A stretch of 64,000 nucleotides of DNA from Paenibacillus antibioticophila (GTDB lineage: Bacteria; Bacillota; Bacilli; Paenibacillales; Paenibacillaceae). The position numbers and the translations under genes were made by a program. Below are positions 1 to 64,000 of the stretch, piece by piece. Below the pieces are notes generated by a model. That model was given only the letters and a program-made list of their open reading frames with translations, did no database searches and was not told the DNA's origin. Where the stretch lies: contig NZ_HG005141.1 of assembly GCF_000455265.1 (NCBI RefSeq), forward strand, positions 392,815-456,814. The letters run 5' to 3'. The stretch's first letter is position 1, and each line of letters starts with the position of its first letter.

Positions 1-1028
1 CCTCCAGCTTGGCGGCTGCTATTTTAGCTTCGGCTCCGGCGATGCCGGCCTTGGCCGCTGAAGCTGGAGCCCCCTCGGGCACTGCTTCTGCCGTAGCCGT
101 CTATCTGGACGGCAGCAAGCTGCAGACCGAAATCGCCCCCCGCATGGTCGACGGGTCTGTGCTGGTACCCATGCGCAGCCTATTCGAGGCGCAGGGCGCC
201 AAGTTGTCCTGGGACGGCACCACCAAGACCGTGACCGCAGAGAAGGCGAATACCAAGCTCATCTACCGTATTGGCGACAGCACGGCCGACCTCAACGGGC
301 AAGCGATGCAGCTTGCTGTTCCCGGGCGAATTGCAGATGGGTACACGCTGGTTCCACTGCGCTTCGTCAGCGAATCGCTAGGCAGCAAGGTGGATTGGGA
401 CGAGGCGGCACGCGCCGTCCGGATTTATTCTCCGATTGAGGTAAATGCCACGATCCAGTGGGGCGTCAACCTGCGGAACGCGCCGGATGCCGCAAGCGAG
501 ACGGTTGGAGAGATGCTCCCGAAGGGGGAGAAGATCCAGGTGATGCGGGAGGCCGGCGCATTGTGGCTGGAGGTGCGCACGCAGGACCAGCGGACAGGCT
601 ATATTTCCGCCAAGCCGAAATACAGCGATTATTCCAGTGCAACGCTGCGGGAGCAGCAGGCGAATGAATTGATCGCTTACGGAATGACTTATCTCGGCAC
701 ACCTTATGAATTCGGCGCCTCCCCGGATCAGACAAGTACCTTTGACTGCTCGTCATTTGTGAAGCGCGTCTTCAGCGAGGTGCTGGATATCGAGCTGCCT
801 CGGGTGTCCTATGACCAAGCTACCCAGGGACAAGAAGTCGCTCTCAGCGATTTGCAAAAAGGAGATTTGCTCTTTTTCGGCGCACGGGGGCTTGAGATCG
901 GACATGTCGGCATTTATGCGGGCGATAATCAGATACTCCATACGTATTCCGTGAAGTACGGCGTTAAGCTGGAGGAGTTCTCCGCCTCGTGGAAGGAGAG
1001 GTTCGTGACAGCCCGCCGGGTCTATTAA
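1..1028 (+). CDS. Secreted wall hydrolase: copper-amine-oxidase-N domain, SH3b, NlpC/P60 (5' partial)
   Basis: The frame is open to the left edge, so the true start and part of the signal peptide lie outside the window; the visible N-terminus is an Ala-rich signal-peptide core ending near AAEAG. Counting from the TTG at 9, residues about 30-140 form a copper amine oxidase N-terminal-like domain (two VPLRF/VPMRS-type strands), about 148-205 an SH3b domain, and about 217-339 an NlpC/P60 domain. The catalytic Cys is in FDCSSF and the His in GHVGIY. NlpC/P60 enzymes cleave peptidoglycan stem peptides, so a cell-wall endopeptidase outside the membrane is inferred. This domain order is common in Paenibacillus. 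No terminator is evident in the 100 bp before the next gene. Confidence 0.85.
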   Translation, partial: SSLAAAILASAPAMPALAAEAGAPSGTASAVAVYLDGSKLQTEIAPRMVDGSVLVPMRSLFEAQGAKLSWDGTTKTVTAEKANTKLIYRIGDSTADLNGQAMQLAVPGRIADGYTLVPLRFVSESLGSKVDWDEAARAVRIYSPIEVNATIQWGVNLRNAPDAASETVGEMLPKGEKIQVMREAGALWLEVRTQDQRTGYISAKPKYSDYSSATLREQQANELIAYGMTYLGTPYEFGASPDQTSTFDCSSFVKRVFSEVLDIELPRVSYDQATQGQEVALSDLQKGDLLFFGARGLEIGHVGIYAGDNQILHTYSVKYGVKLEEFSASWKERFVTARRVY

Positions 1029-1127
1029 AATGCGGAACATGAAGTATGTCGACTCCGTGAACCTGCATAGGCTGTGCCAGTGAATCCATACTATGCTTAT
1101 CGAGCATAGATATGGAGGCGATCCTGG

Positions 1128-1607
1128 ATGACGGACAAAAAGATGAGCCTGCTGATGTTTAGCGGGGAGTATGACAAAGCGATGGCCGGGCTGATCCTGG
1201 CAAATGCGGCGAAGGATATTGAAGTGGATGTCACGATGTTTTTTGCTTTCTGGGGGCTGACGCTGCTTCGGGATCCGGACAAGATGACGACCGAGGACAA
1301 ATCCGTCTACGAAAAAATGATGTCCTGGATGACCCCGAAAGGACCGGAGGAGCTGCCCTTATCCCGAATGAATTTCGGAGGGCTCGGCAAGCTGATGCTG
1401 ACCGAGATGATCGAGGATAACGAGGCGCCAAAGCTGATCCATTATCTGAAGGGCGCACGGAAGAAGAACATCCGGTTCTATGCCTGCAAGCTGTCGGTTG
1501 AGATCATGGGCTTCAAGCCTGAGGAACTGATTCCCGAGCTGGAGATCGTAGATGCCCAGACTTATCTGCGGGATGCGCTTCAGTCGGATATCCAGCTGTT
1601 TATTTAA
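1128..1607 (+). CDS. DsrE/DsrF/DrsH-like family protein
   Basis: This 159-residue protein starts at an ATG preceded by TATGGAGGCGATC. The N-terminus (KMSLLMFSGEYDKAMAGLIL) and the following strand with MFFAFWGLTLL match the small DsrE/F-like fold, whose members bind or relay sulfur or redox equivalents. The central MTPKGPEELPLSRMNFGG and the C-terminal YACKLSVEIMGFKPEEL with one conserved-looking Cys fit peroxiredoxin-like DsrE proteins of Firmicutes. No sulfur-relay partner lies next to it, although a class-V PLP (desulfurase-fold) enzyme follows 500 bp downstream. The molecular substrate is unknown. Confidence 0.75.
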   Translation: MTDKKMSLLMFSGEYDKAMAGLILANAAKDIEVDVTMFFAFWGLTLLRDPDKMTTEDKSVYEKMMSWMTPKGPEELPLSRMNFGGLGKLMLTEMIEDNEAPKLIHYLKGARKKNIRFYACKLSVEIMGFKPEELIPELEIVDAQTYLRDALQSDIQLFI

Positions 1608-1695
1608 GGTTCAGCCTTAAAATCAGTGCTTCACGTGATGTGAAGGTGCGGAGTACCTCTCCAGGCAGAACGCCTGCATGAAGTACGAGGAGATT

Positions 1696-1869
1696 TATAC
1701 GATTTTCCGCACAAGTTGTCTCCCAAGCCAATCCAACCAATGCATGTTGTACGAAAAGTCGTATAAAAAATAAGCACTGGGATCCAAAAACCGAAAAGTT
1801 ATACGATTTTCCATATAAAATTCCCGCTTATAGCTTGAAAGAGCCGTCTTTATATGGAATATCGTACAA
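1696..1869. repeat. Intergenic array of four TATACG/CGTACAA cores at about 51-nt pitch
   Basis: Within the 500-bp gap between the DsrE and class-V genes there are four related, partly palindromic 19-mers: TATACGATTTTCCGCACAA at 1696, TTGTACGAAAAGTCGTATA at 1747, TATACGATTTTCCATATAA at 1800 and TATATGGAATATCGTACAA at 1851. Start-to-start distances are 51, 53 and 51 nt. The same core recurs four times at 29482-29655. I see no reading frame here. Function unknown; see findings. Confidence 0.75.
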
Positions 1870-1952
1870 AAAGGCTCTATGTCCTTGCGCGCTCCAGCCA
1901 ACATTATCATGAGGGCTGTCCAACTGGTCCAGTCATGCTGACAAAGCATGCT

Positions 1953-1973
1953 GGCCGGATGGGCGGCCTTTTT
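1953..1973 (+). terminator. Short GC hairpin with T5 run
   Basis: A perfect GGCCG/CGGCC stem with loop GATGGG is followed by TTTTT. Just upstream is a second hairpin around CATGCT-GACAA-AGCATG. It could end transcription entering from the DsrE side before the promoter of the next gene. The stem is only 5 bp, so strength is doubtful. Confidence 0.35.
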
Positions 1974-1989
1974 GCGCGCTTTCGCTCAG

Positions 1990-2017
1990 CTGACCAGGCC
2001 TATAACAGGCCTATAAT
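1990..2017 (+). promoter_or_regulatory. Candidate sigma-A promoter for the class-V PLP gene
   Basis: CTGACC and a perfect TATAAT are separated by 16 bp. The spacer contains a short direct repeat (AGGCCTATA). The start codon at 2111 has a TTGGAGGGCAAGAA ribosome site. Confidence 0.45.
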
Positions 2018-2110
2018 ATGTGCCGAATTTAGAAAATTTTTAGATGGGAGAGACCGCGCCCACTTCCTCTGAGTACCCTATGGTGAGGATAGATATTTGG
2101 AGGGCAAGAA

Positions 2111-3592
2111 ATGAATGATTTTGCGTATTATCGGGAACATATTGTCGGACACAGACACCGGTTCAATTCCCCTTACGGACCGCAACAACTGCTGTATGCC
2201 GACTGGGCTGCCAGCGGAAGATTGTACGAGCCGATTGAGACCGTCTTGCTAAGAGACTTCGGGCCCTATGCAGCCAATACCCACTCCCAATCCAATATTA
2301 CGGGAGGAACAATGACGCTGGCCTATGAGGAAGCGAAGCGTATCATCAAGCAGCATGTTCGCGCCGGAGAGCATGATATTATTCTGTTTGCAGGCACCGG
2401 AATGACGGGCGCGGTGAATAAGCTCCAGCGGCTGCTCGGATTGAAGCTCCCGGCACCGCTGCACTCCGTTGTTCCTGTAAGCCAACGCCCGGTTATTTTC
2501 ATCACCCATATGGAGCACCATTCCAATCAAATCTCCTGGTCCGAGACGATTGGCGATGTCATCTGCCTTCCGCCGGCACCCGACGGCAGCGTGGATCCTT
2601 CCTGCCTCGAAAGGCTTGCAAGGCAATATGCCGGCCGCCCTCTGATCGGTGCATTCACGGCTTGCTCCAATGTTACGGGATTCGAAACCCCTTATACCGA
2701 GCTGGCAGAGATTCTCCATCGTTATGGCGGTCTGTGCTTCATCGACTTCTCCGCCAGCGCTCCCTATACAACTATCGACATGCATCCGGCGGAATCTCCC
2801 TTGGGCTGGCTGGATGGCATAGTCTTCTCTCCCCACAAGTTCCTTGGCGGTCCGGGCACAAGCGGCGTGCTGGTCATGAACGCCCGGCTGCTGCACCAGG
2901 GCCGTGTGCCGGATCATCCCGGCGGGGGAACCGTGCTGTGGACGGATCCATGGGGCGGCTGGATCTACAATGGCCACGCCGAATCCAGAGAAGATGGCGG
3001 GACCCCGGGGGTCATGCAAGCCATTCGGACGGCTCTCTGCATCCGTCTTAAGGAAGAGATGGGCATCCCGTTGATTCAGGAGCGGGAACGGAAGCTCACA
3101 TCCTTGCTGCTGCGTCAATTAAGCGATATACCGGAGGTAACCATCCTCGGAGGCGAGGAACGCCGCCGGCTCGGAATCGTCTCCTTTCTTGCTCAGTCCG
3201 TGCCCTACGCGCTGATGGTCAAGCTGCTGAATGACCGCTTCGGAATTCAGGTCCGGGGCGGCTGCTCCTGTGCCGGAACTTATGGGCACTATCTGCTCGG
3301 CATTGGCCCCGAGCCTTCCAAGCAGATGGCCGAGACCATTCTCTGCGGCGATCTGACCAGCAAGCCCGGCTGGGTGCGTGTCTCTATTCATCCAACCATG
3401 ACCGAGCAGGAAATGGCGTATATCGGCTATGCCGTTCGCACATGCATCAGGTACTGTTCCTCTTGGAAAAGGGACTACGCGGTTGATGTTCAAAGCGGGG
3501 AATGGCATCATCGGAATGACTCCGCTGCGATCAAGCCCGAATTGCATTCCTGGTTTGATCTCTCACGCCTGACACAGTGTCTCAAAGGGTAG
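2111..3592 (+). CDS. Aminotransferase class-V-fold PLP enzyme (cysteine-desulfurase-like)
   Basis: A 493-residue fold-type-I PLP enzyme. Family landmarks: LYADWAASGR near residue 30, THMEHHSN near 135 (cofactor-stacking His), FIDFSASAPYT near 210, and the Schiff-base lysine K243 in FSPHKFLGG. A Cys-containing segment near 388 (GGCSCAG) sits where desulfurases carry the mobile catalytic Cys. The length exceeds SufS/IscS (about 400), and it resembles the longer selenocysteine-lyase/Csd-like proteins of unknown substrate found in bacilli. No suf or isc gene is adjacent, so general Fe-S assembly is not supported. It ends only 5 bp before the convergent flavodoxin-fold gene with no obvious terminator between them. 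Confidence 0.8.
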   Translation: MNDFAYYREHIVGHRHRFNSPYGPQQLLYADWAASGRLYEPIETVLLRDFGPYAANTHSQSNITGGTMTLAYEEAKRIIKQHVRAGEHDIILFAGTGMTGAVNKLQRLLGLKLPAPLHSVVPVSQRPVIFITHMEHHSNQISWSETIGDVICLPPAPDGSVDPSCLERLARQYAGRPLIGAFTACSNVTGFETPYTELAEILHRYGGLCFIDFSASAPYTTIDMHPAESPLGWLDGIVFSPHKFLGGPGTSGVLVMNARLLHQGRVPDHPGGGTVLWTDPWGGWIYNGHAESREDGGTPGVMQAIRTALCIRLKEEMGIPLIQERERKLTSLLLRQLSDIPEVTILGGEERRRLGIVSFLAQSVPYALMVKLLNDRFGIQVRGGCSCAGTYGHYLLGIGPEPSKQMAETILCGDLTSKPGWVRVSIHPTMTEQEMAYIGYAVRTCIRYCSSWKRDYAVDVQSGEWHHRNDSAAIKPELHSWFDLSRLTQCLKG

Positions 3593-3597
3593 ATTCT

Positions 3598-4185
3598 CTA
3601 TCCTGCAAGCCCTTGGAAATAATCAAATACTCGCTGAAGCTTCTTTGCATGATTGCCCTTGGCGCTTTCCATATTTCCGAATTCAAAAAATTTGACCTTT
3701 CGGACCCCCACATACTGCAACAGCGCCTTGCGCATGAGGATCTTATGAGCATTGTTCAGCCAAAATAGCGGGTAAAGTGTCGGCCCTTTCATCACGGAAA
3801 TGCAAACTGCCGATTTTCCCTTCAGAAGACCTTCAGGCAGCAGCTTGCCATCATCCCTATAAGCAAAGCCTGAAGCGAACATCCGGTCGATATAGCCAAG
3901 AAGCATAGCTGGAGGTCTCCCCCACCAGATCGGATAGATGAAGACTAGCTTGTCTGCCCACTTTAATTGTTCCCGATGGCGTTCCAGCTCCGGATCCTTA
4001 TGCATATCTCTGCGCCTTTTGTGCTCATGGAATACTAATACCGGATCGAAGTGCTCTTCATACAGATCCAGCACCTGCACCTCGGAAATACGGCCGTTCC
4101 CTTCACTTCCATGCAATACCTGCTGCAAAAAAGCGTAGCTCAAGCTTTGATGATTTGGATGGCAGTAGATGACCAAAACCTTCAT
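3598..4185 (-). CDS. Flavodoxin-fold NAD(P)H oxidoreductase (KefF/MdaB type)
   Basis: A 195-residue protein starting with KVLVIYCHPNHQSLSYAF, the typical FMN-phosphate loop of the flavodoxin_2 (quinone reductase) family. WADKLVFIYPIWWGRPPAMLLGYIDRMF is the conserved dimer/flavin segment. These enzymes reduce quinones or related electrophiles with NAD(P)H in the cytosol. The ATG at 4185 has a GGGGTGAGGCGAT ribosome site. It is divergent from a MarR gene across a 118-bp gap holding two operator-like palindromes, so MarR control (probably derepressed by an electrophile or phenolic) is inferred. Confidence 0.85.
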   Translation of the reverse strand: MKVLVIYCHPNHQSLSYAFLQQVLHGSEGNGRISEVQVLDLYEEHFDPVLVFHEHKRRRDMHKDPELERHREQLKWADKLVFIYPIWWGRPPAMLLGYIDRMFASGFAYRDDGKLLPEGLLKGKSAVCISVMKGPTLYPLFWLNNAHKILMRKALLQYVGVRKVKFFEFGNMESAKGNHAKKLQRVFDYFQGLAG

Positions 4186-4203
4186 ATCGCCTCACCCCAT
4201 TAA

Positions 4204-4257
4204 TTATCATTTGATAACAAAATCATAATCACTCTATATATAGTTGTCAAATGATAA
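4204..4257. promoter_or_regulatory. Paired MarR-type operator palindromes
   Basis: TTATCATTTGATAA (4204-4217) is a perfect dyad. TTGTCAAATGATAA (4244-4257) is a near-perfect dyad and the reverse complement of the first with one mismatch. They lie 40 bp apart between the divergent oxidoreductase and MarR genes, one near each promoter side. MarR family operators are usually such 14-20 bp AT-rich dyads. Confidence 0.6.
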
Positions 4258-4303
4258 TTGTTTATTGATATGTATTTTGTTATGTTGATTCAGAGGTGAG
4301 CAC

Positions 4304-4735
4304 ATGGATCGTCATCAATTATTTCAACAATTCGTCGCGTTTACGACAGCGGTGCATGAGGTGAAGCATGGAATGACCAAGGACCTGCGGGGCCATGATC
4401 TGACGGCCGTTCAGTATAATATTATGGAATATATCACCGTGAGTCAGCCGGTAACACTGAGCGAAATCAGCGATTGTCTGCATCTTTCGATGCCGAACGC
4501 CAGCCGGGAAATGCGGAAGCTGCTGGACAAGGGACTCTGCACGAAGGATACGGCCGCTGAGGACCGCAGGGTACAGTACATTCGCCTATCCTCACAAGGA
4601 CAAGCCCTGATGGAGGGAGCCTTCCAACGAGTGGAGCACCGCTTCCAGCAGCATATCAGTCATCTCTACGAGCATGAGCTGAAGGCTGTTCACGATGCAT
4701 TGCAGCTGCTGCAAACCAAGGTGTTCCGGTCTTGA
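4304..4735 (+). CDS. MarR family transcriptional regulator
   Basis: A 143-residue winged-helix protein: dimer helices at both ends, recognition-helix segment LSEISDCLHLSMPNASREMRKLLDKG, and wing DTAAEDRRVQYIRLSSQG (the DxR motif of MarR wings). The ATG at 4304 follows GAGGTGAGCAC. It probably represses itself and the divergent flavodoxin-fold oxidoreductase through the palindromes at 4204-4257. The ligand cannot be told from the sequence. Confidence 0.88.
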   Translation: MDRHQLFQQFVAFTTAVHEVKHGMTKDLRGHDLTAVQYNIMEYITVSQPVTLSEISDCLHLSMPNASREMRKLLDKGLCTKDTAAEDRRVQYIRLSSQGQALMEGAFQRVEHRFQQHISHLYEHELKAVHDALQLLQTKVFRS

Positions 4736-4790
4736 TCCCTGGGGGGCAGAGGCTGGTTCCCTTTTTTCATTTAATCCCAGTTAAACTGGG

Positions 4791-4994
4791 TTACTTCTTT
4801 TTGTTCCTTTTCTCGCTGAATGGATCTTCATATTCTTTTACACTCAGCTTATCCATCGCTTGGCCGTGTGCTTCTTGTTCACGAATGTACTTTGCTACGG
4901 TGGCTTCATTCAACCCCACTGTACTCACATAATACCCCCTCCTTTCAATTGAGCCTGAACATCTCAATTTTATCGGGATGGTCTTGGTGGTCAA
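4791..4994 (-). pseudogene. C-terminal relic of an IS200/IS605-type TnpA transposase
   Basis: The last 50 or so residues read RGYYVSTVGLNEATVAKYI..., ending KEYEDPF and a Lys-rich tail. This matches the C-terminus of the Y1 transposase TnpA, including the YYVSTVG-LNE segment before the terminal helix. The N-terminal two thirds, with the HUH motif, are missing, so the copy is dead. Homology begins around 4945; the residues upstream (MTTKTIPIKLRC) look unrelated. Flanking hairpins at 4770-4786 (CCCAGT-TAA-ACTGGG) and 5008-5026 may be remnants of the element's ends. Confidence 0.65.
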
Positions 4995-5007
4995 ACCCTC
5001 GATCCCT

Positions 5008-5032
5008 CCACCCGCATAGCGGGTGGTTTTTT
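5008..5032 (+). terminator. Strong hairpin with T6 run (IS end or terminator)
   Basis: CCACCCGC-ATA-GCGGGTGG is followed by TTTTTTG. A similar hairpin (AACCACCCG/CGGGTGGTT) occurs at 15758-15780. Either could be the subterminal hairpin of an IS200/IS605 element or a plain terminator. Confidence 0.5.
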
Positions 5033-5070
5033 GTTTCCCACGCTTCGCGTGCTCAACTGGCTAAAGCCTA

Positions 5071-5101
5071 AAGAAAACGCCTCTCCGTCAGGAAAGGCGT
5101 T
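5071..5101 (-). terminator. Intrinsic terminator of the carbohydrate operon
   Basis: On the minus strand AACGCCTTTCC-TGAC-GGAGAGGCGTT is followed by TTCTTT. It lies 67 bp after the FAD oxidoreductase stop codon, at the end of the operon that begins at 11177. Confidence 0.75.
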
Positions 5102-5167
5102 AGGGCGTATTCGGGACCACGTCAGTCGATCAACGTCAACTCGTTGTGCATCCTATAAGCAGTACTT

Positions 5168-6652
5168 TTAGCCGATTACCTGATTGTCCAACAGCAATCG
5201 CTCACGCAGCTTGTCATACGGCACCGCCTGCACCGCGATGTCGGCCTCGAGCGCCAGCGCCGCAGCGGTCGCCGCTGATTGGGCCAGCACCATAAACACC
5301 GGCTCCATCCGAATGGAGCCATACGCAATATGCGAGGCCGACAGGCAGACGGGGACAAGCAAGTTTGCGCATTGCTCTTCCTCCGGTACGATCGATCGGT
5401 AGCTGATCGGGTAAGGTGAATTCAGCTTGATCTGCACATCCCCCTCGTTCCGGATATCTCCTTCCGGACCGACATGCCGCTGCACATTGTGAGAATCCAT
5501 CGTGTAGGAGCCGAGACCGACGGGATCGGCGATGGGAGAACGCAGGAAAATATGATTTTCGTTCATAACCAGACCGCTCACCATCCGTCTGGCTTCCCGG
5601 ACGTACAACTGCGGTGTCCAGCAACCGTTCTCCGCGAACTCGTCGAGCGGCAGCCCCCACGGCTTATAAAATTCACGAATGGCTTCCGGCACGCGAGGGT
5701 GGTGCTGCAGCGTCCAAATCAAGCCGCGCTGATAGCGCTCGTGGGCGGCCGCAATTGCCTCCCGCTCCGCATAAGAGGCTTCCGGATAGGCATAGTTGCA
5801 GCCGATGAAGTCCGTCGAGAATCCCCTGTCATTATTGGAATCGGTCTTCCGGTTTGGCACCATCCGCAGTTTGAAGAATACGTCCTCGCCCCGTTCGATG
5901 GCGCGGAACAGCAGCTCGTAGTCCCGTTCGTCGTAGCCTGCCGGCTGTTCCACGAAGACTCGGTTGTCCGGCGCGTCCGTCAGGCACATCCGGTAACAGT
6001 ACGCCTGAACCTTGTCGTCGCCCTCGCCGTCCGGCCCCCCGGGTCCGGGATTGACGCCGGGCAGCAACCCGCTCGCCGGGTCGCCCGGCACCACATACGG
6101 ATCGATGCCCCGGGGCAACTGGTTCTTGACGGCAACCGCAGTCTGAATGCCGTTGTACGTTTCCCCGTACCGGCTGTTCGGCTCTCTGCCTAATGCATAC
6201 GAGACGTCCGCCGCTTTCATGAGGTCACCCTCGTATCCAGCATCCATGAACATTCTGCCGGTATACGTATGCCCGGACTCCGACCGGATCGATTCGATCC
6301 GATTGCCGCGCTTCACGACGGGATCCGCCGGATCGAGCCTTTCGCCGTACCGAACCTCGATGCCGTATTCCGCCACCCAATCCTCGAAGACGGACAGCGC
6401 CGTCTTCGGCTCAAACATCCAGACCGCTTCGTCCGAACCATACTTCCGGCCGACGCGCTTGTAGAACTCCAGTGACAGGCCGCCGATCACCGACTTGTCG
6501 CCGAAGTCCGTATCACCCAGCCCGCCGCTGCTTAAGCCTCCCAGCCTGCGGGATGGCTCGAGGACAATCGGGTTCATTCCCATGCGGCGAGCTTGAACTG
6601 CGGCGGCCAGGCCTGCCGCGGTGCCGCCGTAAATCACCAGGTCGTAAATCAT
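5168..6652 (-). CDS. FAD-dependent oxidoreductase (FAD_oxidored family)
   Basis: A 494-residue protein with an N-terminal Rossmann dinucleotide motif (YDLVIYGGTAAGLAAAVQA), then LEPSRRLGGLSSGGLGDTDFG, typical of the family found with polysaccharide-degradation genes in Paenibacillus and Bacteroidetes. MFMDAGYEGDLMKAA around residue 135 and the C-terminal IAYGSIRMEPVFMVLAQSAA (FAD/substrate contact) complete the match. No signal peptide, so cytosolic. It is the last gene of the transporter operon and starts 4 bp after the GH130 stop. An oxidation of a sugar or sugar acid imported by the neighbouring ABC system is inferred; the substrate is not known. Confidence 0.8.
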   Translation of the reverse strand: MIYDLVIYGGTAAGLAAAVQARRMGMNPIVLEPSRRLGGLSSGGLGDTDFGDKSVIGGLSLEFYKRVGRKYGSDEAVWMFEPKTALSVFEDWVAEYGIEVRYGERLDPADPVVKRGNRIESIRSESGHTYTGRMFMDAGYEGDLMKAADVSYALGREPNSRYGETYNGIQTAVAVKNQLPRGIDPYVVPGDPASGLLPGVNPGPGGPDGEGDDKVQAYCYRMCLTDAPDNRVFVEQPAGYDERDYELLFRAIERGEDVFFKLRMVPNRKTDSNNDRGFSTDFIGCNYAYPEASYAEREAIAAAHERYQRGLIWTLQHHPRVPEAIREFYKPWGLPLDEFAENGCWTPQLYVREARRMVSGLVMNENHIFLRSPIADPVGLGSYTMDSHNVQRHVGPEGDIRNEGDVQIKLNSPYPISYRSIVPEEEQCANLLVPVCLSASHIAYGSIRMEPVFMVLAQSAATAAALALEADIAVQAVPYDKLRERLLLDNQVIG

Positions 6653-6656
6653 CGCT

Positions 6657-7688
6657 CTAACGGCCTCCTTTCGCTCCCGGCTTGCTTCCTTCCAGACAAA
6701 GCCGGACCAAATCGTCTACATGCGCGGTGGCCAAGCATTCCACGGTGTCAGCCGCGCCATAATAAATCTTGACTTCGCCATTGTCTTCCAAGATCATGCC
6801 GCCCGGGAAAATAACATCATTGCGAAAGCCGCCTGCCGTCTCGTAAGGCGCTTCGGGCGCCAGCAGCAGCCCGTCGTACCTCCCAACAACCCGGCTCGGA
6901 TCGTCCGCATCGAGCAGCATGAGGCCGGCGCTGTACCGCTTGGTCCAGGCTGCTTCCCAGCCGTTCTTGCCCCGCTGCGGATCGATGTCGACCGCGTGGA
7001 ACGTTGTCAGCCAGCCATGTTGCGTACGGATGGGCGGGGCTCCCGGCCCGATCTTGTCATTGGCGAAGCCGACATCCTCAACGCCGAGTACCAGGGAAGA
7101 TTGTCCCCAGTAGATCAAGTCCGGGGACGACGACAGCCAGATGTCGAACCGGTCGCGTCCGCCCCGCGAGTAGACGGGCATCGGCCGCTCCAACCGGACG
7201 TAGCGGCCGTTCACCTTTTCGGGGAACAGCACCATGTTGCGATTGTCCGGCACACTCAAGGAAAGTACGTCAAACGTCTCGAAGTCTTCCGTCGACGCGA
7301 TGCCTCCACGCAAGCCGTGGCGGGTATCCACGGCGAAGCAAACGTAAACCTTGCCGTCGATGACAGTCAACCTGGGGTCGTACACGCGAACGGTTTCTTC
7401 GTCATGCCATTGCCAGCAAGGCTTCGGCTGTACGTCCCAATGAATGCCGTCTCGGCTGAACGCCAGGCCCAGATTGGTCGTATGACCGGGTGCAACCTGC
7501 TCGATCGAAGCATCGCCGTAATCGTTGCGGAACACCATCACATAGCGGCCTTCATATTTGGCCACTCCGGCATTGAACACCATGGCGGGACCATAGGGTA
7601 CCTGATGGGGCGCTAGCACCGGATTGCCGGCATAGCGCCGGACGACCGGCGCTGAACGCAGCGGGTCCATTGAAGATTCCATAAACAT
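6657..7688 (-). CDS. Glycoside hydrolase family 130-like enzyme (probable glycoside phosphorylase)
   Basis: A 343-residue five-bladed propeller of the GH130/GH43-like clan: early blade GPAMVFNAGVAKYEGRYVMVFRNDYG, YDPRLTVIDGKVYVCFAVD (the Asp that acts as general acid in GH130 lies in such a motif), VGFANDKIGPGAPPIRTQHGWL, and RNDVIFPGGMILEDNGEVKIYYGAADT near the end. GH130 enzymes phosphorolyse or hydrolyse beta-mannosidic bonds of imported oligosaccharides in the cytosol. No signal peptide is visible. It sits between the binding lipoprotein and the FAD oxidoreductase in one operon, so it probably acts on the transported oligosaccharide. Confidence 0.82.
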   Translation of the reverse strand: MFMESSMDPLRSAPVVRRYAGNPVLAPHQVPYGPAMVFNAGVAKYEGRYVMVFRNDYGDASIEQVAPGHTTNLGLAFSRDGIHWDVQPKPCWQWHDEETVRVYDPRLTVIDGKVYVCFAVDTRHGLRGGIASTEDFETFDVLSLSVPDNRNMVLFPEKVNGRYVRLERPMPVYSRGGRDRFDIWLSSSPDLIYWGQSSLVLGVEDVGFANDKIGPGAPPIRTQHGWLTTFHAVDIDPQRGKNGWEAAWTKRYSAGLMLLDADDPSRVVGRYDGLLLAPEAPYETAGGFRNDVIFPGGMILEDNGEVKIYYGAADTVECLATAHVDDLVRLCLEGSKPGAKGGR

Positions 7689-7751
7689 CGGTCAGCATCC
7701 TCTCTCTTGAAAGGCGAGGCCTCGCCGTCAAGGCTAAGCCCCGGATCTTTC

Positions 7752-9254
7752 TTATTGTTGACTTGCGTACCAGTCGTTCACTTCCTTCTCTACATCCTGA
7801 CCGCCTGCGTCCCTCCATGCCTTCTGCAGATCGGCGATCGCATTGTCGGACACACCGTCCACGATCATTTTGATCAGGCCATCGTTGACGAGTGTATCCA
7901 GCTTGACGCTGTTCGCCGAGTATTTCGGCAAGTACGACGCGAAGGCGAGCGGGTCCATATGAATCTGATCCTGGGGAACCGAGTTGATGATCTTGTAGTT
8001 GTCGAACATCGGCTTGCTCTTCTGCAGGCGTGCCTGCCAGTACTGGACGAAGTTCGCTTCATCCATCCCGATGACGAAGTTGTTGGATTGGGCGCGATCA
8101 TCGAAGAATGCGGGATCGATCGGCATGTAATTGCCGTTCTCCATCGTATACGTCTCGCCCTCTTTGCCAATGAACAGTTCCTTGAACGTATTCGGATCCA
8201 GCATGGCATTAACCAGCTTAATCGCATCCTCCGGGTGTTTGGCTGATTTGGGGACGAACGTAATCTTATTAAAGCCGCCGATCTCGGTAAATCCGCTTTG
8301 TCCGTTAGGCCCCTTTAGAGGAGGTATGAATTGGTAGGTTGCGCCCGGCACGTTCTTTTGAAGCGCTTCGTCAAAACTGGGAATCGACGACCAGATGGAC
8401 AGATAGATACCGGCCCGGCCGCTGGTGAACTTCTCTGCGGCGGTAGCCGACTTGTTTGTAGCGAATTCCTTGTCTATCAATCCTTGGTCGTAAAGATTCC
8501 TGATAAAAGTTATATAGTCCTTGAGTCCAGGGTGATCGACAACGTTCACCAGCTTTCCGTCCACATCGGTCCATGATCCGAAGATCCCATAAGCACCCGT
8601 CAGGTTGTCCAGCAATCCGATGGCATCAATCGTCATCGGAATGTTGTTCGCGCCGTTTCCGCCCGGATCCTGGTCCTTAAACGCTTTCAAGACATCGACA
8701 AATTCGTCCAGCGTCGTTGGCATCTTCTTGCCGGCCTTCTCAAGCCAGTCGGTGCGGATCAATAAGCCGGAGCGAACGTAGGAGACGTTCAGCGTCGGAA
8801 TCCCGTAAATTTTCCCGTCGACCGTTACGCCCGCGAAGCTCTTCGGTGAGACAGCCTTCTTGATGTTTGGCCCGTATTGATCGATAAGCGGAGTCAAGTC
8901 CGTCAGTGCGCCATTCTGGGCGAAGTTGAAGTATACCTGCTTGTTCATGGCATCCACCAGATCATAATCCGAGTTGGAAGCCATGATTAGGTTCAGCTTG
9001 TCGTCCGGATTCTCCTGGGGCAGCATATCGTTCTGCAGCTTGTAGCCGGTCGCCTCCTCCAGGAATTGATTGACCGGATACGAGTTGTAATCGTCGGCCA
9101 TGTAATTACGCAGCAGTTTCAACGTCGGTTTGTCCTTTGCCGCAGCGTTCCCGCCTTCGTTATTGCCTCCTCCCCCGCCTCCGCATCCGGCCAGGAGAAC
9201 GGAGAAAACCAGCGGCAGCATGACAGCCGCAGCGAACCATTTTTTCCTCGACAT
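7752..9254 (-). CDS. Sugar ABC transporter substrate-binding lipoprotein (LplA/YtcQ type)
   Basis: A 500-residue lipoprotein: Lys-rich n-region MSRKKW, hydrophobic stretch, and lipobox LLAGC followed by Gly/Asn linker residues. The mature protein has the extracellular solute-binding family 1 form, with YLSIWSSIPSFDEAL and GFTEIGGFNKITFVPKSAKHPEDAIKLVN near residue 330. The length of about 500 is typical of Paenibacillus binding proteins for complex oligosaccharides. RBS TATGGAGGGGTTCAA. It lies 103 bp after the LplC-type permease in the same operon. No ATPase is encoded here, so a shared MsmX-type ATPase elsewhere is expected. Confidence 0.88.
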   Translation of the reverse strand: MSRKKWFAAAVMLPLVFSVLLAGCGGGGGGNNEGGNAAAKDKPTLKLLRNYMADDYNSYPVNQFLEEATGYKLQNDMLPQENPDDKLNLIMASNSDYDLVDAMNKQVYFNFAQNGALTDLTPLIDQYGPNIKKAVSPKSFAGVTVDGKIYGIPTLNVSYVRSGLLIRTDWLEKAGKKMPTTLDEFVDVLKAFKDQDPGGNGANNIPMTIDAIGLLDNLTGAYGIFGSWTDVDGKLVNVVDHPGLKDYITFIRNLYDQGLIDKEFATNKSATAAEKFTSGRAGIYLSIWSSIPSFDEALQKNVPGATYQFIPPLKGPNGQSGFTEIGGFNKITFVPKSAKHPEDAIKLVNAMLDPNTFKELFIGKEGETYTMENGNYMPIDPAFFDDRAQSNNFVIGMDEANFVQYWQARLQKSKPMFDNYKIINSVPQDQIHMDPLAFASYLPKYSANSVKLDTLVNDGLIKMIVDGVSDNAIADLQKAWRDAGGQDVEKEVNDWYASQQ

Positions 9255-9357
9255 TTGAACCCCTCCATATTGTAAGTAATTATAAATAACCCTTGCCGTT
9301 CCGGGAATGAGGTCAGCCCGCCAAGAGATTATTCCGTCTTCGAGCCGCTAAGGCCGA

Positions 9358-10242
9358 TTATCCTTTGACAGAGCCGATGAGAATCCCTTTGATAAAGTGC
9401 TTTTGCAGGAACGGATAAACGAGCAGAATCGGGATCGTTGATACGATGATTGTTGCGTTGCGAATGCCTTCGGGCGACACATTCAGCAGCAAGTCGTTGT
9501 CTTGGTTCAGCAGGTTCTCATTCGATGCTTGAAGCACGACATCCCGCATGTAAAGCTGCAGCGGCTTCAAGGCCGGATCATTCAAATATAACATGGGATG
9601 GAACCAGTCGCCCCAGAAGGAGACGGCATAGAACAAGCTGATTGTGGCGAACACAGGCGCCGAGAGCGGAATGATGATGCGCAGTACAATGCGAAGGTTG
9701 CTGGCGCCGTCCAGCTTGGCCGATTCTTCAAGGCTCTCCGGCAGACTTTCGTAGTAATTTTTCATCAGCAACAGATTAAAGACATTGATCAGCGCCGGCA
9801 GCACGAGCGACATCAGATTGTTCATCAATCCTAAGTTTTTAATAAGCAGGTAATTAGGGACGAGTCCTCCATTGAACAACATCGTGAAGATGTATAGCAG
9901 CAGTACAAACTTGATGCCCGGCAAATGCTTCTTTGATAAAGGATAAGCGGAGACCGCCGTCATGACGACCGAAGCCAACGTACCGACGACGGTCAGGGAG
10001 ACCGAGATCAGAAACCCTCGCTGGAACATGTTGTCGTCGATGACGAATCCGATGTTCTTCAGGTTGAAGTCGATCGGCCAGAGCCCGACCTTCCCGGAGA
10101 CAATCGCCCAGTTAGCGCTGAGCGATTTGGCCAGCACATTTACGAACGGAAAGAGGCAAAGAATGCCGGTGCCGGCCAAGATGACGTAGACGATCGATAC
10201 ATAGATTACTTCGGAAAAGGGCCGGCTGCGCGATTGGGTCAT
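9358..10242 (-). CDS. Carbohydrate ABC transporter permease (LplC/YtcP type)
   Basis: A binding-protein-dependent permease with about six membrane helices. The EAA loop reads ESLEESAKLDGASNLRIVLRIIIPLSAP. The C-terminus KHFIKGILIGSVKG is the hallmark tail of the CUT1 LplC/YtcP subfamily. The start at 10242 (MTQSRSRP) is preferred because it follows GAGGAGGTGAAAAAAAG; an upstream GTG-type start at 10266 would overlap the previous gene. It pairs with the permease ending at 10263 to form the heterodimeric channel. Confidence 0.88.
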   Translation of the reverse strand: MTQSRSRPFSEVIYVSIVYVILAGTGILCLFPFVNVLAKSLSANWAIVSGKVGLWPIDFNLKNIGFVIDDNMFQRGFLISVSLTVVGTLASVVMTAVSAYPLSKKHLPGIKFVLLLYIFTMLFNGGLVPNYLLIKNLGLMNNLMSLVLPALINVFNLLLMKNYYESLPESLEESAKLDGASNLRIVLRIIIPLSAPVFATISLFYAVSFWGDWFHPMLYLNDPALKPLQLYMRDVVLQASNENLLNQDNDLLLNVSPEGIRNATIIVSTIPILLVYPFLQKHFIKGILIGSVKG

Positions 10243-10262
10243 CTTTTTTTCACCTCCTCTCG

Positions 10263-11177
10263 TCACCAGATGCTCTTGCCTGTGATCCGCTTAGACAGCT
10301 GATTGCCGCCGATGACCAGGATGAAGCCGATCACCGACTCGAACAACCCGACCGCGGTGGAGAAGCTGTATTCCATGGAAGTCAACCCCATTCGGTAAAT
10401 GTAAGTGCCGATGACGTCCCCCGTTTCGTATACAGTTGGGTTATACATCAGCAGGATTTGCTCGGTTCCCGCTTCCAGCACGCCGCCGATGCGAAGGATG
10501 AGCATAAGGACGATCGTCGTAGAGATGCCGGGCAGCGTGATGTGGAGCATCTGACGCACGCGGCTGGCGCCGTCGAGCCTGGCCGCCTCGTACAGCTCTG
10601 GATCGAGACCGGCAATGGCTGCGATGAAGATGATGGCGTTCCATCCTGTTTCCTTCCACCCTGCCGTAGCGACGAGAACACTGCGAAAATAATGATTGTC
10701 CATGAAGAAGTTCACCGGCTCTCCGCCGAACCAGCCGATGATACTATTGACGATCCCGGTGGACGGTGACAGGATGTTGACGAACAGCCCCGCGATTACG
10801 ACCCAGGACAGGAAATGCGGCAGATAGATAATCGTCTGAATCGACCGTTTGAACCACATTCTGCCGACTTCGTTCAGTAGCACCGCGATGATGATCGGGA
10901 TCGGGAACAGGAAGACGATTTTGTACAAGCTGATGAGCAGCGTATTTGCCATAATGAGGCCAAAATCCGCGGAATGAAACAAGCGCTCGAATTGCTGAAG
11001 ACCGACCCACTCGCTTCCCCCGATACCCTTGAAGATGTTGAAATTCTGGAAGGCGATGACTAGGCCGTAGATCGGTGTGTATTTGAAAATCACCAAAAAA
11101 ACGAGGCCCGGTATTAACAGCAGATATAAATCATAATTGCGACGAATCTGGGAAAGCCAGTCCGCTCGGCCTTTCAT
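10263..11177 (-). CDS. Carbohydrate ABC transporter permease (LplB/YteP type)
   Basis: A 304-residue integral membrane protein: cytosolic N-terminus, LLLIPGLVFLVIFKYTPIYGLVIAFQNF (first helix and the family's TPIYG signature), and EAA loop PELYEAARLDGASRVRQMLHITLPGI. It is the first gene of the transporter operon. The RBS GGAGGAGGAGAGGG precedes the ATG at 11177. A terminator separates it from the two-component system, so it probably has its own regulated promoter in 11178-11300. Confidence 0.88.
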   Translation of the reverse strand: MKGRADWLSQIRRNYDLYLLLIPGLVFLVIFKYTPIYGLVIAFQNFNIFKGIGGSEWVGLQQFERLFHSADFGLIMANTLLISLYKIVFLFPIPIIIAVLLNEVGRMWFKRSIQTIIYLPHFLSWVVIAGLFVNILSPSTGIVNSIIGWFGGEPVNFFMDNHYFRSVLVATAGWKETGWNAIIFIAAIAGLDPELYEAARLDGASRVRQMLHITLPGISTTIVLMLILRIGGVLEAGTEQILLMYNPTVYETGDVIGTYIYRMGLTSMEYSFSTAVGLFESVIGFILVIGGNQLSKRITGKSIW

Positions 11178-11201
11178 CCCTCTCCTCCTCCTTTCCGATG
11201 C

Positions 11202-11216
11202 AGGTTACGCTTTCAT
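11202..11216 (-). promoter_or_regulatory. Weak cre-like site before the sugar transporter operon
   Basis: On the minus strand ATGAAAGCGTAACCT resembles the CcpA operator core (WTGNAARCGNWWWCA) for the left half but deviates in the right half. It lies 25 bp upstream of the permease start, next to an AT-rich stretch. Catabolite control would make sense for a sugar operon, but the match is partial. Confidence 0.22.
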
Positions 11217-11299
11217 TTTAGCCGAACGAAATTACGGCGCGTGAGGTACAGCATTCAGCTGCGCTGGTCGAATCTTCAGGTATCACCCGCGGCATACAA

Positions 11300-11336
11300 C
11301 AAAAAAACGCCCTCCCCGAGTGAGTACTCGGAGAGA
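11300..11336 (-). terminator. Terminator after the histidine kinase gene
   Basis: On the minus strand CTCCGAGTACTCACTCGGGGAG forms a hairpin followed by GGCGTTTTTTTG. It lies immediately downstream of the kinase stop and upstream of the permease operon, separating the regulatory from the transport unit. Confidence 0.75.
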
Positions 11337-11346
11337 ACGGATCAAA

Positions 11347-13161
11347 TCACTGAACTCTATGCGGCGGTGGTGGCCCGTCCGGAAACGTCAGGCTGACCGT
11401 CGTTCCTTCGCCAGGCATGGACGTAACGTTCAAGCAACCTGCACCTCCGCTATACAGACGCAGCCGTTCCCAGACATTGTACAATCCGTAGCTGGACGTC
11501 GAGGTCGGCAGCGACGAGAAGCTTGCGAACAGTTCACGCACCTTATCCTCGCTCATGCCCGTGCCGTTGTCGGCGACGCGGATGACGAAGCCGCCTCCCT
11601 GCTCGAAGACTTCCAGCCGGATGCAGCCTTGATGGCCGTCCTCGTTCTGTATACCATGTAAAATCGCGTTCTCGATGATCGGCTGCACGATCAGCTTCGG
11701 CAGTAATCGTCCGGCCAGCGAATCAGGATACACCAGCTCGTATTCGAAACTGTGGAACCGCTGCGTCTGGATCTCGAGATATGCCTTCGCGAGGTTCATT
11801 TCTTCCTCCAGCGTGACGATATCCTTGCCTTTGCTCAGGCTCAGCCGGAAATACTGCGCAAGCATTTGCAGCATCCGGCTGATATCCTTTGCCCCTTTAG
11901 TCAGCGCCATCCAGTTGATCGTATCGAGCGCATTATAGAGGAAGTGGGGGTTGATTTGCGCCTGCAGCACCCGCATCTGCGCTTCCTTCTCCTTTTCCTT
12001 TGTCCGATAGTTGTCCTCCAGCAGTTGCTGCAGCGTGCTCAGCATGTGCGTCACGCTTTTCTCCAACTGAATAACCACGCCGCGGCGCCTTGGAAGTCCC
12101 TCCTCGATCACCGCCGCGCCCCGCTCCTTCAGCTGTTCGGTGATGTGCCGCAGTCTCGCGATCATGCTGCGGTTGACGTTCGCAAATACGAGGAACGCGC
12201 CCAAGATGACCAGCAGCATCAGAGACAAACTCAGAACAATGGAAAAGCCGACGTTGAAGTCAGCATTCGTCCGGTTGATCAGGCGAACGGGCAACAGCGA
12301 GACGACCTTCCATCCGTTCTCATCCAACGTGTCGAAAATCATATAATAAGCCTCGTCGCCGATCGTCATGCGCCGAATGCCCGAAGCCTGATCCCGCACC
12401 GCGTTGAACATATCCGGCTGCAGCAGCCGCGTGCCGATCAGATCCTCCTGCGTCTGGGATATAATGAAGCCGTCGCCATCGACGACATACATCGTGCGAT
12501 TCGACTCCTGATACTCCGCCTGCGCGAGAATGGCCGACAGGTTGGCCTCCGGTACGTCCAGCTCCAGAATGCCGACAATTCGAGCGTAATTGCCAGGATC
12601 CCGGATGATGCGGGCGGAGGAGACAATCCGAACCGAGCCCGGCGATCCGAGGTAGGAGACTGTTCGCGTGGGAATCCAGTACACGCCGCCATTGCTCCTC
12701 ATCACCTGCCCGTACCATGGCTCCTCCTTGGCTTCGTCGAGGCTAAAAAAGTTGACGTGCTCGCGAGCGTACATTTTATCGGGATTAACATACAGCTTGA
12801 TCTTGCGAATGTCATTGCCCTGCAGGCTGCGAACCAGATTGCCCAGTTTGGCCTCCTCCTGAACCTGGCTGTAATGCGTGCCTGCCAGCGGATCGCCAGC
12901 CAACGGGTCGTACAGATCCGTGTTCAAGATCAGCGCGTCGGAAATCTCGTCGACTTTGGACAAGCGGTAATCTAAGTTGATCTTAACCTGACGGATCGAA
13001 TTCAGAATAGACACCGTAACTTGCCGCTCAAAAATGTCCTCGGACCGTTGGAAGTAGTAATGCAACAGCACGCCGGCCGGCAGTAATACAATAAGCAAAT
13101 AGAGGATAATTGTCCTTCTGCACTCCGCCCACAGCAGACGGAATTTGCGAACCACGCCCAT
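11347..13161 (-). CDS. Sensor histidine kinase, YesM-like
   Basis: A 604-residue membrane kinase: TM1 near residues 17-35 (RTIILYLLIVLLPAGVLLHY), a long extracellular Cache-type sensor (about 36-280), TM2 near 300-320, then HAMP. The phosphoacceptor motif is INPHFLYNALDTINWMA, the compact His_kinase domain of the LytS/YesM class. The ATPase has IENAILHGI (N box), ADNGTGM (G1) and SYGLYNVWERLRL. It pairs with the AraC-type response regulator; an SGNH hydrolase gene lies between them. Such kinases sense extracellular oligosaccharides, often through the binding protein, and switch on the linked transporter operon. Confidence 0.9.
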   Translation of the reverse strand: MGVVRKFRLLWAECRRTIILYLLIVLLPAGVLLHYYFQRSEDIFERQVTVSILNSIRQVKINLDYRLSKVDEISDALILNTDLYDPLAGDPLAGTHYSQVQEEAKLGNLVRSLQGNDIRKIKLYVNPDKMYAREHVNFFSLDEAKEEPWYGQVMRSNGGVYWIPTRTVSYLGSPGSVRIVSSARIIRDPGNYARIVGILELDVPEANLSAILAQAEYQESNRTMYVVDGDGFIISQTQEDLIGTRLLQPDMFNAVRDQASGIRRMTIGDEAYYMIFDTLDENGWKVVSLLPVRLINRTNADFNVGFSIVLSLSLMLLVILGAFLVFANVNRSMIARLRHITEQLKERGAAVIEEGLPRRRGVVIQLEKSVTHMLSTLQQLLEDNYRTKEKEKEAQMRVLQAQINPHFLYNALDTINWMALTKGAKDISRMLQMLAQYFRLSLSKGKDIVTLEEEMNLAKAYLEIQTQRFHSFEYELVYPDSLAGRLLPKLIVQPIIENAILHGIQNEDGHQGCIRLEVFEQGGGFVIRVADNGTGMSEDKVRELFASFSSLPTSTSSYGLYNVWERLRLYSGGAGCLNVTSMPGEGTTVSLTFPDGPPPPHRVQ

Positions 13162-13188
13162 CGCTGGTGCACCGCCTCTCTTCCGATA

Positions 13189-13815
13189 TCAGAGCGCCGC
13201 AAGGAATGGGATGGCCAGATCGGCGATCCGCCGGTGGCCCGCCTCGTTTGGGTGCAGCCGATCGCTTGTCAGCACGTCCAGCGTCAGCTTATTGAAACCG
13301 CTTTGTGCGTGTAAATCCAGTACGGGCAAAGCGTATGCTTTCCCGAGCAGGACAACAGCCGCCGCGTATTCCGCCAGCAAGGCACCTTGGCCATTGCGCC
13401 GCTCGCCGTCAAAGCCATCCTTGTCCCGCTGCAGCGGTGTCCAGAGATTCAGACGGCATAAAGGATTGCGCGCTAGTAAACCTTCGACAAGCGTCTGATA
13501 GGCGCCGCAAAAGGTACGGATATCAAAGGGCGCCTGACCGACCGGGCGAAGGTCGCCGAGAGGCATACCGAGACGGTAATCGTTCGTGCCTGCGAAGACG
13601 GTGACACAGTCGTAGGTCTCTTCGAGGCGCTCGCCCATGTAAACCGTCGCCCCTTCGTCCCTGTCGCTGCCCGCCGTCATCGGACAGCCGCTCTGGCCAT
13701 AATTGCCGACTCGCTCGAATGCAAGCGCTTGCGAAACTAGCGGCTGATAGCCGTTTGCAGCAGTAATACTATCGCCGAGCGTCGCCCAGCTTTTGCCCCG
13801 CCAACGTTCTCTCAT
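13189..13815 (-). CDS. SGNH/GDSL-type hydrolase
   Basis: Block I is SWATLGDSITAANGYQ (Ser nucleophile in GDSI), block II YGQSGCPM (Gly), block III VFAGTNDYRLGMP (Asn), and block V DRLHPNEAGHRRIADL (Asp-x-x-His). All four catalytic SGNH elements are intact. The protein is about 208 residues with no signal peptide, so a cytosolic esterase, perhaps removing acetyl groups from imported oligosaccharides, is inferred. The start at 13815 has GGAGGTAATGATC upstream; a start at 13821 would leave no spacing. It overlaps or abuts the response regulator stop and precedes the kinase, splitting the two-component pair. Confidence 0.82.
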   Translation of the reverse strand: MRERWRGKSWATLGDSITAANGYQPLVSQALAFERVGNYGQSGCPMTAGSDRDEGATVYMGERLEETYDCVTVFAGTNDYRLGMPLGDLRPVGQAPFDIRTFCGAYQTLVEGLLARNPLCRLNLWTPLQRDKDGFDGERRNGQGALLAEYAAAVVLLGKAYALPVLDLHAQSGFNKLTLDVLTSDRLHPNEAGHRRIADLAIPFLAAL

Positions 13816-13820
13816 GATCA

Positions 13821-15452
13821 TTACCTCCGATGAATGTCCCTGTATTCACTTGGCGTCATGCCGGTGTATTTGCGAAATTGCTTCGTGAAATAGCTTGGTT
13901 CTACATAGCCGATGGCCTGACTGATGTCCGCTAGCTTCTTGTCCGACTCCTTGAGCAGCTCCTTCGCCTTCTCCATCCGGACTCTCGTGATATATTCGTT
14001 GATGGTCTCCCCCGTCTCCTGCTTGAAGAGCAGACAGATATACGTTTTGGCCAGATAAACCCGCTGTGCGATATCCGAAATCGTCAAGTTCTCCGCATAA
14101 CGCTCGCCGATGATTCGTATGATCTTCCCGATGACGTCGTCATGGGCCTTCTTGAACGACTTTGTCTCTACCTGGCGGCAGATCGAAAACAAATAATGCT
14201 TTATATGACGGCTCATCTCGTCCAGCGTCTCCAACTTAAGCAGTTGCTCCCACACTTCGGATTCTTCGCCGTTCTGGAGGCCGGTGCGAAGGCCGAATTC
14301 GGACAGAAATTGTGAGGCGACGAGCAGCACCTGCAAGCAGATCCGCTGACAATCCTTATAGCCGATCCCGCGGCTGAGGATCAGTTCTCGAAATATCGCC
14401 TCCAGCAACTGCTCGATCTGTTCCGCGTCGCCTGTCTTGAGCACGGACGCGATCGCCGCCAGCAACTCGTTGATGCGCCGGTAGTCCACGTCCTTGCTGG
14501 CCGCCATTGCGTCATACATGACTGCCTGGTTCCGGCCGAGGAATAACTTGCGTTCGATCGCTTCCGCGGCCGTCTGGTAGCTTTCAGTCAATTGGCCCAG
14601 GTGCGCGGCGCTGCCGCCGATGCCGATCGTCAGGTTAATCTCCACCAGCCGTTTTAGGAACCCGTGCAGGCTGCTCGTCAATTCCTCGACGAACGGAAGG
14701 AGGATATCTTCTCCCAACGTCTCCGGTAAAGCGATGATGAGCACGTATTCGCCGCGGCGATTTTCGAAGGCATAGCCCGACGTCCGCTGATCGACCAGTT
14801 CCTGGCAAATGTTCTGGATCGCAAACGAGATCAGTTGCGTGTTCTGCTCCGACATCGCTTCGAACACGGTAATTGCGTTGTCGATACGGATGATGAGCGC
14901 GCAATAAGAAGCGTCGTATGACAGCCGCAGTTCCAGGAAGTCGATTCGCCTCTCGATCTGGGCGCGATCCGGATTACCGTCCCGGATCAGTTGGATCAGG
15001 AACTTCTCTTTCAACAGCGGGATGCTCTGTTGCAGCTTGGTGCTCATCCGCTGCAGCAGGTCATTGGCTCTCTCTTCGCGCTTGGACATGTCCATGATTT
15101 TCTCGACGACGGCCGTCAGTTCATCCAGGTTGACCGGTTTCAGGATGTAATCCACTGCGTCCATCTTTATTGCCGACTTTAGGTAAGCGATGTCGTCGTA
15201 GCCGCTGATATAGACGATCTTGATTTCGGGCATGACCTCCCTCAGCCGTCTGACCATTTCGATGCCATCCATCCCGGGCATCTTGACGTCCGTTAGCACG
15301 ATATCAGGCCGGCAGCTTTGGGCCAGCGCCAATCCCTTCATCCCGTTCTCGGCCTCGCCGATAACTTCAATACCGTATTCAAGCCAGTTGATGCACACTT
15401 TAAGCCCGTTACGGGTCGAATATTCATCGTCGACGATGATCAACTTGTACAT
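13821..15452 (-). CDS. Response regulator with AraC-type output domain, YesN-like
   Basis: The receiver begins at MYKLIIVDDEYSTRNG and carries the phosphoacceptor Asp in DIVLTDVKMPGMDG and the conserved Lys in DYILKPVN. A middle region of about 270 residues is followed by a C-terminal double helix-turn-helix (LTISDIAQRVYLAKTYICLLFKQ and KLADISQAIGYVEPSYFTKQFRKYTGMTPSEYR). The start at 15452 follows GGGAGGGGTTC; the frame is open further upstream but lacks a ribosome site. It is the first gene of the regulatory unit and is expected to activate the transporter/GH130 operon. Confidence 0.9.
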   Translation of the reverse strand: MYKLIIVDDEYSTRNGLKVCINWLEYGIEVIGEAENGMKGLALAQSCRPDIVLTDVKMPGMDGIEMVRRLREVMPEIKIVYISGYDDIAYLKSAIKMDAVDYILKPVNLDELTAVVEKIMDMSKREERANDLLQRMSTKLQQSIPLLKEKFLIQLIRDGNPDRAQIERRIDFLELRLSYDASYCALIIRIDNAITVFEAMSEQNTQLISFAIQNICQELVDQRTSGYAFENRRGEYVLIIALPETLGEDILLPFVEELTSSLHGFLKRLVEINLTIGIGGSAAHLGQLTESYQTAAEAIERKLFLGRNQAVMYDAMAASKDVDYRRINELLAAIASVLKTGDAEQIEQLLEAIFRELILSRGIGYKDCQRICLQVLLVASQFLSEFGLRTGLQNGEESEVWEQLLKLETLDEMSRHIKHYLFSICRQVETKSFKKAHDDVIGKIIRIIGERYAENLTISDIAQRVYLAKTYICLLFKQETGETINEYITRVRMEKAKELLKESDKKLADISQAIGYVEPSYFTKQFRKYTGMTPSEYRDIHRR

Positions 15453-15547
15453 GAATGGAACCCCTCCCGGAAAGCGAGGTCTTTTCTCCATTATAAACGG
15501 AGGGCACTGATACAATCGTCCTCATTTATAGTCGGATATTCAGTAAA

Positions 15548-15784
15548 GTGCAGTTAGATTCGCAAAAACTCAGCCCTTCTGAAAAAAACAGACTTTTAGC
15601 TGTAGGTGGTACACTTAAACCTGTGAAATTTGGAAATGATGAGGTTTTAGTTGTATGTTCTACAATTCATCGACAAGGTGATCCAGCAATCAGTCAGAAT
15701 AGGCTTAATGAGCTGAAGCAACCACCAGGAAACAGGGGGTTATCCCCCACAAGAGCAAACCACCCGCCCAACGGGTGGTTATGA
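15548..15784 (+). other. Unrecognised short reading frame in a 340-bp gap, with two hairpins
   Basis: Between the response regulator and the CPBP gene a GTG-initiated frame of 78 codons is open, but it lacks a convincing ribosome site and I recognise no family. Near its end are a GGGGG-TTAT-CCCCC hairpin (15735-15748) and AACCACCCG-CCCAA-CGGGTGGTT (15758-15780). The latter resembles the hairpin beside the IS200 relic at 5008. It may be the tail of a decayed insertion element. The second hairpin could also terminate the CPBP gene on the minus strand. Confidence 0.3.
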
Positions 15785-15793
15785 TTTTTCAGC

Positions 15794-16405
15794 TTAGAAA
15801 ATCAAAAACATGGCCATTAAGGCCGAGAACGTATTGGCAATGCCATGAATCAGCCAGCTCGGGAGAATCGATCCATTCGCCTTCTTTTCATTGATCAGCC
15901 CCATAAACCAGCCGACAGCTCCTGTAAATATAATGATCAACAAAGCCGTAAAGGCGCCAGTGATTGCAAAAAACATGACTCCGTGCAATAATCCGAACAA
16001 TAGACTCTGAATCGCATTTCCGATGGGAAATCCTAGCTTTGCCGAGCATCTTTTTAACAAAAAGCCCCGGAAAATAATCTCCTCCGGCAGCGCCGTATTA
16101 AAAAATGCATATACCAATGCGGCAGGCAAGGCGGCGATTCCCAGACCGTTAAACTCCGAGGCAGCCGTGTCCGATCCCGATACCAAGGGAAGGATCAACA
16201 GCGACAGCAGGAGAAACCCTACAATCACCGCCCCCATCCATACATACAGGCCCTTGCCTTTGGCTTCTCCGATTTTCTTCAAGCCGATCCAGTTCCAGAA
16301 GGAGGTTTGCCTTCTCGATGATACAGCCCACCAAATCAATGGAATGGCGGCAAAAAGAAGGATTTGCAGAATACTGCTAATGAGTTTATTCACTAATAAT
16401 TCCAC
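15794..16405 (-). CDS. CPBP family intramembrane metalloprotease (Abi/CAAX type)
   Basis: A multi-pass membrane protein with the CPBP motifs LPEEIIFRGFLLKR (motif 1: EE...R) and FGLLHGVMFF (motif 2 His), plus a late His in LIHGIANTF. The family cleaves prenylated or other membrane substrates; bacterial roles include bacteriocin self-immunity. The GTG at 16405 is preferred because it has AAAAAAGGACGGG upstream. An ATG at 16462 extends the frame but has no ribosome site and overlaps the upstream relic. The gene overlaps the end of that relic (16386-16751), suggesting they were once translationally coupled. Confidence 0.8.
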   Translation of the reverse strand: MELLVNKLISSILQILLFAAIPLIWWAVSSRRQTSFWNWIGLKKIGEAKGKGLYVWMGAVIVGFLLLSLLILPLVSGSDTAASEFNGLGIAALPAALVYAFFNTALPEEIIFRGFLLKRCSAKLGFPIGNAIQSLLFGLLHGVMFFAITGAFTALLIIIFTGAVGWFMGLINEKKANGSILPSWLIHGIANTFSALMAMFLIF

Positions 16406-16751
16406 GCGTTCCCGTCCTTTTTTCCAAAATAAAATAAAAATGTACATAGAAAATATGATCATCAGCCATTAAGGAGGGTTCATTTTTGCTTAAATTTCTT
16501 CTAACATTTTCCATAGATTCATTTCTATTTATAGCTATCTTCTGAATCATTTCATCGTATGTCAATTCTTCAGCCCATAATCCATCCTCTAAATAAACAG
16601 GTCCATCGCTCTCAAATATCTTATCAAAATCGCTTTTTTGCAGTTCGATTTCCCCATATTCCGTATAATTGGAAACGTTATGCGCAATTTTCTCAACTGC
16701 AGTTGCAAATTCATCACTACCCTTTACAGATACGCCTATTATACCACTAAA
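16386..16751 (-). pseudogene. Orphan 3' coding fragment of unknown family upstream of the CPBP gene
   Basis: On the minus strand an open frame of about 121 codons runs from a TGA-bounded 5' end to TAA at 16386. It reads as protein-like sequence (GIIGVSVKGSDEFATAVEKI ... EDGLWAEELTYDEM ... MADDHIFYVHF) but has no start codon with a ribosome site near its 5' end. It abuts an Erm-like fragment in another frame. It looks like the C-terminal part of a gene whose beginning was lost. I do not recognise the family. Its codon use is more AT-rich than that of its neighbours. Confidence 0.5.
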
Positions 16752-16860
16752 TCAACGTTTCGCCGTCCGAAATATCGGCCCTCTCTACGATCTCCAGAAT
16801 AAGTTTCCTGTTATGCAGCAAATGCTGCCCCAATTGATTAGGAGGCTCCCCCCCAATCAA
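16747..16860 (-). pseudogene. N-terminal relic of an Erm/KsgA-type rRNA adenine methyltransferase
   Basis: The minus-strand frame reads [20 protein letters not shown], then ISDGETLI and a stop. This matches the N-terminus of Erm-type dimethyltransferases (GQHFLHNxxxIxxIV...) and breaks off exactly before the SAM-binding motif I. A GGAGGG ribosome site lies upstream. A run of seven Gs at 16848-16854 puts the GTG at 16864 out of frame with the fragment (six would restore it); an in-frame TTG at 16860 remains. The rest of the methyltransferase is absent, so it is non-functional. Confidence 0.5.
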
Positions 16861-16960
16861 TCACACGTAACCCTCCGTTCTTTTAAGATAGGAAAAGAAT
16901 GGCCTGTGCGAACCGAAATAGCAACACCTTCTGCCTCGCGTTGGGATAAGCGATTGAGGC

Positions 16961-17710
16961 TTACCCTAACTTGCTTTTAAATACTCTGCTGGCGAAGAAG
17001 TAGGCGATGATCATAATGCCGACGCACCAGGCAAGCGCGGTCCAGATTTCGCTGCCAACCGATCCTCCATACAAGAGAGCACGAATCGCATTCACGATGG
17101 AAGTCACGGGCTGGTTCTCGGCGAACACCCGAACAATTTTAGGCATGGTTTCGGTAGGGACAAAGGCCGAACTGATAAACGGCAAGAATATCAACGGGTA
17201 CGAGAAGGCCGTTGCCCCTTCCATTGTCTTTGCTGTCAAGCCGGGAATGACCGCCAGCCAGGTCAGCGCCAGCGTAAACAATCCGAGGATCCCGGCTACC
17301 GCGAGCCATTCCAGGATACCGGCGCTTGAACGAAAGCCCATCAAAAGCGCAACGAGGAAAACCACCACGACAGTGAGCGCATTGGAAACAAGCGATGTCA
17401 ATACATGAGCCCATAATACCGACGAGCGCTTGATCGGCATGGTGATGAAACGCGCCATCAACCCGCTCTTTATATCCCCAAACAGCCGGAAAGCCGTGTA
17501 AGAGATGCCGGATGCAATCGCCATCAGCAAGATTCCCGGCAATAAATAATTGACGTAATTGTCCGTACCTGACTCTATGGCGCCGCCAAATACGTAGACA
17601 AATAACAGCATCATCGCAATTGGCGTAATCGCTACCGTGATAATCGTATCCGGGCTGCGCATGATATTGCGCATTAAACGTCCTAGCAATACCCCTGTTT
17701 TGCTTGTCAT
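16961..17710 (-). CDS. ABC-2 type transporter permease (DrrB-like)
   Basis: A 249-residue membrane protein with six predicted helices, beginning LMRNIMRSPDTIITVAITPIAMMLLFVYVFGGAI, the usual DrrB/ABC-2 entry. PLIFLPFISSAFVPTETMPKIVRVFAENQPVTSIVNAIRALLYGG is the family's conserved C-terminal segment. It starts at the base following the ATPase stop codon, so the two are coupled. Together they form a two-component exporter of the daunorubicin-resistance class; the substrate is unknown. Confidence 0.87.
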   Translation of the reverse strand: MTSKTGVLLGRLMRNIMRSPDTIITVAITPIAMMLLFVYVFGGAIESGTDNYVNYLLPGILLMAIASGISYTAFRLFGDIKSGLMARFITMPIKRSSVLWAHVLTSLVSNALTVVVVFLVALLMGFRSSAGILEWLAVAGILGLFTLALTWLAVIPGLTAKTMEGATAFSYPLIFLPFISSAFVPTETMPKIVRVFAENQPVTSIVNAIRALLYGGSVGSEIWTALAWCVGIMIIAYFFASRVFKSKLG

Positions 17711-18472
17711 TTACTTCTCCTCCCTTTTGCCGATGATCGTGAGGAAGATTTCCTCCAAAGTCGGCTGCTTCTCAACGTACTCCACTTTCGCTGGCGGGAA
17801 CATCTCTTTGAGTTCGGCAAGGGTACCGGTCGTGATTATTTTTCCCCCATGCAGGATGGCGATCCGGTCCGCCAGTTGTTCGGCTTCCTCCAGGTACTGG
17901 GTCGTCAGCATGATGGTCGTTCCGCTGCCGGCAAGTTCCTTGACGGTATTCCAGACTTCAATCCGCGCTTCGGGGTCAAGTCCTGTCGTCGGTTCGTCGA
18001 GAAAAATGACTGCCGGACTCCCGATCAGGCTCATGGCGATGTCAAGCCGGCGCTTCATCCCGCCGGAATACTGGTCCGCCCGGCGGCCCGCCGCATCGGT
18101 CAGGCTGAATTTAGCAAGCAGATTGTCGGCGACTTGAGCGGGATGGGAAACTCCCCGCAGCTTGGCGATCATTATCAGGTTTTCCCTTCCTGTATGCATG
18201 CCGTCTATAGCTGCAAACTGCCCGGTCAGGCTGATGCTCTGGCGAACATGATCCGGTTGACGTTGGACGTCAGAGCCGCAAACACTTGCTTCTCCGCCAT
18301 CGGGCTTCATCAGCGTCGAGAGGATGTTGACCGTCGTCGTCTTGCCCGCTCCATTGGAGCCCAGCAGCGCGAAAATTTCGCCGCGCCGCACCTCAAAATC
18401 CACTCCCTCCAAGACTTCCTTGTCTTTAAATGATTTTTTAAGTCCTTTTACGGAAATCGCTGTATTACCCAT
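17711..18472 (-). CDS. ABC transporter ATP-binding protein (DrrA-like)
   Basis: A 253-residue ATPase: Walker A LLGSNGAGKTTTV, Q-loop SLTGQFAAIDGMHTGRENL (the DrrA-type sequence after the Q-loop), signature YSGGMKRRLDIAMSLIG, Walker B PAVIFLDEPTTGLDP, and an H-loop replaced by TTQYLEEAEQLADRI (Gln at the usual His, as in many DrrA proteins). The C-terminal PTLEEIFLTIIGK is typical. It is preceded by a dyad (18501-18531) that resembles the sequence around the operon's main promoter, so PadR control is inferred. Confidence 0.88.
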   Translation of the reverse strand: MGNTAISVKGLKKSFKDKEVLEGVDFEVRRGEIFALLGSNGAGKTTTVNILSTLMKPDGGEASVCGSDVQRQPDHVRQSISLTGQFAAIDGMHTGRENLIMIAKLRGVSHPAQVADNLLAKFSLTDAAGRRADQYSGGMKRRLDIAMSLIGSPAVIFLDEPTTGLDPEARIEVWNTVKELAGSGTTIMLTTQYLEEAEQLADRIAILHGGKIITTGTLAELKEMFPPAKVEYVEKQPTLEEIFLTIIGKREEK

Positions 18473-18500
18473 CTTTTTTCTCCTCCCATAATCAACTATT

Positions 18501-18531
18501 TAGTAACACTGGTAACATGTATCACTTACTA
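18501..18531. promoter_or_regulatory. Candidate PadR operator before the ABC genes
   Basis: TAGTAA...TTACTA ends enclose the core GTGATACATGTTACC (minus strand), a dyad around ACATGT. A very similar core, GTGATACAATGTACC, overlaps the -10 of the promoter at 20220-20248 in front of the operon's first gene. Two such sites bracketing a PadR gene support autoregulation. Confidence 0.5.
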
Positions 18532-18625
18532 CCTGGCTAAAATAAAACTGAATAGCAAAGGTGGAAGTATCCATTCGGAACCAGCCATTCAGTCGGTTTG
18601 ATCTACGGTATGATCCGACCAAGTT

Positions 18626-18967
18626 TTATTTTTTTCTTAATCGCTCCAGAATGCTTTGATTCAGATCTTCCCGATATTTAGCGAAGTAGGTTTTCGCATT
18701 GGCCACGAGGCCATCGGCAAACGACGCCACGTCTTCCCCGGTGATCTCCAGCACCTGTCTTCCTTCCGCCGCGCCGGCTTCAAACAAATCGACTAATTCG
18801 TATTGCATGTGCAGCATATCCATCCCGTTACCCGCCGAGAAATTCCACATATAGTTTTGGATTTTCTTAAACACATACTGGTAGTCCTCCGGCAATGCCT
18901 CCACCCTTGCCATCATCATCTTGTATTCTTTCTTATCGCCGATTAATTTTTTGAACATTTCCAACAT
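18626..18967 (-). CDS. DUF1048 family protein (third copy)
   Basis: A small all-helical cytosolic protein of 113 residues: KKLIGDKKEYKMMMARVEALPEDYQYVFKKIQNYMW, then DLFEAGAAEGRQVLEITGEDVASFADGL. This is the DUF1048 pattern shared with the products at 19369 and 19721 (ALPxDYQ...; EGxxVLEVTGxDVAxFxDxL). Function unknown; the family is commonly found beside PadR regulators and ABC-2 exporters. RBS GGAGGAGAAGC. Confidence 0.8.
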   Translation of the reverse strand: MLEMFKKLIGDKKEYKMMMARVEALPEDYQYVFKKIQNYMWNFSAGNGMDMLHMQYELVDLFEAGAAEGRQVLEITGEDVASFADGLVANAKTYFAKYREDLNQSILERLRKK

Positions 18968-19035
18968 GTTGCTTCTCCTCCTTTGGGTTGAACTTCATGG
19001 GATGTTCCAATTAGGGTTCGGAATATCTTATGAAG

Positions 19036-19356
19036 CTAATTGGACTTCAAAGCGTTGATTTTTGACGATAGGAAATCCCATTTTTCCCAAAACGAGGCGA
19101 GCTCTTGGCGGCCAGCCTCATTCAGGGTATAGAACTTGCGGGGCGGTCCCATATCCGACGGTTTCTTTTCGATATTCACCAGATTTTTCTTCTCTAATCG
19201 CACAAGGATGGTATAAACCGTCCCTTCCACGACTTCGGAAAACCCCAGCTCGTTCAGGCGCCGGGTAATCTCGTAACCGTACGTTTCACGGCGGCTGATG
19301 ATTTCCAACACGCACCCTTCCAGCGAACCCTTCAGCATTTCAGTTAAATTGTCCAT
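19036..19356 (-). CDS. PadR family transcriptional regulator
   Basis: The PadR winged helix begins MDNLTEMLKGSLEGCVLEIISRRETYGYEITRRLNELGF (helix 1 and the conserved Y-GYEI-L motif), followed by VVEGTVYTILVRLEKKNLVNIEK (recognition helix, TVYTIL-RLE) and the wing PPRKFYTLNEAG. At about 107 residues it is the short class. The ATG at 19356 has AAAGGGTGCAGATT upstream; the GTG three codons earlier would sit on the ribosome site. It lies between DUF1048 genes and is the likely repressor of the exporter operon. Confidence 0.88.
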   Translation of the reverse strand: MDNLTEMLKGSLEGCVLEIISRRETYGYEITRRLNELGFSEVVEGTVYTILVRLEKKNLVNIEKKPSDMGPPRKFYTLNEAGRQELASFWEKWDFLSSKINALKSN

Positions 19357-19368
19357 AATCTGCACCCT

Positions 19369-19719
19369 TTACTTCATTTTGTCGGTAACCTTTTTCGTGG
19401 CCTTGTTCATTGCCTGGTTAACGGAGTCTTCGTAGATATCGGTGTACGTTTTGGAGCCTTTGATGAGTTCGTCGCAGAAAGCCGCAACGTCGCGCCCCGT
19501 CACCTCGAGGACTCCTTTCCCAAGACTCGCGCCCTCCTCAAATAAATCCACAATCCCCGAGAGCAAGCCGATCCCATTACTGAGTTCAACGGGGCCGACC
19601 CGAAAAAGATATTTCTGAATCTCGTTATAGACGATTTGATAATCCTGCGGGAGTGCTTTAACGCGTGCGACGTGAGCCCGCCATTCTTTTTTACCTTGGA
19701 GCATTTCTTGAATATTCAT
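19369..19719 (-). CDS. DUF1048 family protein (second copy)
   Basis: 116 residues, with EWRAHVARVKALPQDYQIVYNEIQKYLFRVGPVEL and LGKGVLEVTGRDVAAFCDELIKGSKTY, aligning with the other two DUF1048 products of this operon. Its ATG at 19719 lies one base after the stop of the first copy (19721), and the PadR start follows its stop within 13 bp, so the three are co-translated. Role unknown. Confidence 0.8.
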   Translation of the reverse strand: MNIQEMLQGKKEWRAHVARVKALPQDYQIVYNEIQKYLFRVGPVELSNGIGLLSGIVDLFEEGASLGKGVLEVTGRDVAAFCDELIKGSKTYTDIYEDSVNQAMNKATKKVTDKMK

Positions 19720-19720
19720 G

Positions 19721-20077
19721 TTATCCCTCCAGCTCCCCTAATTTTTTGGCGACATTCTTGTTGAGCTGCTCGCGCCACTTGTCACGAAGCGACTTGGCCC
19801 CTTCTTCGCCGGCCAGCGCTGAACAGAAGCCTTGGATATCGTCACCCAGTACCTCTTGAACGCGCTGACCGTCCGCTGCCGTTTCTTCAAGCCAGCTCAG
19901 GGCACCGTCCAGGATGGGCATGAGGTTGCGACCGGTGAAGTCGGAGTGCTGCCAAAGATTCGTTTTAATTTTCTCCCATGCCGCTTGGTAATCCGCCGGC
20001 AGCTTTTGAGCCCGCGCTTCAAACCCTTTAAATTCTCTCGTCATGTCATTGCCTGTGATTTTGTCCCAGAAATTCAT
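19721..20077 (-). CDS. DUF1048 family protein (first copy, operon leader)
   Basis: 118 residues: MTREFKGFEARAQKLPADYQAAWEKIKTNLW, then DGQRVQEVLGDDIQGFCSALAGEEGA. It is the most divergent of the three paralogues but keeps the DYQ and DD/DV-F-C positions. First gene of the PadR/ABC operon; the RBS is GAAGGAGAAGAGCC. A strong sigma-A promoter lies about 145 bp upstream. Confidence 0.78.
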   Translation of the reverse strand: MNFWDKITGNDMTREFKGFEARAQKLPADYQAAWEKIKTNLWQHSDFTGRNLMPILDGALSWLEETAADGQRVQEVLGDDIQGFCSALAGEEGAKSLRDKWREQLNKNVAKKLGELEG

Positions 20078-20219
20078 GGCTCTTCTCCTTCACCTCAATC
20101 ATTTTCCAAACTATTCTGTCTGACTAATATTCTGTATAACTTAGTACCGATGGAAAAATGAACCGAATAGCGGATGAAAGCTCTTGCTTTCGCTATTCAG
20201 TATCGCTGATTACAGGTAC

Positions 20220-20248
20220 ATTGTATCACCGAGTAGTCGGGGTGTCAA
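20220..20248 (-). promoter_or_regulatory. Strong sigma-A promoter of the PadR/DUF1048/ABC operon, with overlapping dyad
   Basis: On the minus strand a perfect TTGACA and TACAAT are separated by exactly 17 bp. The -10 is embedded in GTGATACAATGTACC, a near-dyad resembling the site at 18501-18531, where PadR binding would block initiation. The 145-bp leader that follows contains a GCGAAAGC-AAGA-GCTTTC hairpin. The rest of the 20078-20358 gap holds nothing else that I recognise. Confidence 0.7.
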
Positions 20249-20358
20249 TCGGTTCTTTAAAGAAATTTTGTTAACGGTAGTTTAGACATGTTTCAAAATA
20301 ATAACTATTTAATTTTTTTCTCGTGGTGCATTTGCAGTATTGGGCAGAGTAGTTCAGT

Positions 20359-21315
20359 TCATTTTATGGGGCTAGTTTTCTTCAGCTTCACGACCTGCTC
20401 TTCAGACAGCCCCGTAACTTTGGCAACCAGCGATATCTCCATTCCCTCGCGAAGCATATTAAGGGCAGTTTTCTCGATTCCCTTCTCCAAGCCTTCTTCC
20501 AAACCTTCCTTCAAGCCTTCCTCGTAACCCAAACGACTCCACACAGGCATCAGTTTCATAAGGGCCCTACCTTCCTCCGGATATTGTTCTTTCAACTCTT
20601 CCAACAACCGCTTGTCTAGCTCGGGGTCGGCATTAAAATACTGATCCGCCACCGACATGATCAAGGCCATTCGCGCATCATCCAACGTTCCTTGCAGCCG
20701 TAAAATCATCCGTAAATACGCGAGGCGTATTTCTCGCTCTTCTCCCTTAGTATAGCCCATTTTCGCCAGCAGTGCAGCAGCCACCGGATTGCCGGAATCG
20801 ATAAATTGCCGCCAGGGTTGCATCCGCAGTTCCACTTTCATAAATTCAAACCGCAAAATTGACTGCTGCGGCGTGCCCATCTCCAGCGTATTTTTCTCCT
20901 CCTTGGCTTCGTCTGCCGTAAAAACGGCAATAGGAATAATGAGTTTACACTCCTTCCGATGCCGCTCAAACAAACGGCTGAAGTAAATGAACATCCGCTC
21001 ATGGAAGTCGTTCTCCCGGTAGGATTGCGGCTCGATGTGAATTAGTATGTACGCATCCAGCTCCAAATATCTCGTCTCCAGCAGCAGATCCAGCGTCCGC
21101 TTCTCCCCGCCAACGATATCCACAAGCAATTCCTGCATCAAAAAACGGGTATGATGATGATCGAGCAGCTTGTCGAACTCAGGAAAGAACAGTTCAATGA
21201 ACTCTGCAAAAAAGGTTTGCAGCAGTTTCTTGAACGCTTCGTCATGCGAGGTGAATTGCCTGCCTTCCGGCCATCTCGCTTTCTCTTCTTTTACCGCCAG
21301 TTCATAAGCACTCAT
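20359..21315 (-). CDS. Rpn family recombination-promoting nuclease / PD-(D/E)XK transposase-like protein
   Basis: N-terminal SHDEAFKKLLQTFFAEFIELFFPEF is the family opening. TLDLLLETRY...LIHIEPQSYREN carries the PD-(D/E)XK catalytic D...E-x-Q pattern. The C-terminal part includes a short repeat GYEEGLKEGLEEGLEKGIEK, encoded by near-tandem GAAGGCTTG-type units, and ends in a small HTH-like segment (ISLVAKVTGLSEEQV). The length of about 318 and this tail are typical. Rpn proteins nick DNA and stimulate RecA-independent recombination. The start at 21315 follows GGAAAGGAAGG; an upstream extension runs through the previous operon's terminator and is not credible. Confidence 0.8.
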   Translation of the reverse strand: MSAYELAVKEEKARWPEGRQFTSHDEAFKKLLQTFFAEFIELFFPEFDKLLDHHHTRFLMQELLVDIVGGEKRTLDLLLETRYLELDAYILIHIEPQSYRENDFHERMFIYFSRLFERHRKECKLIIPIAVFTADEAKEEKNTLEMGTPQQSILRFEFMKVELRMQPWRQFIDSGNPVAAALLAKMGYTKGEEREIRLAYLRMILRLQGTLDDARMALIMSVADQYFNADPELDKRLLEELKEQYPEEGRALMKLMPVWSRLGYEEGLKEGLEEGLEKGIEKTALNMLREGMEISLVAKVTGLSEEQVVKLKKTSPIK

Positions 21316-21355
21316 ATGTAATCCTTCCTTTCCTGGTAATGTGGCAATTTCGCAA

Positions 21356-21404
21356 CAAAAAAAGCACACCGTCACAGCGCCCCAGAGGCGCCAGCAAGTG
21401 TGCT
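21356..21404 (-). terminator. Terminator of the aguA-aguB operon
   Basis: On the minus strand AAGCACAC...GTGTGCTT, with an inner GGCGCC/GGGCGC pairing, is followed by TTTTTTT. It lies about 65 bp after the aguB stop. Confidence 0.8.
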
Positions 21405-21468
21405 TCACTTTTTCGTTCCATATTTATATGTCAACCATACCACCGTTCAGGATGGAAAAGCAAAGCCA

Positions 21469-22347
21469 TTAGTCGATAAGCAGTTCCCCATCATACGAGG
21501 TAATAATCTTGTAGAGATCCGGACGGCGGTCCCGGAAAATGCCCCACTCGATGCGCTGCACCTCTAACTGGTCGAGATCGAATTCAGCAACCAGTACGGC
21601 TTCCTCATCACGTCCCGCTTCAACGATCTTGTTGCCCTGCGGCCCGGCGATAAAGGAGGAGCCGTAGAAGGTGATGCTGGAATCTTCATCCTCCTCCAGA
21701 CCGATCCGGTTGGAAGCAATGACCGGCACCAGATTCGATGCGGCATGTCCCAGCATGCACGCCTGCCAATGATCCTTGGAATCAATCGAGCCGTCCTGCG
21801 GCTCCGAACCGATGGCAGTCGGGTAGAACAGAAGCTCCGCTCCCATCAAGGCCATGCAGCGGGCGGCTTCCGGATACCACTGATCCCAGCAGATGCCGAT
21901 CCCGATCTTGGCATAACGGGTCTTCCATACCTTGAACCCGGTATCTCCCGGATTGAAGTAGAACTTCTCTTCGTAGCCGGGACCGTCCGGAATGTGACTT
22001 TTGCGGTAACGCCCAAGGATTTGTCCGTCCGCATCAATTACAGCCAGCGAGTTGTAGCGGGCGTTGTTCTTCTTCTCATAGAAGCTGATCGGAAGCACCA
22101 CTTGCAGCTCCTTGGCAACCTTCTGGAAATGCAGGATCGCTTCGTTCTCTTCCATCTCTCTTGCGTACACATAGTAATCGGCTTTTTCCTTCTGGCAGAA
22201 GTAAGGCGTCTCGAACAGCTCCTGCAGCAGAATGATCTGTGCGCCTTGCTTGGCCGCTTCACGGACCAGCTTGTCCGCCTTTGCGATATTTTCATCTTTA
22301 TGGCAAGAGCATCTCATCTGTGTAGCCGCTACTTTGACGTTTCTCAT
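21469..22347 (-). CDS. aguB: N-carbamoylputrescine amidase
   Basis: A 292-residue nitrilase-superfamily enzyme with the catalytic triad: Glu in LLQELFETPYFCQ, Lys in GRYRKSHIPDGPGYEEKFYF, and Cys in IGIGICWDQWYPEAARCMALMGAE. It hydrolyses N-carbamoylputrescine to putrescine, CO2 and ammonia. The start at 22347 (MRNVKVAATQ) has AAGGAGGATGGAT upstream; the ATG two codons earlier has no spacing. It follows aguA by 18 bp, so the two steps from agmatine to putrescine are encoded together. No arginine decarboxylase is nearby. Confidence 0.93.
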   Translation of the reverse strand: MRNVKVAATQMRCSCHKDENIAKADKLVREAAKQGAQIILLQELFETPYFCQKEKADYYVYAREMEENEAILHFQKVAKELQVVLPISFYEKKNNARYNSLAVIDADGQILGRYRKSHIPDGPGYEEKFYFNPGDTGFKVWKTRYAKIGIGICWDQWYPEAARCMALMGAELLFYPTAIGSEPQDGSIDSKDHWQACMLGHAASNLVPVIASNRIGLEEDEDSSITFYGSSFIAGPQGNKIVEAGRDEEAVLVAEFDLDQLEVQRIEWGIFRDRRPDLYKIITSYDGELLID

Positions 22348-22365
22348 ATCCATCCTCCTTAGTAA

Positions 22366-23403
22366 TTATCGGCGCCCGGCGGGCATTTGCTGGGTTGTGC
22401 AGTGGACATTGCCGCCCTCGCGAATGATCGCCATGCCGTCTACCGTGCGAATTCTGCGATCCGGGAAGGCTGCAGCCAGAATGTCTGCGGCTTTCCGATC
22501 GGTCTCTTCAGCTGCCCCGCCGAACACCGGCAAAATAATGCCGCCATTGACGAAGTAGAAGTTCAGGTAGCTCAAGGTTAGCCGTTGTCCCTCATGGAAT
22601 GTCTTTGGCGGCTGCGGAATCTCGATGACTTCAAGCTTCCTCCCCTTAGCATCAACCGCCTTCGCCAGCGTGGCGCGATTCTCTTGGGTAATCTCATAGT
22701 TCTCATCCGCCGGGTCGTCGCAGACCTGCAGAATCACCTTGCCCGGTGCGGCGAAGCAGGCTACGTTATCAACATGCCCGTCGGTCTCGTCGCCGCTGAG
22801 TCCCCGCTTCAGCCAAATGATCTCCTGCACATCCAGATGATTTTGAACCAGTGCTTCAATCTCCTCACGGCTAAGCCGCGGATTCCGGTTCGGATGTAGC
22901 AGGCATTCCTCTGTTGTCAGCAGCGTACCCTCGCCATCGGTGTGAATCGAACCGCCCTCCAGCACCAGAGGCGCATCAAACCGCTTGATGTCAAATGCAT
23001 CCAGAATCTGAGGGGCAACGGCATCATCAAGATCCCAAGGGGAGTACTTGCCGCCCCAAGCGTTAAAAATCCAGTTGACGCCTGCGAGCTCCCCCTGTTC
23101 ATTCAACAGAAAGGTCGGCCCATTGTCGCGGAGCCAGGCATCATTATGCTCAATCGGCAGGAAGCTTACGCGTTCATTGCCTTCAAACAGCCCGCTCACC
23201 TTCTCCAGATCATCCGGATTAACGATGACAGTCACCGGTTCAAACTCAGCCATGGCACGGATAAATTCGGCATAGCCTTGCTGGCATACCGTGTCATAAT
23301 GCTCGGGATAGCACATTGAGGCCTGTACCGGCCAGGATATAAAGGTTCTTTCATGCTCCGCCCATTCGGCAGGCATGGTATAGTTCAGTTCTCTTGGATA
23401 CAT
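22366..23403 (-). CDS. aguA: Agmatine deiminase
   Basis: A pentein-fold amidinotransferase of about 345 residues: MPAEWAEHERTFISWP at the N-terminus, NDAWLRDNGPTF (substrate Asp), VLEGGSIHTDGEGTLLTTEECLL, GHVDNVACF (catalytic His) and the catalytic Cys in REGGNVHCTTQQMP at the C-terminus. It converts agmatine to N-carbamoylputrescine. The ATG at 23403 follows GGAGGAACAG; an in-frame ATG at 23415 has no ribosome site. It is the promoter-proximal gene of the aguA-aguB pair. Confidence 0.93.
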   Translation of the reverse strand: MYPRELNYTMPAEWAEHERTFISWPVQASMCYPEHYDTVCQQGYAEFIRAMAEFEPVTVIVNPDDLEKVSGLFEGNERVSFLPIEHNDAWLRDNGPTFLLNEQGELAGVNWIFNAWGGKYSPWDLDDAVAPQILDAFDIKRFDAPLVLEGGSIHTDGEGTLLTTEECLLHPNRNPRLSREEIEALVQNHLDVQEIIWLKRGLSGDETDGHVDNVACFAAPGKVILQVCDDPADENYEITQENRATLAKAVDAKGRKLEVIEIPQPPKTFHEGQRLTLSYLNFYFVNGGIILPVFGGAAEETDRKAADILAAAFPDRRIRTVDGMAIIREGGNVHCTTQQMPAGRR

Positions 23404-23586
23404 CTGTTCCTCCATGCAGGAAATATAGTAGGGCCATCATTAAGTACCCATTTTACCATGGATATCTTATAAGAAAAACGTCTATCGAAGCACTATCTTG
23501 AAGCCAGACCGCGTTTAGCGGTAGTTTTTCTTGCAATTATAGAATTATTCAGCTCCATGGAACAATCTGTTCTTTCGCCTGCAATT

Positions 23587-24465
23587 CTATGCCAGACGGT
23601 AGCTTACAAATGCCAGCCGGATGCTGTCCGGCGACCAGGAGTTGACGTTAATCGTTCCTTGACCTCCAAACAGCTGCACAAGTGTGCGGAAGGCCCCGCC
23701 TCTACTTGACATGAGACGAATCTCCACCTGCTTGTTGGCCGGATGATCCCCTGGCTCTACATCTCCCTTGCGGTAAGACAAATAGGCCACCGTCTGTCCG
23801 TCCGGCGATACATGCGGAAACCAGTTATTGCTCTCGTCAAACGTCATTTGTACGGGTTCACTGCCATCAGCGTTCATGCGCCAAACCTGCATTAGACCTG
23901 TGCGTACTGAATTGAACCAGATATGCTGCCCATCCGGTGAATACTCCGGTCCGTCATCCAGTCCCGGGGTATTCGTCAGCTGCGTCTCCACCCCTCCTGC
24001 CGCGGGAATCGTGTAAATATCATATTGCCCGTTCCGCTCCGCACAATAAGCCAGCGTCGCTCCGTCCGGCGACCAGCCGTGCAGATAGCTCGGCGCCATC
24101 GGGGTAATTAATGCGGGCTGCCCACCCTCCAGGGGGAAAATATAAATGCGCGACTGTCCGTCCTCCTTGGTATGGTGGCTTACCGCCAGCTGCGTATTGT
24201 CCGGAGACAGCACATGATCGTTGTTGCAGCTTCGCACAAAGCCAGAGTCGATCCGGGTGCTTGTACGAGCGTCGATATCAAAGGCATAGATGTCTCCGCC
24301 GCTATTATAAATCAGGCGCTTGCCATCGCTGGTCCAGTTCGGCGCCTCAATCCGATGATTGAACTCCGCCAATACCCTGCGCTCGCCCGTTAGGATATCT
24401 ATCGTCTCCAATACACTCGTCAATTGATGAGCCTTCTCCGGTTCGTTGCTTCTTAATTCATCCAT
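23587..24465 (-). CDS. TolB-like beta-propeller (PD40 repeat) protein
   Basis: A 292-residue protein without signal peptide, composed of PD40/WD40-like blades with the recurring SPDG motif: [97 protein letters not shown], and [16 protein letters not shown]. These cytosolic TolB-like proteins are widespread in Bacillales and have no defined substrate. It is divergent from the serS leader. Confidence 0.82.
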
Positions 24466-24480
24466 TCCGCAAATTCCCCC

Positions 24481-24510
24481 TTGAATTAATTAGTGTGCTC
24501 AAGCTATACT
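24481..24510 (+). promoter_or_regulatory. Promoter of the T-box/serS unit
   Basis: TTGAAT and TATACT are separated by 18 bp, placing the transcription start near 24517, just before the T-box stem I region. Confidence 0.6.
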
Positions 24511-24516
24511 ATTAAA

Positions 24517-24740
24517 AATATTGAAATCATGCCTATGAAGAGCATCCAACTCGGAGGCGTTTTCGTCAAGAGGATTCGCGGGAAATCTGGCGAGTCTCCT
24601 CCTAAGCTTACCGGTCTTCCGCCCGTTATCGCGGAGTCAAAGTGGGTTGAACGAATATCCCGTTCAATCAATTTGGGTGGCACCGCGAGAATACAAGCGC
24701 TCCTCGTCCCAACGGACTGAGGGCGCTTTTTGTATTTTCA
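24517..24740 (+). promoter_or_regulatory. T-box riboswitch controlling serS
   Basis: The T-box consensus GGGTGGCACCGCGAG lies at 24675-24689. It is followed by an intrinsic terminator, AGCGCTCCTC...GAGGGCGCTTTTTG (24696-24733), whose 5' arm can instead pair in the antiterminator. Upstream, CCTATGAAGAG (about 24531) resembles the start of stem I. The leader precedes seryl-tRNA synthetase, so uncharged tRNA-Ser is the expected ligand. I could not assign the specifier codon by eye. Confidence 0.92.
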
Positions 24741-24759
24741 CGAAAAGGAGCGGATTGCC

Positions 24760-26046
24760 ATGTTAGACATCCGGTGGATCAGACAACACCCGGAGCAAGT
24801 ACAGGAAATTGCTGAAGCGAAAGGAATCGAGGTATCCATTGCCGAGCTGCTGAGCTGGGATGATAAGCGTCTCACATTGCTCCAGGAGACAGAGCTGCTC
24901 CGGCAGGAGCGCAACCAGTTGACCCCGCGCATCCATAAGCTGCTGCAGCAGGGGGAGGCCGCCTCGGCTGAAGCGCTTAGACAGGACGTTAAGGAGCTGA
25001 ATGAGAAGCTGTCCAGAGCGGAAAAATTGCTTCATGAGGCGGAAGAAGAGTATCAGCGGCGGATGGCCTGCGTCCCGAATATCGTCTCGCCAGACACCCC
25101 CAAAGGCCGGTCGGATCGTGACAATCTCGAGCTGAAACGGGTCGGAGATCCGCCTGCATTCGACTTCAAGCCTAAGGATCATGTAGCTCTGGGAGAGCTC
25201 CACCAGTTGATCGACATCCCTCGGGGTGTGAAGACGGCGGGAAGCCGCAATTACTATTTGACCGGGACGGGAGCACTGCTGCATCGTGCCGTTCAACAAT
25301 TGGCGGTTGATGTATTGCTGGAGGATGGCTTTACCCTGATGGATGTTCCTTTAATGGTGCGTACGGAAGCTATGATGAATACCGGCTTTTTCCCGCTTGG
25401 TCAAGATCAGTCCTTCCAAATGACCGAAAGAGACCGCTGGCTCGCAGGAACCTCGGAAGTGCCGCTTGTCTCCTACTATGATCAGGAGATCATTGACGTT
25501 TCTTCCCCGATCAAGCTGGCTGCTGCCTCGCTTTGCTTCCGGAGCGAGGTCGGCTCGGCTGGCCGGGATGTGCACGGCTTGTACCGGGTGCATCAATTCG
25601 CCAAGGTAGAGCAGGTTGTTCTCTGCCGGAATGATCCGGAGGAGTCGGAGCAGCTCTTTCAGAAAATCACCGCAAACGCCGAGCGTATTCTTCAGCTGCT
25701 GGAGCTCCCTTACAGGGTCATGGCGGTCTGTACCGGCGACATGTCGCAGAAGACCTACAAGCAGTATGATATCGAAACCTGGATGCCCGGCAGGCAGGCT
25801 TACGGGGAGACGCATTCGTCATCTCAATTGCTTGATTTTCAGGCCCGCCGGTCCAATATCCGGTTTAGGGATGGAGAGGGCAAGCTGCACTATTGCTACA
25901 CGATGAACAACACTGCTGTCGCCTCGCCGCGGATTCTGATTCCGCTGCTGGAGAATCATCAGGAAGCAGACGGCAGCATCCGCATCCCGGCTGCACTGCG
26001 CAAATATATGAACGGCATGGAGCGGTTGGCCGCGGCAACAGAATAA
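24760..26046 (+). CDS. serS: Seryl-tRNA synthetase
   Basis: A class II synthetase of 428 residues, a normal length for SerRS. An N-terminal coiled-coil arm (about 30-105) binds the tRNA-Ser long variable arm. Catalytic motif 2 is ASLCFRSEVGSAGRDVHGLYRVHQF and motif 3 NNTAVASPRILIPLLENHQ. The TSE-type serine-binding loop is AGTSEVPLVSYY. The ATG at 24760 is chosen for AAAAGGAGCGGATTGCC; an upstream in-frame start falls in the terminator. It is controlled by the T-box upstream and ends at a shared terminator. Confidence 0.95.
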   Translation: MLDIRWIRQHPEQVQEIAEAKGIEVSIAELLSWDDKRLTLLQETELLRQERNQLTPRIHKLLQQGEAASAEALRQDVKELNEKLSRAEKLLHEAEEEYQRRMACVPNIVSPDTPKGRSDRDNLELKRVGDPPAFDFKPKDHVALGELHQLIDIPRGVKTAGSRNYYLTGTGALLHRAVQQLAVDVLLEDGFTLMDVPLMVRTEAMMNTGFFPLGQDQSFQMTERDRWLAGTSEVPLVSYYDQEIIDVSSPIKLAAASLCFRSEVGSAGRDVHGLYRVHQFAKVEQVVLCRNDPEESEQLFQKITANAERILQLLELPYRVMAVCTGDMSQKTYKQYDIETWMPGRQAYGETHSSSQLLDFQARRSNIRFRDGEGKLHYCYTMNNTAVASPRILIPLLENHQEADGSIRIPAALRKYMNGMERLAAATE

Positions 26047-26058
26047 ATCGTCAGATAT

Positions 26059-26105
26059 CAAAACGCCGGAGCAGACCTGACCCAGGTCCCTCCGGCGTTT
26101 CTTTT
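26059..26105. terminator. Bidirectional terminator between serS and the LLM oxidoreductase
   Basis: AAACGCCGGAG...CTCCGGCGTTT with an inner GACCTG/CAGGTC stem. It is flanked by A/T runs on both sides and serves the two convergent genes. Confidence 0.8.
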
Positions 26106-27165
26106 ATTCTTCGGGTTCCCCCGCTGCTTCCCAACGGGCAATCTCCTCACGCACCCGCGGCGCTACCTCTGCACCCAGCAGCTCGATGGAACGCATAACG
26201 TCAGCATGCGGCATCGTGCCCAGCGGACAGTGCAGCATAAAGCGCGTTATGCCAACCTTTTTCCGCAGATAAATAATTTTATTCGCAACGGTCTCTACAT
26301 CGCCCACATAAAGCGCACCTTCCAGACTGCGCGCGGCATCATAAGAAGCCCGGCCGTAATGGCCCCATCCCCGCTCCCGCCCGATGATGTTCATGCTCGC
26401 CTGGGTGGATGGGAAGAAGCGCTCGACGGCATCCTCCTGCTGCTCCCCAACGAAGCCATGCGAGTGAGAAGCCACAGTCAGCTTGGACACATCATGACCG
26501 GCCTGCTTGGCTGCCTTCTTGTAGAGTTGAACCAATGGAGCAAACTGGACAGGTCTTCCTCCGATGATAGCCAGCACAAGCGGCAAGCCGAGCAAGCCCG
26601 CACGAATGACCGATTCGGTGTTGCCGCCACTGCCGATCCACACAGGAAGCGGATTTTGCACAGGCCGCGGGTACACGCCCAAATTGTTGATTGAAGCACG
26701 GTGCTTGCCGCTCCAGGTGACTTTCTCCGATTCACGAAGCTTCAGCAGCAGGTCCAGCTTCTCTTCGAACAGCTCATCATAGTCATCCAGCGCATATCCG
26801 AACAAGGGGAAGGACTCAATGAACGAGCCGCGTCCAGCCATAATTTCCGCCCGTCCGTTCGAGAGCCCGTCCAAGGTTGCAAAATCCTGAAATACCCGAA
26901 CCGGATCGGCCGAGGATAGCACCGTTACTGCACTCGTTAAGCGAATCCAGCGGGTCTGTGTAGCTGCTGCAGCCAATACTACAGCCGGATTGGAGGCCGC
27001 ATAGTCCTTGCGGTGATGCTCCCCTACGCCGAAGACATCCAGCCCCACCTTATCAGCGAGAACAATCTCCTCCACGATCTCACGCAGACGCTCTGCATGA
27101 CTGATGGTCTCACCAGTGGTGACGTCCGGCGTAGTTTCAACAAAGGTACTAAGTCCGATTTCCAT
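26104..27165 (-). CDS. LLM class flavin-dependent oxidoreductase (luciferase-like monooxygenase)
   Basis: A 353-residue TIM-barrel protein of the bacterial-luciferase family: ERLREIVEEIVLADKVGLDVFGVGEHHRKDYAASNPAVVLAAAA, SAVTVLSSADPVRVFQDFATLDGLSNGRAEIMAGRGS, and NPLPVWIGSGGNTESVIRAG (FMN-phosphate loop). It uses reduced FMN and O2 on an unknown substrate. It starts with MEIGLSTFVETTPD, the common opening of the Atu2307/SP_0267-like group. Single gene, convergent with serS. Confidence 0.87.
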   Translation of the reverse strand: MEIGLSTFVETTPDVTTGETISHAERLREIVEEIVLADKVGLDVFGVGEHHRKDYAASNPAVVLAAAATQTRWIRLTSAVTVLSSADPVRVFQDFATLDGLSNGRAEIMAGRGSFIESFPLFGYALDDYDELFEEKLDLLLKLRESEKVTWSGKHRASINNLGVYPRPVQNPLPVWIGSGGNTESVIRAGLLGLPLVLAIIGGRPVQFAPLVQLYKKAAKQAGHDVSKLTVASHSHGFVGEQQEDAVERFFPSTQASMNIIGRERGWGHYGRASYDAARSLEGALYVGDVETVANKIIYLRKKVGITRFMLHCPLGTMPHADVMRSIELLGAEVAPRVREEIARWEAAGEPEE

Positions 27166-27264
27166 AACGTATTCCTCCCGGGATCTATGCTCAATTCATA
27201 TCATGCGAAAATATATCTTTATTTTGAAGTTTTTCTTCGAGATTTACAAGCTCTCGTCAGGGAA

Positions 27265-27304
27265 TTAAAAAAAGCCTGTCCGAATGGCTCGGAACCAGGC
27301 TCTG
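27265..27304 (-). terminator. Terminator of the AHSA1-family gene
   Basis: On the minus strand AGCCTG-GTT-CCGA-GCCAT-TCGG-ACAGGCT is followed by TTTTTTTAA, 12 bp after the stop codon. Confidence 0.8.
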
Positions 27305-27315
27305 ATGCGATCCTA

Positions 27316-27822
27316 TTATTGCTGCTCCACATATTCCCCGAGACGCTCCCAGGTTTCGACGATGCCCTGCTCCATACCCATCTGCAGCGAAGAATTCAGA
27401 CCCTCCTCGGATTCAAATACGGAGCGGCTGGTCACTTTGGTCTTTACATCCTGCTCTGCAAACTCCAGAATAACCTCTGTAGCCGGCATCTCTTCCGCCT
27501 CATTCCCTTCAGCATCGGAGAAATAATCGGTGTATACCAGACGCTCACCCGGAATGATTTCCCGGTAAACTCCCTTTCCCCACGATTCCATGCCATAAAA
27601 TTCACCCTGCGCCTGATCCTCGCACTTCATACAGTAATGCCAAATGCCGCCTTCACGCAGATCGACTTTACATGTGCTGAGGTTCCACCCTCGCGGGCCC
27701 CACCAGTGCTTCAGCCGCTCCGCCTCCGTAAATGCCTGAAATACCAATTCCTTCGGTGCATTAAAGATCTGTTCCATCACAAATTCCCGGCCCTCTACAT
27801 GGACAATTGGCTTGCTGCTCAT
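27316..27822 (-). CDS. AHSA1/SRPBCC family protein
   Basis: A 168-residue START-like (Bet v1 fold) protein: FVMEQIFNAPKELVFQAFTEAERLKHWWGPRGWNLSTCKVDLREGGIWHYCM is the diagnostic opening (FxAP...VFxAxTxPExLxxWWGP). TEVILEFAEQDVKTKVTSRSVF and QGIVETWERLGEYVEQQ close the hydrophobic cavity. Ligand unknown; cytosolic. It stands alone with its own terminator. Confidence 0.88.
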   Translation of the reverse strand: MSSKPIVHVEGREFVMEQIFNAPKELVFQAFTEAERLKHWWGPRGWNLSTCKVDLREGGIWHYCMKCEDQAQGEFYGMESWGKGVYREIIPGERLVYTDYFSDAEGNEAEEMPATEVILEFAEQDVKTKVTSRSVFESEEGLNSSLQMGMEQGIVETWERLGEYVEQQ

Positions 27823-27982
27823 TGAAATTCCTCCTGGTCATTGGTCTGGTAAGGATGACTTCCCCCCGCTGAGTAGCAGCGTGATAATACATTGCACAAG
27901 ACGGGAGAAACTTACTCTTTCTAGAATGACCGATAATTTTCCTGCTATTATAAAATTTTAATATCTTAACGCTGTTGATTTT

Positions 27983-29281
27983 TTATATAAACTTCGGAAG
28001 CCAGTTGCCGTGCGCTTCGATCAAATCGTCGCAGAGCGCAGTGATATCGTCCAGCGACAGCTCTGCCGAGGTATGCGGATCGAGCATGGCCGCATGATAA
28101 ATATGCTCCTTTTTGCCCGTCACGGCCGCTTCGATCGTAAGCAGCTGGGTGTTGATATTGGTCCGGTTCAGCGCAGCCAGCTGCGGAGGCAGATCCCCGA
28201 CATAGGTCGGCGTAATCCCGGAACGATCGACGAGGCAAGGAACCTCGACGCAGGCTTCCTTCGGCAGGTTGGTGATCAGGCCGGTATTCATGACATTGCC
28301 GCCGATTTTGTAAGGAATGTTCGTCTCGATCGCTTCCATAATATATGAGGCATACTCCTTCGAACGTTGATGCTCGATGCTCTCGCTTGCAAAGATCTTC
28401 TCACGCATTTCCTTCCATCCGTTAATCTGGTTAATGCAGCGGCGCGGATATTCATCCAGCGGGATGTTATATTTCTCGATCAGTTCCGGATAGTTCTTCT
28501 TGATGAAATAAGGGTGGTATTCCGCGTTATGCTCGGACGACTCCGTTACGTAATAACCAAACCTCAGCATCAGTTCGAAACGTACCATGTCATGGTGCTT
28601 CTCCTTCTGCTTCTCGGCGGCGCGGCGCTTAATCTCCGGATACAGATCAACCCCGTCCTTTTTCACCTCAAGCAGCCAGGCCATATGGTTTATGCCCGCA
28701 ATTTTCGATTCGACGCCGGCAGCATCCATATCCAATGACTTGAACAGGTCGGCCACGCAGACCTGCACGCTATGGCACAGCCCGACCGTCTTAATGCCTC
28801 CCACCGTATTCATGACGTTCGTCAGGACGGCCATCGGGTTCGTATAGTTAAGGAACAGGGCATCCGGGCACACCTCCTGCATATCCTTGGCGAAATCCAG
28901 CATGACAGGAATCGTGCGCAGGTTGCGGAAAATGCCGCCGATTCCCAGCGTATCGGCAATGGTCTGCCGCAGTCCGTACTTTTTCGGAACCTCGAAGTCC
29001 GTAATCGTACAAGGATCATAGCCTCCTACTTGGATGGCGTTGATGACGTACTTGGCCCCTCTCAGCGCTTCCTTGCGATCGGTATAGGCTTTCACAACGC
29101 AAGTGCTGCCCAGCGTGGCTTTTATACTGTTCAGAAGGCGTTCAGAATCGCGGAGCCGCTCCTGATCAATGTCGAACAAAGCCAGCTCGAATCCCTGCAA
29201 GGCCGGTGTCGTCATCACATCGCCGAGCACATTTTTTACAAAGACCGTACTTCCCGCACCAATAAACGTCACTTTTGGCAT
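27983..29281 (-). CDS. melA: Glycoside hydrolase family 4, probable alpha-galactosidase
   Basis: A 432-residue NAD- and Mn-dependent GH4 enzyme. Rossmann motif VTFIGAGSTVFVKNVLGD at the N-terminus; LFDIDQERLRDSERLL; NYTNPMAVLTNV; metal-binding Cys and His in GLCHSVQV and INHMAW; C-terminal VEVPCLVDRSGITP. The CHSVQ form is the alpha-galactosidase/alpha-glucosidase branch of GH4; MelA is the best fit. It acts in the cytosol on alpha-galactosides such as melibiose by NAD-mediated oxidation-elimination. It is divergent from an AraC regulator across 425 bp, as melA is from melR in enterobacteria. Confidence 0.85.
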   Translation of the reverse strand: MPKVTFIGAGSTVFVKNVLGDVMTTPALQGFELALFDIDQERLRDSERLLNSIKATLGSTCVVKAYTDRKEALRGAKYVINAIQVGGYDPCTITDFEVPKKYGLRQTIADTLGIGGIFRNLRTIPVMLDFAKDMQEVCPDALFLNYTNPMAVLTNVMNTVGGIKTVGLCHSVQVCVADLFKSLDMDAAGVESKIAGINHMAWLLEVKKDGVDLYPEIKRRAAEKQKEKHHDMVRFELMLRFGYYVTESSEHNAEYHPYFIKKNYPELIEKYNIPLDEYPRRCINQINGWKEMREKIFASESIEHQRSKEYASYIMEAIETNIPYKIGGNVMNTGLITNLPKEACVEVPCLVDRSGITPTYVGDLPPQLAALNRTNINTQLLTIEAAVTGKKEHIYHAAMLDPHTSAELSLDDITALCDDLIEAHGNWLPKFI

Positions 29282-29481
29282 AATTAATTCCCTCTCTTCT
29301 CCTAGTGATGGAATGGCTTGAGCTTCACCCTAACTATACCTTCCCTTCCCCTGCCCGGACATGGAGAAAAGCATGTTTCGCATGTCATAATCCCATTTTT
29401 TCGATGCCGTTATGATAAGATGGATACTATATAAGTTGATTCGCCTAAGATCTTTCCATGGGTGAGCCAGAGCGAGAACTT

Positions 29482-29655
29482 TATACGGAATTTCGTACAA
29501 GCATCAAACATCCGGCGAAATACTGGGGGCAATTGTATGTTTTTTCGTATAATACTGATGGATATGAGTGATTAGCGGGAGAATTTGTGTGTTTTTCCGT
29601 ACAAACCAGCTGATTCTGCTAGTTTTTGGCGCCGTTTGTACGAAGAATCGTACAT
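29482..29655. repeat. Second array of four TATACG/CGTACAA cores, exact 51-nt pitch
   Basis: Cores start at 29482 (TATACGGAATTTCGTACAA), 29533 (TTGTATGTTTTTTCGTATAA), 29584 (TTTGTGTGTTTTTCCGTACA) and 29635 (TTTGTACGAAGAATCGTACA): three intervals of exactly 51 nt. The cores match those at 1696-1869, and some spacer words are shared too (for example TTAGCGGGAGAAT here and AAGCGGGAATT on the minus strand there). It fills most of the melA-AraC intergenic region. No reading frame. Confidence 0.8.
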
Positions 29656-29706
29656 ATCTCTATCGCAAACTAAAAAGTTAGCTATATAAAGGAGATCATC
29701 CATCTG

Positions 29707-30570
29707 ATGGAGCTTTTTAATTATACTGTCTCTTCGTTGCAGAGAAAGGTCGATCTGAATTTACTCTTCTTCGGCCTGGAAAAATGCGAGCCAAGGCATA
29801 CATGGGGGCCAGGGCTGCGGGATGCGTACATTCTTCACTACATCCATGCCGGACGCGGCATATTCCGGACCAAAGAATCGGCCTTCGAGCTTGAGGCAGG
29901 TCAAGGCTTCGTGATCATGCCGGAGACGCTTGTCCACTACAGCGCCCACGACACCGAGCCATGGCTCTACTCCTGGATCGGCTTCAGCGGGGTAAATGCC
30001 CGTTCGCTGCTGCAGCGCGCCCAAATCGATGCGGAGCGGCCTGTATTCGAAGCGCCCGCGGGAAGTTTTCTGGGAGATTTCTACGAAGAATTGAAAGCAA
30101 CTTACGAGACCCGGGGCAGCGATGTGCATAGCCAAAGCGTCCTCTATCGTGTTCTGGCCGACCTGATCCGCTTCTCGCCTGAGACCCGGGAGGAGCGAAG
30201 ACCTTCTGCGTCCCGCGAGGGGTACATTCGCAAATCCATTGAGTTCATAGAGAGCAGCTATAGCCAAAAAATATCCGTTCTTGAGATCGCCCGCTTCGTC
30301 GGCCTGGACCGTACCTATTTGTCCGGGTTGTTCAAGGAACGTTTCGGTGTGTCTCTGCAAGCCTATCTCCTCGAGTACCGCATGAACCGGGCTGCCGAGC
30401 TGCTCCAGAACCCGGAGCTCTCTGTTAGCGATGTCTCCCGCTCTGTCGGCTACACCGACCCGTTCCTCTTCTCCAAAATGTTCAAAAGGATCATCGGCCA
30501 GGCTCCGACCTTGTTCCGAGAAAAAAGTTCACTCGTTTCCGAAAGGAGAGACCCCGATTGTTCCGATTAA
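29707..30570 (+). CDS. AraC family transcriptional regulator (MelR-like context)
   Basis: 287 residues: an N-terminal cupin-type sensing domain (LRDAYILHYIHAGRGIFRTKESAFELEAGQGFVIMPETLVHYSA) and a C-terminal double HTH (KISVLEIARFVGLDRTYLSGLFKERFGVSLQAYLLEYRMNRAAELLQ and LSVSDVSRSVGYTDPFLFSKMFKRIIGQAPTLFRE). RBS AAAGGAGATCATCC. It is divergent from the GH4 alpha-galactosidase and probably activates it in response to the sugar. Its 3' end overlaps the start of the CdaR-like gene by 13 bp. Confidence 0.88.
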   Translation: MELFNYTVSSLQRKVDLNLLFFGLEKCEPRHTWGPGLRDAYILHYIHAGRGIFRTKESAFELEAGQGFVIMPETLVHYSAHDTEPWLYSWIGFSGVNARSLLQRAQIDAERPVFEAPAGSFLGDFYEELKATYETRGSDVHSQSVLYRVLADLIRFSPETREERRPSASREGYIRKSIEFIESSYSQKISVLEIARFVGLDRTYLSGLFKERFGVSLQAYLLEYRMNRAAELLQNPELSVSDVSRSVGYTDPFLFSKMFKRIIGQAPTLFREKSSLVSERRDPDCSD

Positions 30571-31589
30571 CCAACCAGCAAGCCCAGGAGATCGTAGATA
30601 AAATGATGGAAGACATTCCTTACAACATCAATATCATGAATGATGAGGGGATCATCGTCGGCAGCGGAAAAAAAGAACGGATCGGAACGGTCCATCCCGG
30701 CGCTGTAAAGGCTCTGGCTACCGGAAAGATGGTAGAGGCATGGGAGGATGGCCGCTACGAAAAAAAGGGCACTAATGAGCCGATCGTCATCAACAATGAA
30801 CTTGTAGGCGTGATTGGAATCACCGGTTATCCGGATGAGGTACGCCCCTTCTGCAATATTGTGAGAACCACCGTGGCCCTGCTGATCGAGCAAAAAACAG
30901 CCTTGGAAAGCCTGGCAAATGCGGCCAATCGCAAGATGGCATTCCTTGAACTCCTCCTTGGCTATCAAGGGGCTTATACTCAAAAATTCAAAAAGGAAGC
31001 TTCCGCCTACAGTATCGACCTGAATCTGAAAACTGTCGTGCTCTACCTCAAGCATCTGACATGGGATGAGAGCCTGTCGAAGCTGCTGCTGCCCTACTCC
31101 AGCTTCCCGATGAAGGAGGAGTATCTCCTGCTGCTGATTCAAAAGCCGGAGGACCTCGATAACCTGGTTCATCAAATCATCAAGCAGCAACCGGGCGTGC
31201 TGATCGGGATCGGCAAGCTGGAGAGCAATGTTGCCGACAGCTACCTCCAAGCCAGACGGGCCCTCGGTATCTTAATGGCTTTGAAGCCACCGGTGCGAAT
31301 GATCAGATACGTGGATGTGACCTTTCTGATCCGGTTAAGTCACATGAATCCCGCTGGCGAGGCCAATGTCGTTGCCAAGCTCGAGGACACGCACGATCTG
31401 CTGGAGACGCTCCGAAGCTTCATTCATAACAATTGCAGCATTTCCCTGACGGCTGCAGAGCTCAATATCCATCGGAACACGCTTCAGTACAGACTCAAGC
31501 GAATCCAAACCCTGACCGGCAAAGATCCGAGGGACCTGCTTCAGCTGTTCGAGCTGACCCACGCTTTGCTGTCTCTGTACAAAGGATAA
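30558..31589 (+). CDS. CdaR family sugar-diacid-type regulator
   Basis: The N-terminal Diacid_rec domain (about 1-130) includes NINIMNDEGIIVGSGKKERIGTVHPGAVKAL, TGKMVEAWEDGRYEKKGTNEPIVINNELVGVIGITG. The C-terminal PucR/CdaR-type HTH is ISLTAAELNIHRNTLQYRLKRIQTLTGKDPRDLLQLFELTHALL. The TTG start is supported by GAAAGGAGAGACCCCGA. In E. coli CdaR activates glucarate/galactarate and glycerate-kinase genes. Here a glycerate kinase gene lies convergently just downstream, which suggests the same regulatory link. Confidence 0.85.
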   Translation: MFRLTNQQAQEIVDKMMEDIPYNINIMNDEGIIVGSGKKERIGTVHPGAVKALATGKMVEAWEDGRYEKKGTNEPIVINNELVGVIGITGYPDEVRPFCNIVRTTVALLIEQKTALESLANAANRKMAFLELLLGYQGAYTQKFKKEASAYSIDLNLKTVVLYLKHLTWDESLSKLLLPYSSFPMKEEYLLLLIQKPEDLDNLVHQIIKQQPGVLIGIGKLESNVADSYLQARRALGILMALKPPVRMIRYVDVTFLIRLSHMNPAGEANVVAKLEDTHDLLETLRSFIHNNCSISLTAAELNIHRNTLQYRLKRIQTLTGKDPRDLLQLFELTHALLSLYKG

Positions 31590-31599
31590 TAGGACCAGC

Positions 31600-31635
31600 A
31601 AAAGGCCCCGAAGAATAGCGTCTTCAGGGCCTTTC
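31600..31635. terminator. Bidirectional terminator between CdaR and glycerate kinase genes
   Basis: AAAGGCCCCGAAGA-ATAGCG-TCTTCAGGGCCTTT, nearly perfect, with flanking A and T runs for both strands. Confidence 0.85.
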
Positions 31636-31645
31636 TCATATTCAC

Positions 31646-32788
31646 CTATCGGTTGAACTTCAGCACTCTTGCAATATTCTCGCAGGTCCGCTCTACGTTC
31701 TGAGGTCCTTCCTCCAGCACTTTCTTTAGTTCCTGCGCGCCGGGCACGATACCGAATACGGCGTCGATCCCGATGTCATAGAGCGTGTCGATGCCTTCCC
31801 CGATATATCCGGCTACCGCAATGACCTTCTTCCCGGCCTCCTTCGCCATACGTGCCACACCATAAGGCGTCTTGCCGAATTTGGTCTGAAAATCAATCCC
31901 TCCTTCGCCGGTGAACACATAATCGGCACGGGCGATATGCCGCTTCAATTCCGTGTATTCGATGACGATCTCGATTCCTTTCTGCAGCTTCGCTTGGGTG
32001 AAGATCAGAAGCCCTGCTCCCAAGCCGCCGGCGGCGCCTGCTCCGGGTACATCCCGCACTTCCTTGCCAAGCTGCTGCTTCACGACTTTCGCATAATGGG
32101 CCAGATTGCTATCAAGCTGCTCTACCATTTGCGGGGTGGCCCCCTTTTGCGGCCCGAATACGCGGGAGGCTCCATGCACACCGCACAGCGGATTGGTGAC
32201 GTCGCAGGCGACGATCATTTCCAATTCTCCAAGGCGCGGGTCCAATGCAGATACGTCGATCCGGGTCAGCTTGTCCAGACTGCCGCCTCCGTGCGGGAGC
32301 TCTTGCCCCGCTTCATCCAGAAATTTAGCGCCCAAGGCAGAGGCCATTCCTGTCCCGCCATCATTGGTTGCACTGCCGCCGGTGCCGATAATGATTCTCT
32401 TGATACCGCGATCTAGGCATTCCTGAATCAATTCTCCCGTCCCGTAGGTAGACGTAATCAACGGGTTCTTCGTCTCCGGCGTCACATGATGAATGCCGCT
32501 GGCCGCGGCCATCTCGATCGCTCCGGTTACGCCATCGCCCAAGATGCCGAATTTCGCAGTAACAGGCTGGCCAAGCGGGCCCTTAACTACCTTTTCAAAC
32601 ATTTGCCCGCCTGAAGCATCCACCAGGGATTGAACGGTGCCTTCCCCTCCGTCCGCCATCGGAACATGAACATATTCTGCTTCCGGGAACACCTTGCGAA
32701 GCCCCTTTTCCATGGCATTGCATACTTCTTTCGCTGTCATGCTCTCTTTAAAGGAATCTGGCGCCAGTACAAAAACCTGTTTGCTCAT
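31646..32788 (-). CDS. glxK: Glycerate kinase
   Basis: A 380-residue member of the GlxK/GarK family: FVLAPDSFKESMTAKEVCNAMEKGL, VPMADGGEGTVQSLVDA, IIIGTGGSATNDGGTGMASALGAKF (phosphate/glycerate loop), CDVTNPLCGVHGASRVFGPQKGA, and FTGEGGIDFQTKFGKTPYGVA. It phosphorylates D-glycerate with ATP, feeding glycolysis. The family is intact from end to end. The RBS is GGGGTGAGAAG. Convergent with the CdaR-like regulator. Confidence 0.93.
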   Translation of the reverse strand: MSKQVFVLAPDSFKESMTAKEVCNAMEKGLRKVFPEAEYVHVPMADGGEGTVQSLVDASGGQMFEKVVKGPLGQPVTAKFGILGDGVTGAIEMAAASGIHHVTPETKNPLITSTYGTGELIQECLDRGIKRIIIGTGGSATNDGGTGMASALGAKFLDEAGQELPHGGGSLDKLTRIDVSALDPRLGELEMIVACDVTNPLCGVHGASRVFGPQKGATPQMVEQLDSNLAHYAKVVKQQLGKEVRDVPGAGAAGGLGAGLLIFTQAKLQKGIEIVIEYTELKRHIARADYVFTGEGGIDFQTKFGKTPYGVARMAKEAGKKVIAVAGYIGEGIDTLYDIGIDAVFGIVPGAQELKKVLEEGPQNVERTCENIARVLKFNR

Positions 32789-32984
32789 CTTCTCACCCCA
32801 TGTCTTGATGAACGCGCTCTCATTATATAAGCTTCAGGCAAAAATTTATATTGATATCGGGACGAAATGTATTGTGCAAATGCACGAGGAATTTCTCATA
32901 AGAAGTGAGCTTGTTAATCTTTAGAATAGCCTGATCCTGGATTTAGCATCCTATCTGGTAACGAAGTTGATGGGAGGAATATTT

Positions 32985-33560
32985 ATGGACCTGCAATGGA
33001 TATGGAAGTCGGCACTGCTGGTGGTCATTGGAATGATTCTGCTTCGGGCGGCCGGCCGGAAATCAATCTCGCAAATGAGCGTCGTCACCACCGTCATTAT
33101 GATCTCTATCGGAACTACGATCGTACAACCGATTGCGAATCATCATCTGACCATCGCCGTCGGTTCTGCTTCGGTATTTATCGTGACGCTCCTCGTCATT
33201 GAATATTTGGAGATGAAGTTTGACTGGCTCGAGCGCCTGTTGAACGGCAGAGCTCAGGTGGTCATCGAGAATGGACAATTTCTGCCGGAAAGTCTGCGAA
33301 AGATGCGGGTTACAGCCGATAAGCTGGAGATGCAGCTCCGGCAGCAAGGGATCCGCAGCCTCAGCGACGTGCAGCTCGGCACGCTGGAACCCAATGGCCA
33401 GCTTGCTTGCGAGCTGGTGCCTCACGCGCGGCCGGCTACGCTCGGGGACCTGGAACTGCTGCTGGCGAAGCATCTGCCTCTGCAAGCCGATCAGGACCCG
33501 CTGTTCCAGGAAGTGCGGCTTGGCAGGCATGCCAAGCCGGATTCCCCGGACCTGCAGTAA
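32985..33560 (+). CDS. DUF421/YetF family membrane protein
   Basis: About 191 residues: three N-terminal membrane helices (IWKSALLVVIGMILLRAAGRKSISQMS..., TIVQPIANHHLTIAV) and a cytosolic YetF domain (WLERLLNGRAQVVIENGQFLPESLRKMRVTADKLEMQLRQQGI, then DVQLGTLEPNGQL). The RKSISQMS motif is diagnostic. Members affect spore or membrane properties but have no defined biochemical role. The ATG at 32985 has GGGAGGAATATTT; an ATG-like start at 32967 lies upstream of the ribosome site. Confidence 0.87.
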   Translation: MDLQWIWKSALLVVIGMILLRAAGRKSISQMSVVTTVIMISIGTTIVQPIANHHLTIAVGSASVFIVTLLVIEYLEMKFDWLERLLNGRAQVVIENGQFLPESLRKMRVTADKLEMQLRQQGIRSLSDVQLGTLEPNGQLACELVPHARPATLGDLELLLAKHLPLQADQDPLFQEVRLGRHAKPDSPDLQ

Positions 33561-33564
33561 TATA

Positions 33565-33596
33565 AAGAAGCGCCGGACCCGTGTCCGACGCTTCGC
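33565..33596. terminator. Hairpin between DUF421 gene and ABC operon
   Basis: GAAGCG-CC-GGAC-CCGT-GTCC-GA-CGCTTC; on the minus strand it runs into TTCTTTATAT. It probably ends both convergent units. Confidence 0.6.
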
Positions 33597-33609
33597 AGGG
33601 TTTATTTTC

Positions 33610-34344
33610 TTATTTCAAGGTGCGCTTCAGGAACTCACGAGTCCGCTCCTGCTTCGGATTATTGAAAATCTGCTCCGGAGTTCCTTCTTCCGCGATAACT
33701 CCCTGATCCATAAATACCACTCGGTCGGAGACCTCTCTCGCAAACTCCATCTCATGCGTTACGATAATCATCGTCAGGCCGGAGCCTGCAAGATCCTTCA
33801 TCACCTTGAGCACCTCGCCCACCATCTCGGGATCGAGCGCAGACGTGGGTTCATCGAACAGCAGAACATCCGGATCCATCGACAGTGCCCGGGCAATCGC
33901 AACCCGCTGCTTCTGCCCCCCGGACAGCTGCTTCGGCTTGGCATGAATGTATTGCTCCATTCCTACATTACGCAGGTATTTCATCGCCGTCTCCGTCGCC
34001 TCATCCTTGGAGCGCTTCAGCACCTCAACCTGCCCGACAACACAGTTGCTCAGCGCATTGTGATTATTGAACAGGTTAAACTGCTGGAACACCATGCCGA
34101 GATGTCTGCGATAGAGCGAGACATTGTGCTTCTCCGCCAATATATTTTGCCCGTTATAAATGATCTCTCCGCCGCTGGGCTTCTCCAGCAGATTAATGCA
34201 ACGAAGCAGCGTGGATTTCCCCGAGCCGGAGGAGCCGATAATGCTGACAACTTCTCCTTTGCCTACCGACAGATTGATATCCTTAAGAACCTCATTGGCT
34301 CCAAAAAACTTGCTTAAATGACGTATCTCAATTACCTTATCCAT
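33610..34344 (-). CDS. Polar amino acid ABC transporter ATP-binding protein (probably lysine)
   Basis: A 244-residue GlnQ/HisP-type ATPase: Walker [17 protein letters not shown]-loop [12 protein letters not shown], signature [15 protein letters not shown], Walker [18 protein letters not shown]-loop [13 protein letters not shown]. The ATG at 34344 follows GCAGGAGTGAAG. It is the last gene of a three-gene operon (binding protein, permease, ATPase) that lies downstream of a lysine riboswitch, so lysine is the inferred substrate. Confidence 0.9.
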
Positions 34345-34362
34345 CTTCACTCCTGCTTTCTG

Positions 34363-35076
34363 CTAACGCTGCAGCGAATAGCTTTCCGGGCCATCCATCC
34401 GCTTTTCAAGACGATGCAATATTTTCGTGACGGTCAAGGTCATGATCAAATACAGAATACTGGCGACAAAGAACGATTCAAAGTAGTGGAAGTTGTTACC
34501 TGCAATGGACTTGGTCATGAAGTACAGCTCCGATACCGAGATTACGTTCAGTACGGATGTGTCCTTGATATTGATCACAAATTGATTGCCTGTTGCCGGT
34601 AAAATATTGCGAATGACCTGCGGAAGCACCACATTGCGCATCGTCTGCCAGTGGGTCATGCCGATCGCCTGAGCCGCTTCAAATTGTCCTTTATCCACGG
34701 AGATCACGCCGCCCCGGACGATCTCGGCCATGTAGGCTCCCGTATTGATCGATACAATGAAGATTGCCGCGAAGGTCCGGTTCATATCCAGATTAAACAA
34801 CAGGGATGAGCCATAGAAAATAGCCATGGCCTGCACAATCATCGGTGTTCCACGGAAGCATTCAATATAGATCGTAAGAATCCCGTTTACGATTTTCAGA
34901 AAAATGCGCTTGAACCCTCGTTCCGGAACAGGAATGGTGCGGACGACGCCTGCAAACAGACCGATCGCCGCCCCAATGACCGTACCGATTAGTGAAATAT
35001 ATAAGGTAACGGCGGCACCGCGCAAAAACATAGGCCAGTTTTCCGTTATGATTCGAATGATCCATTCGTAAGTCAT
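34363..35076 (-). CDS. Polar amino acid ABC transporter permease (probably lysine)
   Basis: A 237-residue permease of the His/Glu/Gln/Arg/opine family: MFLRGAAVTLYISLIGTVIGAAIGLFAGVVRT, the family's first two helices, and EAA loop GQFEAAQAIGMTHWQTMRNVVLPQVIRNILPATGNQFVINIKDTSVLNVISV. About five membrane segments. It is flanked closely by the ATPase (18 bp) and binding protein (18 bp) genes. Confidence 0.9.
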   Translation of the reverse strand: MTYEWIIRIITENWPMFLRGAAVTLYISLIGTVIGAAIGLFAGVVRTIPVPERGFKRIFLKIVNGILTIYIECFRGTPMIVQAMAIFYGSSLLFNLDMNRTFAAIFIVSINTGAYMAEIVRGGVISVDKGQFEAAQAIGMTHWQTMRNVVLPQVIRNILPATGNQFVINIKDTSVLNVISVSELYFMTKSIAGNNFHYFESFFVASILYLIMTLTVTKILHRLEKRMDGPESYSLQR

Positions 35077-35094
35077 TTTAATTCCTCACTTTAG

Positions 35095-35919
35095 TTATTC
35101 CGCTGCCGGCTGATTCTTGATCGCGTCTTCCATGATCTGAGCCCGCTCTTCCTCGGAAATGCCTGCCAGAATTTCATTAATCTTCTCCGTAAGCTCGCTA
35201 CCCTTCTTCAATCCGACAGCAACGGCCGTGTCATCATCCGATGTCGTGAAGCCGTCCGCAAACTCGATATAGGCATAGTTATCGTTGGCCGCCGCCGCAC
35301 TGATTCCTTCCGGCAGCTCCGAGACATAGCCGTCGATGGTTCCTGCCTGCAGAGCTACGCGCATAGCCGGGAAGTTATCCATAGCAGGCTGCTTGTTAAC
35401 ACCCTGAATCTGATCAATAACGGAGTAGTGGAAGGTGTTCAATTGAGCTGTAATTTTGGCTCCGCTAAAGTCCTGAATGGAGGTTGCGCCTTCATAGGCA
35501 CCGCCCTTTTTAACTACCATGATCAGGTTTGATTTATAGTAGTTGTCCGTGAAATCAATCGCTTCTTTACGTTCTGCCGTTGGAGACATACCTGCCACAA
35601 TCGCATCGATCTGTCCGGAGGTCAGGGAAGGAACCAGGCCGTCCCATTCCGTCTTCACGATGACCAGCTTCTTACCCAGCCCGTCAGCAATCTTCTTGGC
35701 GATTTCCACGTCATAACCGCCCGCATACTCGGCACTTCCGTCGATCTTCACGCCGCCGTCTGCGTCTCCGTTCTGGGTCCAGTTGAATGGCGCGTAGCCT
35801 GCTTCAAGTCCCACCTTGAACGTATCACTGTCTTCATTCGCCGAGCTTGAGCTGCACCCGGCAAGAATAATCATGGCTGACATCAGCAGCAATAAGGATA
35901 GGGATAATGTCTTTCTCAT
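35095..35919 (-). CDS. Amino acid ABC transporter substrate-binding lipoprotein (probably lysine)
   Basis: Lipoprotein signal: MRKTLSLSLLLLMSAMIILAGC with lipobox ILAGC, then a Ser/Asn/Glu linker. The mature protein is a family 3 periplasmic-binding fold: FKVGLEAGYAPFNWTQNGD, GYDVEIAKKIADGLGKKLVIVKTEWDGLVPSLTSGQIDAIVAGMSPTAERKEAIDFTDNYY. The acidic and aromatic positions fit a basic amino acid, and the upstream lysine riboswitch points to lysine. The start at 35919 is chosen because it opens the signal peptide; a TTG at 35937 would add six charged residues. Confidence 0.88.
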   Translation of the reverse strand: MRKTLSLSLLLLMSAMIILAGCSSSSANEDSDTFKVGLEAGYAPFNWTQNGDADGGVKIDGSAEYAGGYDVEIAKKIADGLGKKLVIVKTEWDGLVPSLTSGQIDAIVAGMSPTAERKEAIDFTDNYYKSNLIMVVKKGGAYEGATSIQDFSGAKITAQLNTFHYSVIDQIQGVNKQPAMDNFPAMRVALQAGTIDGYVSELPEGISAAAANDNYAYIEFADGFTTSDDDTAVAVGLKKGSELTEKINEILAGISEEERAQIMEDAIKNQPAAE

Positions 35920-35966
35920 TCTTTTTTCACGCTCCAAAATAATAGTAGTAAATGAATAATAATCGA

Positions 35967-36445
35967 GTTCAAAAAGTCAACTTTTCAGCACCGAGAAGGT
36001 TGCGAGAATACGAAGAAGGAGGAACGGATGTAGGCAGACCCTACAGGAACGAAATGCTTCCAAAGAAAGCATACTTCGTAAGCATCCGCTCAGACTTCTA
36101 GGGTGAACGCAAGATTCGGCGTCGATCTTACGAATTTTACGGACATTACGTCTTCTTAGAACTAATTATTGATGATGATGGAAATGTAACGGACATTTTG
36201 TACACTTAGCTAGTAGATTTGAAGGGGAAAGTATGGTTTGAGCGTTCTAAGTGGCGAAAATGTCCGTTAGCGATCAAAATAGTCTGAAATGGCTTGCTAA
36301 CAATCCAAAATGTCCGTTAAAGCACCGAAAGACGATGTAAACCGCTGAGACCTGCTAGGAACGAAGCAGTTTCACGAGAGAGGCCCTTCGACGCGCGGAG
36401 GTTGTCGAAGCAGGCGTTTCGTGATCAACAGGAGACTTTTTGAAC
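35967..36445. repeat. 479-bp intergenic insert bounded by 12-bp perfect inverted repeats
   Basis: GTTCAAAAAGTC at 35967-35978 and its exact complement GACTTTTTGAAC at 36434-36445 bound a gene-free segment. It fills the gap between the lysine-riboswitch terminator (36462) and the binding-protein gene (35919). Both arms carry related words (CTACAGGAACGAAATGCTT on the left, CTGCTAGGAACGAAGCAG on the right), and the middle holds four TAACGGACATT cores. It resembles a MITE-like element, with no target duplication that I can identify. Confidence 0.6.
36137..36319. repeat. Four TAACGGACATT cores, two per orientation, 50-nt pitch
   Basis: Cores: TTACGGACATTA (36137), TAACGGACATTTT (36187), AAAATGTCCGTTA (36257) and AAAATGTCCGTTA (36307). 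Core centres are 50, 70 and 50 nt apart; the first pair is forward and the second pair inverted. This is the same layout as the unrelated-core array at 44412-44589. Confidence 0.78.
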
Positions 36446-36461
36446 AACCTCTAATAGGGAC

Positions 36462-36496
36462 AAAAAAACGACCCCGAGTGTCAGCCCGAGGTCGTA
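36462..36496 (-). terminator. Expression-platform terminator of the lysine riboswitch
   Basis: On the minus strand CGACCTCGGG-CTGACA-CTCGGGGTCG is followed by TTTTTTT. It lies about 40 nt downstream of the aptamer's 3' strand, the usual position for lysine-dependent premature termination. Confidence 0.85.
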
Positions 36497-36534
36497 TGAT
36501 TTAATCATCGTGTCCTTAAAGCCCTCTTTCCCTT

Positions 36535-36743
36535 GACGAGATAGCACAACTTGGCAAACCGGGAAGTCTGTCAAGACAGTCCTGCAGTTATTCACTGCAG
36601 ACCCAGCAAAGGAGCATAGAGCCTGATCCTTCGCTTCGGCGATATTTCCTTCTCCCTGACGTCATAGCTGCTCAAGCTCTGTCAAAGACTGTTAAATACC
36701 GCGCCTCTACCTCACCTTGTAGAAGTGAGGTTATATTCAATTT
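36535..36743 (-). promoter_or_regulatory. Lysine riboswitch (L-box) aptamer
   Basis: On the minus strand the conserved L-box blocks occur in order: GTGAGGTAGAGGCGC (36701-36715), a purine-rich internal segment GGGAGAAGGAAATATCGCCG with GCCGAAGC, CTTTGCTGGGTCTGCAGTG, then GGACTGTCTTGACAGAC and the closing P1 strand GTGCTATCTCGTC (36535-36547), which pairs with GAGGTAG. The match in order and content to the Bacillus lysC leader is clear. It precedes an amino-acid ABC operon, so high lysine should shut the transporter off. Confidence 0.93.
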
Positions 36744-36749
36744 GTTTGT

Positions 36750-36778
36750 AGGATACAATACCAGGGCCATTCTGTCAA
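36750..36778 (-). promoter_or_regulatory. Sigma-A promoter of the lysine-riboswitch operon
   Basis: On the minus strand a perfect TTGACA (36773-36778), 17-bp spacer, and TATCCT (36750-36755). Initiation near 36743 would give a full L-box leader. Confidence 0.75.
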
Positions 36779-36821
36779 ACTGACAACCTCTGTAAATGCC
36801 CGTCCTGATGCGGTTCGCAGG

Positions 36822-36866
36822 CAAAAAAAGAACAGCCTGCCTGAATTTCTCCAGACGGGCTGTTCC
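36822..36866 (-). terminator. Terminator of the FMN reductase gene
   Basis: On the minus strand GAACAGCCCGTCTGG...CAGGCAGGCTGTTC is followed by TTTTTTT, 14 bp after the stop codon and just before the lysine operon promoter. Confidence 0.85.
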
Positions 36867-36879
36867 TATAATTACTAAA

Positions 36880-37419
36880 TTAACGAAGCGTCTTCAATGC
36901 GCCGCTCCAAGCCAATACTTGGTCCAACATGCCGTTCACATTGGTCAAGTGCAGATCCGCAGGCTTGAATACCGAACCATTCTCGAAATCGGTGAACAGG
37001 GACAGGGCTGGGTGCACGCGAACGTCCGCTACGGACAATTCGCCGAGAATTCCGCGAAGATGCTCTGCTGCACGAGCGCCGCCTACCGAGCCATAGCTGA
37101 CGATCCCGGCAGCTTTGTTATTCCAGGCATCACGGGCATAATCAAGTGCATTCTTCAGAGCAGCAGTGATGCTGTGGTTATATTCCTGTACGACGAATAC
37201 GAAGCCATCAAGCTCAGCCAGCTTGGTGTTCCATGCTGTTGCTTGCTCTGTAGCGTCTGCTTCACCGAGCAGCGGCAATTTGTAATCCGCGATATCTACG
37301 ATTTCATAATTGGCATCGCCGCGTCCGTCGCCAATGCTCTTCACCCATTCTCCGACTTGCGGGCTTACGCGACCTTCACGGGTGCTTCCCAGGATAATAC
37401 CGATATTCAGCTTAGACAT
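36880..37419 (-). CDS. NADPH-dependent FMN reductase family protein
   Basis: A 179-residue flavodoxin-like reductase: LNIGIILGSTREGRVSPQVGEWV (FMN phosphate loop), FVFVVQEYNHSITAALKNALDYARDAWNNKAAGIVSYGSVGGARAAEHLR (the conserved P-E-Y-N-S/H and GG-R segments). Related to azobenzene/chromate/quinone reductases (YieF/AzoR-like). It reduces free or bound FMN or quinones with NADPH. RBS AAGGAGGAAGTTAAC, with its own promoter (37500-37528) and terminator, so monocistronic. Confidence 0.9.
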   Translation of the reverse strand: MSKLNIGIILGSTREGRVSPQVGEWVKSIGDGRGDANYEIVDIADYKLPLLGEADATEQATAWNTKLAELDGFVFVVQEYNHSITAALKNALDYARDAWNNKAAGIVSYGSVGGARAAEHLRGILGELSVADVRVHPALSLFTDFENGSVFKPADLHLTNVNGMLDQVLAWSGALKTLR

Positions 37420-37499
37420 GTTAACTTCCTCCTTAAATGTATGTTGTTTATTTGTTCCTTCATCGCTGCCTAAATCCTAAGTATCTTGAAGCTGAGATA

Positions 37500-37528
37500 A
37501 TCATAATCCACTGATATACTTTTGTCAA
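37500..37528 (-). promoter_or_regulatory. Sigma-A promoter of the FMN reductase gene
   Basis: On the minus strand a perfect TTGACA, 17-bp spacer and TATGAT, 80 bp before the start codon. Confidence 0.7.
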
Positions 37529-37581
37529 GTAACTTACTTTATGTTTGCGAATTATTTATCTGCCTTTTTTTCTGCCTTATA

Positions 37582-37620
37582 GTAAAGAAAGCTGTCAGAG
37601 CATAATTTGCTCAAACAGCC
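37582..37620 (-). terminator. Terminator of the merR-thioredoxin operon
   Basis: On the minus strand GCTGTTTGAGCA-AATTA-TGCTCTGACAGC followed by TTTCTTTACT, about 30 bp after the thioredoxin stop. Confidence 0.75.
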
Positions 37621-37649
37621 CTCCTTTCATGCTTATGATTCCAATGAAG

Positions 37650-37976
37650 TTATTTGACCATATATCTCCCGTATGCTGCGCGGTATACATCCTTCGACCG
37701 CAAGCCTACCAGCTTATCTATCGGCTCACCGTTCTGAAACAAAATGACTGTCGGCATAGACATGACACCGAATCGTCCTGCAAGTTCAGGCGATTCGTCA
37801 CAGTCTACCTTCAGAATCGAGAGGCGTTCCCCTTCCTCGATCTGTAGCTCCTCCAGTATGGGAGACAGCACCTTGCACGGCGGACACCACTCTGCGCCAA
37901 AATCAACCAACACCACTTCTTTCTCCCGAACCGCTGTATCAAAGGCCGCTGGATCTACCTTTCGCAATGAACTCAT
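37650..37976 (-). CDS. Thioredoxin family protein with CPPC active site
   Basis: A 108-residue thioredoxin fold: VVLVDFGAEWCPPCKVLSPILEEL carries the WCxxC as CPPC rather than the CGPC of TrxA. KVDCDESPELAGRFGVMSMPTVILFQNGEPIDKLVGL has the cis-Pro loop SMPT. The CPPC pair suggests a redox potential shifted from TrxA. The ATG at 37976 has AAGGAGAAATGAGC; one two codons earlier is too close to the ribosome site. It follows the MerR gene by 2 bp. Confidence 0.88.
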   Translation of the reverse strand: MSSLRKVDPAAFDTAVREKEVVLVDFGAEWCPPCKVLSPILEELQIEEGERLSILKVDCDESPELAGRFGVMSMPTVILFQNGEPIDKLVGLRSKDVYRAAYGRYMVK

Positions 37977-37978
37977 GC

Positions 37979-38350
37979 TCATTTCTCCTTTTCGAACGAT
38001 TGTTGTTCCTCCAGAATCGATTGCATTCGTTCTTCAAGATTAGACCTAATCCCTTGCAGCAGGCTGATTTGCTTATCGAGCTCCTCCAGCTTATGGCGGT
38101 AGATCGGCATAATCTCCTGGCAGAAGGCTTCTTTATTCTTCATGACACACTGCAGAAAGCCGGCGATCTCCTCCGTAGACAACCCCAGATTCAAATACAG
38201 CTGGATGGTATGGACCTGCTCCTCCGCAAAGGGTGAATAGTCCCGGTACCCGTTCTCAAGCCGGGTTGGCGAGAGCAATCCTTGCTGTTCATAGTAACGG
38301 AGCGAACGGACACTGACTCCGGTGCGAGCTGATAATTCTCCGATTTTCAT
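37979..38350 (-). CDS. MerR family transcriptional regulator
   Basis: 123 residues: KIGELSARTGVSVRSLRYYEQQGLLSPTRLENGYRDYSPFAEEQVHTIQLYLNLGLSTEEIAGFL (complete MerR HTH and wing), followed by a dimerisation coiled coil (RHKLEELDKQISLLQGIRSNLEERM). One Cys pair (CVMKNKEAFC) could be redox- or metal-responsive. The ATG at 38350 has CCAGGAGGCATAGGC; the frame is open for 49 more codons upstream through its promoter and is not used. Operon with thioredoxin. Confidence 0.88.
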   Translation of the reverse strand: MKIGELSARTGVSVRSLRYYEQQGLLSPTRLENGYRDYSPFAEEQVHTIQLYLNLGLSTEEIAGFLQCVMKNKEAFCQEIMPIYRHKLEELDKQISLLQGIRSNLEERMQSILEEQQSFEKEK

Positions 38351-38384
38351 GCCTATGCCTCCTGGAATGAATCGATTCGATATC

Positions 38385-38416
38385 ATTATAGACCCTGACA
38401 TTAGTGTGAAGGTCAA
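38385..38416 (-). promoter_or_regulatory. MerR-type promoter with 20-bp spacer and dyad
   Basis: On the minus strand TTGACC and a perfect TATAAT are separated by 20 bp. The spacer is a 24-bp dyad, GACCTTCACAC/TAATGTCAGGGTC, with 18 of 24 positions self-complementary. Overlong spacers with an internal dyad are the hallmark of MerR-activated promoters, so autoregulation of merR-trx is inferred. Confidence 0.7.
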
Positions 38417-38651
38417 GACGGCATTTAGCAAGTATGCCCCCTCACTCGTTCTTTGAATTTCGCCATGGCTTTTTCCGAGGGCAATATTCGTTTTCACTAT
38501 TCGAGCTTTCTCCGGGATGCAATTCGAGTTTACTTAGTCACACATTTATCAATTATTAATGAACAGGACAAGTGCAGGAAATAAGAGGAAGGTGTATCAT
38601 AAATAGGTCTGTAATAAGGTTTGAATTATAGTGAAGAGGAGATCGAAACCA

Positions 38652-40556
38652 ATGAAAATATTGAGAGCTGCTATGATGCTATTATGTTTTGCTCTGTTGA
38701 TTCCCTTTCTGCCCGCTCCGGCATCCGCAGGGCAATTGCCAGTATTTGAGAAGAAGCTCGACTTTTTTGCCAGCGATTTATACGATGTGGCCTATGGCAA
38801 AAATATATACATAGCGGTGGGCGGAGACGGAGCTATTGTCAGATCAGAGGACGCAGTGAACTGGAAGGTGGTTGCCTCCGGCACCTCTGTCAAGCTTCGT
38901 TCGATTGCATTTGGCAACGGTATCTTTGTGGCTGTGGGGAACAATAATACGATTATGACTTCCAGTGATGGACTCAGTTGGAAGAAGCATAGCATTACTT
39001 TGACCCAGAAGAATGTTCCCGGCATGAAGGAAGCTGAAAAGGGGGATTTTGCCCGAAACCGCGCGCAATTCAATACCAGTATTCTCTGGGATGGCAAGCA
39101 GTTTGTTGTGCTGACTCAAATGGATGCTTATGTGTTCAAAGCCAATAAGGGGATGAGCAGTACGGGCTATGCCTTTGTATCCACCTCCAAGGATGGATCA
39201 AGCTGGAAGACGGCGCAGGTAGCCCCTTATTTATATCATGCCAATCAACTGAAATACTTAAATGGAGCGTATTATCTTTTCTCCGACTATCAAGTCATGA
39301 CCAGCACTAATTTAGTCAAGTGGACGTCGGTTGACAAGACATATATTGACGCCGCCTACAGTCCTCAGGGCTTCGCAGTATTACAAGAACGAGTGGAGAC
39401 GTCCAGGCCGCGTCCTGCAGTGCTGAAGGCGGCTACTTTTCAGGCCATCAAATCGGCTCAGCCTCAGGATTTGCTGGACTGGACGGATTCATCCGGAGCG
39501 AATTCCCTTGACTATGTGCATGATCATTATATTGTAAATGCGGATAGCGGCTATTTGGCGGTATCTGCTGATGCCAGTACATGGAAAACAGTGAATGTGT
39601 TCGAGCAAGGCGGGGCGCTTGACGAGATCCATCCAGAGCGAATAACCTTCTACAAGACGATATGGGACGGCAAACAGTATGTCTCCGTCAGTTCCTTTGG
39701 CGGAATTTATACCTCCCCCGATCTGGTGCAATTTGAAAAGCAGACTGTACAAGGGGCTTCTCCTATTGGCGCCGATTTGTATGGCGCAGGGTTTGCGGAA
39801 GGAACTTACTATTTATATGGCTCCAACGGGAGATTCCTGACCTCAGAGGATGCCCGCAACTGGAAGCAGACCGCTGGAATTTCCAAAGAAGAAAATGTGA
39901 TGAGTGCTGACTATAATGGGAAGGACTTCGGGCTGGTTACCTTGGAAGAGGACTGGTATTGGAAATCGTTGCGAAACAATTACAAGTTTATCTTCATATC
40001 CGGAGAAGACGAAGCGGTGCGGAGTAAGACGTTATCCTCCTTCGATACTCCTGTTGACATGAAGTGGGATGGACAGGCATTCGTAGGCCGGACAAGCTTT
40101 GGCAGCAAGTATAAATGGAATAGCGGGACATCGGAGTGGCAGGATATTAGCCCGGCTAACCCTCAAGAGCTTGACCATGAGCCGACCATCGTCAAGGGCG
40201 ATGGAATGACCGTCAAGTATGAGTATTCCCAAGATAACGGAATGGCGTTGTATTATCTTGAGAATGGAAAATGGCTGAAGGCCAAGGCTCCTGCTTGGTC
40301 GGATTATGAGCGGCATATTTTCAAGGATGCAGAAAGCAATTCAAAGCGTGGGGATACTTTAAGTACAATTATCTATGGAAACAAAGAATTTATGGCTGTG
40401 GGGGCAGGCGGAACGATCCTGCGTTCATTGGATGGCAAGACCTGGACCAGAGTGAAATCCGGAACCTCCGAATACCTGAATGGGATTGTTTGGGACGGTC
40501 AACGCTATATTGTAGTGGGCAATAAAGGGACTTATCTAACAAGCACAGGCTCTTAA
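38652..40556 (+). CDS. Secreted Ycf48/BNR-type beta-propeller protein
   Basis: Signal peptide MKILRAAMMLLCFALLIPF...ASA at the N-terminus, then about 600 residues of imperfect blades built on W-x-S/T-V/A ... GNGxFVAVGxxxxIxTSxDG motifs: FGNGIFVAVGNNNTIMTSSDGLSW, TSTNLVKWTSV, YGNKEFMAVGAGGTILRSLDGKTWTRV, WDGQRYIVVGNKGTYLTSTGS. Such exported propellers in Paenibacillus have no defined function. The ATG at 38652 is chosen because it opens the signal peptide and follows GAGGAGATCG; a GTG at 38631 has no ribosome site. Confidence 0.8.
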   Translation: MKILRAAMMLLCFALLIPFLPAPASAGQLPVFEKKLDFFASDLYDVAYGKNIYIAVGGDGAIVRSEDAVNWKVVASGTSVKLRSIAFGNGIFVAVGNNNTIMTSSDGLSWKKHSITLTQKNVPGMKEAEKGDFARNRAQFNTSILWDGKQFVVLTQMDAYVFKANKGMSSTGYAFVSTSKDGSSWKTAQVAPYLYHANQLKYLNGAYYLFSDYQVMTSTNLVKWTSVDKTYIDAAYSPQGFAVLQERVETSRPRPAVLKAATFQAIKSAQPQDLLDWTDSSGANSLDYVHDHYIVNADSGYLAVSADASTWKTVNVFEQGGALDEIHPERITFYKTIWDGKQYVSVSSFGGIYTSPDLVQFEKQTVQGASPIGADLYGAGFAEGTYYLYGSNGRFLTSEDARNWKQTAGISKEENVMSADYNGKDFGLVTLEEDWYWKSLRNNYKFIFISGEDEAVRSKTLSSFDTPVDMKWDGQAFVGRTSFGSKYKWNSGTSEWQDISPANPQELDHEPTIVKGDGMTVKYEYSQDNGMALYYLENGKWLKAKAPAWSDYERHIFKDAESNSKRGDTLSTIIYGNKEFMAVGAGGTILRSLDGKTWTRVKSGTSEYLNGIVWDGQRYIVVGNKGTYLTSTGS

Positions 40557-40578
40557 CAAAATTCCCAGCAAAATAAAA

Positions 40579-40615
40579 ATCAGCTCCTCCGGTCAAACAA
40601 CCGTTGGAGCTGATT
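40579..40615. terminator. Bidirectional terminator at a convergent gene pair
   Basis: AATCAGCTC-CTCCGGT-CAAACA-ACCGTTG-GAGCTGATT, 22 bp after the propeller gene and 18 bp after the opposing lipoprotein gene. Confidence 0.75.
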
Positions 40616-40632
40616 CTGTATGATTTATCCTG

Positions 40633-42780
40633 TTACATTTGTTCCGGTTCTCCTCCTTCACTTCCTCCCGTAGAGCCGCTTTGGCCCGGACGTCCTTGAC
40701 CTTGGCCTTGTCCCGGCATTTGCCCGCGGCCTTGGCCCATACCGCCTCCGCCGAAGCCGCCTCCGCCTGTCGTTACACCGGATTCATTCACATAGGTTAC
40801 GGATTCGCCAAGGGTGAAGCTGACCATTTCTGTGTCGCCGGTAGAGAAGCTATAAGTCTCACCGGATTTCAGCTCAGGCGTTGAGATAATCATCGTCTGG
40901 AACGCCTTGACCGGCGCATAACTCGCCAGCACATTGCCCGTGCTATCCTTCAAGGTGACAAGTGTTCCGGCCTCGAGTGTGCTTGGGAAGGTCATCATGA
41001 CCGAGGCCTGGGCCGAGGATTCGGACGGCGCCTGCGCCATGCCCGCGCTGCCTGCCGCAATCAAGGTTCCGCCTGTCATTTCAAATGTGCCGTCATAATC
41101 CAGACTGCCGTTGCCGCTGTTCGTAGGTCCGTTCACAATCACTGTGCCGCCGGACATGGTGATCGAGCCATTGGCGTCCAGACCATCTCCGCCTGCATTT
41201 ACCGTGATCGTGCCGCCGCTGATCGTCAGCTTCGCATTGCCTGCGGCTCCAAAGCCACCGCCGCCCGTTCCTCCTGGTCCTCGCATGCCGCCGGATTGTT
41301 GACCTGTGGCCTGCTGCGCGGCAGTCTCATCTGTTCCCGCTGCATCAGGCTGTTGACCTTGAGGCATGTCAGCAGGCGGAGCCTGCGGCATATCTCCGGA
41401 AGGAACCGTCATCTCCTCACTTTCGGAGCCTTCTGTAGCATTAATCCCATCATCACTTGCTACGAGATTAATCTCACCGCCGGAGATTTGAATGTCCGCG
41501 CCCTCAATGCCTTCATAGCTCGCAGTTATTTCTATGACGCCATCGGAGATGATCACGGCCTGATCCGCATGAATCGCATCATCCCCCGCAGCGATGCTCA
41601 GTTCTCCGCCTGAGATGCCGATGTTGGTATTACTATGAACTGCATCATCCTTCGTATCCAGCTTGAATGCACCGGCTTGAATATAGAGATCTACGCCTGC
41701 CTTCAAGCCCTTTGCGCTGCCGGACTCGCTGTCCTCAGAGGTAGTATCCGTCGCGGATTCTGTTGTCGCTGTGGAGGATTGTGCTGATGAATCCCTGCTC
41801 TGTCCAAAGCCGCCGCGCTGCATCGGATCGCCTTCCTGCTTCTTCTCGGCCTTGGCGCTGCCTCCGCCGGTGACGATGTCGAAGTTGCCGCCGGTGACCA
41901 GCAAAGAGTTCTCTGCTTGAAGTCCATCGTTGACTGCGTTAATCCGGAACGCTCCATCCTGAATGACAAGATAACCCTTGTCCGTAGCTATATTCGTTGT
42001 CTTCACACCGTCTCCCCCGGCTTCAACGGTAATGTCTCCGCCCTTGAATGCAGCCAGGTCCCGGCCTACGATGCCATCATCGGCCGCCGTAATATCCAGC
42101 GTCCCGCCGACAATCTTGAGATCGTCCTTGCTGGTGATACCGTCTTTATAATTGGCGGTTATCGCAAGCTTACCTGTACCATTGATCGTCAAATCGTCCT
42201 GACTGAACAGAGCAGCGGTCGGAGCATCCTCTTCCTCTGCGTGGGTATAGGTGGTTCCGTCAACAAGCGAGTTATCCGTTCCTTCAGCGAGTGTCAATAC
42301 CGTCTTGTCCGCTTGCTTGGAATGAATCGCTGAGCCGGAAGCATTGCTGATTTCAGCTCCATTCAGTACCAGATGAACCAGGTCATCCTTCCCTGCATCA
42401 ACAACGACACTGCCTGAAAGCTTGCCGCTGAACACATAGGTTCCTGCCGCAGAGACCGTAACGGTACTGCCATTCACCGAAGCACCTGCGCCGCTCACCG
42501 AAGCGCTTGAGCCATTCAATGTAATCTGGGTGGAACTCTCCGCACTCCAGCTCGCATCGTCATCATATTCATCGTAGGTGACCAGCTCATCTGCTCGAAG
42601 CGAAGCCAGCTCTACGCCTGCTGCACCCGACGTTCCCGAAGCATTGGTCACCCCGGCCGTCCCGGAAGCATTGGCGGTCCCCATGGTTGCAGCTGTATTC
42701 GTCGTTCCGCATCCGCTAGCTACTACTGCCGACAAGAGCAGCAAGGCTGCCAGCTTAATCGTATACTGTGTATTTTTCAT
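40633..42780 (-). CDS. Carbohydrate-binding domain (DUF4353) lipoprotein
   Basis: A 715-residue surface lipoprotein: signal KLAALLLLSAVVASGC with lipobox, a Thr/Ala/Ser/Gly-rich linker, then a right-handed beta-helix-like domain with repeating VxGGTxxITAxDDGIxAxxxVxIxGG units (SKDDLKIVGGTLDITAADDGIVGRDL, SDGVIEITASYEGIEGADIQISGGEINLVASDDGINA, ANGSITMSGGTVIVNGP). The C-terminus is Gly/Gln-rich. This DUF4353 type is usually annotated carbohydrate-binding. It forms an operon with DUF4956 and VTC-domain genes, a combination also known with CotH. Confidence 0.85.
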   Translation of the reverse strand: MKNTQYTIKLAALLLLSAVVASGCGTTNTAATMGTANASGTAGVTNASGTSGAAGVELASLRADELVTYDEYDDDASWSAESSTQITLNGSSASVSGAGASVNGSTVTVSAAGTYVFSGKLSGSVVVDAGKDDLVHLVLNGAEISNASGSAIHSKQADKTVLTLAEGTDNSLVDGTTYTHAEEEDAPTAALFSQDDLTINGTGKLAITANYKDGITSKDDLKIVGGTLDITAADDGIVGRDLAAFKGGDITVEAGGDGVKTTNIATDKGYLVIQDGAFRINAVNDGLQAENSLLVTGGNFDIVTGGGSAKAEKKQEGDPMQRGGFGQSRDSSAQSSTATTESATDTTSEDSESGSAKGLKAGVDLYIQAGAFKLDTKDDAVHSNTNIGISGGELSIAAGDDAIHADQAVIISDGVIEITASYEGIEGADIQISGGEINLVASDDGINATEGSESEEMTVPSGDMPQAPPADMPQGQQPDAAGTDETAAQQATGQQSGGMRGPGGTGGGGFGAAGNAKLTISGGTITVNAGGDGLDANGSITMSGGTVIVNGPTNSGNGSLDYDGTFEMTGGTLIAAGSAGMAQAPSESSAQASVMMTFPSTLEAGTLVTLKDSTGNVLASYAPVKAFQTMIISTPELKSGETYSFSTGDTEMVSFTLGESVTYVNESGVTTGGGGFGGGGMGQGRGQMPGQGQGQGRPGQSGSTGGSEGGEPEQM

Positions 42781-42803
42781 GAAAATCCCTTCTTTCTCAA
42801 ATT

Positions 42804-43490
42804 TTATTCTTGCGTGACCGGGTTCATTGTCAATGTAATATCCAGATTTCCGTTCCGGGTGCGAATCGCATCCAGAAATGACTTCTGATTCGTCTCAGGA
42901 TTCATCTCAACGGCATAGACAACTTCATACAGACTTCCCAGCTCGGTTGTTCTTACCTTTCTAAGCTCATGCCCTACATTAAATGTGTTGAATACTTCTT
43001 CAAAAGCCTCTTCATAACCCAGATTTTCAGGAATGGTAATCTTCAGCAGCTTGGAAGCCTGCTTTCTCTGCCCGAACTTCACGACCTTCAGTACCAGCAT
43101 CAATACACAGAGGACAATGGTGAAAAGAACCGCATATCCATAGGCCCCAACTCCTGTAGCAAGGCCTGCTGCCATCGAGAACAGAACGTAAGAGATATCC
43201 TTTGCATCGCCCGGCGCACTGCGGAACCGAATGATCGAGAAGGCACCTGCCAGGCTGAATGCTCTGGCCACGTTGCTGCCGATTAAGAGGATAATGATCG
43301 CGACAATCGTCGGCAGGATTACCATCGTGAGCGTGAAGCTGTGAGAGTAAGCAGGCTGTGTCCTCATATAAGTCATACTGATGATCGCGCCGAGCAGAAT
43401 GGCTATGCCCAGCGTCAGCATCGCATGCCCGAAGGTCAGCGTGGTATCGGATGCTGTTGCAGCGAATATGGAGTCAATAAATGAATTCAT
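42804..43490 (-). CDS. DUF4956 family membrane protein
   Basis: A 228-residue protein with four predicted membrane helices (AMLTLGIAILLGAIISMTYM, LTMVILPTIVAIIILLIGSN, ISYVLFSMAAGLATGVGAYGYAVLF...), the conserved FSLAGAFSIIRFRSAPGDAKDI between helices 2 and 3, and a cytosolic C-terminal ferredoxin-like domain. Its start overlaps the VTC gene stop by 4 bp. Proposed to work with the VTC protein at the membrane; biochemical role unknown. Confidence 0.87.
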   Translation of the reverse strand: MNSFIDSIFAATASDTTLTFGHAMLTLGIAILLGAIISMTYMRTQPAYSHSFTLTMVILPTIVAIIILLIGSNVARAFSLAGAFSIIRFRSAPGDAKDISYVLFSMAAGLATGVGAYGYAVLFTIVLCVLMLVLKVVKFGQRKQASKLLKITIPENLGYEEAFEEVFNTFNVGHELRKVRTTELGSLYEVVYAVEMNPETNQKSFLDAIRTRNGNLDITLTMNPVTQE

Positions 43491-44266
43491 AGTGAGATTC
43501 TCTCCTTTTCAAATAAAGATTGCTCCGTTAGTGGATGAATAGAAGAGGTTGCATACGTGCTTCGAATCGATTTCTTGTATTCATTGCCGTATTTGGAGAA
43601 GCTCGTCCGGTACAATCCGTGCTCCGAGAGCATATGAGCCAGCCAGACTGGCACTGTCTTCTCGGCCTTGACCTCCATCAGCCACTGGCCGCGCTCCATC
43701 AGCTGCTCGCCGGAATCGCCGGCTTCCAGCTTGAGATCATGACGCCGGGAGCGAATATTCGTGTCGAAGGTGATGCGCAAATCGCGGTTTCCTTTGCAAA
43801 ACAAGGCGATCCGGTCATAAGCCAGATAAGTTGCCGGCTTGAGATCATATCTGCTCAAGAAGTACTCGATCTCCGAAATGACCTGCTGGTTCATACCCTT
43901 TCGGAACTCCGGGGCTTCCTTGGACCTGACAAAGTCATAGGCTTCATTCAGTTGCAACGAGGTTCTCCGTTTGTTCACCAGGCCGAACACCTTCTTCTTC
44001 AATTCGAGGTACACCTTCGCATCGGCTTCGGGAACGCCGTAAGCCCGGATTCGCAGCTTCTCGCGATATTTTGGCCTGGAAAGACTGCTGCGGATTAGAC
44101 TGTGATGCTCGGTGTCGTAGTACAGATTGCTGATGGTGTAAAATTTATCGTCCTTGTTGTGTTCATCGGGTTCCATATATTCCATCAGGTCATTGTAAAT
44201 TTTATAGAAGGCCTTCGTATCCATGAGATACTTGTTCTCATAACGATTAAATACTTCAATCGCCAT
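43487..44266 (-). CDS. VTC domain protein (putative polyphosphate polymerase)
   Basis: About 259 residues with the VTC tunnel-fold signatures: NRYENKYLMDTKAFYKIYNDL, YTISNLYYDTEHHSLIRSSLSRPKYREKLRIRAYG (basic substrate-binding strands), KVYLELKKKVFGLVNKRR, RITFDTNIRSR, and WLMEVKAEKTVPVWLAHMLSE. VTC4 makes polyphosphate from ATP; bacterial soluble homologues pair with DUF4956 and CotH-like proteins, and some act in protein modification instead. The ATG at 44266 follows AAAGGAGCTGAAACGC. First gene of the operon, divergent from a two-component system 490 bp away. Confidence 0.85.
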   Translation of the reverse strand: MAIEVFNRYENKYLMDTKAFYKIYNDLMEYMEPDEHNKDDKFYTISNLYYDTEHHSLIRSSLSRPKYREKLRIRAYGVPEADAKVYLELKKKVFGLVNKRRTSLQLNEAYDFVRSKEAPEFRKGMNQQVISEIEYFLSRYDLKPATYLAYDRIALFCKGNRDLRITFDTNIRSRRHDLKLEAGDSGEQLMERGQWLMEVKAEKTVPVWLAHMLSEHGLYRTSFSKYGNEYKKSIRSTYATSSIHPLTEQSLFEKERISL

Positions 44267-44411
44267 GCGTTTCAGCTCCTTTCGGTTGTGCGTTCTCTTG
44301 CTCATGTCTGTATCTTAAATCCGGAACCTTTAACGAACCTTAAACTCCGAAAACAATTTTTACGTGCCGTTAACAAAAGATAAATTGAGCGGGTAAGTGT
44401 TTAGCAGTTGC

Positions 44412-44589
44412 AGTGAACAAAAGGACATTAAATTTCAGGAAAATTGGCCGAGAGCACCTCTAGTGAAATTTTTGACCTTAGAGTGGGCTAAAACAGGAAA
44501 ATCCCTCATGATTGGAAATGTAAGCGAAGATTTTTCACTAAAATGGGGTTTGAGCGTCAAATGTTGAATGTAAGAGAAAAAAATTCACT
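44412..44589. repeat. Four TTAGTGAA cores, two per orientation, 50-nt pitch
   Basis: AGTGAA at 44412 and 44462 and the inverted TTCACT at 44534 and 44584: intervals 50, 72 and 50 nt. The last two lie in longer direct repeats, AATGTAAGCGAAGATTTTTC and AATGTAAGAGAAAAAAATTC, both followed by ACTAAA. Occupies the VTC/response-regulator gap. Same layout as 36137-36319 but with a different core. No reading frame. Confidence 0.72.
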
Positions 44590-44757
44590 AAACCACTTTT
44601 GGGATAGCCCCCTTTTAGCCTGAGGTCCGGGATGGAGCTTATATAAGTCATCGTGCTATGATTAAGGTTGATTAAAGGTTTCCTTCCTATAATGGTTGTA
44701 TAGCAGTGACGTGCAACATGAATTTGAGACACCTTGATATGAAGGAGCATTCACCCT

Positions 44758-45435
44758 ATGCGGATATTAATAGTAGAAGATGAAGTGAATCTGGCGGAGG
44801 CACTGGTGCAAATTTTGCGGAAAAATAATTACTCCGTTGACGCCGTTCATGACGGCAAGGAAGGATTGGATTTTGCGTTGAGCGGGATTTATGATCTGTT
44901 GCTGCTCGACATCATGCTGCCCGGCATGGATGGCATTAGCCTGTTAAAGGAGCTGCGATCCAGGGGGATGGCCACTCCGGTGATCATGCTGACCGCCAAA
45001 GGAGAGACCGATGACAAGATTGCGGGGCTGGACCATGGAGCCGACGATTATGTCGCCAAGCCGTTCTCCACTGGCGAGCTGCTGGCCCGGATTCGGGCGG
45101 CACTGCGGCGCAAAGGCGAGGTTGTTCCGGAGGATACCCTGAAATTCGGAGATATTGAGCTGAACACTTCAACCCTCAAGCTGAGCTGCCAAGGCAAGGA
45201 GCTGAAGCTGATTTTGAAGGAAAGCGAGCTGCTGGAGCTGCTGTTAACGAGAAAGCAGGCCGTTACCTCCAAGGAGCAGATCATTGAGAAGCTCTGGGGC
45301 TTTGATTCCGAAGCCGAGCATAATAATGTGGAGGTCTACATTTCCTTCCTGCGCAAAAAGCTCGCCTTCCTGAATGCCTCGGTCCGGATCAACACGATCC
45401 GCGGTGTCGGCTATGTATTGGAGGCGAGCTCCTGA
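44758..45435 (+). CDS. OmpR-family response regulator
   Basis: 225 residues: receiver MRILIVEDEVNLAEALVQIL with phosphoacceptor Asp in YDLLLLDIMLPGMDGISLL and Lys in DYVAKPFSTGELLARIRA, followed by a Trans_reg_C winged helix (LKESELLELLLTRKQAVTSKEQIIEKLWGFDSEAEHNNVEVYISFLRKKL...IRTIRGVGYVL form). RBS AAGGAGCATTCACCCT. Its TGA overlaps the kinase ATG by one base, so the pair is co-translated. It probably controls the divergent VTC operon. Confidence 0.93.
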   Translation: MRILIVEDEVNLAEALVQILRKNNYSVDAVHDGKEGLDFALSGIYDLLLLDIMLPGMDGISLLKELRSRGMATPVIMLTAKGETDDKIAGLDHGADDYVAKPFSTGELLARIRAALRRKGEVVPEDTLKFGDIELNTSTLKLSCQGKELKLILKESELLELLLTRKQAVTSKEQIIEKLWGFDSEAEHNNVEVYISFLRKKLAFLNASVRINTIRGVGYVLEASS

Positions 45436-46757
45436 TGTTCAAAAGACTTCGCAACCGGTTCCTCTTGATGAACATGGTGATCATCTCGATTATCATGATC
45501 GTGGCCTTTTTAACGATCTTCATCATCACCAGTCAGAACGTTCACCGTGATATTAATATGAAGCTGCAGCAGGTCTCCGAGTTCTATCATAAAAATGGAG
45601 AAGGCCGTCCCAATGGGATGGAACCGCTGGATGAAATCCCCGAGGCGCCGCTGGAGGAGGGGGCTCAGGGCAAGACTGAAGCTCCGTTCGATCGCCCGGG
45701 AGGCCCGCGCGGAAATAAAGGGCTGACCCAGGCGCCCGAGCTATCCGTCTCCTTCGCACTCATGACGGATAAAGACGGAAATCTTCTGGAGACAGACTCC
45801 CGCTTCGATATGGACGAGGAGTTCTACAATGAAGCTCTGGCGCAGGCCACGACCAGCTCTTCCCGGGAGGGAGAGTTCACTCTAGATGGAACCCGCTGGG
45901 CTTACAGCATCCAGAACACCCCCTCCGGAGAGATGATTGTCTGCCTCGATGTCACCGCTCAACTGCGGATTATGACGACGCTGATCTACACCTTCTCCAT
46001 CGTTGCACTGGGGATGCTGATCGTCATCTATGTGACGAGCCGGTATTTTGCCAACCGTTCGATCGCCCCGGTTCGGGAAGCCTTCGAGAAGCAAAAACGG
46101 TTTATTGCCGATGCCTCCCATGAGCTCAAGACACCGCTCGCTGTTATTAATACGAATGCCGATGTGCTGCTTGCGGCAGGCGACGAGACCATTGATTCCC
46201 AAGCCAAATGGCTTCATCATATCAAGTCGGAGACCGAGCGGATGAAGACGCTGACCAATGATCTGCTCTACCTCACCCAGATGGATGATGCCCGCGAGCA
46301 TGTGATGTATGCACCGTTCGATTTGAGTGAAGCCGTCGAAAGTGTAATTCTGACGATGGAAGCGGTGATTTTCGAGAAGGAGCTGAATTTCAGCTATGAG
46401 ATCGAGCCTGGGCTGAAGCTGACCGGCAGCAGTGAACAGATGAAGCAGGTGGTCATGATTCTGCTTGATAATGCCATTAAGTACACGAATCCGAAGGGCT
46501 ACATTCAGCTGGAGCTGAAGAGGCAGCATAACCACCTCCGGCTCAAGGTGAGCAATACCGGAGAGGGGATTGCTCCCGAGCATGCGGGCAGGATCTTCGA
46601 TCGTTTCTATCGCGCCGATGCTTCCCGTGCCCGGAAGAGCGGCGGCTACGGACTAGGCTTAGCCATTGCCAAATCGATTGTGGAGCAGCATAAAGGGAAA
46701 ATCGAAGTGAAGAGTATCCCCCAGGAGATGACAAGCTTCTATGTTCAATTAGGTTAA
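45435..46757 (+). CDS. Sensor histidine kinase
   Basis: A 440-residue kinase: TM1 (MVIISIIMIVAFLTIFIITS), an extracytoplasmic region of about 140 residues with a Pro/Gly/Glu-rich part, and TM2 near 180-200. HisKA motif FIADASHELKTPLAVINTNADVLL; HATPase with VMILLDNAIKYTNPKG (N box), GEGIAPEHAGRIFDRFYRADASRARKSGGYGLGLAIAKSIVEQHKG. There is no separate HAMP match by eye. It starts inside the stop codon of the response regulator gene. Signal unknown. Confidence 0.92.
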   Translation: MFKRLRNRFLLMNMVIISIIMIVAFLTIFIITSQNVHRDINMKLQQVSEFYHKNGEGRPNGMEPLDEIPEAPLEEGAQGKTEAPFDRPGGPRGNKGLTQAPELSVSFALMTDKDGNLLETDSRFDMDEEFYNEALAQATTSSSREGEFTLDGTRWAYSIQNTPSGEMIVCLDVTAQLRIMTTLIYTFSIVALGMLIVIYVTSRYFANRSIAPVREAFEKQKRFIADASHELKTPLAVINTNADVLLAAGDETIDSQAKWLHHIKSETERMKTLTNDLLYLTQMDDAREHVMYAPFDLSEAVESVILTMEAVIFEKELNFSYEIEPGLKLTGSSEQMKQVVMILLDNAIKYTNPKGYIQLELKRQHNHLRLKVSNTGEGIAPEHAGRIFDRFYRADASRARKSGGYGLGLAIAKSIVEQHKGKIEVKSIPQEMTSFYVQLG

Positions 46758-46770
46758 AATACAGCACGTC

Positions 46771-46818
46771 AAAAAGGGATTGTCCCGGGGCGCTAACACC
46801 CTATGGACAATCCCTTTC
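46771..46818. terminator. Bidirectional terminator between kinase and selO
   Basis: AAAGGGATTGTCC...GGACAATCCCTTT, perfect 13-bp arms with A/T flanks; ends the two-component operon and the convergent selO gene. Confidence 0.85.
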
Positions 46819-46855
46819 TCATGCTTAAATCTGCCGTGGAGCACAACTCCGCGCC

Positions 46856-48334
46856 TCAGGTTCCGCAGTACGTGCGATAGGCGCAATCCTGCGGCGGTAG
46901 CTCCGCATACGACTCTTGCTCAGCCGAATACGCATACGGATCGCGCAGGGCAGCGAGCAGCCGATGCAGCGGGGCAAGCTCGCCCTGCTCTGCTGCTTCC
47001 AGCGCTTCCTCCACCCGGTGGTTGCGCGGAATGACTGCCGGATTGCTGCGCTTCATCAGCTCGCGGGCTTGCTCCGCCGATTCCGGCTGCTGGCCAAGCC
47101 GTTCCTGCCAGCGGCTTCGCCACTCCCCATACCCTTCCGCATCGGCAATCTGGAGCCGGGAAGACTCCAGATCGCCCAGCGTCAGCAACCGGAAGGTATG
47201 GGTGTAGTCCGCCCGCGCTGTCTCCATGATCCGAAGCAATTCGCTCACCAGCTGCTCATCCTCCGGCACGGGCTGGAACAGTCCCAGCTTGCGTGCCATG
47301 CCCGCAAGCCAGTGCTGCCGGTACAAGTCCGAGAAGGCAGCGAGTGCCTGCTCGGCGAGCGCCACGGCATGTTCCTGCTCCTCATGCAGCAGCGGCAGCA
47401 GCGCCTCAGCCAACCGGGCCAGATTCCAGACGGCAATCGCAGGCTGATTGCCGTAAGCGTAGCGCCCTTGGGAATCAATCGAGCTAAAGACGGTCGCCGG
47501 GTCGTAAGTGTCCATAAAGGCGCATGGACCATAGTCAATCGTCTCCCCGCTGATCGTCATGTTGTCCGTATTCATGACACCATGCACGAATCCGACTAGC
47601 TGCCAGCTTGCAATCAGGCTGGCCTGGCGGGAGATGACCCGGTTCAGCAGGGCGAGATAAGGCTGGTCCGCCTTCTGCAAATCGGGATCGTGACGCCCGA
47701 TCGCATAGTCGGCCAGCGCCCGCAGCTCCTCCTTCGAGCCTTTGGCGGCGGCGAACTGGAAGGTGCCGACCCGAAGGTGGCTGGCAGCCACCCGGGTCAG
47801 CACCGCACCCGGCAGCTCCCGTTCCCGCTGAATCGGCTGACCTGTAGTGACTACCGCCAGACTCCGGGTCGTCGGAATGCCCAGACCGTGCATCGCCTCG
47901 CTAATCACGTATTCCCGCAGCATGGGTCCAAGTGCAGCGCGGCCGTCGCCGGAACGGGAATACGGCGTTCTCCCCGAGCCTTTCAGCTGGATATCAACCA
48001 GCTTACCGTCAGGTGTTCGCTGCTCTCCAAGCAGCAATGCGCGGCCGTCCCCCAGCATGGTAAAATACCCGAACTGATGGCCGGCATACGCCTGTGCCAG
48101 CGGCTTGGAGCCGGGCAGCGTCCGGCATCCGGACAGCAGCCCGACTCCTGCAGGGCTGCGCAGCTCCTCGGTCCGCAGCCCCAGCTCTTCTGCCAGCTCA
48201 TCATTCAATAGAGTAAGCTCGGGCGCGCGGACAGGCTGCGGCTCCTGCCGAGTAAAGAAGATTGACGGCAGCTCAGCATAGCTATGCTCCAGCCGCCAGC
48301 CCGCAAAATCCGGTTCGCCAATCTGACCATTCAT
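46856..48334 (-). CDS. selO: SelO/YdiU family protein adenylyltransferase (pseudokinase fold)
   Basis: A 492-residue Sel[25 protein letters not shown] at the N-terminus, [81 protein letters not shown] (nucleotide loop), [24 protein letters not shown] (metal-binding Asp-Tyr-Gly in place of DFG). SelO transfers AMP to protein Ser/Thr/Tyr and is linked to redox stress. The C-terminus ends CAYRTYCGT, keeping the late Cys of the family without selenocysteine. The ATG at 48334 follows AAAGGAGGTCGGTGGAG. Confidence 0.92.
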
Positions 48335-48370
48335 CTCCACCGACCTCCTTTGCCATATGAATCAGACAGC

Positions 48371-48856
48371 TTACAGGTCCACAATGCGGTTCAATTCCGT
48401 ATCGCTCTTTTGCCCCGTCACCTTGGCGAACAATCGCTTAACAACTTTAATCAGGTTCCCTGTCTCCCAATATTCGGCTGTCTCCGCCTGAATCTTAATG
48501 AGAACCAGGTTGGGATCGTCACTGGTTGTATCCAGCAGCTTCTCGTAAGCAGTGTTCCATAGTTCCTTGATTTTGGCCCGGTCATTCACCAGCTCCGCCT
48601 TCCCGCGGATGGACACATAGGATTTGCCTGCGTAAGCCACGTTCACCTCGGGATGATCCTTAAGCTCATCAAATTTGCTGGTGTCCTTCAACGTGAGGAA
48701 CCACAGGTCTCCGTCAAATTCCACCTCTTGCGTCTTCATCGGACGGGATACCAGGCCCTCGCTGGTTACCGTCGTCAGCATGGCGGTGTCGATTCCCTTG
48801 ATTAGTTTGCGTACTGTCTCGATTGCCTCCTGATGCTCCGTTGCTGAAGTTGTCAT
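48371..48856 (-). CDS. Pyridoxamine 5'-phosphate oxidase-related protein (general stress protein 26 type)
   Basis: About 161 residues with the split-barrel FMN-binding fold: DTAMLTTVTSEGLVSRPMKTQEVEFDGDLWFLTLKDTSKFDELKDHPEVNVAYAGKSYVSIRGKAELVNDRAKIKELW. This pattern is that of the Gsp26/YdaG group. Likely flavin-binding and stress-related; no substrate is known. The ATG at 48856 follows GAGGTGAATTTA. It lies 36 bp upstream of selO in the same direction, so co-transcription is possible. Confidence 0.87.
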   Translation of the reverse strand: MTTSATEHQEAIETVRKLIKGIDTAMLTTVTSEGLVSRPMKTQEVEFDGDLWFLTLKDTSKFDELKDHPEVNVAYAGKSYVSIRGKAELVNDRAKIKELWNTAYEKLLDTTSDDPNLVLIKIQAETAEYWETGNLIKVVKRLFAKVTGQKSDTELNRIVDL

Positions 48857-49036
48857 TAAATTCACCTCATACCGTTATTATAAAGAAGTCTCACACTTTA
48901 ATCTCGTTACACCCGGTATTGTAAACAAAATCCGGCTTCCCTAATCTTCCGCAGCTCTTTTTACATGCATTTAATACAAGGCGTACTTACGTATGGTATA
49001 ACTGGAACAATGAGACTATAGGAGGATTGGCGGGTT

Positions 49037-50269
49037 ATGAAGCTAACCAAAGAGGAGAAATCCTGGATTTTGTACGACTGCGGTAATTCAGCCTATTCGA
49101 TGGCCGTTACAACCGCACTTCTGCCGATCGTCTTCGGTATGTTCGATAATGTAAGCAGCAGTATGGATTTGGGATATTTCAATTCAATTGCCAGCATTCT
49201 GATTGCCGTACTGAGTCCGATTCTAGGCACAATCGCTGATTACAAGGATATGAAGAAGCGCTTCTTTATCTTCTTTGCGGCTATCGGTGTTCTTGCAACC
49301 GCCTCCCTCGCCTTCATTGCGCCGGAAAGCGGACAGTGGCAGATTCTCATCTTGTTCTATATCTTATCAGCCGTTGGCTTCGCCGGGGCAAATGTGTTCT
49401 ATGATTCCTTTCTCGTCGACGTGACGAAGGATGAACGCATGGACAAGGTCTCCAGCCGAGGGTTTGCCTACGGATATATCTCCAGTGTGATTCCCTTTGG
49501 CATTAGCCTGCTCCTGATTCTGATGCTGGGCATGGATCAAGCTATCGGCTATCAGATTGGCTTCATGATTACCGCCCTGTGGTGGGGCTTGCTGACGATG
49601 CCGCTGATCCGGGATGTACGGCAAAGACATTACATTGATCCCGAACCAAAGCCTGTTATCAACAGCTTCCGGCGCTTGGCAGGCACCTTCCGGAATATTC
49701 GTCAGCACCGGGTCGTATTTGTATTTTTGCTGGCTTACTTCTTCTATATTGACGGCGTAGACACCATCATAAAAATGGTCGTGCCTTATGCTACCTCCGT
49801 ATTGGGCTCCGATGCGCTGGATACCTTCTCTTTACTCGGCATTCTGTTAATTATTCAGATCATTGCCTTTCCTTGCGCTATTCTTTACGGCAATCTGGCT
49901 AAGGTCTATTCCGCCCGAACGATGATTATCATCGGAATATTCACCTATATCGTGTCCTGTATCGCCGCTTTCTTCATCTCCTCGATCTGGCATGTATTCG
50001 CGCTAGGGGCCTTAATCGGGTCCGCCCAGGGCGGTATCCAGGCACTGAGCAGGTCCTATTTTGCTAAAATCATTCCTAAAGAGAATTCCAATGAATTTTT
50101 CGGTTTTTACAATATCTTCGGCAAATTCGCAGCCATTATCGGTCCGGCTCTGATGTCGCTGGCAACGACCTTGACCGGTAATGCAAATGTCAGTGTACTG
50201 GCGATCATTCCATTGTTCGTCATCGGGTTTTTCATCTTTTTAACTTTGCCTAAAGGGGAAAATCTATGA
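49037..50269 (+). CDS. MFS transporter of the UMF1/Atg22-like family
   Basis: A 410-residue, twelve-helix transporter opening with KLTKEEKSWILYDCGNSAYSMAVTTALLPIVF, the UMF1 signature (W-DxGNSAxxxxV). ADYKDMKKRFFIFFAAIGVLATA is the motif A loop, DSFLVDVTKDERMDKVSSRGFAYGYISSVIPFG and QGGIQALSRSYFAKIIPKENSNEFFGFYNIFGKFAAIIGPALM are further family blocks. Substrate unknown (yeast Atg22 exports amino acids). RBS ATAGGAGGATTGGCGGGTT. Its stop overlaps the phosphodiesterase start by 4 bp. Confidence 0.9.
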   Translation: MKLTKEEKSWILYDCGNSAYSMAVTTALLPIVFGMFDNVSSSMDLGYFNSIASILIAVLSPILGTIADYKDMKKRFFIFFAAIGVLATASLAFIAPESGQWQILILFYILSAVGFAGANVFYDSFLVDVTKDERMDKVSSRGFAYGYISSVIPFGISLLLILMLGMDQAIGYQIGFMITALWWGLLTMPLIRDVRQRHYIDPEPKPVINSFRRLAGTFRNIRQHRVVFVFLLAYFFYIDGVDTIIKMVVPYATSVLGSDALDTFSLLGILLIIQIIAFPCAILYGNLAKVYSARTMIIIGIFTYIVSCIAAFFISSIWHVFALGALIGSAQGGIQALSRSYFAKIIPKENSNEFFGFYNIFGKFAAIIGPALMSLATTLTGNANVSVLAIIPLFVIGFFIFLTLPKGENL

Positions 50270-51579
50270 GCTCCATATCGACTTCACCGGCCATTGCGAA
50301 GCACCTGATTGTTATTTCCTATGACGCCTTCTCGGAGGATAACTGGGAGACGGCCCGCCGACTGCCAAACTTATCTAAATTAATTGAACAGGGTGCATCT
50401 ACGAACCAGTTGCAAAGTGTTTATCCTACGCTCACCTATGTGGTGCACAGCACTACCGCTACCGGCGTATATCCGGACAAGCACGGCGTCCATCACAACA
50501 ATCCTTTTCAGCCCTTTGTCAAGGAAGAGGAGCAGAGCTGGTTCTGGTTCCGGGATGCGATTCAGGTCCCTACCATTTATGATGCCGCGCGGGAGCATTC
50601 CCTAAGCACAGCAGGCCTTTTATGGCCGGTGTCCGGCAAATCCTCTTTCCGGTACAATATCCCCGAGATTAGAGCGATCGGGAAGGAGAACCAGGCGCTG
50701 AAGGTGCTGAAGAGCGGAAGTCCGCTCTACTGCCTTGAGATGGAGATGAAGCACGGCCGGATCAGACAGGGAATTGAACAGCCTTATCTGGATGATTTCA
50801 CGACCCGATGCGCGGTGGATACGATCAAGCGGAAGAAGCCTAACCTGCTTATGCTGCATTTGATTGATCTGGATGATGCCAAGCATGCCCATGGAACGGA
50901 CAGCGAAGAGGTTGAACAGGTCATTCTCCGAATGGATCACAGAATCGGGCAGATTATGCAGGCCGTCGAAGAAGCAGGCATTCAGCAGGATACTGTGATA
51001 GCCGTCCTTGGTGATCATGGACAATTTAATGTCAGATACAAGGTGCATCTGAACAATCTTTTGCAGGAGCGAGGCCTGATCTATGAGCAGAATGGGAAAA
51101 TGATGTGGAGAGCTTACTTCCAGTGCGGCGGCGGATCCGCCTACCTGCATATTCAGCCGGGAGATGAAGAGGCCGCAGCCTTAGCTCTGGACACGGTCAG
51201 GATGGTTATGCGGAACCCCTCCTTCGGAATTGAGCACCTCTATACGGGGGAGGAATTAACCCGGATGCATGCAAGTCGAGCAGCAAGCGCAATATTGGAG
51301 GCCAAGCGCAATTATGCCTTCGACGAGGCTCTGGATCGGCCAACGATTGTCGACCTGCAGCAGCACGGCGTCAAGTACGCAACGCACGGCTACGCTCCGG
51401 ACAAGGAAGGATACCGCTGTAATGCGGTCTTCTCGGGCAATTCGGTGAAATCCGGCTACAGGCTCGGAGATATCCATATGGTGGACATCGCTCCTACGCT
51501 GGCCAGAATATTGGGAATTCCGTTTGGCCCTTGTGACGGAAGAGCCTTGGACGAAATTTTCACCAGTCATTCCGACTAG
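50266..51579 (+). CDS. Alkaline phosphatase superfamily protein (nucleotide pyrophosphatase/phosphodiesterase-like)
   Basis: A 437-residue metalloenzyme: first metal Asp in LIVISYDAFSEDNWE, nucleophile Thr in VYPTLTYVVHSTTATGVYPDKHGVHHNNPF, second-site residues in LIDLDDAKHAHGTDSEEV, GDHGQFN and KYATHGYAPDKEGY. This is the NPP-type pattern for phosphodiester or phosphonate substrates. There is no signal peptide, so it acts in the cytosol, coupled to the UMF1 transporter. The stop TAG shares the CTAG palindrome with the convergent GGDEF gene stop. Confidence 0.88.
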   Translation: MSSISTSPAIAKHLIVISYDAFSEDNWETARRLPNLSKLIEQGASTNQLQSVYPTLTYVVHSTTATGVYPDKHGVHHNNPFQPFVKEEEQSWFWFRDAIQVPTIYDAAREHSLSTAGLLWPVSGKSSFRYNIPEIRAIGKENQALKVLKSGSPLYCLEMEMKHGRIRQGIEQPYLDDFTTRCAVDTIKRKKPNLLMLHLIDLDDAKHAHGTDSEEVEQVILRMDHRIGQIMQAVEEAGIQQDTVIAVLGDHGQFNVRYKVHLNNLLQERGLIYEQNGKMMWRAYFQCGGGSAYLHIQPGDEEAAALALDTVRMVMRNPSFGIEHLYTGEELTRMHASRAASAILEAKRNYAFDEALDRPTIVDLQQHGVKYATHGYAPDKEGYRCNAVFSGNSVKSGYRLGDIHMVDIAPTLARILGIPFGPCDGRALDEIFTSHSD

Positions 51580-52514
51580 TTGGCATAACAGATGCTGCCC
51601 GGATGGGATTTGCAAATTCTCTTCATTCGGGTAGCTTCATCAACGATCTGATCCATGCTTTGAAAATCGCCCTTCTGATTCGTCACTACAGCGATGGAAA
51701 TGGAGACAAGCGGAATCGCGCCATACCCTCCGGAACGACTCTCCCCCTTCACAAAATTGTTCTTGAGATCCTCGGCGTTGTAAAAGGATTGCTTGATTTG
51801 TTCAAAGCCCTCAATCACTTTGCTGCAAGGGCCTTGATAATCATGATGGTTCAGAATCGCGATAAAGTCATCCCCTCCGATATGTCCCAGGAATGAGCCT
51901 TGCCCCGAGAACTGCTCCCGAAGCAGGGCGGCGGTTGCCTGAATCAGAGAATCCCCCATTTTGAAGCCATAGCTGTCATTATAGGACTTGAAGTGATCCA
52001 GATCGATGTAGAGTACACTGAAGTGCTTCTGGTTTGCGGATTGCTGAAGCCGGTCGTCGATAATCCGGTTCCCGGGCAAGCCGGTCAGGGCGTTCATGAA
52101 GACTGCCATCTCCGCCCGAATGTCGGCTACCTCAAGCAGCAGACGGCGAATGCTGACAAACCCATACAGCACTTCTTCCTGGGCTACCAGCACCCCGTCA
52201 TATAGCTCCTCTTCGGCCCGATTCATCGCCTGGATGCTTACTTCTGTAATAGGCTCCTCATATTGGACAACAAGCGGATGACTATTCATGACCAGACTGA
52301 CCGGCCTGCCCATGTACAGATTGTATCCATATTGTGTGCCCAGCAGCTGATAGAATCGGGAGCGCATCACAAGTGCAGGAGGTATGCCTGCCCCGGCTAC
52401 AGCTATACCTTCCAGTTTAGGGTTATGTACGAACAGGTTATTTACAACCCGGCATTTCGCATCCGGCTCGACGATAGGAATCATCTCGGCCATTTCACCA
52501 ATTTTCGTGAACAA
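51576..52514 (-). CDS. CBS domain-GGDEF diguanylate cyclase
   Basis: 312 residues. The N-terminal part (about 1-125: VEPDAKCRVVNNLFVHNPKLEGIAVAG..., GRPVSLVMNSHPLVVQYEEPITEVS) is a CBS-pair-like sensor. The C-terminal GGDEF domain includes NALTGLPGNRIID, VLYIDLDHFKSYNDSYGFKMGD and active-site GHIGGDDFIAIL (GGDDF for GGDEF; the signature acidic residues are kept), so cyclic-di-GMP synthesis is likely. The TTG start has CACGGAGGGGATAAC. It follows the EAL gene by 71 bp. Confidence 0.85.
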   Translation of the reverse strand: MFTKIGEMAEMIPIVEPDAKCRVVNNLFVHNPKLEGIAVAGAGIPPALVMRSRFYQLLGTQYGYNLYMGRPVSLVMNSHPLVVQYEEPITEVSIQAMNRAEEELYDGVLVAQEEVLYGFVSIRRLLLEVADIRAEMAVFMNALTGLPGNRIIDDRLQQSANQKHFSVLYIDLDHFKSYNDSYGFKMGDSLIQATAALLREQFSGQGSFLGHIGGDDFIAILNHHDYQGPCSKVIEGFEQIKQSFYNAEDLKNNFVKGESRSGGYGAIPLVSISIAVVTNQKGDFQSMDQIVDEATRMKRICKSHPGSICYAN

Positions 52515-52585
52515 GTTATCCCCTCCGTGAACACTTCGCGCATTTTCCTTTCCTGCCTTCGCAGCGTCTTTCGTTCAACCGATGG

Positions 52586-53443
52586 TTAGAAGGGCTGTAG
52601 ATAAGGGTATGTTAGCTCTCTGGCTGGCCTGCCCAATGCATAGCCTTGTCCGTATTGAATGCCTTCCTGACGCAAAAATGAGATTTCTTCCGAGGCTTCA
52701 ATACCTTCGGCGATAATGTGGGTGCCCGAATCAGCAGCAAATTCTTGAAGCAAGGTCACAATGCGCTGTTGATTCGGACAAAGGTGAATGTTGTGAACCA
52801 GCGACTTGTCCAGCTTAATAAACTCCGGCTTCAGGCTCACAATGGCTTTCAAACTGTTATAGCCGGAACCCGCGTCATCAATGGCAATACGAAACCCCTG
52901 GGCGCGGTAATGCGAAAGAATGCGCTCAAACTCTACATAGTCCTGAACCGCCTGCTTCTCCGTCAATTCAAACACTACCTGCTGTGGAGAGAGGTTATAA
53001 CGGGATAGAAGTTGTATCGTCTGTCCGCTCCGATAGCCTGGATCAGAAAGCACCTGCGGATGGATATTGATGAACAAAATCGTATTCCTGGGATGGCCTG
53101 CCTTCTCCAGTGCCGAGCTAAAACGGTTCAAAGACAAATCCCGGCAAAACAATTCAAAAGAAAAGACCTGATCGGTATGCCCGATAAAATCATAAAAAAA
53201 ATCAGTGCTCGGAAACTGCGCCGATACCGGAGGGCGATTCAGCACCTCGTAGCCCAGATGCCCTTTATCCTGCAAATTATAAATAGGCTGAAAAAAGGTG
53301 GTCAGGGCCTGTCCTTTCATAATTTTTTGCAGCTCGGCATATCTTCTGCAGGATTGATAGTACGTTCGGGTTGCTTGATAGAAGTAGGTCATGTGGTTTA
53401 ACAGACCGCTTCTATCTCCAGAGGGAGCGAGCGGTGTTTTCAT
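52586..53443 (-). CDS. EAL domain protein (c-di-GMP phosphodiesterase)
   Basis: A 285-residue EAL domain. The EAL motif reads GYEVLNRPP (E-V-L; the metal Glu is present). Other catalytic residues: FINIHPQ (N), FELTEKQ (E), IAIDDAGSGYNSL (DD), FIKLDKSLV (K), IIAEGIEASEE (E) and YGQGYALGRP (Q). All metal and base positions are kept, so it is probably active. No membrane segment. Together with the downstream CBS-GGDEF product it reproduces the order EAL-CBS-GGDEF that occurs in single proteins elsewhere. Confidence 0.87.
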   Translation of the reverse strand: MKTPLAPSGDRSGLLNHMTYFYQATRTYYQSCRRYAELQKIMKGQALTTFFQPIYNLQDKGHLGYEVLNRPPVSAQFPSTDFFYDFIGHTDQVFSFELFCRDLSLNRFSSALEKAGHPRNTILFINIHPQVLSDPGYRSGQTIQLLSRYNLSPQQVVFELTEKQAVQDYVEFERILSHYRAQGFRIAIDDAGSGYNSLKAIVSLKPEFIKLDKSLVHNIHLCPNQQRIVTLLQEFAADSGTHIIAEGIEASEEISFLRQEGIQYGQGYALGRPARELTYPYLQPF

Positions 53444-53615
53444 TTTCCCATCTCATCCTTTGTGCCTATAAAATCGAGACTGGAAAAATGAAATGCCCGT
53501 CTCTATAGTGCTATTGTACGCCTCCGATCCCCAGAGAGCATCAACTTAGTGTTAACGAGAGGTAAAATGCACCCATCCGAGCGCCGAATTCTGTCGAAAA
53601 TTCCTGCAAGTCCTG

Positions 53616-54503
53616 CTATTTCCTGCCGGTCCTCCGGCTTTTCCCCACTAAAATATCCAACTCCACGGTCACCCATGCCGACTCCTGCCGAACATAGTCC
53701 TGCACACGCTCAGGATCCGAAGACCAGGCCAGCGGTGTCATGCTCGCCAGAAGCTGCAGCTCCGCACCGCTCAGACGTTGTCTGTAGTTCAGCTGAATCG
53801 TGTCCAATCGATCAAAATGTCGGCAAAATAGGTCTAATGTATGCTTGTTGCTATAGCTTCTTTTTTCGTTATCCCCATAGAGTGCTTGTCTCAATTCCTT
53901 CAGGTAGCCAGGACCAGGTACGACCTTCACGATGCTGCCGTCCTGCTTCAAGATCCGCGTGAATTCCTTATAGTTAGCCGGTGATAGTATGTTGAGCAGC
54001 ACCCGGCAAGACTGATCCGCAAGCGGCAAGCCGGCCAGGTCGCCCACCAGCCAAATGGAGCCCTCGTATCTTTTCGCGGCCAGGGTGATGCCTTCCTTTG
54101 AGATATCGAGGCCAAGCCCGGTCACCTGGGGCAAATCGCATGCCTTCAGCACGCTCTGCAGGTGGGAGCCTTCACCACAGCCCAGGTCGGCCATCATCCA
54201 TGGGCTTGCCGGTTCGGGAGCATCCTTGAGGATGACATCTCGAAGAGCCTTGTGCAAGGGCCTATACAGAGAGCTTTCCGTAATCAGATGGTGCCTTGCT
54301 TCAAATAAGGATTTGCCGTATTTGCCGACCACAGGCCGGGTTAACAGGTTCAGATAACCGTGCTTGGAAAAGTCAAACGCGTGATGCTTCGAGCAGACCA
54401 GGCTGGCGTGCCCATCAACCCTCACCGGACTTCCGCAGAGCGGACATTTGAAGCAGGATGACCATGTATCTATCAGATTTGCGCTATGCATTTTTCTGCT
54501 CAT
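53616..54503 (-). CDS. RlmA/TlrB-type 23S rRNA (guanine-N1) methyltransferase
   Basis: About 295 residues. The N-terminal zinc site C20-x2-C23...C37-x3-H41 (CPLCGSP...CSKHHAFD) is diagnostic of RlmA. A linker HGYLNLL follows, then SAM motif I MADLGCGEGSHL near 105, LGLDISKEGITLAA and LLNILSPANYKEFTRILKQDG. Gram-positive RlmA(II)/TlrB methylates G748 of 23S rRNA in the macrolide tunnel and gives tylosin-type resistance together with Erm. The start at 54503 follows AAAGGAAGGGATATTTTT. It lies downstream of an Erm-type leader peptide and attenuator. Confidence 0.85.
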   Translation of the reverse strand: MSRKMHSANLIDTWSSCFKCPLCGSPVRVDGHASLVCSKHHAFDFSKHGYLNLLTRPVVGKYGKSLFEARHHLITESSLYRPLHKALRDVILKDAPEPASPWMMADLGCGEGSHLQSVLKACDLPQVTGLGLDISKEGITLAAKRYEGSIWLVGDLAGLPLADQSCRVLLNILSPANYKEFTRILKQDGSIVKVVPGPGYLKELRQALYGDNEKRSYSNKHTLDLFCRHFDRLDTIQLNYRQRLSGAELQLLASMTPLAWSSDPERVQDYVRQESAWVTVELDILVGKSRRTGRK

Positions 54504-54608
54504 AAAAATATCCCTTCCTTTGCCATAGAAAATCACAGGCATTCGGCCTGCACGGCAAGGTAACGGGATTCCACGATTCACGACCAAAAGGCAATGGCCG
54601 GGAAAACA

Positions 54609-54645
54609 ACAAAAAAGAAAGGCGCGACAAATCCGCCTCTCTTCA
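54609..54645 (-). terminator. Attenuator terminator upstream of the rlmA-like gene
   Basis: On the minus strand GAGAGGCG-GATTTGTCG-CGCCTTTC (7 of 8 Watson-Crick plus one G-U) is followed by TTTTTTG. It sits between the leader peptide and the methyltransferase start, about 105 nt upstream of the latter. Confidence 0.7.
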
Positions 54646-54745
54646 CGATTTAAACAACCTCTATATGAAGATGAGATGACCCCAAAAGGGCAGACTGATC
54701 CCGTGTACCCTGCCTAATGCAAGCAGAGCCTTTGAACGTATTTAA

Positions 54746-54790
54746 TTACGGGTTCAAAGTCAGGGAGCGCAATCTGATATAGTGGATCAT
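54746..54790 (-). CDS. Erm-type macrolide-sensing leader peptide (14 aa)
   Basis: MIHYIRLRSLTLNP, with a perfect AGGAGG at 54798-54803, 7 nt before the ATG. As I remember it, the ErmD/ErmK leader is MTHSMRLRFPTLNQ; about eight of fourteen positions agree, including the H-x-x-RLR arrest core and the TLN end. Those leaders stall macrolide-bound ribosomes at the Arg-x-Arg motif. The last codons lie in an inverted repeat, TTTGAAC...GTTCAAA (54732-54758), that continues past the stop. Followed by further pairing arms and the terminator at 54609-54645. Confidence 0.72.
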   Translation of the reverse strand: MIHYIRLRSLTLNP

Positions 54791-54821
54791 CGTCTATCCT
54801 CCTGTCTCAACAATTGTGTCC

Positions 54822-54850
54822 AGTATAAAACATGCGTCGGGGGATGTAAA
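54822..54850 (-). promoter_or_regulatory. Sigma-A promoter of the leader-rlmA unit
   Basis: On the minus strand TTTACA, 17-bp spacer and TATACT. Predicted start is about 20 nt before the leader's ribosome site. Separate from the MerR gene, whose stop is 150 bp upstream. Confidence 0.7.
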
Positions 54851-55003
54851 GCAGACGTAGCTCCTCTATTTTTTCTTATATTGTTCACACAATGTCCACT
54901 TATGTGTCCCAACGGCAGGCCGCTATAATATGCCGAGTCTGCCTTTGCAGATGATCGTGATGGGACCCCTTGTAAGATTTATTTTTGGTAACTACGTAAA
55001 ACG

Positions 55004-55729
55004 TTAATGTTCTTTGTATATGTGCTCCCTGTAAGCCTCGATGTAGACCATCAGATGCCTGACGCCTTCGAGTTGGGCCTGCAGCCGTTCACTTAACTTC
55101 GCAAGAGCAAGCTGGAATGACCTATCAATCCGTTCAAATTGATGGGCCTCCAGTTCTCTTAGAAGCTCCCTCAAATGATCTACATAATACACTGTCCGCC
55201 GCAGACTGCTGATGACCAATATTTTACGCAACTCGGTCAAATCGTACAGCCGATATCCATTCTCCTTATCCCGGATTGAAGCGATCAGTCCCTCCTTCTC
55301 CCAATGCCTGATAGCAGACGTATTCACGCCTGCTAATTCTGCGGCCTTGCCAATCGGCAGCGGCCCGCCGGGTGTCTTCATCTTCTGATTAGAACCGAGC
55401 TGTGCCTGCTGGATCATTCCGAGCACATTTCCGACTCGGATTTTTTCCTCCTGGGTCCGGTGGAGCTGCTGGTTAATCTGCCAAAGCGCCTCCGTCACTG
55501 CTCCATCCTTTATGCTGCGCATGACCTCATAGACGACAGGAATATCAAAGCCGGCCAGCATAGATCGGATCGCGGCAAAGGCCAGACGGTGTATGAAAGT
55601 ATACTGGCGGTGTCCCCCTGTCGATCTAGCTACATGAGGAAGCAGCCCCTGCTCTTCATACCTCCTCAGGGTCGTTGTACTCACGTTGAATTCCAAGGCT
55701 AACTCCGCCGGTGTATAAAAGCGTCCCAT
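55004..55729 (-). CDS. MerR family regulator with two HTH domains
   Basis: 241 residues containing two complete MerR-type winged helices: FYTPAELALEFNVSTTTLRRYEEQGLLPHVARSTGGHRQYTFI (about 4-50) and PIGKAAELAGVNTSAIRHWEKEGLIASIRDKENGYRLYDLTEL (about 124-168). A helical linker and a C-terminal coiled region (LRELLRELEAHQFERIDRSF) surround them. Classical MerR proteins have one such domain. It is divergent from an alpha/beta hydrolase gene; the 146-bp intergenic region has a dyad at 55755-55782. Confidence 0.87.
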   Translation of the reverse strand: MGRFYTPAELALEFNVSTTTLRRYEEQGLLPHVARSTGGHRQYTFIHRLAFAAIRSMLAGFDIPVVYEVMRSIKDGAVTEALWQINQQLHRTQEEKIRVGNVLGMIQQAQLGSNQKMKTPGGPLPIGKAAELAGVNTSAIRHWEKEGLIASIRDKENGYRLYDLTELRKILVISSLRRTVYYVDHLRELLRELEAHQFERIDRSFQLALAKLSERLQAQLEGVRHLMVYIEAYREHIYKEH

Positions 55730-55754
55730 TTTTGCCCACTCCTATATTAAAGTA

Positions 55755-55782
55755 ATACCTTAAAGTGCTGCGTTAAGTATTG
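55755..55782. promoter_or_regulatory. Dyad between the tandem-HTH MerR gene and the hydrolase gene
   Basis: AATACCTTAA (55755-55764) and TTAAGTATT (55774-55782) form an inverted repeat with one unpaired base. A second inverted pair, ACAAAC/GTTTGT, lies at about 55820-55855. Either could bind the MerR protein. Confidence 0.4.
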
Positions 55783-55881
55783 ATCGAGGAGATTGCCGAT
55801 CTATCTATGCTTTATGTACACAAACCTGAAGATTGCATCTATGTTGTATGTTTGTAGTATATCAGGTTTGGAGGGATGAAC

Positions 55882-56754
55882 ATGAAGAGAACGATCACTT
55901 TGAACGATGGCTCTGCGCTGGAGGTGAGACTTGAGGGTAACCGTAACGGCAGGTTTATTATGCTCCCGGGGACAAAAGAAAGTGTGACGGGAAAAGAGGC
56001 GGAAGCACTAAAGCTATGGGGCGTAGACCCCGAGCTGGGAAAGAAGCTGGTGAACGGGCTTGCCGATGAGTTCGGGGTTATCCATTTTGACTATGAAGGT
56101 CATTTGTTTCAGCATCCACGCCCGGATTCGCTTACGCCGGAAGCTATCGCCAGAGATTTCCTACAGATCGCCGATGAGATGGGTGTCAACACCTTCTGCT
56201 ATTATGGATACTCCTGGCTGGCACTCGCCGGCTTACAGCTCGCTATAAGAACCGATCGCTTGGAGGCGCTCCTCATGGGCGGATTTCCTCCTTATGATGG
56301 GCCTTATGCTGAAATGAGAACCGTCACTGCCAAAACGCATGAGCAGGCTATCCAAAATACCGAGAAACCAAAAGTTGCTTCTAAAGATCCGGTTCCTGTG
56401 GACGAGGTAGATTGGGATCATCTTGAGGTCACGATCGATCCGGATCGAACCAAGCAATTTCTCACCCTATATAACCACTTGACAGACTTTGAGGATACAG
56501 CGATTCAGGGTAAGCTCTGCTTTCCCAAGCTGGCCTTTGCCGGGGAGAAGGATACGATTGTGTACGGCGAGAACTTCGGCGGGGTCACCGTCGATATCTC
56601 CGGGCGGTTGGGCAAACACGAGGAAACTTTACGGCAGCTCGGTTGGGACGTGCAGCTCGTGCAAGGTGAGGTTATGGATCACACCCGAGCCATGCAACCG
56701 GATGTTGTGCTGCCTTTAATTAAGCCTTGGCTGACGGCCAAGCTTTCGGGTTGA
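55882..56754 (+). CDS. Alpha/beta hydrolase
   Basis: About 290 residues. The nucleophile elbow is CYYGYSWLALAGLQLA (G-Y-S-W), the oxyanion/loop region VIHFDYEGHLFQHPRPDS, and a late Asp/His pair in GEKDTIVYG and GEVMDHTRAMQPD. The core is consistent with the esterase/hydrolase fold but does not match a specific enzyme. The ATG at 55882 is preferred, with TTGGAGGGATGAAC; the ATG at 55876 directly abuts GGAGGG. It is the probable target of the divergent MerR regulator. Confidence 0.78.
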   Translation: MKRTITLNDGSALEVRLEGNRNGRFIMLPGTKESVTGKEAEALKLWGVDPELGKKLVNGLADEFGVIHFDYEGHLFQHPRPDSLTPEAIARDFLQIADEMGVNTFCYYGYSWLALAGLQLAIRTDRLEALLMGGFPPYDGPYAEMRTVTAKTHEQAIQNTEKPKVASKDPVPVDEVDWDHLEVTIDPDRTKQFLTLYNHLTDFEDTAIQGKLCFPKLAFAGEKDTIVYGENFGGVTVDISGRLGKHEETLRQLGWDVQLVQGEVMDHTRAMQPDVVLPLIKPWLTAKLSG

Positions 56755-56771
56755 CCCATTTGGCCGTATAA

Positions 56772-56817
56772 AACAAGGCGCCTCCACAGCGTGTTTTGGC
56801 TGCGGAAGTGCCTTGTT
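56772..56817. terminator. Terminator after the alpha/beta hydrolase
   Basis: AACAAGGCGCCTCCACAGC-GTGTTTTG-GCTGCGGAAGTGCCTTGTT with few mismatches. No long T run, but likely functional on both strands. Confidence 0.6.
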
Positions 56818-56866
56818 CGCGTTGTAGATCCATGCATATGTGTACAGCTAACTTAAAAGTTATCTG

Positions 56867-57243
56867 TTATTTTATCAATGCTTGAATTGCCATTAAATCA
56901 ATTTCATTCTCATTAGTTATCTTATATGAAGATGTTGAGTTTGATTGGTTGTCAGCATATTTAAAAATACTTATATAGCTATTATCGTAGAGAGTGATTC
57001 CAAATCGCCGTCCTTGGCTATCATCCCTTATCGTGATCCAGTATGAATCTGTGTACTGGATATTTCATATTCATTTTCATTATTTGATCTAGTTATTTGT
57101 AGTGAGCTTATTTCTTCTACATTTAGATTCTTGAGAACAGCTTTATTAAATGTGGTTTTCTTTGAACCTTCATAAACGAAGAATAATGAGATGCCTAATA
57201 AAATGATAACTACCGCCGCAATCATGTATTTTGTGTTCTTCAT
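56867..57243 (-). pseudogene. Frameshifted small membrane-anchored protein
   Basis: A well-initiated gene (TTAGGAGGTTTTTT then ATG at 57243) encodes an N-terminal anchor KYMIAAVVIILLGISLFFVYEGS and about 50 more residues, then hits TAA near 57028. One base out of frame, the sequence continues sensibly as DSYWITIRDDSQGRRFGITL...YKITNENEIDLMAIQALIK to a TAA at 56867. A single-base deletion around 57040 explains both. The intact product would be about 125 residues, extracytoplasmic, of unknown family. A sequencing error is the alternative. Confidence 0.65.
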
Positions 57244-57300
57244 AAAAAACCTCCTAAACAAATTTACGGTCCGTCTCCTTTCTATCCATTAATATCAGAC

Positions 57301-57549
57301 TTGGCCTTTATTGTTCCGATCACCAGTCAGGTAAAAGGATATGCATTCGAGGTGCCTGTCCCAGTTGGAATTGATATTGATGGATCAAAAGTAAACTATA
57401 GTTATACCGTGTTAGAGGGTGTAGCTTTAACCGATCATGCGAAATCATTGGATCTAAACGCACGAAACGCTAGTGTAATAGGTCAAGTTGATCCGGATTC
57501 AGACTTTTATAGGACGGTAGTAACCTACGTCAGAGCTATTTTAGCCTAG
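57301..57549 (+). pseudogene. 5'-truncated MazF/PemK-type toxin fragment
   Basis: LAFIVPITSQVKGYAFEVPVP and VALTDHAKSLDLNARNASVIGQVDPDSDFY match the central and C-terminal part of the MazF/PemK/ChpB endoribonuclease fold (PIT-x-xKGYPFEV; L-x-DxxKSLDxxxR). The N-terminal third with the GDIVxxDF entry is missing: upstream, the same frame runs into the promoter side of the divergent small gene. No ribosome site precedes the TTG. No antitoxin gene is visible. Non-functional relic. Confidence 0.6.
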
Positions 57550-57573
57550 TGATGAAGGCAATACATAGCCATG

Positions 57574-57622
57574 AAAAAAAGGCACTTCTACAGCGTAAAG
57601 ACTGTAGAAGCGCCTTTTTCTT
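57574..57622. terminator. Near-perfect terminator hairpin
   Basis: AAAAAAAGGCACTTCTACAG-CGTAAAGA-CTGTAGAAGCGCCTTTTTC, A and T tracts on both sides; serves the MazF fragment side and the minus-strand ABC relic. Confidence 0.85.
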
Positions 57623-57630
57623 GTTACAGA

Positions 57631-57745
57631 TCATGCAGGATTGCCCTGTACGAACTGATTCTGATACATTCCAGCGTAAACTCCGTTCTGCTGCAAAAGC
57701 TCCTCATGCGATCCTCTCATGTCTATATACAGTTGGACAACTGCT
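57631..57745 (-). pseudogene. C-terminal relic of an ABC exporter (ATPase tail)
   Basis: The minus-strand frame reads MRGSHEELLQQNGVYAGMY, then QNQFVQGNPA and a stop. This is the standard end of MsbA-type ABC exporters (GTHEELLxxxGxYxxMYxxQF). Nothing of the Walker or signature motifs remains. It still precedes a good terminator, as the original gene would have. Confidence 0.6.
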
Positions 57746-57791
57746 GAAAATCGATTTCATCGCTTCTTCAAGAGATCATCATAAGTAAAAA

Positions 57792-58001
57792 GTATCCTCG
57801 CCGGTCACCGTTCTGGTCAGCGCCGGTCTATGCTATGCCTTATTCGCCATACTGCTTAGCGATATCGTATCTCCTCTGCTCGACGGAAAACTGCAAGGTC
57901 CCCTGACGAATCCGCTCGCCTTGGTCAGCGTCTTCACCACCAATGCGGTATGGGGGCTGCTGATTGGCGGCATTGCCAAGGTGCTGCAGCCCAAACATTA
58001 A
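57792..58001 (+). pseudogene. C-terminal relic of a membrane protein
   Basis: From just after a TAA, the frame encodes VTVLVSAGLCYALFAILLSD, a loop, and VFTTNAVWGLLIGGIAKVLQ ending QPKH. These are two membrane helices with no start codon or ribosome site. It ends 5 bp before the sfsA stop on the other strand. Family not recognised. Confidence 0.45.
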
Positions 58002-58006
58002 GCAGT

Positions 58007-58714
58007 TCAGCAATCCGATGACAAGGGATACAGCTGCACCGGGACCGGATGGCCGAGTATGAAATGCTCGCCTTCCATATACGAGTCATAAGCTAGAATT
58101 TGCACTCCTTTAAGCGCTGCCCGCTCCAGCGCCTCGGAAAAGGCTGGATCCATTTCCCGATACGGGGCAAATCCGCGGCAGCCCGTCATCTGTACCACAA
58201 ACAGAATTGCGCCAAGATATCCCGCCTGCACAGCCTGAATCATCTCCAGTACATGCTTCGTTCCCCGCGCGGTTGGCGCGTCCGGGAATAGGGCCACCCC
58301 ATCCTTCTCCAACGTGACCCCCTTCACTTCGATGAACCCCGCTTGTCCATCAGCCTCCACATAGAGATCAAACCGCGAGCCGCCAAAGGTAACCTCTCGC
58401 TTCAGGGCAGAGACCGCCCCGAATTCTTTCAGCCGTCCTGCGGCAATTGCCTCATAAACAAGCTTATTCGGTGCCTGGGAGTCGATATTCACCCATTCCC
58501 CTCTCTTGGCTGCCGCTACAAGCGAGAAGCGGGTCTTCCTTCCCGGCTGATCACCGGGCTCCAACAGAACCTCCGCACCTGGCTGCAGCAGCTCGGTCAG
58601 TCTGCCGGTATTTTTAATATGCACCTGTTCCTTGACCCCATGGACAAAGACCTCTGCGATGAAGCGGTTCACTTTTCGCTCCAAAAGGCCGTGCACCAAA
58701 TTCCTGTACTTCAA
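58007..58714 (-). CDS. sfsA: Sugar fermentation stimulation protein A homologue
   Basis: With the TTG at 58714 the protein has 235 residues, the family length. KYRNLVHGLLERKVNRFIAEVFVHGVKEQVHIKNTGRLTELLQPGAEVLLEP is the OB-fold N-terminal domain; GFIEVKGVTLEKDGVALFPDAPTARGTKHVLEM carries the PD-(D/E)XK-like E-V-K-G site; VQMTGCRGFAPYREMDPAF closes it. SfsA has reported nucleic-acid binding or nuclease activity. The TTG follows TTGGGAGGGAATCCG; earlier in-frame starts have no ribosome site. Confidence 0.9.
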   Translation of the reverse strand: MKYRNLVHGLLERKVNRFIAEVFVHGVKEQVHIKNTGRLTELLQPGAEVLLEPGDQPGRKTRFSLVAAAKRGEWVNIDSQAPNKLVYEAIAAGRLKEFGAVSALKREVTFGGSRFDLYVEADGQAGFIEVKGVTLEKDGVALFPDAPTARGTKHVLEMIQAVQAGYLGAILFVVQMTGCRGFAPYREMDPAFSEALERAALKGVQILAYDSYMEGEHFILGHPVPVQLYPLSSDC

Positions 58715-58810
58715 CGGATTCCCTCCCAATTTCTCCGATACAGCCGAGACGGTCGGTGTCCCGCACTTTCCGTATAGTGATCGGTTTCCTATTGTTACTA
58801 ACAAGAGCAA

Positions 58811-58847
58811 ATAAGAAATGCTGCCCCTTAGGTAGTGACAGCATTTT
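58811..58847 (-). terminator. Terminator of the oxalate decarboxylase gene
   Basis: On the minus strand AAATGCTG-TCACTACCTAAGGGG-CAGCATTT followed by CTTATTT, a few bases after the stop codon. Confidence 0.7.
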
Positions 58848-58853
58848 GCATGG

Positions 58854-60023
58854 TTAACCTATCGAACCCTGTACTATAAATTGCTTTTCCTTTCGCAATG
58901 CGTTCATTAGTTCTGGTCCTGCATTTAGGTTCTGTTGTACTAGTTGGTGAGGTGTGAGCGCCATCCACTGATTCAGTGAAATGTCCTCAAAACGGTCACT
59001 CGCAAACATCTCCAAAGCCCACACGCTTTGATTACCGGTGTTTTGGATGTAGTGTCCGAAGGCCCGCGGCACATATCCTACATCCCCAGCACGATAATCG
59101 AAGGTACGAGCCGTACCATTAGGTGCCATAACCGTCATGCGCGCTGTACCGGAGATATAATATTGCCATTCGTCTTGGTTAGGATGCCAATGCATCTCTC
59201 TCATTGCGCCTGGTTTAATTTCCAACAACGATGCGGCAATTTGAGTGGAAATAGGAAAGTTGGCAGAATCCACTATACGCACCGTACTCCCTCCCGGAGT
59301 TACAATCGGCTCTTGGGCGAGCAGTCGATGTGTGAAGGTTTTCGGTACGAAACCGTATGGATCAGGCACCTGCTGACTTTCAAGCGGACCGGGAACATGG
59401 GATTGAAAAATATATAACTGGTGGTTCGGGATATGGGCAAAGGCGCTTGTTGGGACACCAAAGTTCACCGCCAGTACGTCCTTTGGCGTATGTGCGAACC
59501 AATCAGAGATAGCTAAAGTATTGAGGTCAGAGAAGCTGCCGTCAGGAAAGACAAGCAAAAACTCGCAGCCTCCCTCCAACCCTTGAATGGAATGTGGAAT
59601 TCCCGGAGGAAAGTACCAAAGGTCGCCCACGCCTACGTCAGCAATGAAGTTCCTCCCGTTCTGATCAACTGATGTAATGCGTGCTCGCCCCACAAGCATA
59701 ATCGCCCATTCCGCTTGCTGATGCCAATGTAACTCTCGCACACCGCCTGGAGTCAGAGCCATATTCACCCCGGCAATCGTGGTCGCGATCGGAAGCTGTC
59801 TAACTGTCACTTCCCGCGACCAGCCACCGTGATTCAACTGCATATGGGTATCGGAGAAAGAAAACTTCAGGTTAGGTAGTGATCCTGCGTCGGTGACAGG
59901 CGGAACCAGCATATCAGGGTTCTCAAGGTCTCGCATGACATCCCGCGGTCCCAAATCCCACCAACCGGCACCATCATTTCTGATCGGTTGTGGTATATCT
60001 CCATTCCGGGTTTCATTTTCCAA
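58854..60023 (-). CDS. Bicupin oxalate decarboxylase-like enzyme (OxdC/OxdD family)
   Basis: About 390 residues, two cupins. Site 1: [22 protein letters not shown] with the late His in [11 protein letters not shown]. Site 2: [23 protein letters not shown] and [11 protein letters not shown]. All Mn-binding His/Glu residues are present, and the DMLVPPVTD...LKFSFSDTH entry matches OxdC. In Bacillus OxdC the flexible lid near residue 161 is SENS with Glu162 essential for decarboxylation; here the aligned lid is SDLN ([14 protein letters not shown]). The start is TTG at 60023 (after GAGGGGTGTATATAAT) or GTG at 60050. No signal peptide. Confidence 0.87.
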
Positions 60024-60140
60024 ATTATATACACCCCTCGTTCTATCCACTTTATACTCGTCACTAGGTAAATGCCTAATATAAGTTATGAACAGACTCA
60101 GGATTTGGAATTTTGTCCCTCTTGAGAGTAGTATCCGGTT

Positions 60141-60220
60141 GGCGGACCAGATTGATCAGCCCGATGCTGCGCAGTGCCAGAAATTCGCGCGCGGTCTTGT
60201 TATACGTTCCTAGCGGCGTC
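60141..60220 (-). pseudogene. 80-bp duplicated fragment of hprK
   Basis: The segment matches hprK positions 61246-61325 at about 72 of 80 bases and in the same orientation. The minus-strand frame reads [17 protein letters not shown], as in HPr kinase. It sits immediately after the stop of the lipoprotein gene at 60224, about 1.1 kb from the parent gene. No flanking repeats that would explain it were found. Confidence 0.75.
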
Positions 60221-60223
60221 CTT

Positions 60224-60835
60224 TTACTGTAATCCTTCCCGCTCAGGCTGAGGCGATGTTACATGAATTTGCAGCAAATAATCGCCTTGTTCAGTCGTTA
60301 ACAGGTTCAAACGCAGGCTGCTGCGGTCCGAACCTTCCCAGATAATATGTTCTTCCTGCCGTGAGGAAGCATCAGCTTGATCCAATACCGCTAAGTTCAT
60401 TGTTAGAGGCTCAGAAAACCCGTCAGTAAAAAGAGCCTTTAGTTCTTTGCCCATTTCAGCAAAATATTGATCGTCGGAGGTAATAAACAGATACTCGCCT
60501 GACACTAATTGATCGTCTTGAAAATTATAAATGACCGTTTGCTTTACCTTGGTATCCAAGGAGAGGCCGCCTTCAACAAGAATTCTATCCGTCTCCTCAG
60601 ACTGAATAGCATCCTCTTTCTGTTGGCCGATGATTTCCTGCTTGGCTACTAACCAAGGCAGTCCTTCGAAAATGAATGCCCCATCCTTACTCGTCTTTTC
60701 TAAAAGTTGGCCCAGGTCTCCTTCAAAGGAGGAACTTTCTTGAGCAGGCTGCTTATTAGAACTACAACCGCTCGAAATAAGCAGTACACTTAGAAGCGAA
60801 ATCATGAAGAAAACCAGCGCTTTAGATTTAATCAT
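60224..60835 (-). CDS. Hypothetical lipoprotein
   Basis: 203 residues with a lipoprotein signal: MIKSKALVFFMISLLSVLLISSGCSS (lipobox ISSGC). The mature part is acidic with no recognised domain: SFEGDLGQLLEKTSKDGAFIFEGLPWLVAKQEIIG, QTVIYNFQDDQLVSGEYLFITSDDQYFAEMGKELKALF, LQIHVTSPQPEREG. RBS GGGAGGTTGAGTAAGT. It lies between hprK and its duplicated fragment and is separated from hprK by a hairpin. Surface-anchored; function unknown. Confidence 0.75.
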   Translation of the reverse strand: MIKSKALVFFMISLLSVLLISSGCSSNKQPAQESSSFEGDLGQLLEKTSKDGAFIFEGLPWLVAKQEIIGQQKEDAIQSEETDRILVEGGLSLDTKVKQTVIYNFQDDQLVSGEYLFITSDDQYFAEMGKELKALFTDGFSEPLTMNLAVLDQADASSRQEEHIIWEGSDRSSLRLNLLTTEQGDYLLQIHVTSPQPEREGLQ

Positions 60836-60898
60836 ACTTACTCAACCTCCCGAGCATTCGCTCCAAATATGCAATCGTCACATCGCCCTATGTAAGAA

Positions 60899-60943
60899 AT
60901 CCCCTATCGTCTCATCCATCTTCGATGTCTACGATAAGGGATC
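60899..60943 (-). terminator. Hairpin after hprK
   Basis: On the minus strand ATCCCTTATCGT...ACGATAGGGGAT (12-bp arms with one bulge) is followed by TTCTTACAT. It probably ends the hprK transcript. Confidence 0.55.
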
Positions 60944-60970
60944 TGCCCCAGCAGGGCATTAGGGATTTCA

Positions 60971-61885
60971 TCACTGCATTTCGTTCTCGATACGCTGCAT
61001 GAACTCTTCCGCAGCGCTATAGCCCAATTGCTTGAGGTACCAGTTATTGGCGGCGGCCTCGATCAGTCCCGCCACATCTCGCCCCGGCTGAAGCTGGACT
61101 TCAATGTGCGGGATCTTCACGCCGAGATATTCCGTGAACTGTGGAACGACTTCCAGTTCATTGTTCAGGGAGTTCTCCTGCCAAGGAGCCAGTTCAATGT
61201 CGAGCACGATGCGCGTCTCGTCCTGAAAGGCCTTGCGCCCGTATTGGCGGACCACATTGATCAGCCCGATGCTGCGCAGCGCCAGAAATTCGCGCGTGGT
61301 CTCGTTATGGGTTCCAAGCAGCGTCGCCGGACCCAGCTTCTTCAGGACTACGATATCATCGGCCACGAACCGGTGCCCCCGCCGGATCAGCGTATGGGCC
61401 GTCTCGCTCTTGCCGATGCCTGACTTGCCCCGAAGCAGGACGCCGATGCCCGATACATTCACGCATACGCCGTGAATTGAAATTTCCGGAGCCAGCGTCT
61501 TTAGCAAGAAGCGATCCAGCTTGGCGATGAATTCGTTGGTCGTCTCCTGCGTTCTAAGCAGCGGGATTCCCTCTTGATCGCAGAACAGGGTCAAGTACGG
61601 AATCTCCTGTTGGCCTGACGTCACGATGAAGCACGGCGGATGGTACTTAACGATGTTACCGATATGCAGCTTGCGTTCTTCCACGCTTAATGTCAGTAAG
61701 TAGTTAATTTCCTTGCGACCGAGAATCTGGATGCGTTCCATCGGGAAGAAATCAAAATACCCGACGAACTCCAAGCCCGGTCTATGCGTCCGAGGACGGG
61801 TAATCATGCGGTCCATGCGGTCCGCTCCCGCTAGCACTTCCAATTGAAAAGTATCCTTAAGTTTTTGAACCGTAATCGACTTCAT
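60971..61885 (-). CDS. hprK: HPr kinase/phosphorylase
   Basis: 304 residues. The N-terminal domain has ITVQKLKDTFQLEVLAGADRMDRMITRPRTHRPGLEFVGYFDFF. The P-loop is LLRGKSGIGKSETAHTLIRRGHRFVADDIVVL (GxSGxGKSE plus DD), the HprK signature [23 protein letters not shown], and the C-terminal helix region ALIEAAANNWYLKQLGYSAAEEF form. It phosphorylates Ser46 of HPr for CcpA-mediated catabolite repression and reverses this under low ATP. RBS TCAGGAGGGGAGCCC. The usual lgt/ppaX partners are not adjacent; the upstream neighbour is a divergent secreted protein. Confidence 0.95.
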   Translation of the reverse strand: MKSITVQKLKDTFQLEVLAGADRMDRMITRPRTHRPGLEFVGYFDFFPMERIQILGRKEINYLLTLSVEERKLHIGNIVKYHPPCFIVTSGQQEIPYLTLFCDQEGIPLLRTQETTNEFIAKLDRFLLKTLAPEISIHGVCVNVSGIGVLLRGKSGIGKSETAHTLIRRGHRFVADDIVVLKKLGPATLLGTHNETTREFLALRSIGLINVVRQYGRKAFQDETRIVLDIELAPWQENSLNNELEVVPQFTEYLGVKIPHIEVQLQPGRDVAGLIEAAANNWYLKQLGYSAAEEFMQRIENEMQ

Positions 61886-62186
61886 TGGGCTCCCCTCCTG
61901 AAACTAAGCGTACTTTAAATACGCTCCGATATGCAAATCGGCAGTTTTCGATATATTCCACGAACGAGAGGGATTTTCCTTCATTTCATAGTCCTGCGCA
62001 TAACTTCGATAGAATCACTCCTTTATTTGTAAATCGATCCTAATTTATGATCTTCTTGTAATCTCCTTATTATATAAATGGTGGAAGGAGGCGTTCACTT
62101 CTCTTTTGGTACCGCTTACATTTTAATTAAATGCACAGGATGGCAGAGTCTCGAAGGAATTAAACTCTGAAGGGAGAATCGAATTC

Positions 62187-64000
62187 GTGAACAGCCAAAA
62201 ACGATTTGTCGCTTGGGTGTGCATTGTAGCCTTATTCGCCGGAACATTCCTGACCTCTATTGGCTGGCCGGACCCCGCCCGTGCGGCGGGAGGACCCAAT
62301 CTGGCCGCAGGCAAAGCCGTATCCGCATCCGGGCATGCCGATGTGTATGTCGCAACGAATGCAGCGGACGGAAATGCAGGCACGTATTGGGAGAGCACCA
62401 ACAACGTCTTCCCGCAATGGGTACAGGTTGACCTCGGCAACACAGCTTCTGTCGATCAGGTTGTCCTGAAGCTGCCTGAAGGATGGGAGAGCCGTACACA
62501 AACCCTATCCGTGCAGGGAAGCACAACGGGAACCGGCTTCTCTGATCTCAAGGCTTCAGCCAACTATACCTTTGATCCAAGCCTTGGAAACACAGTGACG
62601 GTTGACTTCCCGGCAACCGCCGCACGTTATGTGCGAATCCATGTCACCGCCAATACCGGCTGGCCGGCAGCTCAGTTGTCCGAAGTGGAAATCTACGGCG
62701 CTGCCGCTCAACCCGAGCCTTCTCCGATTCCGGGGAAAATTGAAGCGGAGAGCTACAGCGGGATGAACGGGATTCAAACTGAACCTACATCGGACACCGG
62801 AGGCGGTCTGAACGTAGGGTGGATTCACGCAGGCGACTGGCTGGACTATAGCGTGAACGTGCAAAGCGCTGGTACCTATACCTTAGAATACCGGGTAGCC
62901 AGCAACTCTGCCACCGGTGAAATCCAGCTTCAGTCCGGCGGAACCACATTGGCTACCACAGCGGTACCGAACACCGGCGGATGGCAGAATTGGCAGACCG
63001 TATCTGCAACCGTAACGCTCAACGCAGGATCGCAGACGCTGCGCGTCTTCGCCAGCGGATATGATTTCAATTTGAACTGGCTCCAATTTGCACCGGGCAA
63101 CGCATCCGATACCCAAGCCCCTACAGCGCCGGCCAATTTGGCCCTTACGCAACCTAGTTCAGGTACGATCAGGCTCACCTGGAATGCCTCCACCGACAAT
63201 GTTGGCGTGATCGGATACGACATTTACGCCAACAACCAGCTTCGGGGCAGTGTCAACGGATCGACTCTGACCTATACAGACAGCCAGCCCGCAAGCTTGA
63301 CCGTGACATATCACGTCATCGCCAAGGATGCCGCGGGCAACACATCCGCCCCAAGCAATTCCGTGACACGGAACGGCTCGAGCGGCGGCAATGAGACAAA
63401 CCTGGCCATCGGCAAGGCGATCTCGGCCTCCTCTTCGACCTTCACCTTTGCAGCCGCCAATGCCAACGATAACGATGTGAATACGTATTGGGAGGGCGGC
63501 ACCCATCCGAGTACGCTCACTGTAGACCTTGGCGCTAACGCCAACGTCACATCGGTCGTACTCAAGCTGAACCCTGCCAGCGCATGGGCAACGCGTACGC
63601 AGACGATTCAAGTGCTGGGACACGATCAGAATTCCGCAACCTTCACCAACCTGGTCACCGCAGCTTCATATACGTTTAACCCGGCTTCGCAAAATACGGT
63701 AACGATTCCCGTTGATGCAACCGCAAGCAGCTTGCAGCTGCGCATTACGGCGAACTCTGGAGCGCCGGGTGGGCAAATCGCCGAGTTCCAAATCCTCGGT
63801 ACGCCCGCCCCGAATCCGGACCTGACGGTAACAGGCATGACCTGGTCGCCCGGATCTCCGAACGAGAGTCAGAATATTACTCTTGACGCAACCGTACAAA
63901 ATATCGGAGAGGTAGCTTCTCCCGCAACGAGCGTAAACTTCTACCTCGGCAGCACGTTAGCCGGAACAGCTCCTGTCGGTGCGCTTGCGCCGGGTGCTTC
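62187..64000 (+). CDS. Large secreted multi-CBM protein: discoidin, CBM6, FN3, discoidin, CARDB (3' partial)
   Basis: The GTG at 62187 follows GAAGGGAGAATCG; signal peptide RFVAWVCIVALFAGTFLTSIG ending near RAAG. Then F5/8 type C domain 1 (NLAAGKAVSASGHADVYVAT...WVQVDLG, about 30-175), CBM6 (KIEAESYSGMNGIQTEP...GWIHAGDWLDYSVNV, about 185-310), FN3 (PTAPANLALTQPSSGTIRLTWN, about 313-395), F5/8 domain 2 (NLAIGKAISASSSTFTFAA..., about 402-545), and the beginning of a CARDB-type Ig domain (DLTVTGMTWSPGSPNE). The frame is open at the window edge. A catalytic glycan-hydrolase domain probably follows. The 300-bp gap before it (61886-62186) is AT-rich and shows nothing else that I can identify. Confidence 0.85.
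   Translation, partial: MNSQKRFVAWVCIVALFAGTFLTSIGWPDPARAAGGPNLAAGKAVSASGHADVYVATNAADGNAGTYWESTNNVFPQWVQVDLGNTASVDQVVLKLPEGWESRTQTLSVQGSTTGTGFSDLKASANYTFDPSLGNTVTVDFPATAARYVRIHVTANTGWPAAQLSEVEIYGAAAQPEPSPIPGKIEAESYSGMNGIQTEPTSDTGGGLNVGWIHAGDWLDYSVNVQSAGTYTLEYRVASNSATGEIQLQSGGTTLATTAVPNTGGWQNWQTVSATVTLNAGSQTLRVFASGYDFNLNWLQFAPGNASDTQAPTAPANLALTQPSSGTIRLTWNASTDNVGVIGYDIYANNQLRGSVNGSTLTYTDSQPASLTVTYHVIAKDAAGNTSAPSNSVTRNGSSGGNETNLAIGKAISASSSTFTFAAANANDNDVNTYWEGGTHPSTLTVDLGANANVTSVVLKLNPASAWATRTQTIQVLGHDQNSATFTNLVTAASYTFNPASQNTVTIPVDATASSLQLRITANSGAPGGQIAEFQILGTPAPNPDLTVTGMTWSPGSPNESQNITLDATVQNIGEVASPATSVNFYLGSTLAGTAPVGALAPGA

Follow-up and report, generated by a model that had tools for sequence, protein, structure and literature searches.

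A stretch of 64,000 nucleotides (the window) from the 5.58-Mb genome G000 carries a regularly spaced set of short palindromes between two divergent genes, which raises the question of what the set is and how it came to stand there. The flanking open reading frames are presumably melA (27983–29281, minus strand) and an AraC-type regulator gene (29707–30570, plus strand), names taken over from a sequence-only reading of the window and, for the regulator, also assigned by eye. The intergenic region contains four 20-bp palindromes of the form TTRTAYG-N6-CRTAYAA. Palindromes 1 (TTATACGGAATTTCGTACAA; 29481–29500) and 2 (TTGTATGTTTTTTCGTATAA; 29533–29552) match this pattern without mismatch, and palindromes 3 (TTGTGTGTTTTTCCGTACAA; 29585–29604) and 4 (TTGTACGAAGAATCGTACAT; 29636–29655) each contain one mismatch; none is assigned a strand. 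The sequence-only reading had described four regular, related units at an exact interval of 51 nt. The four units are indeed present between the two genes, but their starts at 29481, 29533, 29585 and 29636 yield a pitch of 52/52/51 bp, which corrects the earlier interval and register. A second locus of identical design, also noticed in that reading, is located at 1695–1869 (palindromes at 1695, 1747, 1799 and 1850; no strand) and has the same 52/52/51 pitch. These eight sites, four per locus, are the only ones in the window with at most one mismatch. Twelve first-order Markov resamplings of the window gave one such site in total and no pair at 50–54 bp, and G000 contains 67 exact palindromes against 0 for a reversed control (140 against 20 at ≤1 mismatch), so the shared design of the two loci is no coincidence, as had been argued.

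The same design recurs elsewhere in G000. Among the matches listed, 26 arrays were read (24 at fetched loci, plus both window arrays) using seeds that imposed no pitch. Exactly four units (≤2 mismatches) compose 24 of them, and the remaining two have six and five units. The 24 fetched arrays are all located outside genes predicted by a simple hexamer score, with neighbouring genes in tandem, convergent and divergent arrangements. In the six-unit array (L018, 2405–2694), a 63-bp step separates units 2 and 3.

BLAST comparison resolves copy subfamilies among the arrays. The melA–araC array aligns over its full length with two others (L017 and L035; 74–77% identity), and the first window locus groups with arrays other than these. 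The kinship of spacers that had been proposed for the two window loci was thus not borne out, because at E ≤ 1e-3 the melA–araC array pairs with L017 and L035, and the first locus is not among its partners. For most full-length pairs, the similar stretch spans about −3 to +178 from the first palindrome, that is, the array alone, and ends within about 20 bases of the outer palindromes. Extra flanking sequence is common to few pairs (L016, L029 or L036 with the first window locus, and L022 with L024). Within the copies, the motif is kept more than the spacers: in 18 pairs picked from the BLAST output, which are not mutually independent, 693 of 720 fixed motif positions, 331 of 432 positions in the palindrome centres and 1134 of 1723 spacer positions agree (gapped alignment). 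Because the arrays were found via exact seeds, which favours the motif, one seed per array was left out; 72 of the 78 non-seed units in G000 still have at most one mismatch, whereas background sequence has about 8 in 14.

Every unit is an inverted repeat, and the units could accordingly be transcribed and fold into four hairpins as an RNA element. The variation within the units argues against such hairpins. At positions 3 and 18, the combinations GC (36), AC (30), GT (24) and AT (15) occur about as often as expected for independent half-sites, and A-C mismatches (60) are as common as G-T pairs (51) among the asymmetric pairs. Strand coherence within arrays is 39, compared with a mean of 46 in flipped controls, and a fraction of 0.905 of 10,000 controls reaches the observed value. 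Given this lack of strand bias in the pairing, the units look like DNA-binding sites rather than RNA hairpins, which the strand test disfavours. Moreover, an Rfam scan of the window at gathering scores gave no match at the melA–araC array, its sole match being a lysine riboswitch elsewhere. An RNA element is therefore an exceedingly improbable explanation. Each half-site behaves as an independent TTRTAYG, as would be expected for a symmetric protein dimer on DNA. The earlier suggestion that the units are protein-bound sites gains support from the palindromes, the pitch of about five helical turns and the missing RNA-strand signature, which together have the look of phased binding.

The sequence-only reading had further suggested that bound protein loops or insulates the divergent melA and araC promoters, a suggestion that draws on the phased palindromes in a divergent intergenic region. 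Homologs of melA were found in 28 of the 39 genus genomes (29 loci), and 28 of the loci have an araC homolog within 1.5 kb. No palindrome at ≤1 mismatch is present in 26 of these 28 regions; the two that contain palindromes belong to G000 and G004 (P. brevis). The intergenic length is 426 bp in G000 and 427 bp in G004, and ranges from 166 to 260 bp in 24 of the 26 array-free regions. G023, the nearest array-free relative by melA identity (96%), has no exact palindrome genome-wide. Its melA–araC intergenic region is 177 bp long, and in the alignment a single block of ∼250 bp is missing that corresponds to 29435–29689 of the window (approximate ends, no strand) and includes the array. A possible 8-bp direct repeat (CTATATAA) was seen by eye at 29427–29434 and 29682–29689 but is not intact in G004. 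The simplest reading of these data is an insertion in the common ancestor of G000 and G004.

The array is located on the araC side of the stretch conserved in other species and adjoins the likely araC ribosome-binding site. It is thus not obviously between the two promoters; the sole promoter-like match (29362–29391) is at chance level. An insulator as a conserved function of melA and araC was rejected, since most orthologous regions lack the array and the array is an insertion. The insertion lies near the araC start, and most sister arrays, which adjoin genes in all orientations, lie outside divergent intergenic regions, so that looping or insulation is barely credible here. The sequence-only reading had staked its proposal on the array being present at orthologous loci or elsewhere in the genome: the former fails in 26 regions, and the latter clearly holds. 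In G008, an unrelated 45-bp tandem repeat occupies the same spot (L087, 3032–3222), and the melA–araC region has therefore gained repeats at least twice.

Differences between G000 and G004 extend to other arrays. At 8 of 15 G000 arrays, the G004 ortholog has no palindrome with ≤2 mismatches, and unit number varies between the two genomes at shared loci. Seven junctions were compared, for which gain in G000 and loss in G004 both fit. Three of the junctions consist of 302 bp with a 3-bp direct repeat, 296 bp without a repeat and 265 bp with an imperfect 14-bp repeat, and the other four have 2 to 173 bp of different sequence in G004. A constant target duplication was not found at the seven junctions, which makes break repair seem likelier than classical transposition.

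In the order, 12 of 198 genomes contain at least seven exact palindromes (range 7 to 390), and the reversed control never exceeds six. Within the genus, 26 exact palindromes are found in G004 and 15 in G008. Two exact units at 52 bp occur in at least 116 stretches, all from Paenibacillus, Cohnella or uncultured Paenibacillaceae among the matches listed. In 80 of these stretches, the arrays have 1 to 30 units, most commonly four (36 of 84 arrays). A total of 409 of the 464 intervals in these stretches are 52 bp, a value favoured by the search pattern, which was fixed at 52 bp, so that these counts are not an unbiased measure of pitch. IMG/VR viral contigs contain zero arrays with two exact units at 52 bp. 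The 390 exact palindromes belong to P. senegalensis (G083), in which the 11 regions read all belong to larger elements that resemble one another. Further tandem repeats, several of them at 51–52 bp, are numerous in P. nanensis, P. oryzae, P. senegalensis and P. sp. J5C2022 (e.g. L126, 6587–6970), and those at 51–52 bp possibly belong to other members of the protein family described below.

An earlier search for a gene family that recurs next to dispersed arrays returned nothing specific. When array-adjacent genes from several genomes were clustered, the cluster spanning most genomes (8) consisted of ABC-transporter-like genes, which were set aside as an abundant kind. A family with one member per genome in 5 genomes also emerged. 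Its G000 member, L020, is a gene outside the window (C1:816927–817607) that encodes a 227-residue protein and lies about 160 bp from its own four-palindrome array. Homologs with 62–78% identity are situated beside arrays in P. puerhi, P. nanensis, Cohnella terricola and P. lemnae. The family is widespread: at E ≤ 1e-5, it has matches in 31 of the 40 genomes of the genus and in 147 of the 198 of the order, with up to 14 per genome when fragments are counted, and a profile search at E ≤ 1e-10 finds it in 46 of 398 class genomes, 19 of them outside the order. The protein was found in none of 50,697 phage records and in one of 72,556 plasmid records, a 2.7-Mb replicon of Paenibacillus cellulosilyticus that is almost unannotated in the plasmid table. 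In five other species of the genus (G003, G008, G009, G035 and G037), a family gene or fragment is located 150–370 bp from melA.

AlphaFold models of the protein are good (mean pLDDT 88 and 87) and point to two domains. Residues 31–141 align with the homing endonuclease I-Bth0305I (3r3p_A) with a Z score of 10.2 and an rmsd of 2.4 (96 aligned of 97 residues), and residues 152–227 align with several MarR winged-helix structures with Z scores of about 10. Foldseek alone ranks MarR structures at the top and gives a nuclease match (3r3p_B) only at E 0.01, with the other model. In PDB sequence searches, the profile matches the winged-helix half only, with a weak match to AdcR (E 6e-5), and the single protein has no match. 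The modelled protein thus combines a MarR-type winged helix, as in the MarR family, with a Vsr-like catalytic fold, as in EDxHD homing endonucleases, and a nuclease fold of this type is likely. Scans of seven members with Pfam and NCBIfam and of three members with PADLOC and PHROGs yielded one match at curated cut-offs, to a generic HTH domain.

The EDxHD motif is named after conserved E, D, H and D catalytic residues. In an alignment of 41 family sequences, E55, E57, D60, D69 and H89 are invariant, and E82 and D92 are nearly so. An (E/D)-x-K motif is found in 8 of the 12 distant paralogs shown, and E-I-M is found in all four L020-clade rows shown. The L020 clade may therefore be catalytically dead, as M replaces K in those rows.

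The link between the family and tandem repeats reaches beyond the L020 palindrome. Repeats at a 50–52 bp offset, defined as at least four 20-bp windows repeated at that offset, are present at 52 of 54 other family loci and in 1 of 25, 2 of 11 and 3 of 29 controls (together 6 of 65), which were taken from one genus. The commonest top offsets are 51 bp (22 loci) and 52 bp (13 loci). Family loci are repeat-rich in general, and offsets outside this range, 36, 40 and 45 bp among them, show repeats at up to 12 of the 54. Outside the order, repeats at 50–52 bp occur at 9 of 20 family loci, which were drawn from 18 of the 19 genomes.

A simple rule by which L020-clade genes and their palindrome co-occur across genomes failed to hold cleanly. 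Among 14 array-rich genomes (12 from the order, plus G004 and G008), nine have a homolog with ≥60% identity (one with a stop), one has a fragment and four have none that close. G008 has a close homolog with a different palindrome beside the gene, and G165 has a 73% homolog (L251) without a palindrome in the 1.5 kb fetched. In P. senegalensis, which has the most arrays, the only L020-type gene seen is a partial copy (L041; 77% identity over residues 1–114). Genomes without a close cognate gene give a mixed picture of array erosion: non-seed units with at most one mismatch number 30 of 36 in P. senegalensis, 15 of 27 in P. herberti and 7 of 27 in G157 and G043. The arrays of G004 (20 of 36) are more eroded than those of G000 despite a near-identical protein.

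The failure of this rule drew attention to the different palindromes carried by other clades. The type TTTGTACGA...TCGTACAAA is found beside L020-clade genes at 10 of 56 loci in nine genomes, sister clades carry TCTATATGA...TCATATAGA, TATATATGA and TGTATGCGA, and distant paralogs have TCAAGTAG...CTACTTGA and further types beside the gene. At 18 of the 56 family loci the palindrome finder came up empty, and its calls at four more had two units and looked like chance, leaving 34 loci for comparison. The Mantel correlation between protein distance and palindrome distance is r = 0.869 over these 34 loci; for the ≥60% clade (n = 30) it is r = 0.600, and in neither case did any of 5000 permutations reach the observed value. 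Shared descent of adjoining genes and repeats contributes, so the correlation reflects co-inheritance and co-variation and is not a measure of binding.

This co-variation also bears on a passive origin of the arrays, as a 52-bp satellite spread by slippage or recombination or as the defunct miniature element of some unrelated transposase, without any function for a cognate protein. Such an origin would suit the long tandem arrays of up to 30 units, the variation in unit number at loci shared by G000 and G004 and junctions that show no constant target duplication. It does not predict the predominance of four units in G000, a similar pitch across unrelated repeats or the covariation of protein and palindrome, and we regard it as quite improbable.

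G000 contains three family members besides L020. For all three of these four paralogs that were examined, copies of the repeat beside the gene turned up elsewhere in the genome. The 51-bp repeat beside the paralog at C1:323179 has 47 matches in 27 separate places in the genome, its own place included. At the paralog C1:802560 (L279), half-sites of the type CTAACGGACATT are set + + − − at 1668, 1718, 1791 and 1841, with a spacing of 50/73/50. Three of four CTAACGGACATT-type sites are found at L034, and a full set composes a third array in the window (36136–36320), with half-sites at 36136 (+), 36186 (+), 36259 (−) and 36309 (−), 2, 1, 0 and 1 mismatches, respectively, and the same 50/73/50 spacing. 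This array lies between the lysine riboswitch (36534–36717, minus strand) and the next gene downstream on the minus strand (35095–35937), which by eye encodes an amino-acid-binding transporter protein. It may have inserted into a leader that the riboswitch controls.

The family genes themselves share a leader. A short hairpin with an AAGNA or AAGCC loop precedes the gene at 50 of 56 loci, a count that leans towards pairing because the finder demanded it; the plain motif is present at 42 of 56. The stem varies with pairing kept (GGCG/CGCC, GGCA/TGCC and GACG/CGTC, and once each CATG/CATG and CGTA/TACG). The hairpin is followed by a T run and, in most printed cases (e.g. L253, L292 and L281), overlaps a terminator-like hairpin, an arrangement that would resemble an attenuator. 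No clear leader was seen at the loci outside the order, and Rfam gave nothing at E ≤ 0.5 at five family loci.

With an array and an attenuator-like leader beside it, the gene looks autoregulated. The protein could thus be a host transcription regulator, with the arrays as operators that control many genes and dispersal as a minor matter; the MarR-like winged helix and the better conservation of palindromes than spacers would fit this role. The arrays, however, adjoin unrelated genes in every orientation and form copy subfamilies that end mostly at array edges. G023 lacks exact palindromes, 8 of 15 G000 arrays lack a palindrome at the G004 ortholog, and P. senegalensis has 390. A regulon of this kind is unlikely, though still worth weighing.

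We consider it probable that the melA–araC array is a dispersed copy of the cognate binding array of a nuclease-like DNA-binding protein family of Paenibacillales. The assignment of cognate sites and their dispersal are well supported. In the proposed mechanism, a dimer of the L020 protein would bind each palindrome (predicted site TTGTACGAAAAATCGTACAA) via its MarR-like winged helix, and with a pitch of 52 bp adjacent dimers would face the same side of the helix at intervals of about five turns. Intergenic regions have received copies of the ∼180-bp array, among them the araC leader region, where the insertion most simply dates to the common ancestor of G000 and G004. The spread may be nuclease-driven, with the EDxHD/Vsr-like domain cutting DNA and break repair producing the copies, as suggested by the modelled fold, by the scatter of the arrays and by junctions that show no constant target duplication. 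Protein bound at the araC leader would act, if at all, as a roadblock.

These features point to a previously undescribed kind of repeat-plus-protein system. No description of such a system was found in the open-licence literature, which does not imply absence from print, and a literature search with the letters of the site gave only seemingly unrelated matches, such as dif sites, lox and primers. More broadly, a new class of repeat systems can be tentatively proposed, at slightly less than an even chance, in which Vsr/EDxHD nucleases with a winged helix would each have their own repeat at a shared 50–52 bp pitch, mostly an attenuator-like leader, spread by cleavage and break repair, and several independent gene/array pairs per genome. 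The many pairs with diverging palindromes constitute a natural data set on the evolution of winged-helix specificity, and the pitch of about five turns, kept with unrelated repeats, makes a direct geometric test possible. The system might also explain part of the intergenic repeat load of Paenibacillus and Cohnella genomes.

Several known systems share single features with the arrays. CRISPR arrays also have short palindromic units at regular intervals, separated by spacers of about 32 bp, but the units here are degenerate and the spacers are related between copies. BOX, RUP and other small interspersed repeats are likewise intergenic, multi-copy and short, whereas the arrays here are phased palindromes, and BOX elements are not known to be accompanied by a dedicated protein family like the present one. 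With regard to the junction features of classical MITEs and transposons, the repeats vary (3 bp, imperfect 14 bp, none and four junctions with filler), with a possible 8-bp repeat at melA–araC. I-Bth0305I (PDB 3r3p) resembles the family in its catalytic-domain fold over 96 residues and, according to a review, dimerises on a target of nearly 60 bp, which is near the array pitch (PMC3943268). The L020 family differs in that its gene stands alone beside arrays of putative sites and its product has a C-terminal MarR-like winged helix.

The closest comparison is with REPIN/RAYT systems. The G000 arrays are dispersed extragenic palindromic repeats, and L020 has a same-type repeat, its four-palindrome array, beside the gene. 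In REPIN/RAYT systems, a different REPIN cluster lies next to each RAYT, and both kinds of system have short palindromes scattered through extragenic DNA, favour a unit of several sites, carry a same-type repeat cluster beside the gene and can have several distinct gene/repeat pairs per genome (PMC3116915). The enzyme is a tyrosine transposase there and an EDxHD/Vsr-like nuclease fold with a winged helix here, the repeat is an inverted doublet there and four palindromes at 52 bp here, and the present system shows no hairpin-strand constraint within units and has an attenuator-like leader before the gene. A Pfam search of seven family members found no tyrosine (Y1/HUH) transposase domain, and the models are Vsr/EDxHD-like with a winged helix. 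Lacking both this enzyme and the within-unit hairpin, the system is not a member of REPIN/RAYT. If the proposal is true, dispersed palindromes paired with their own protein have arisen twice, with enzymes that are unrelated to each other, and REPIN-like systems would be a general strategy rather than the oddity of one lineage.
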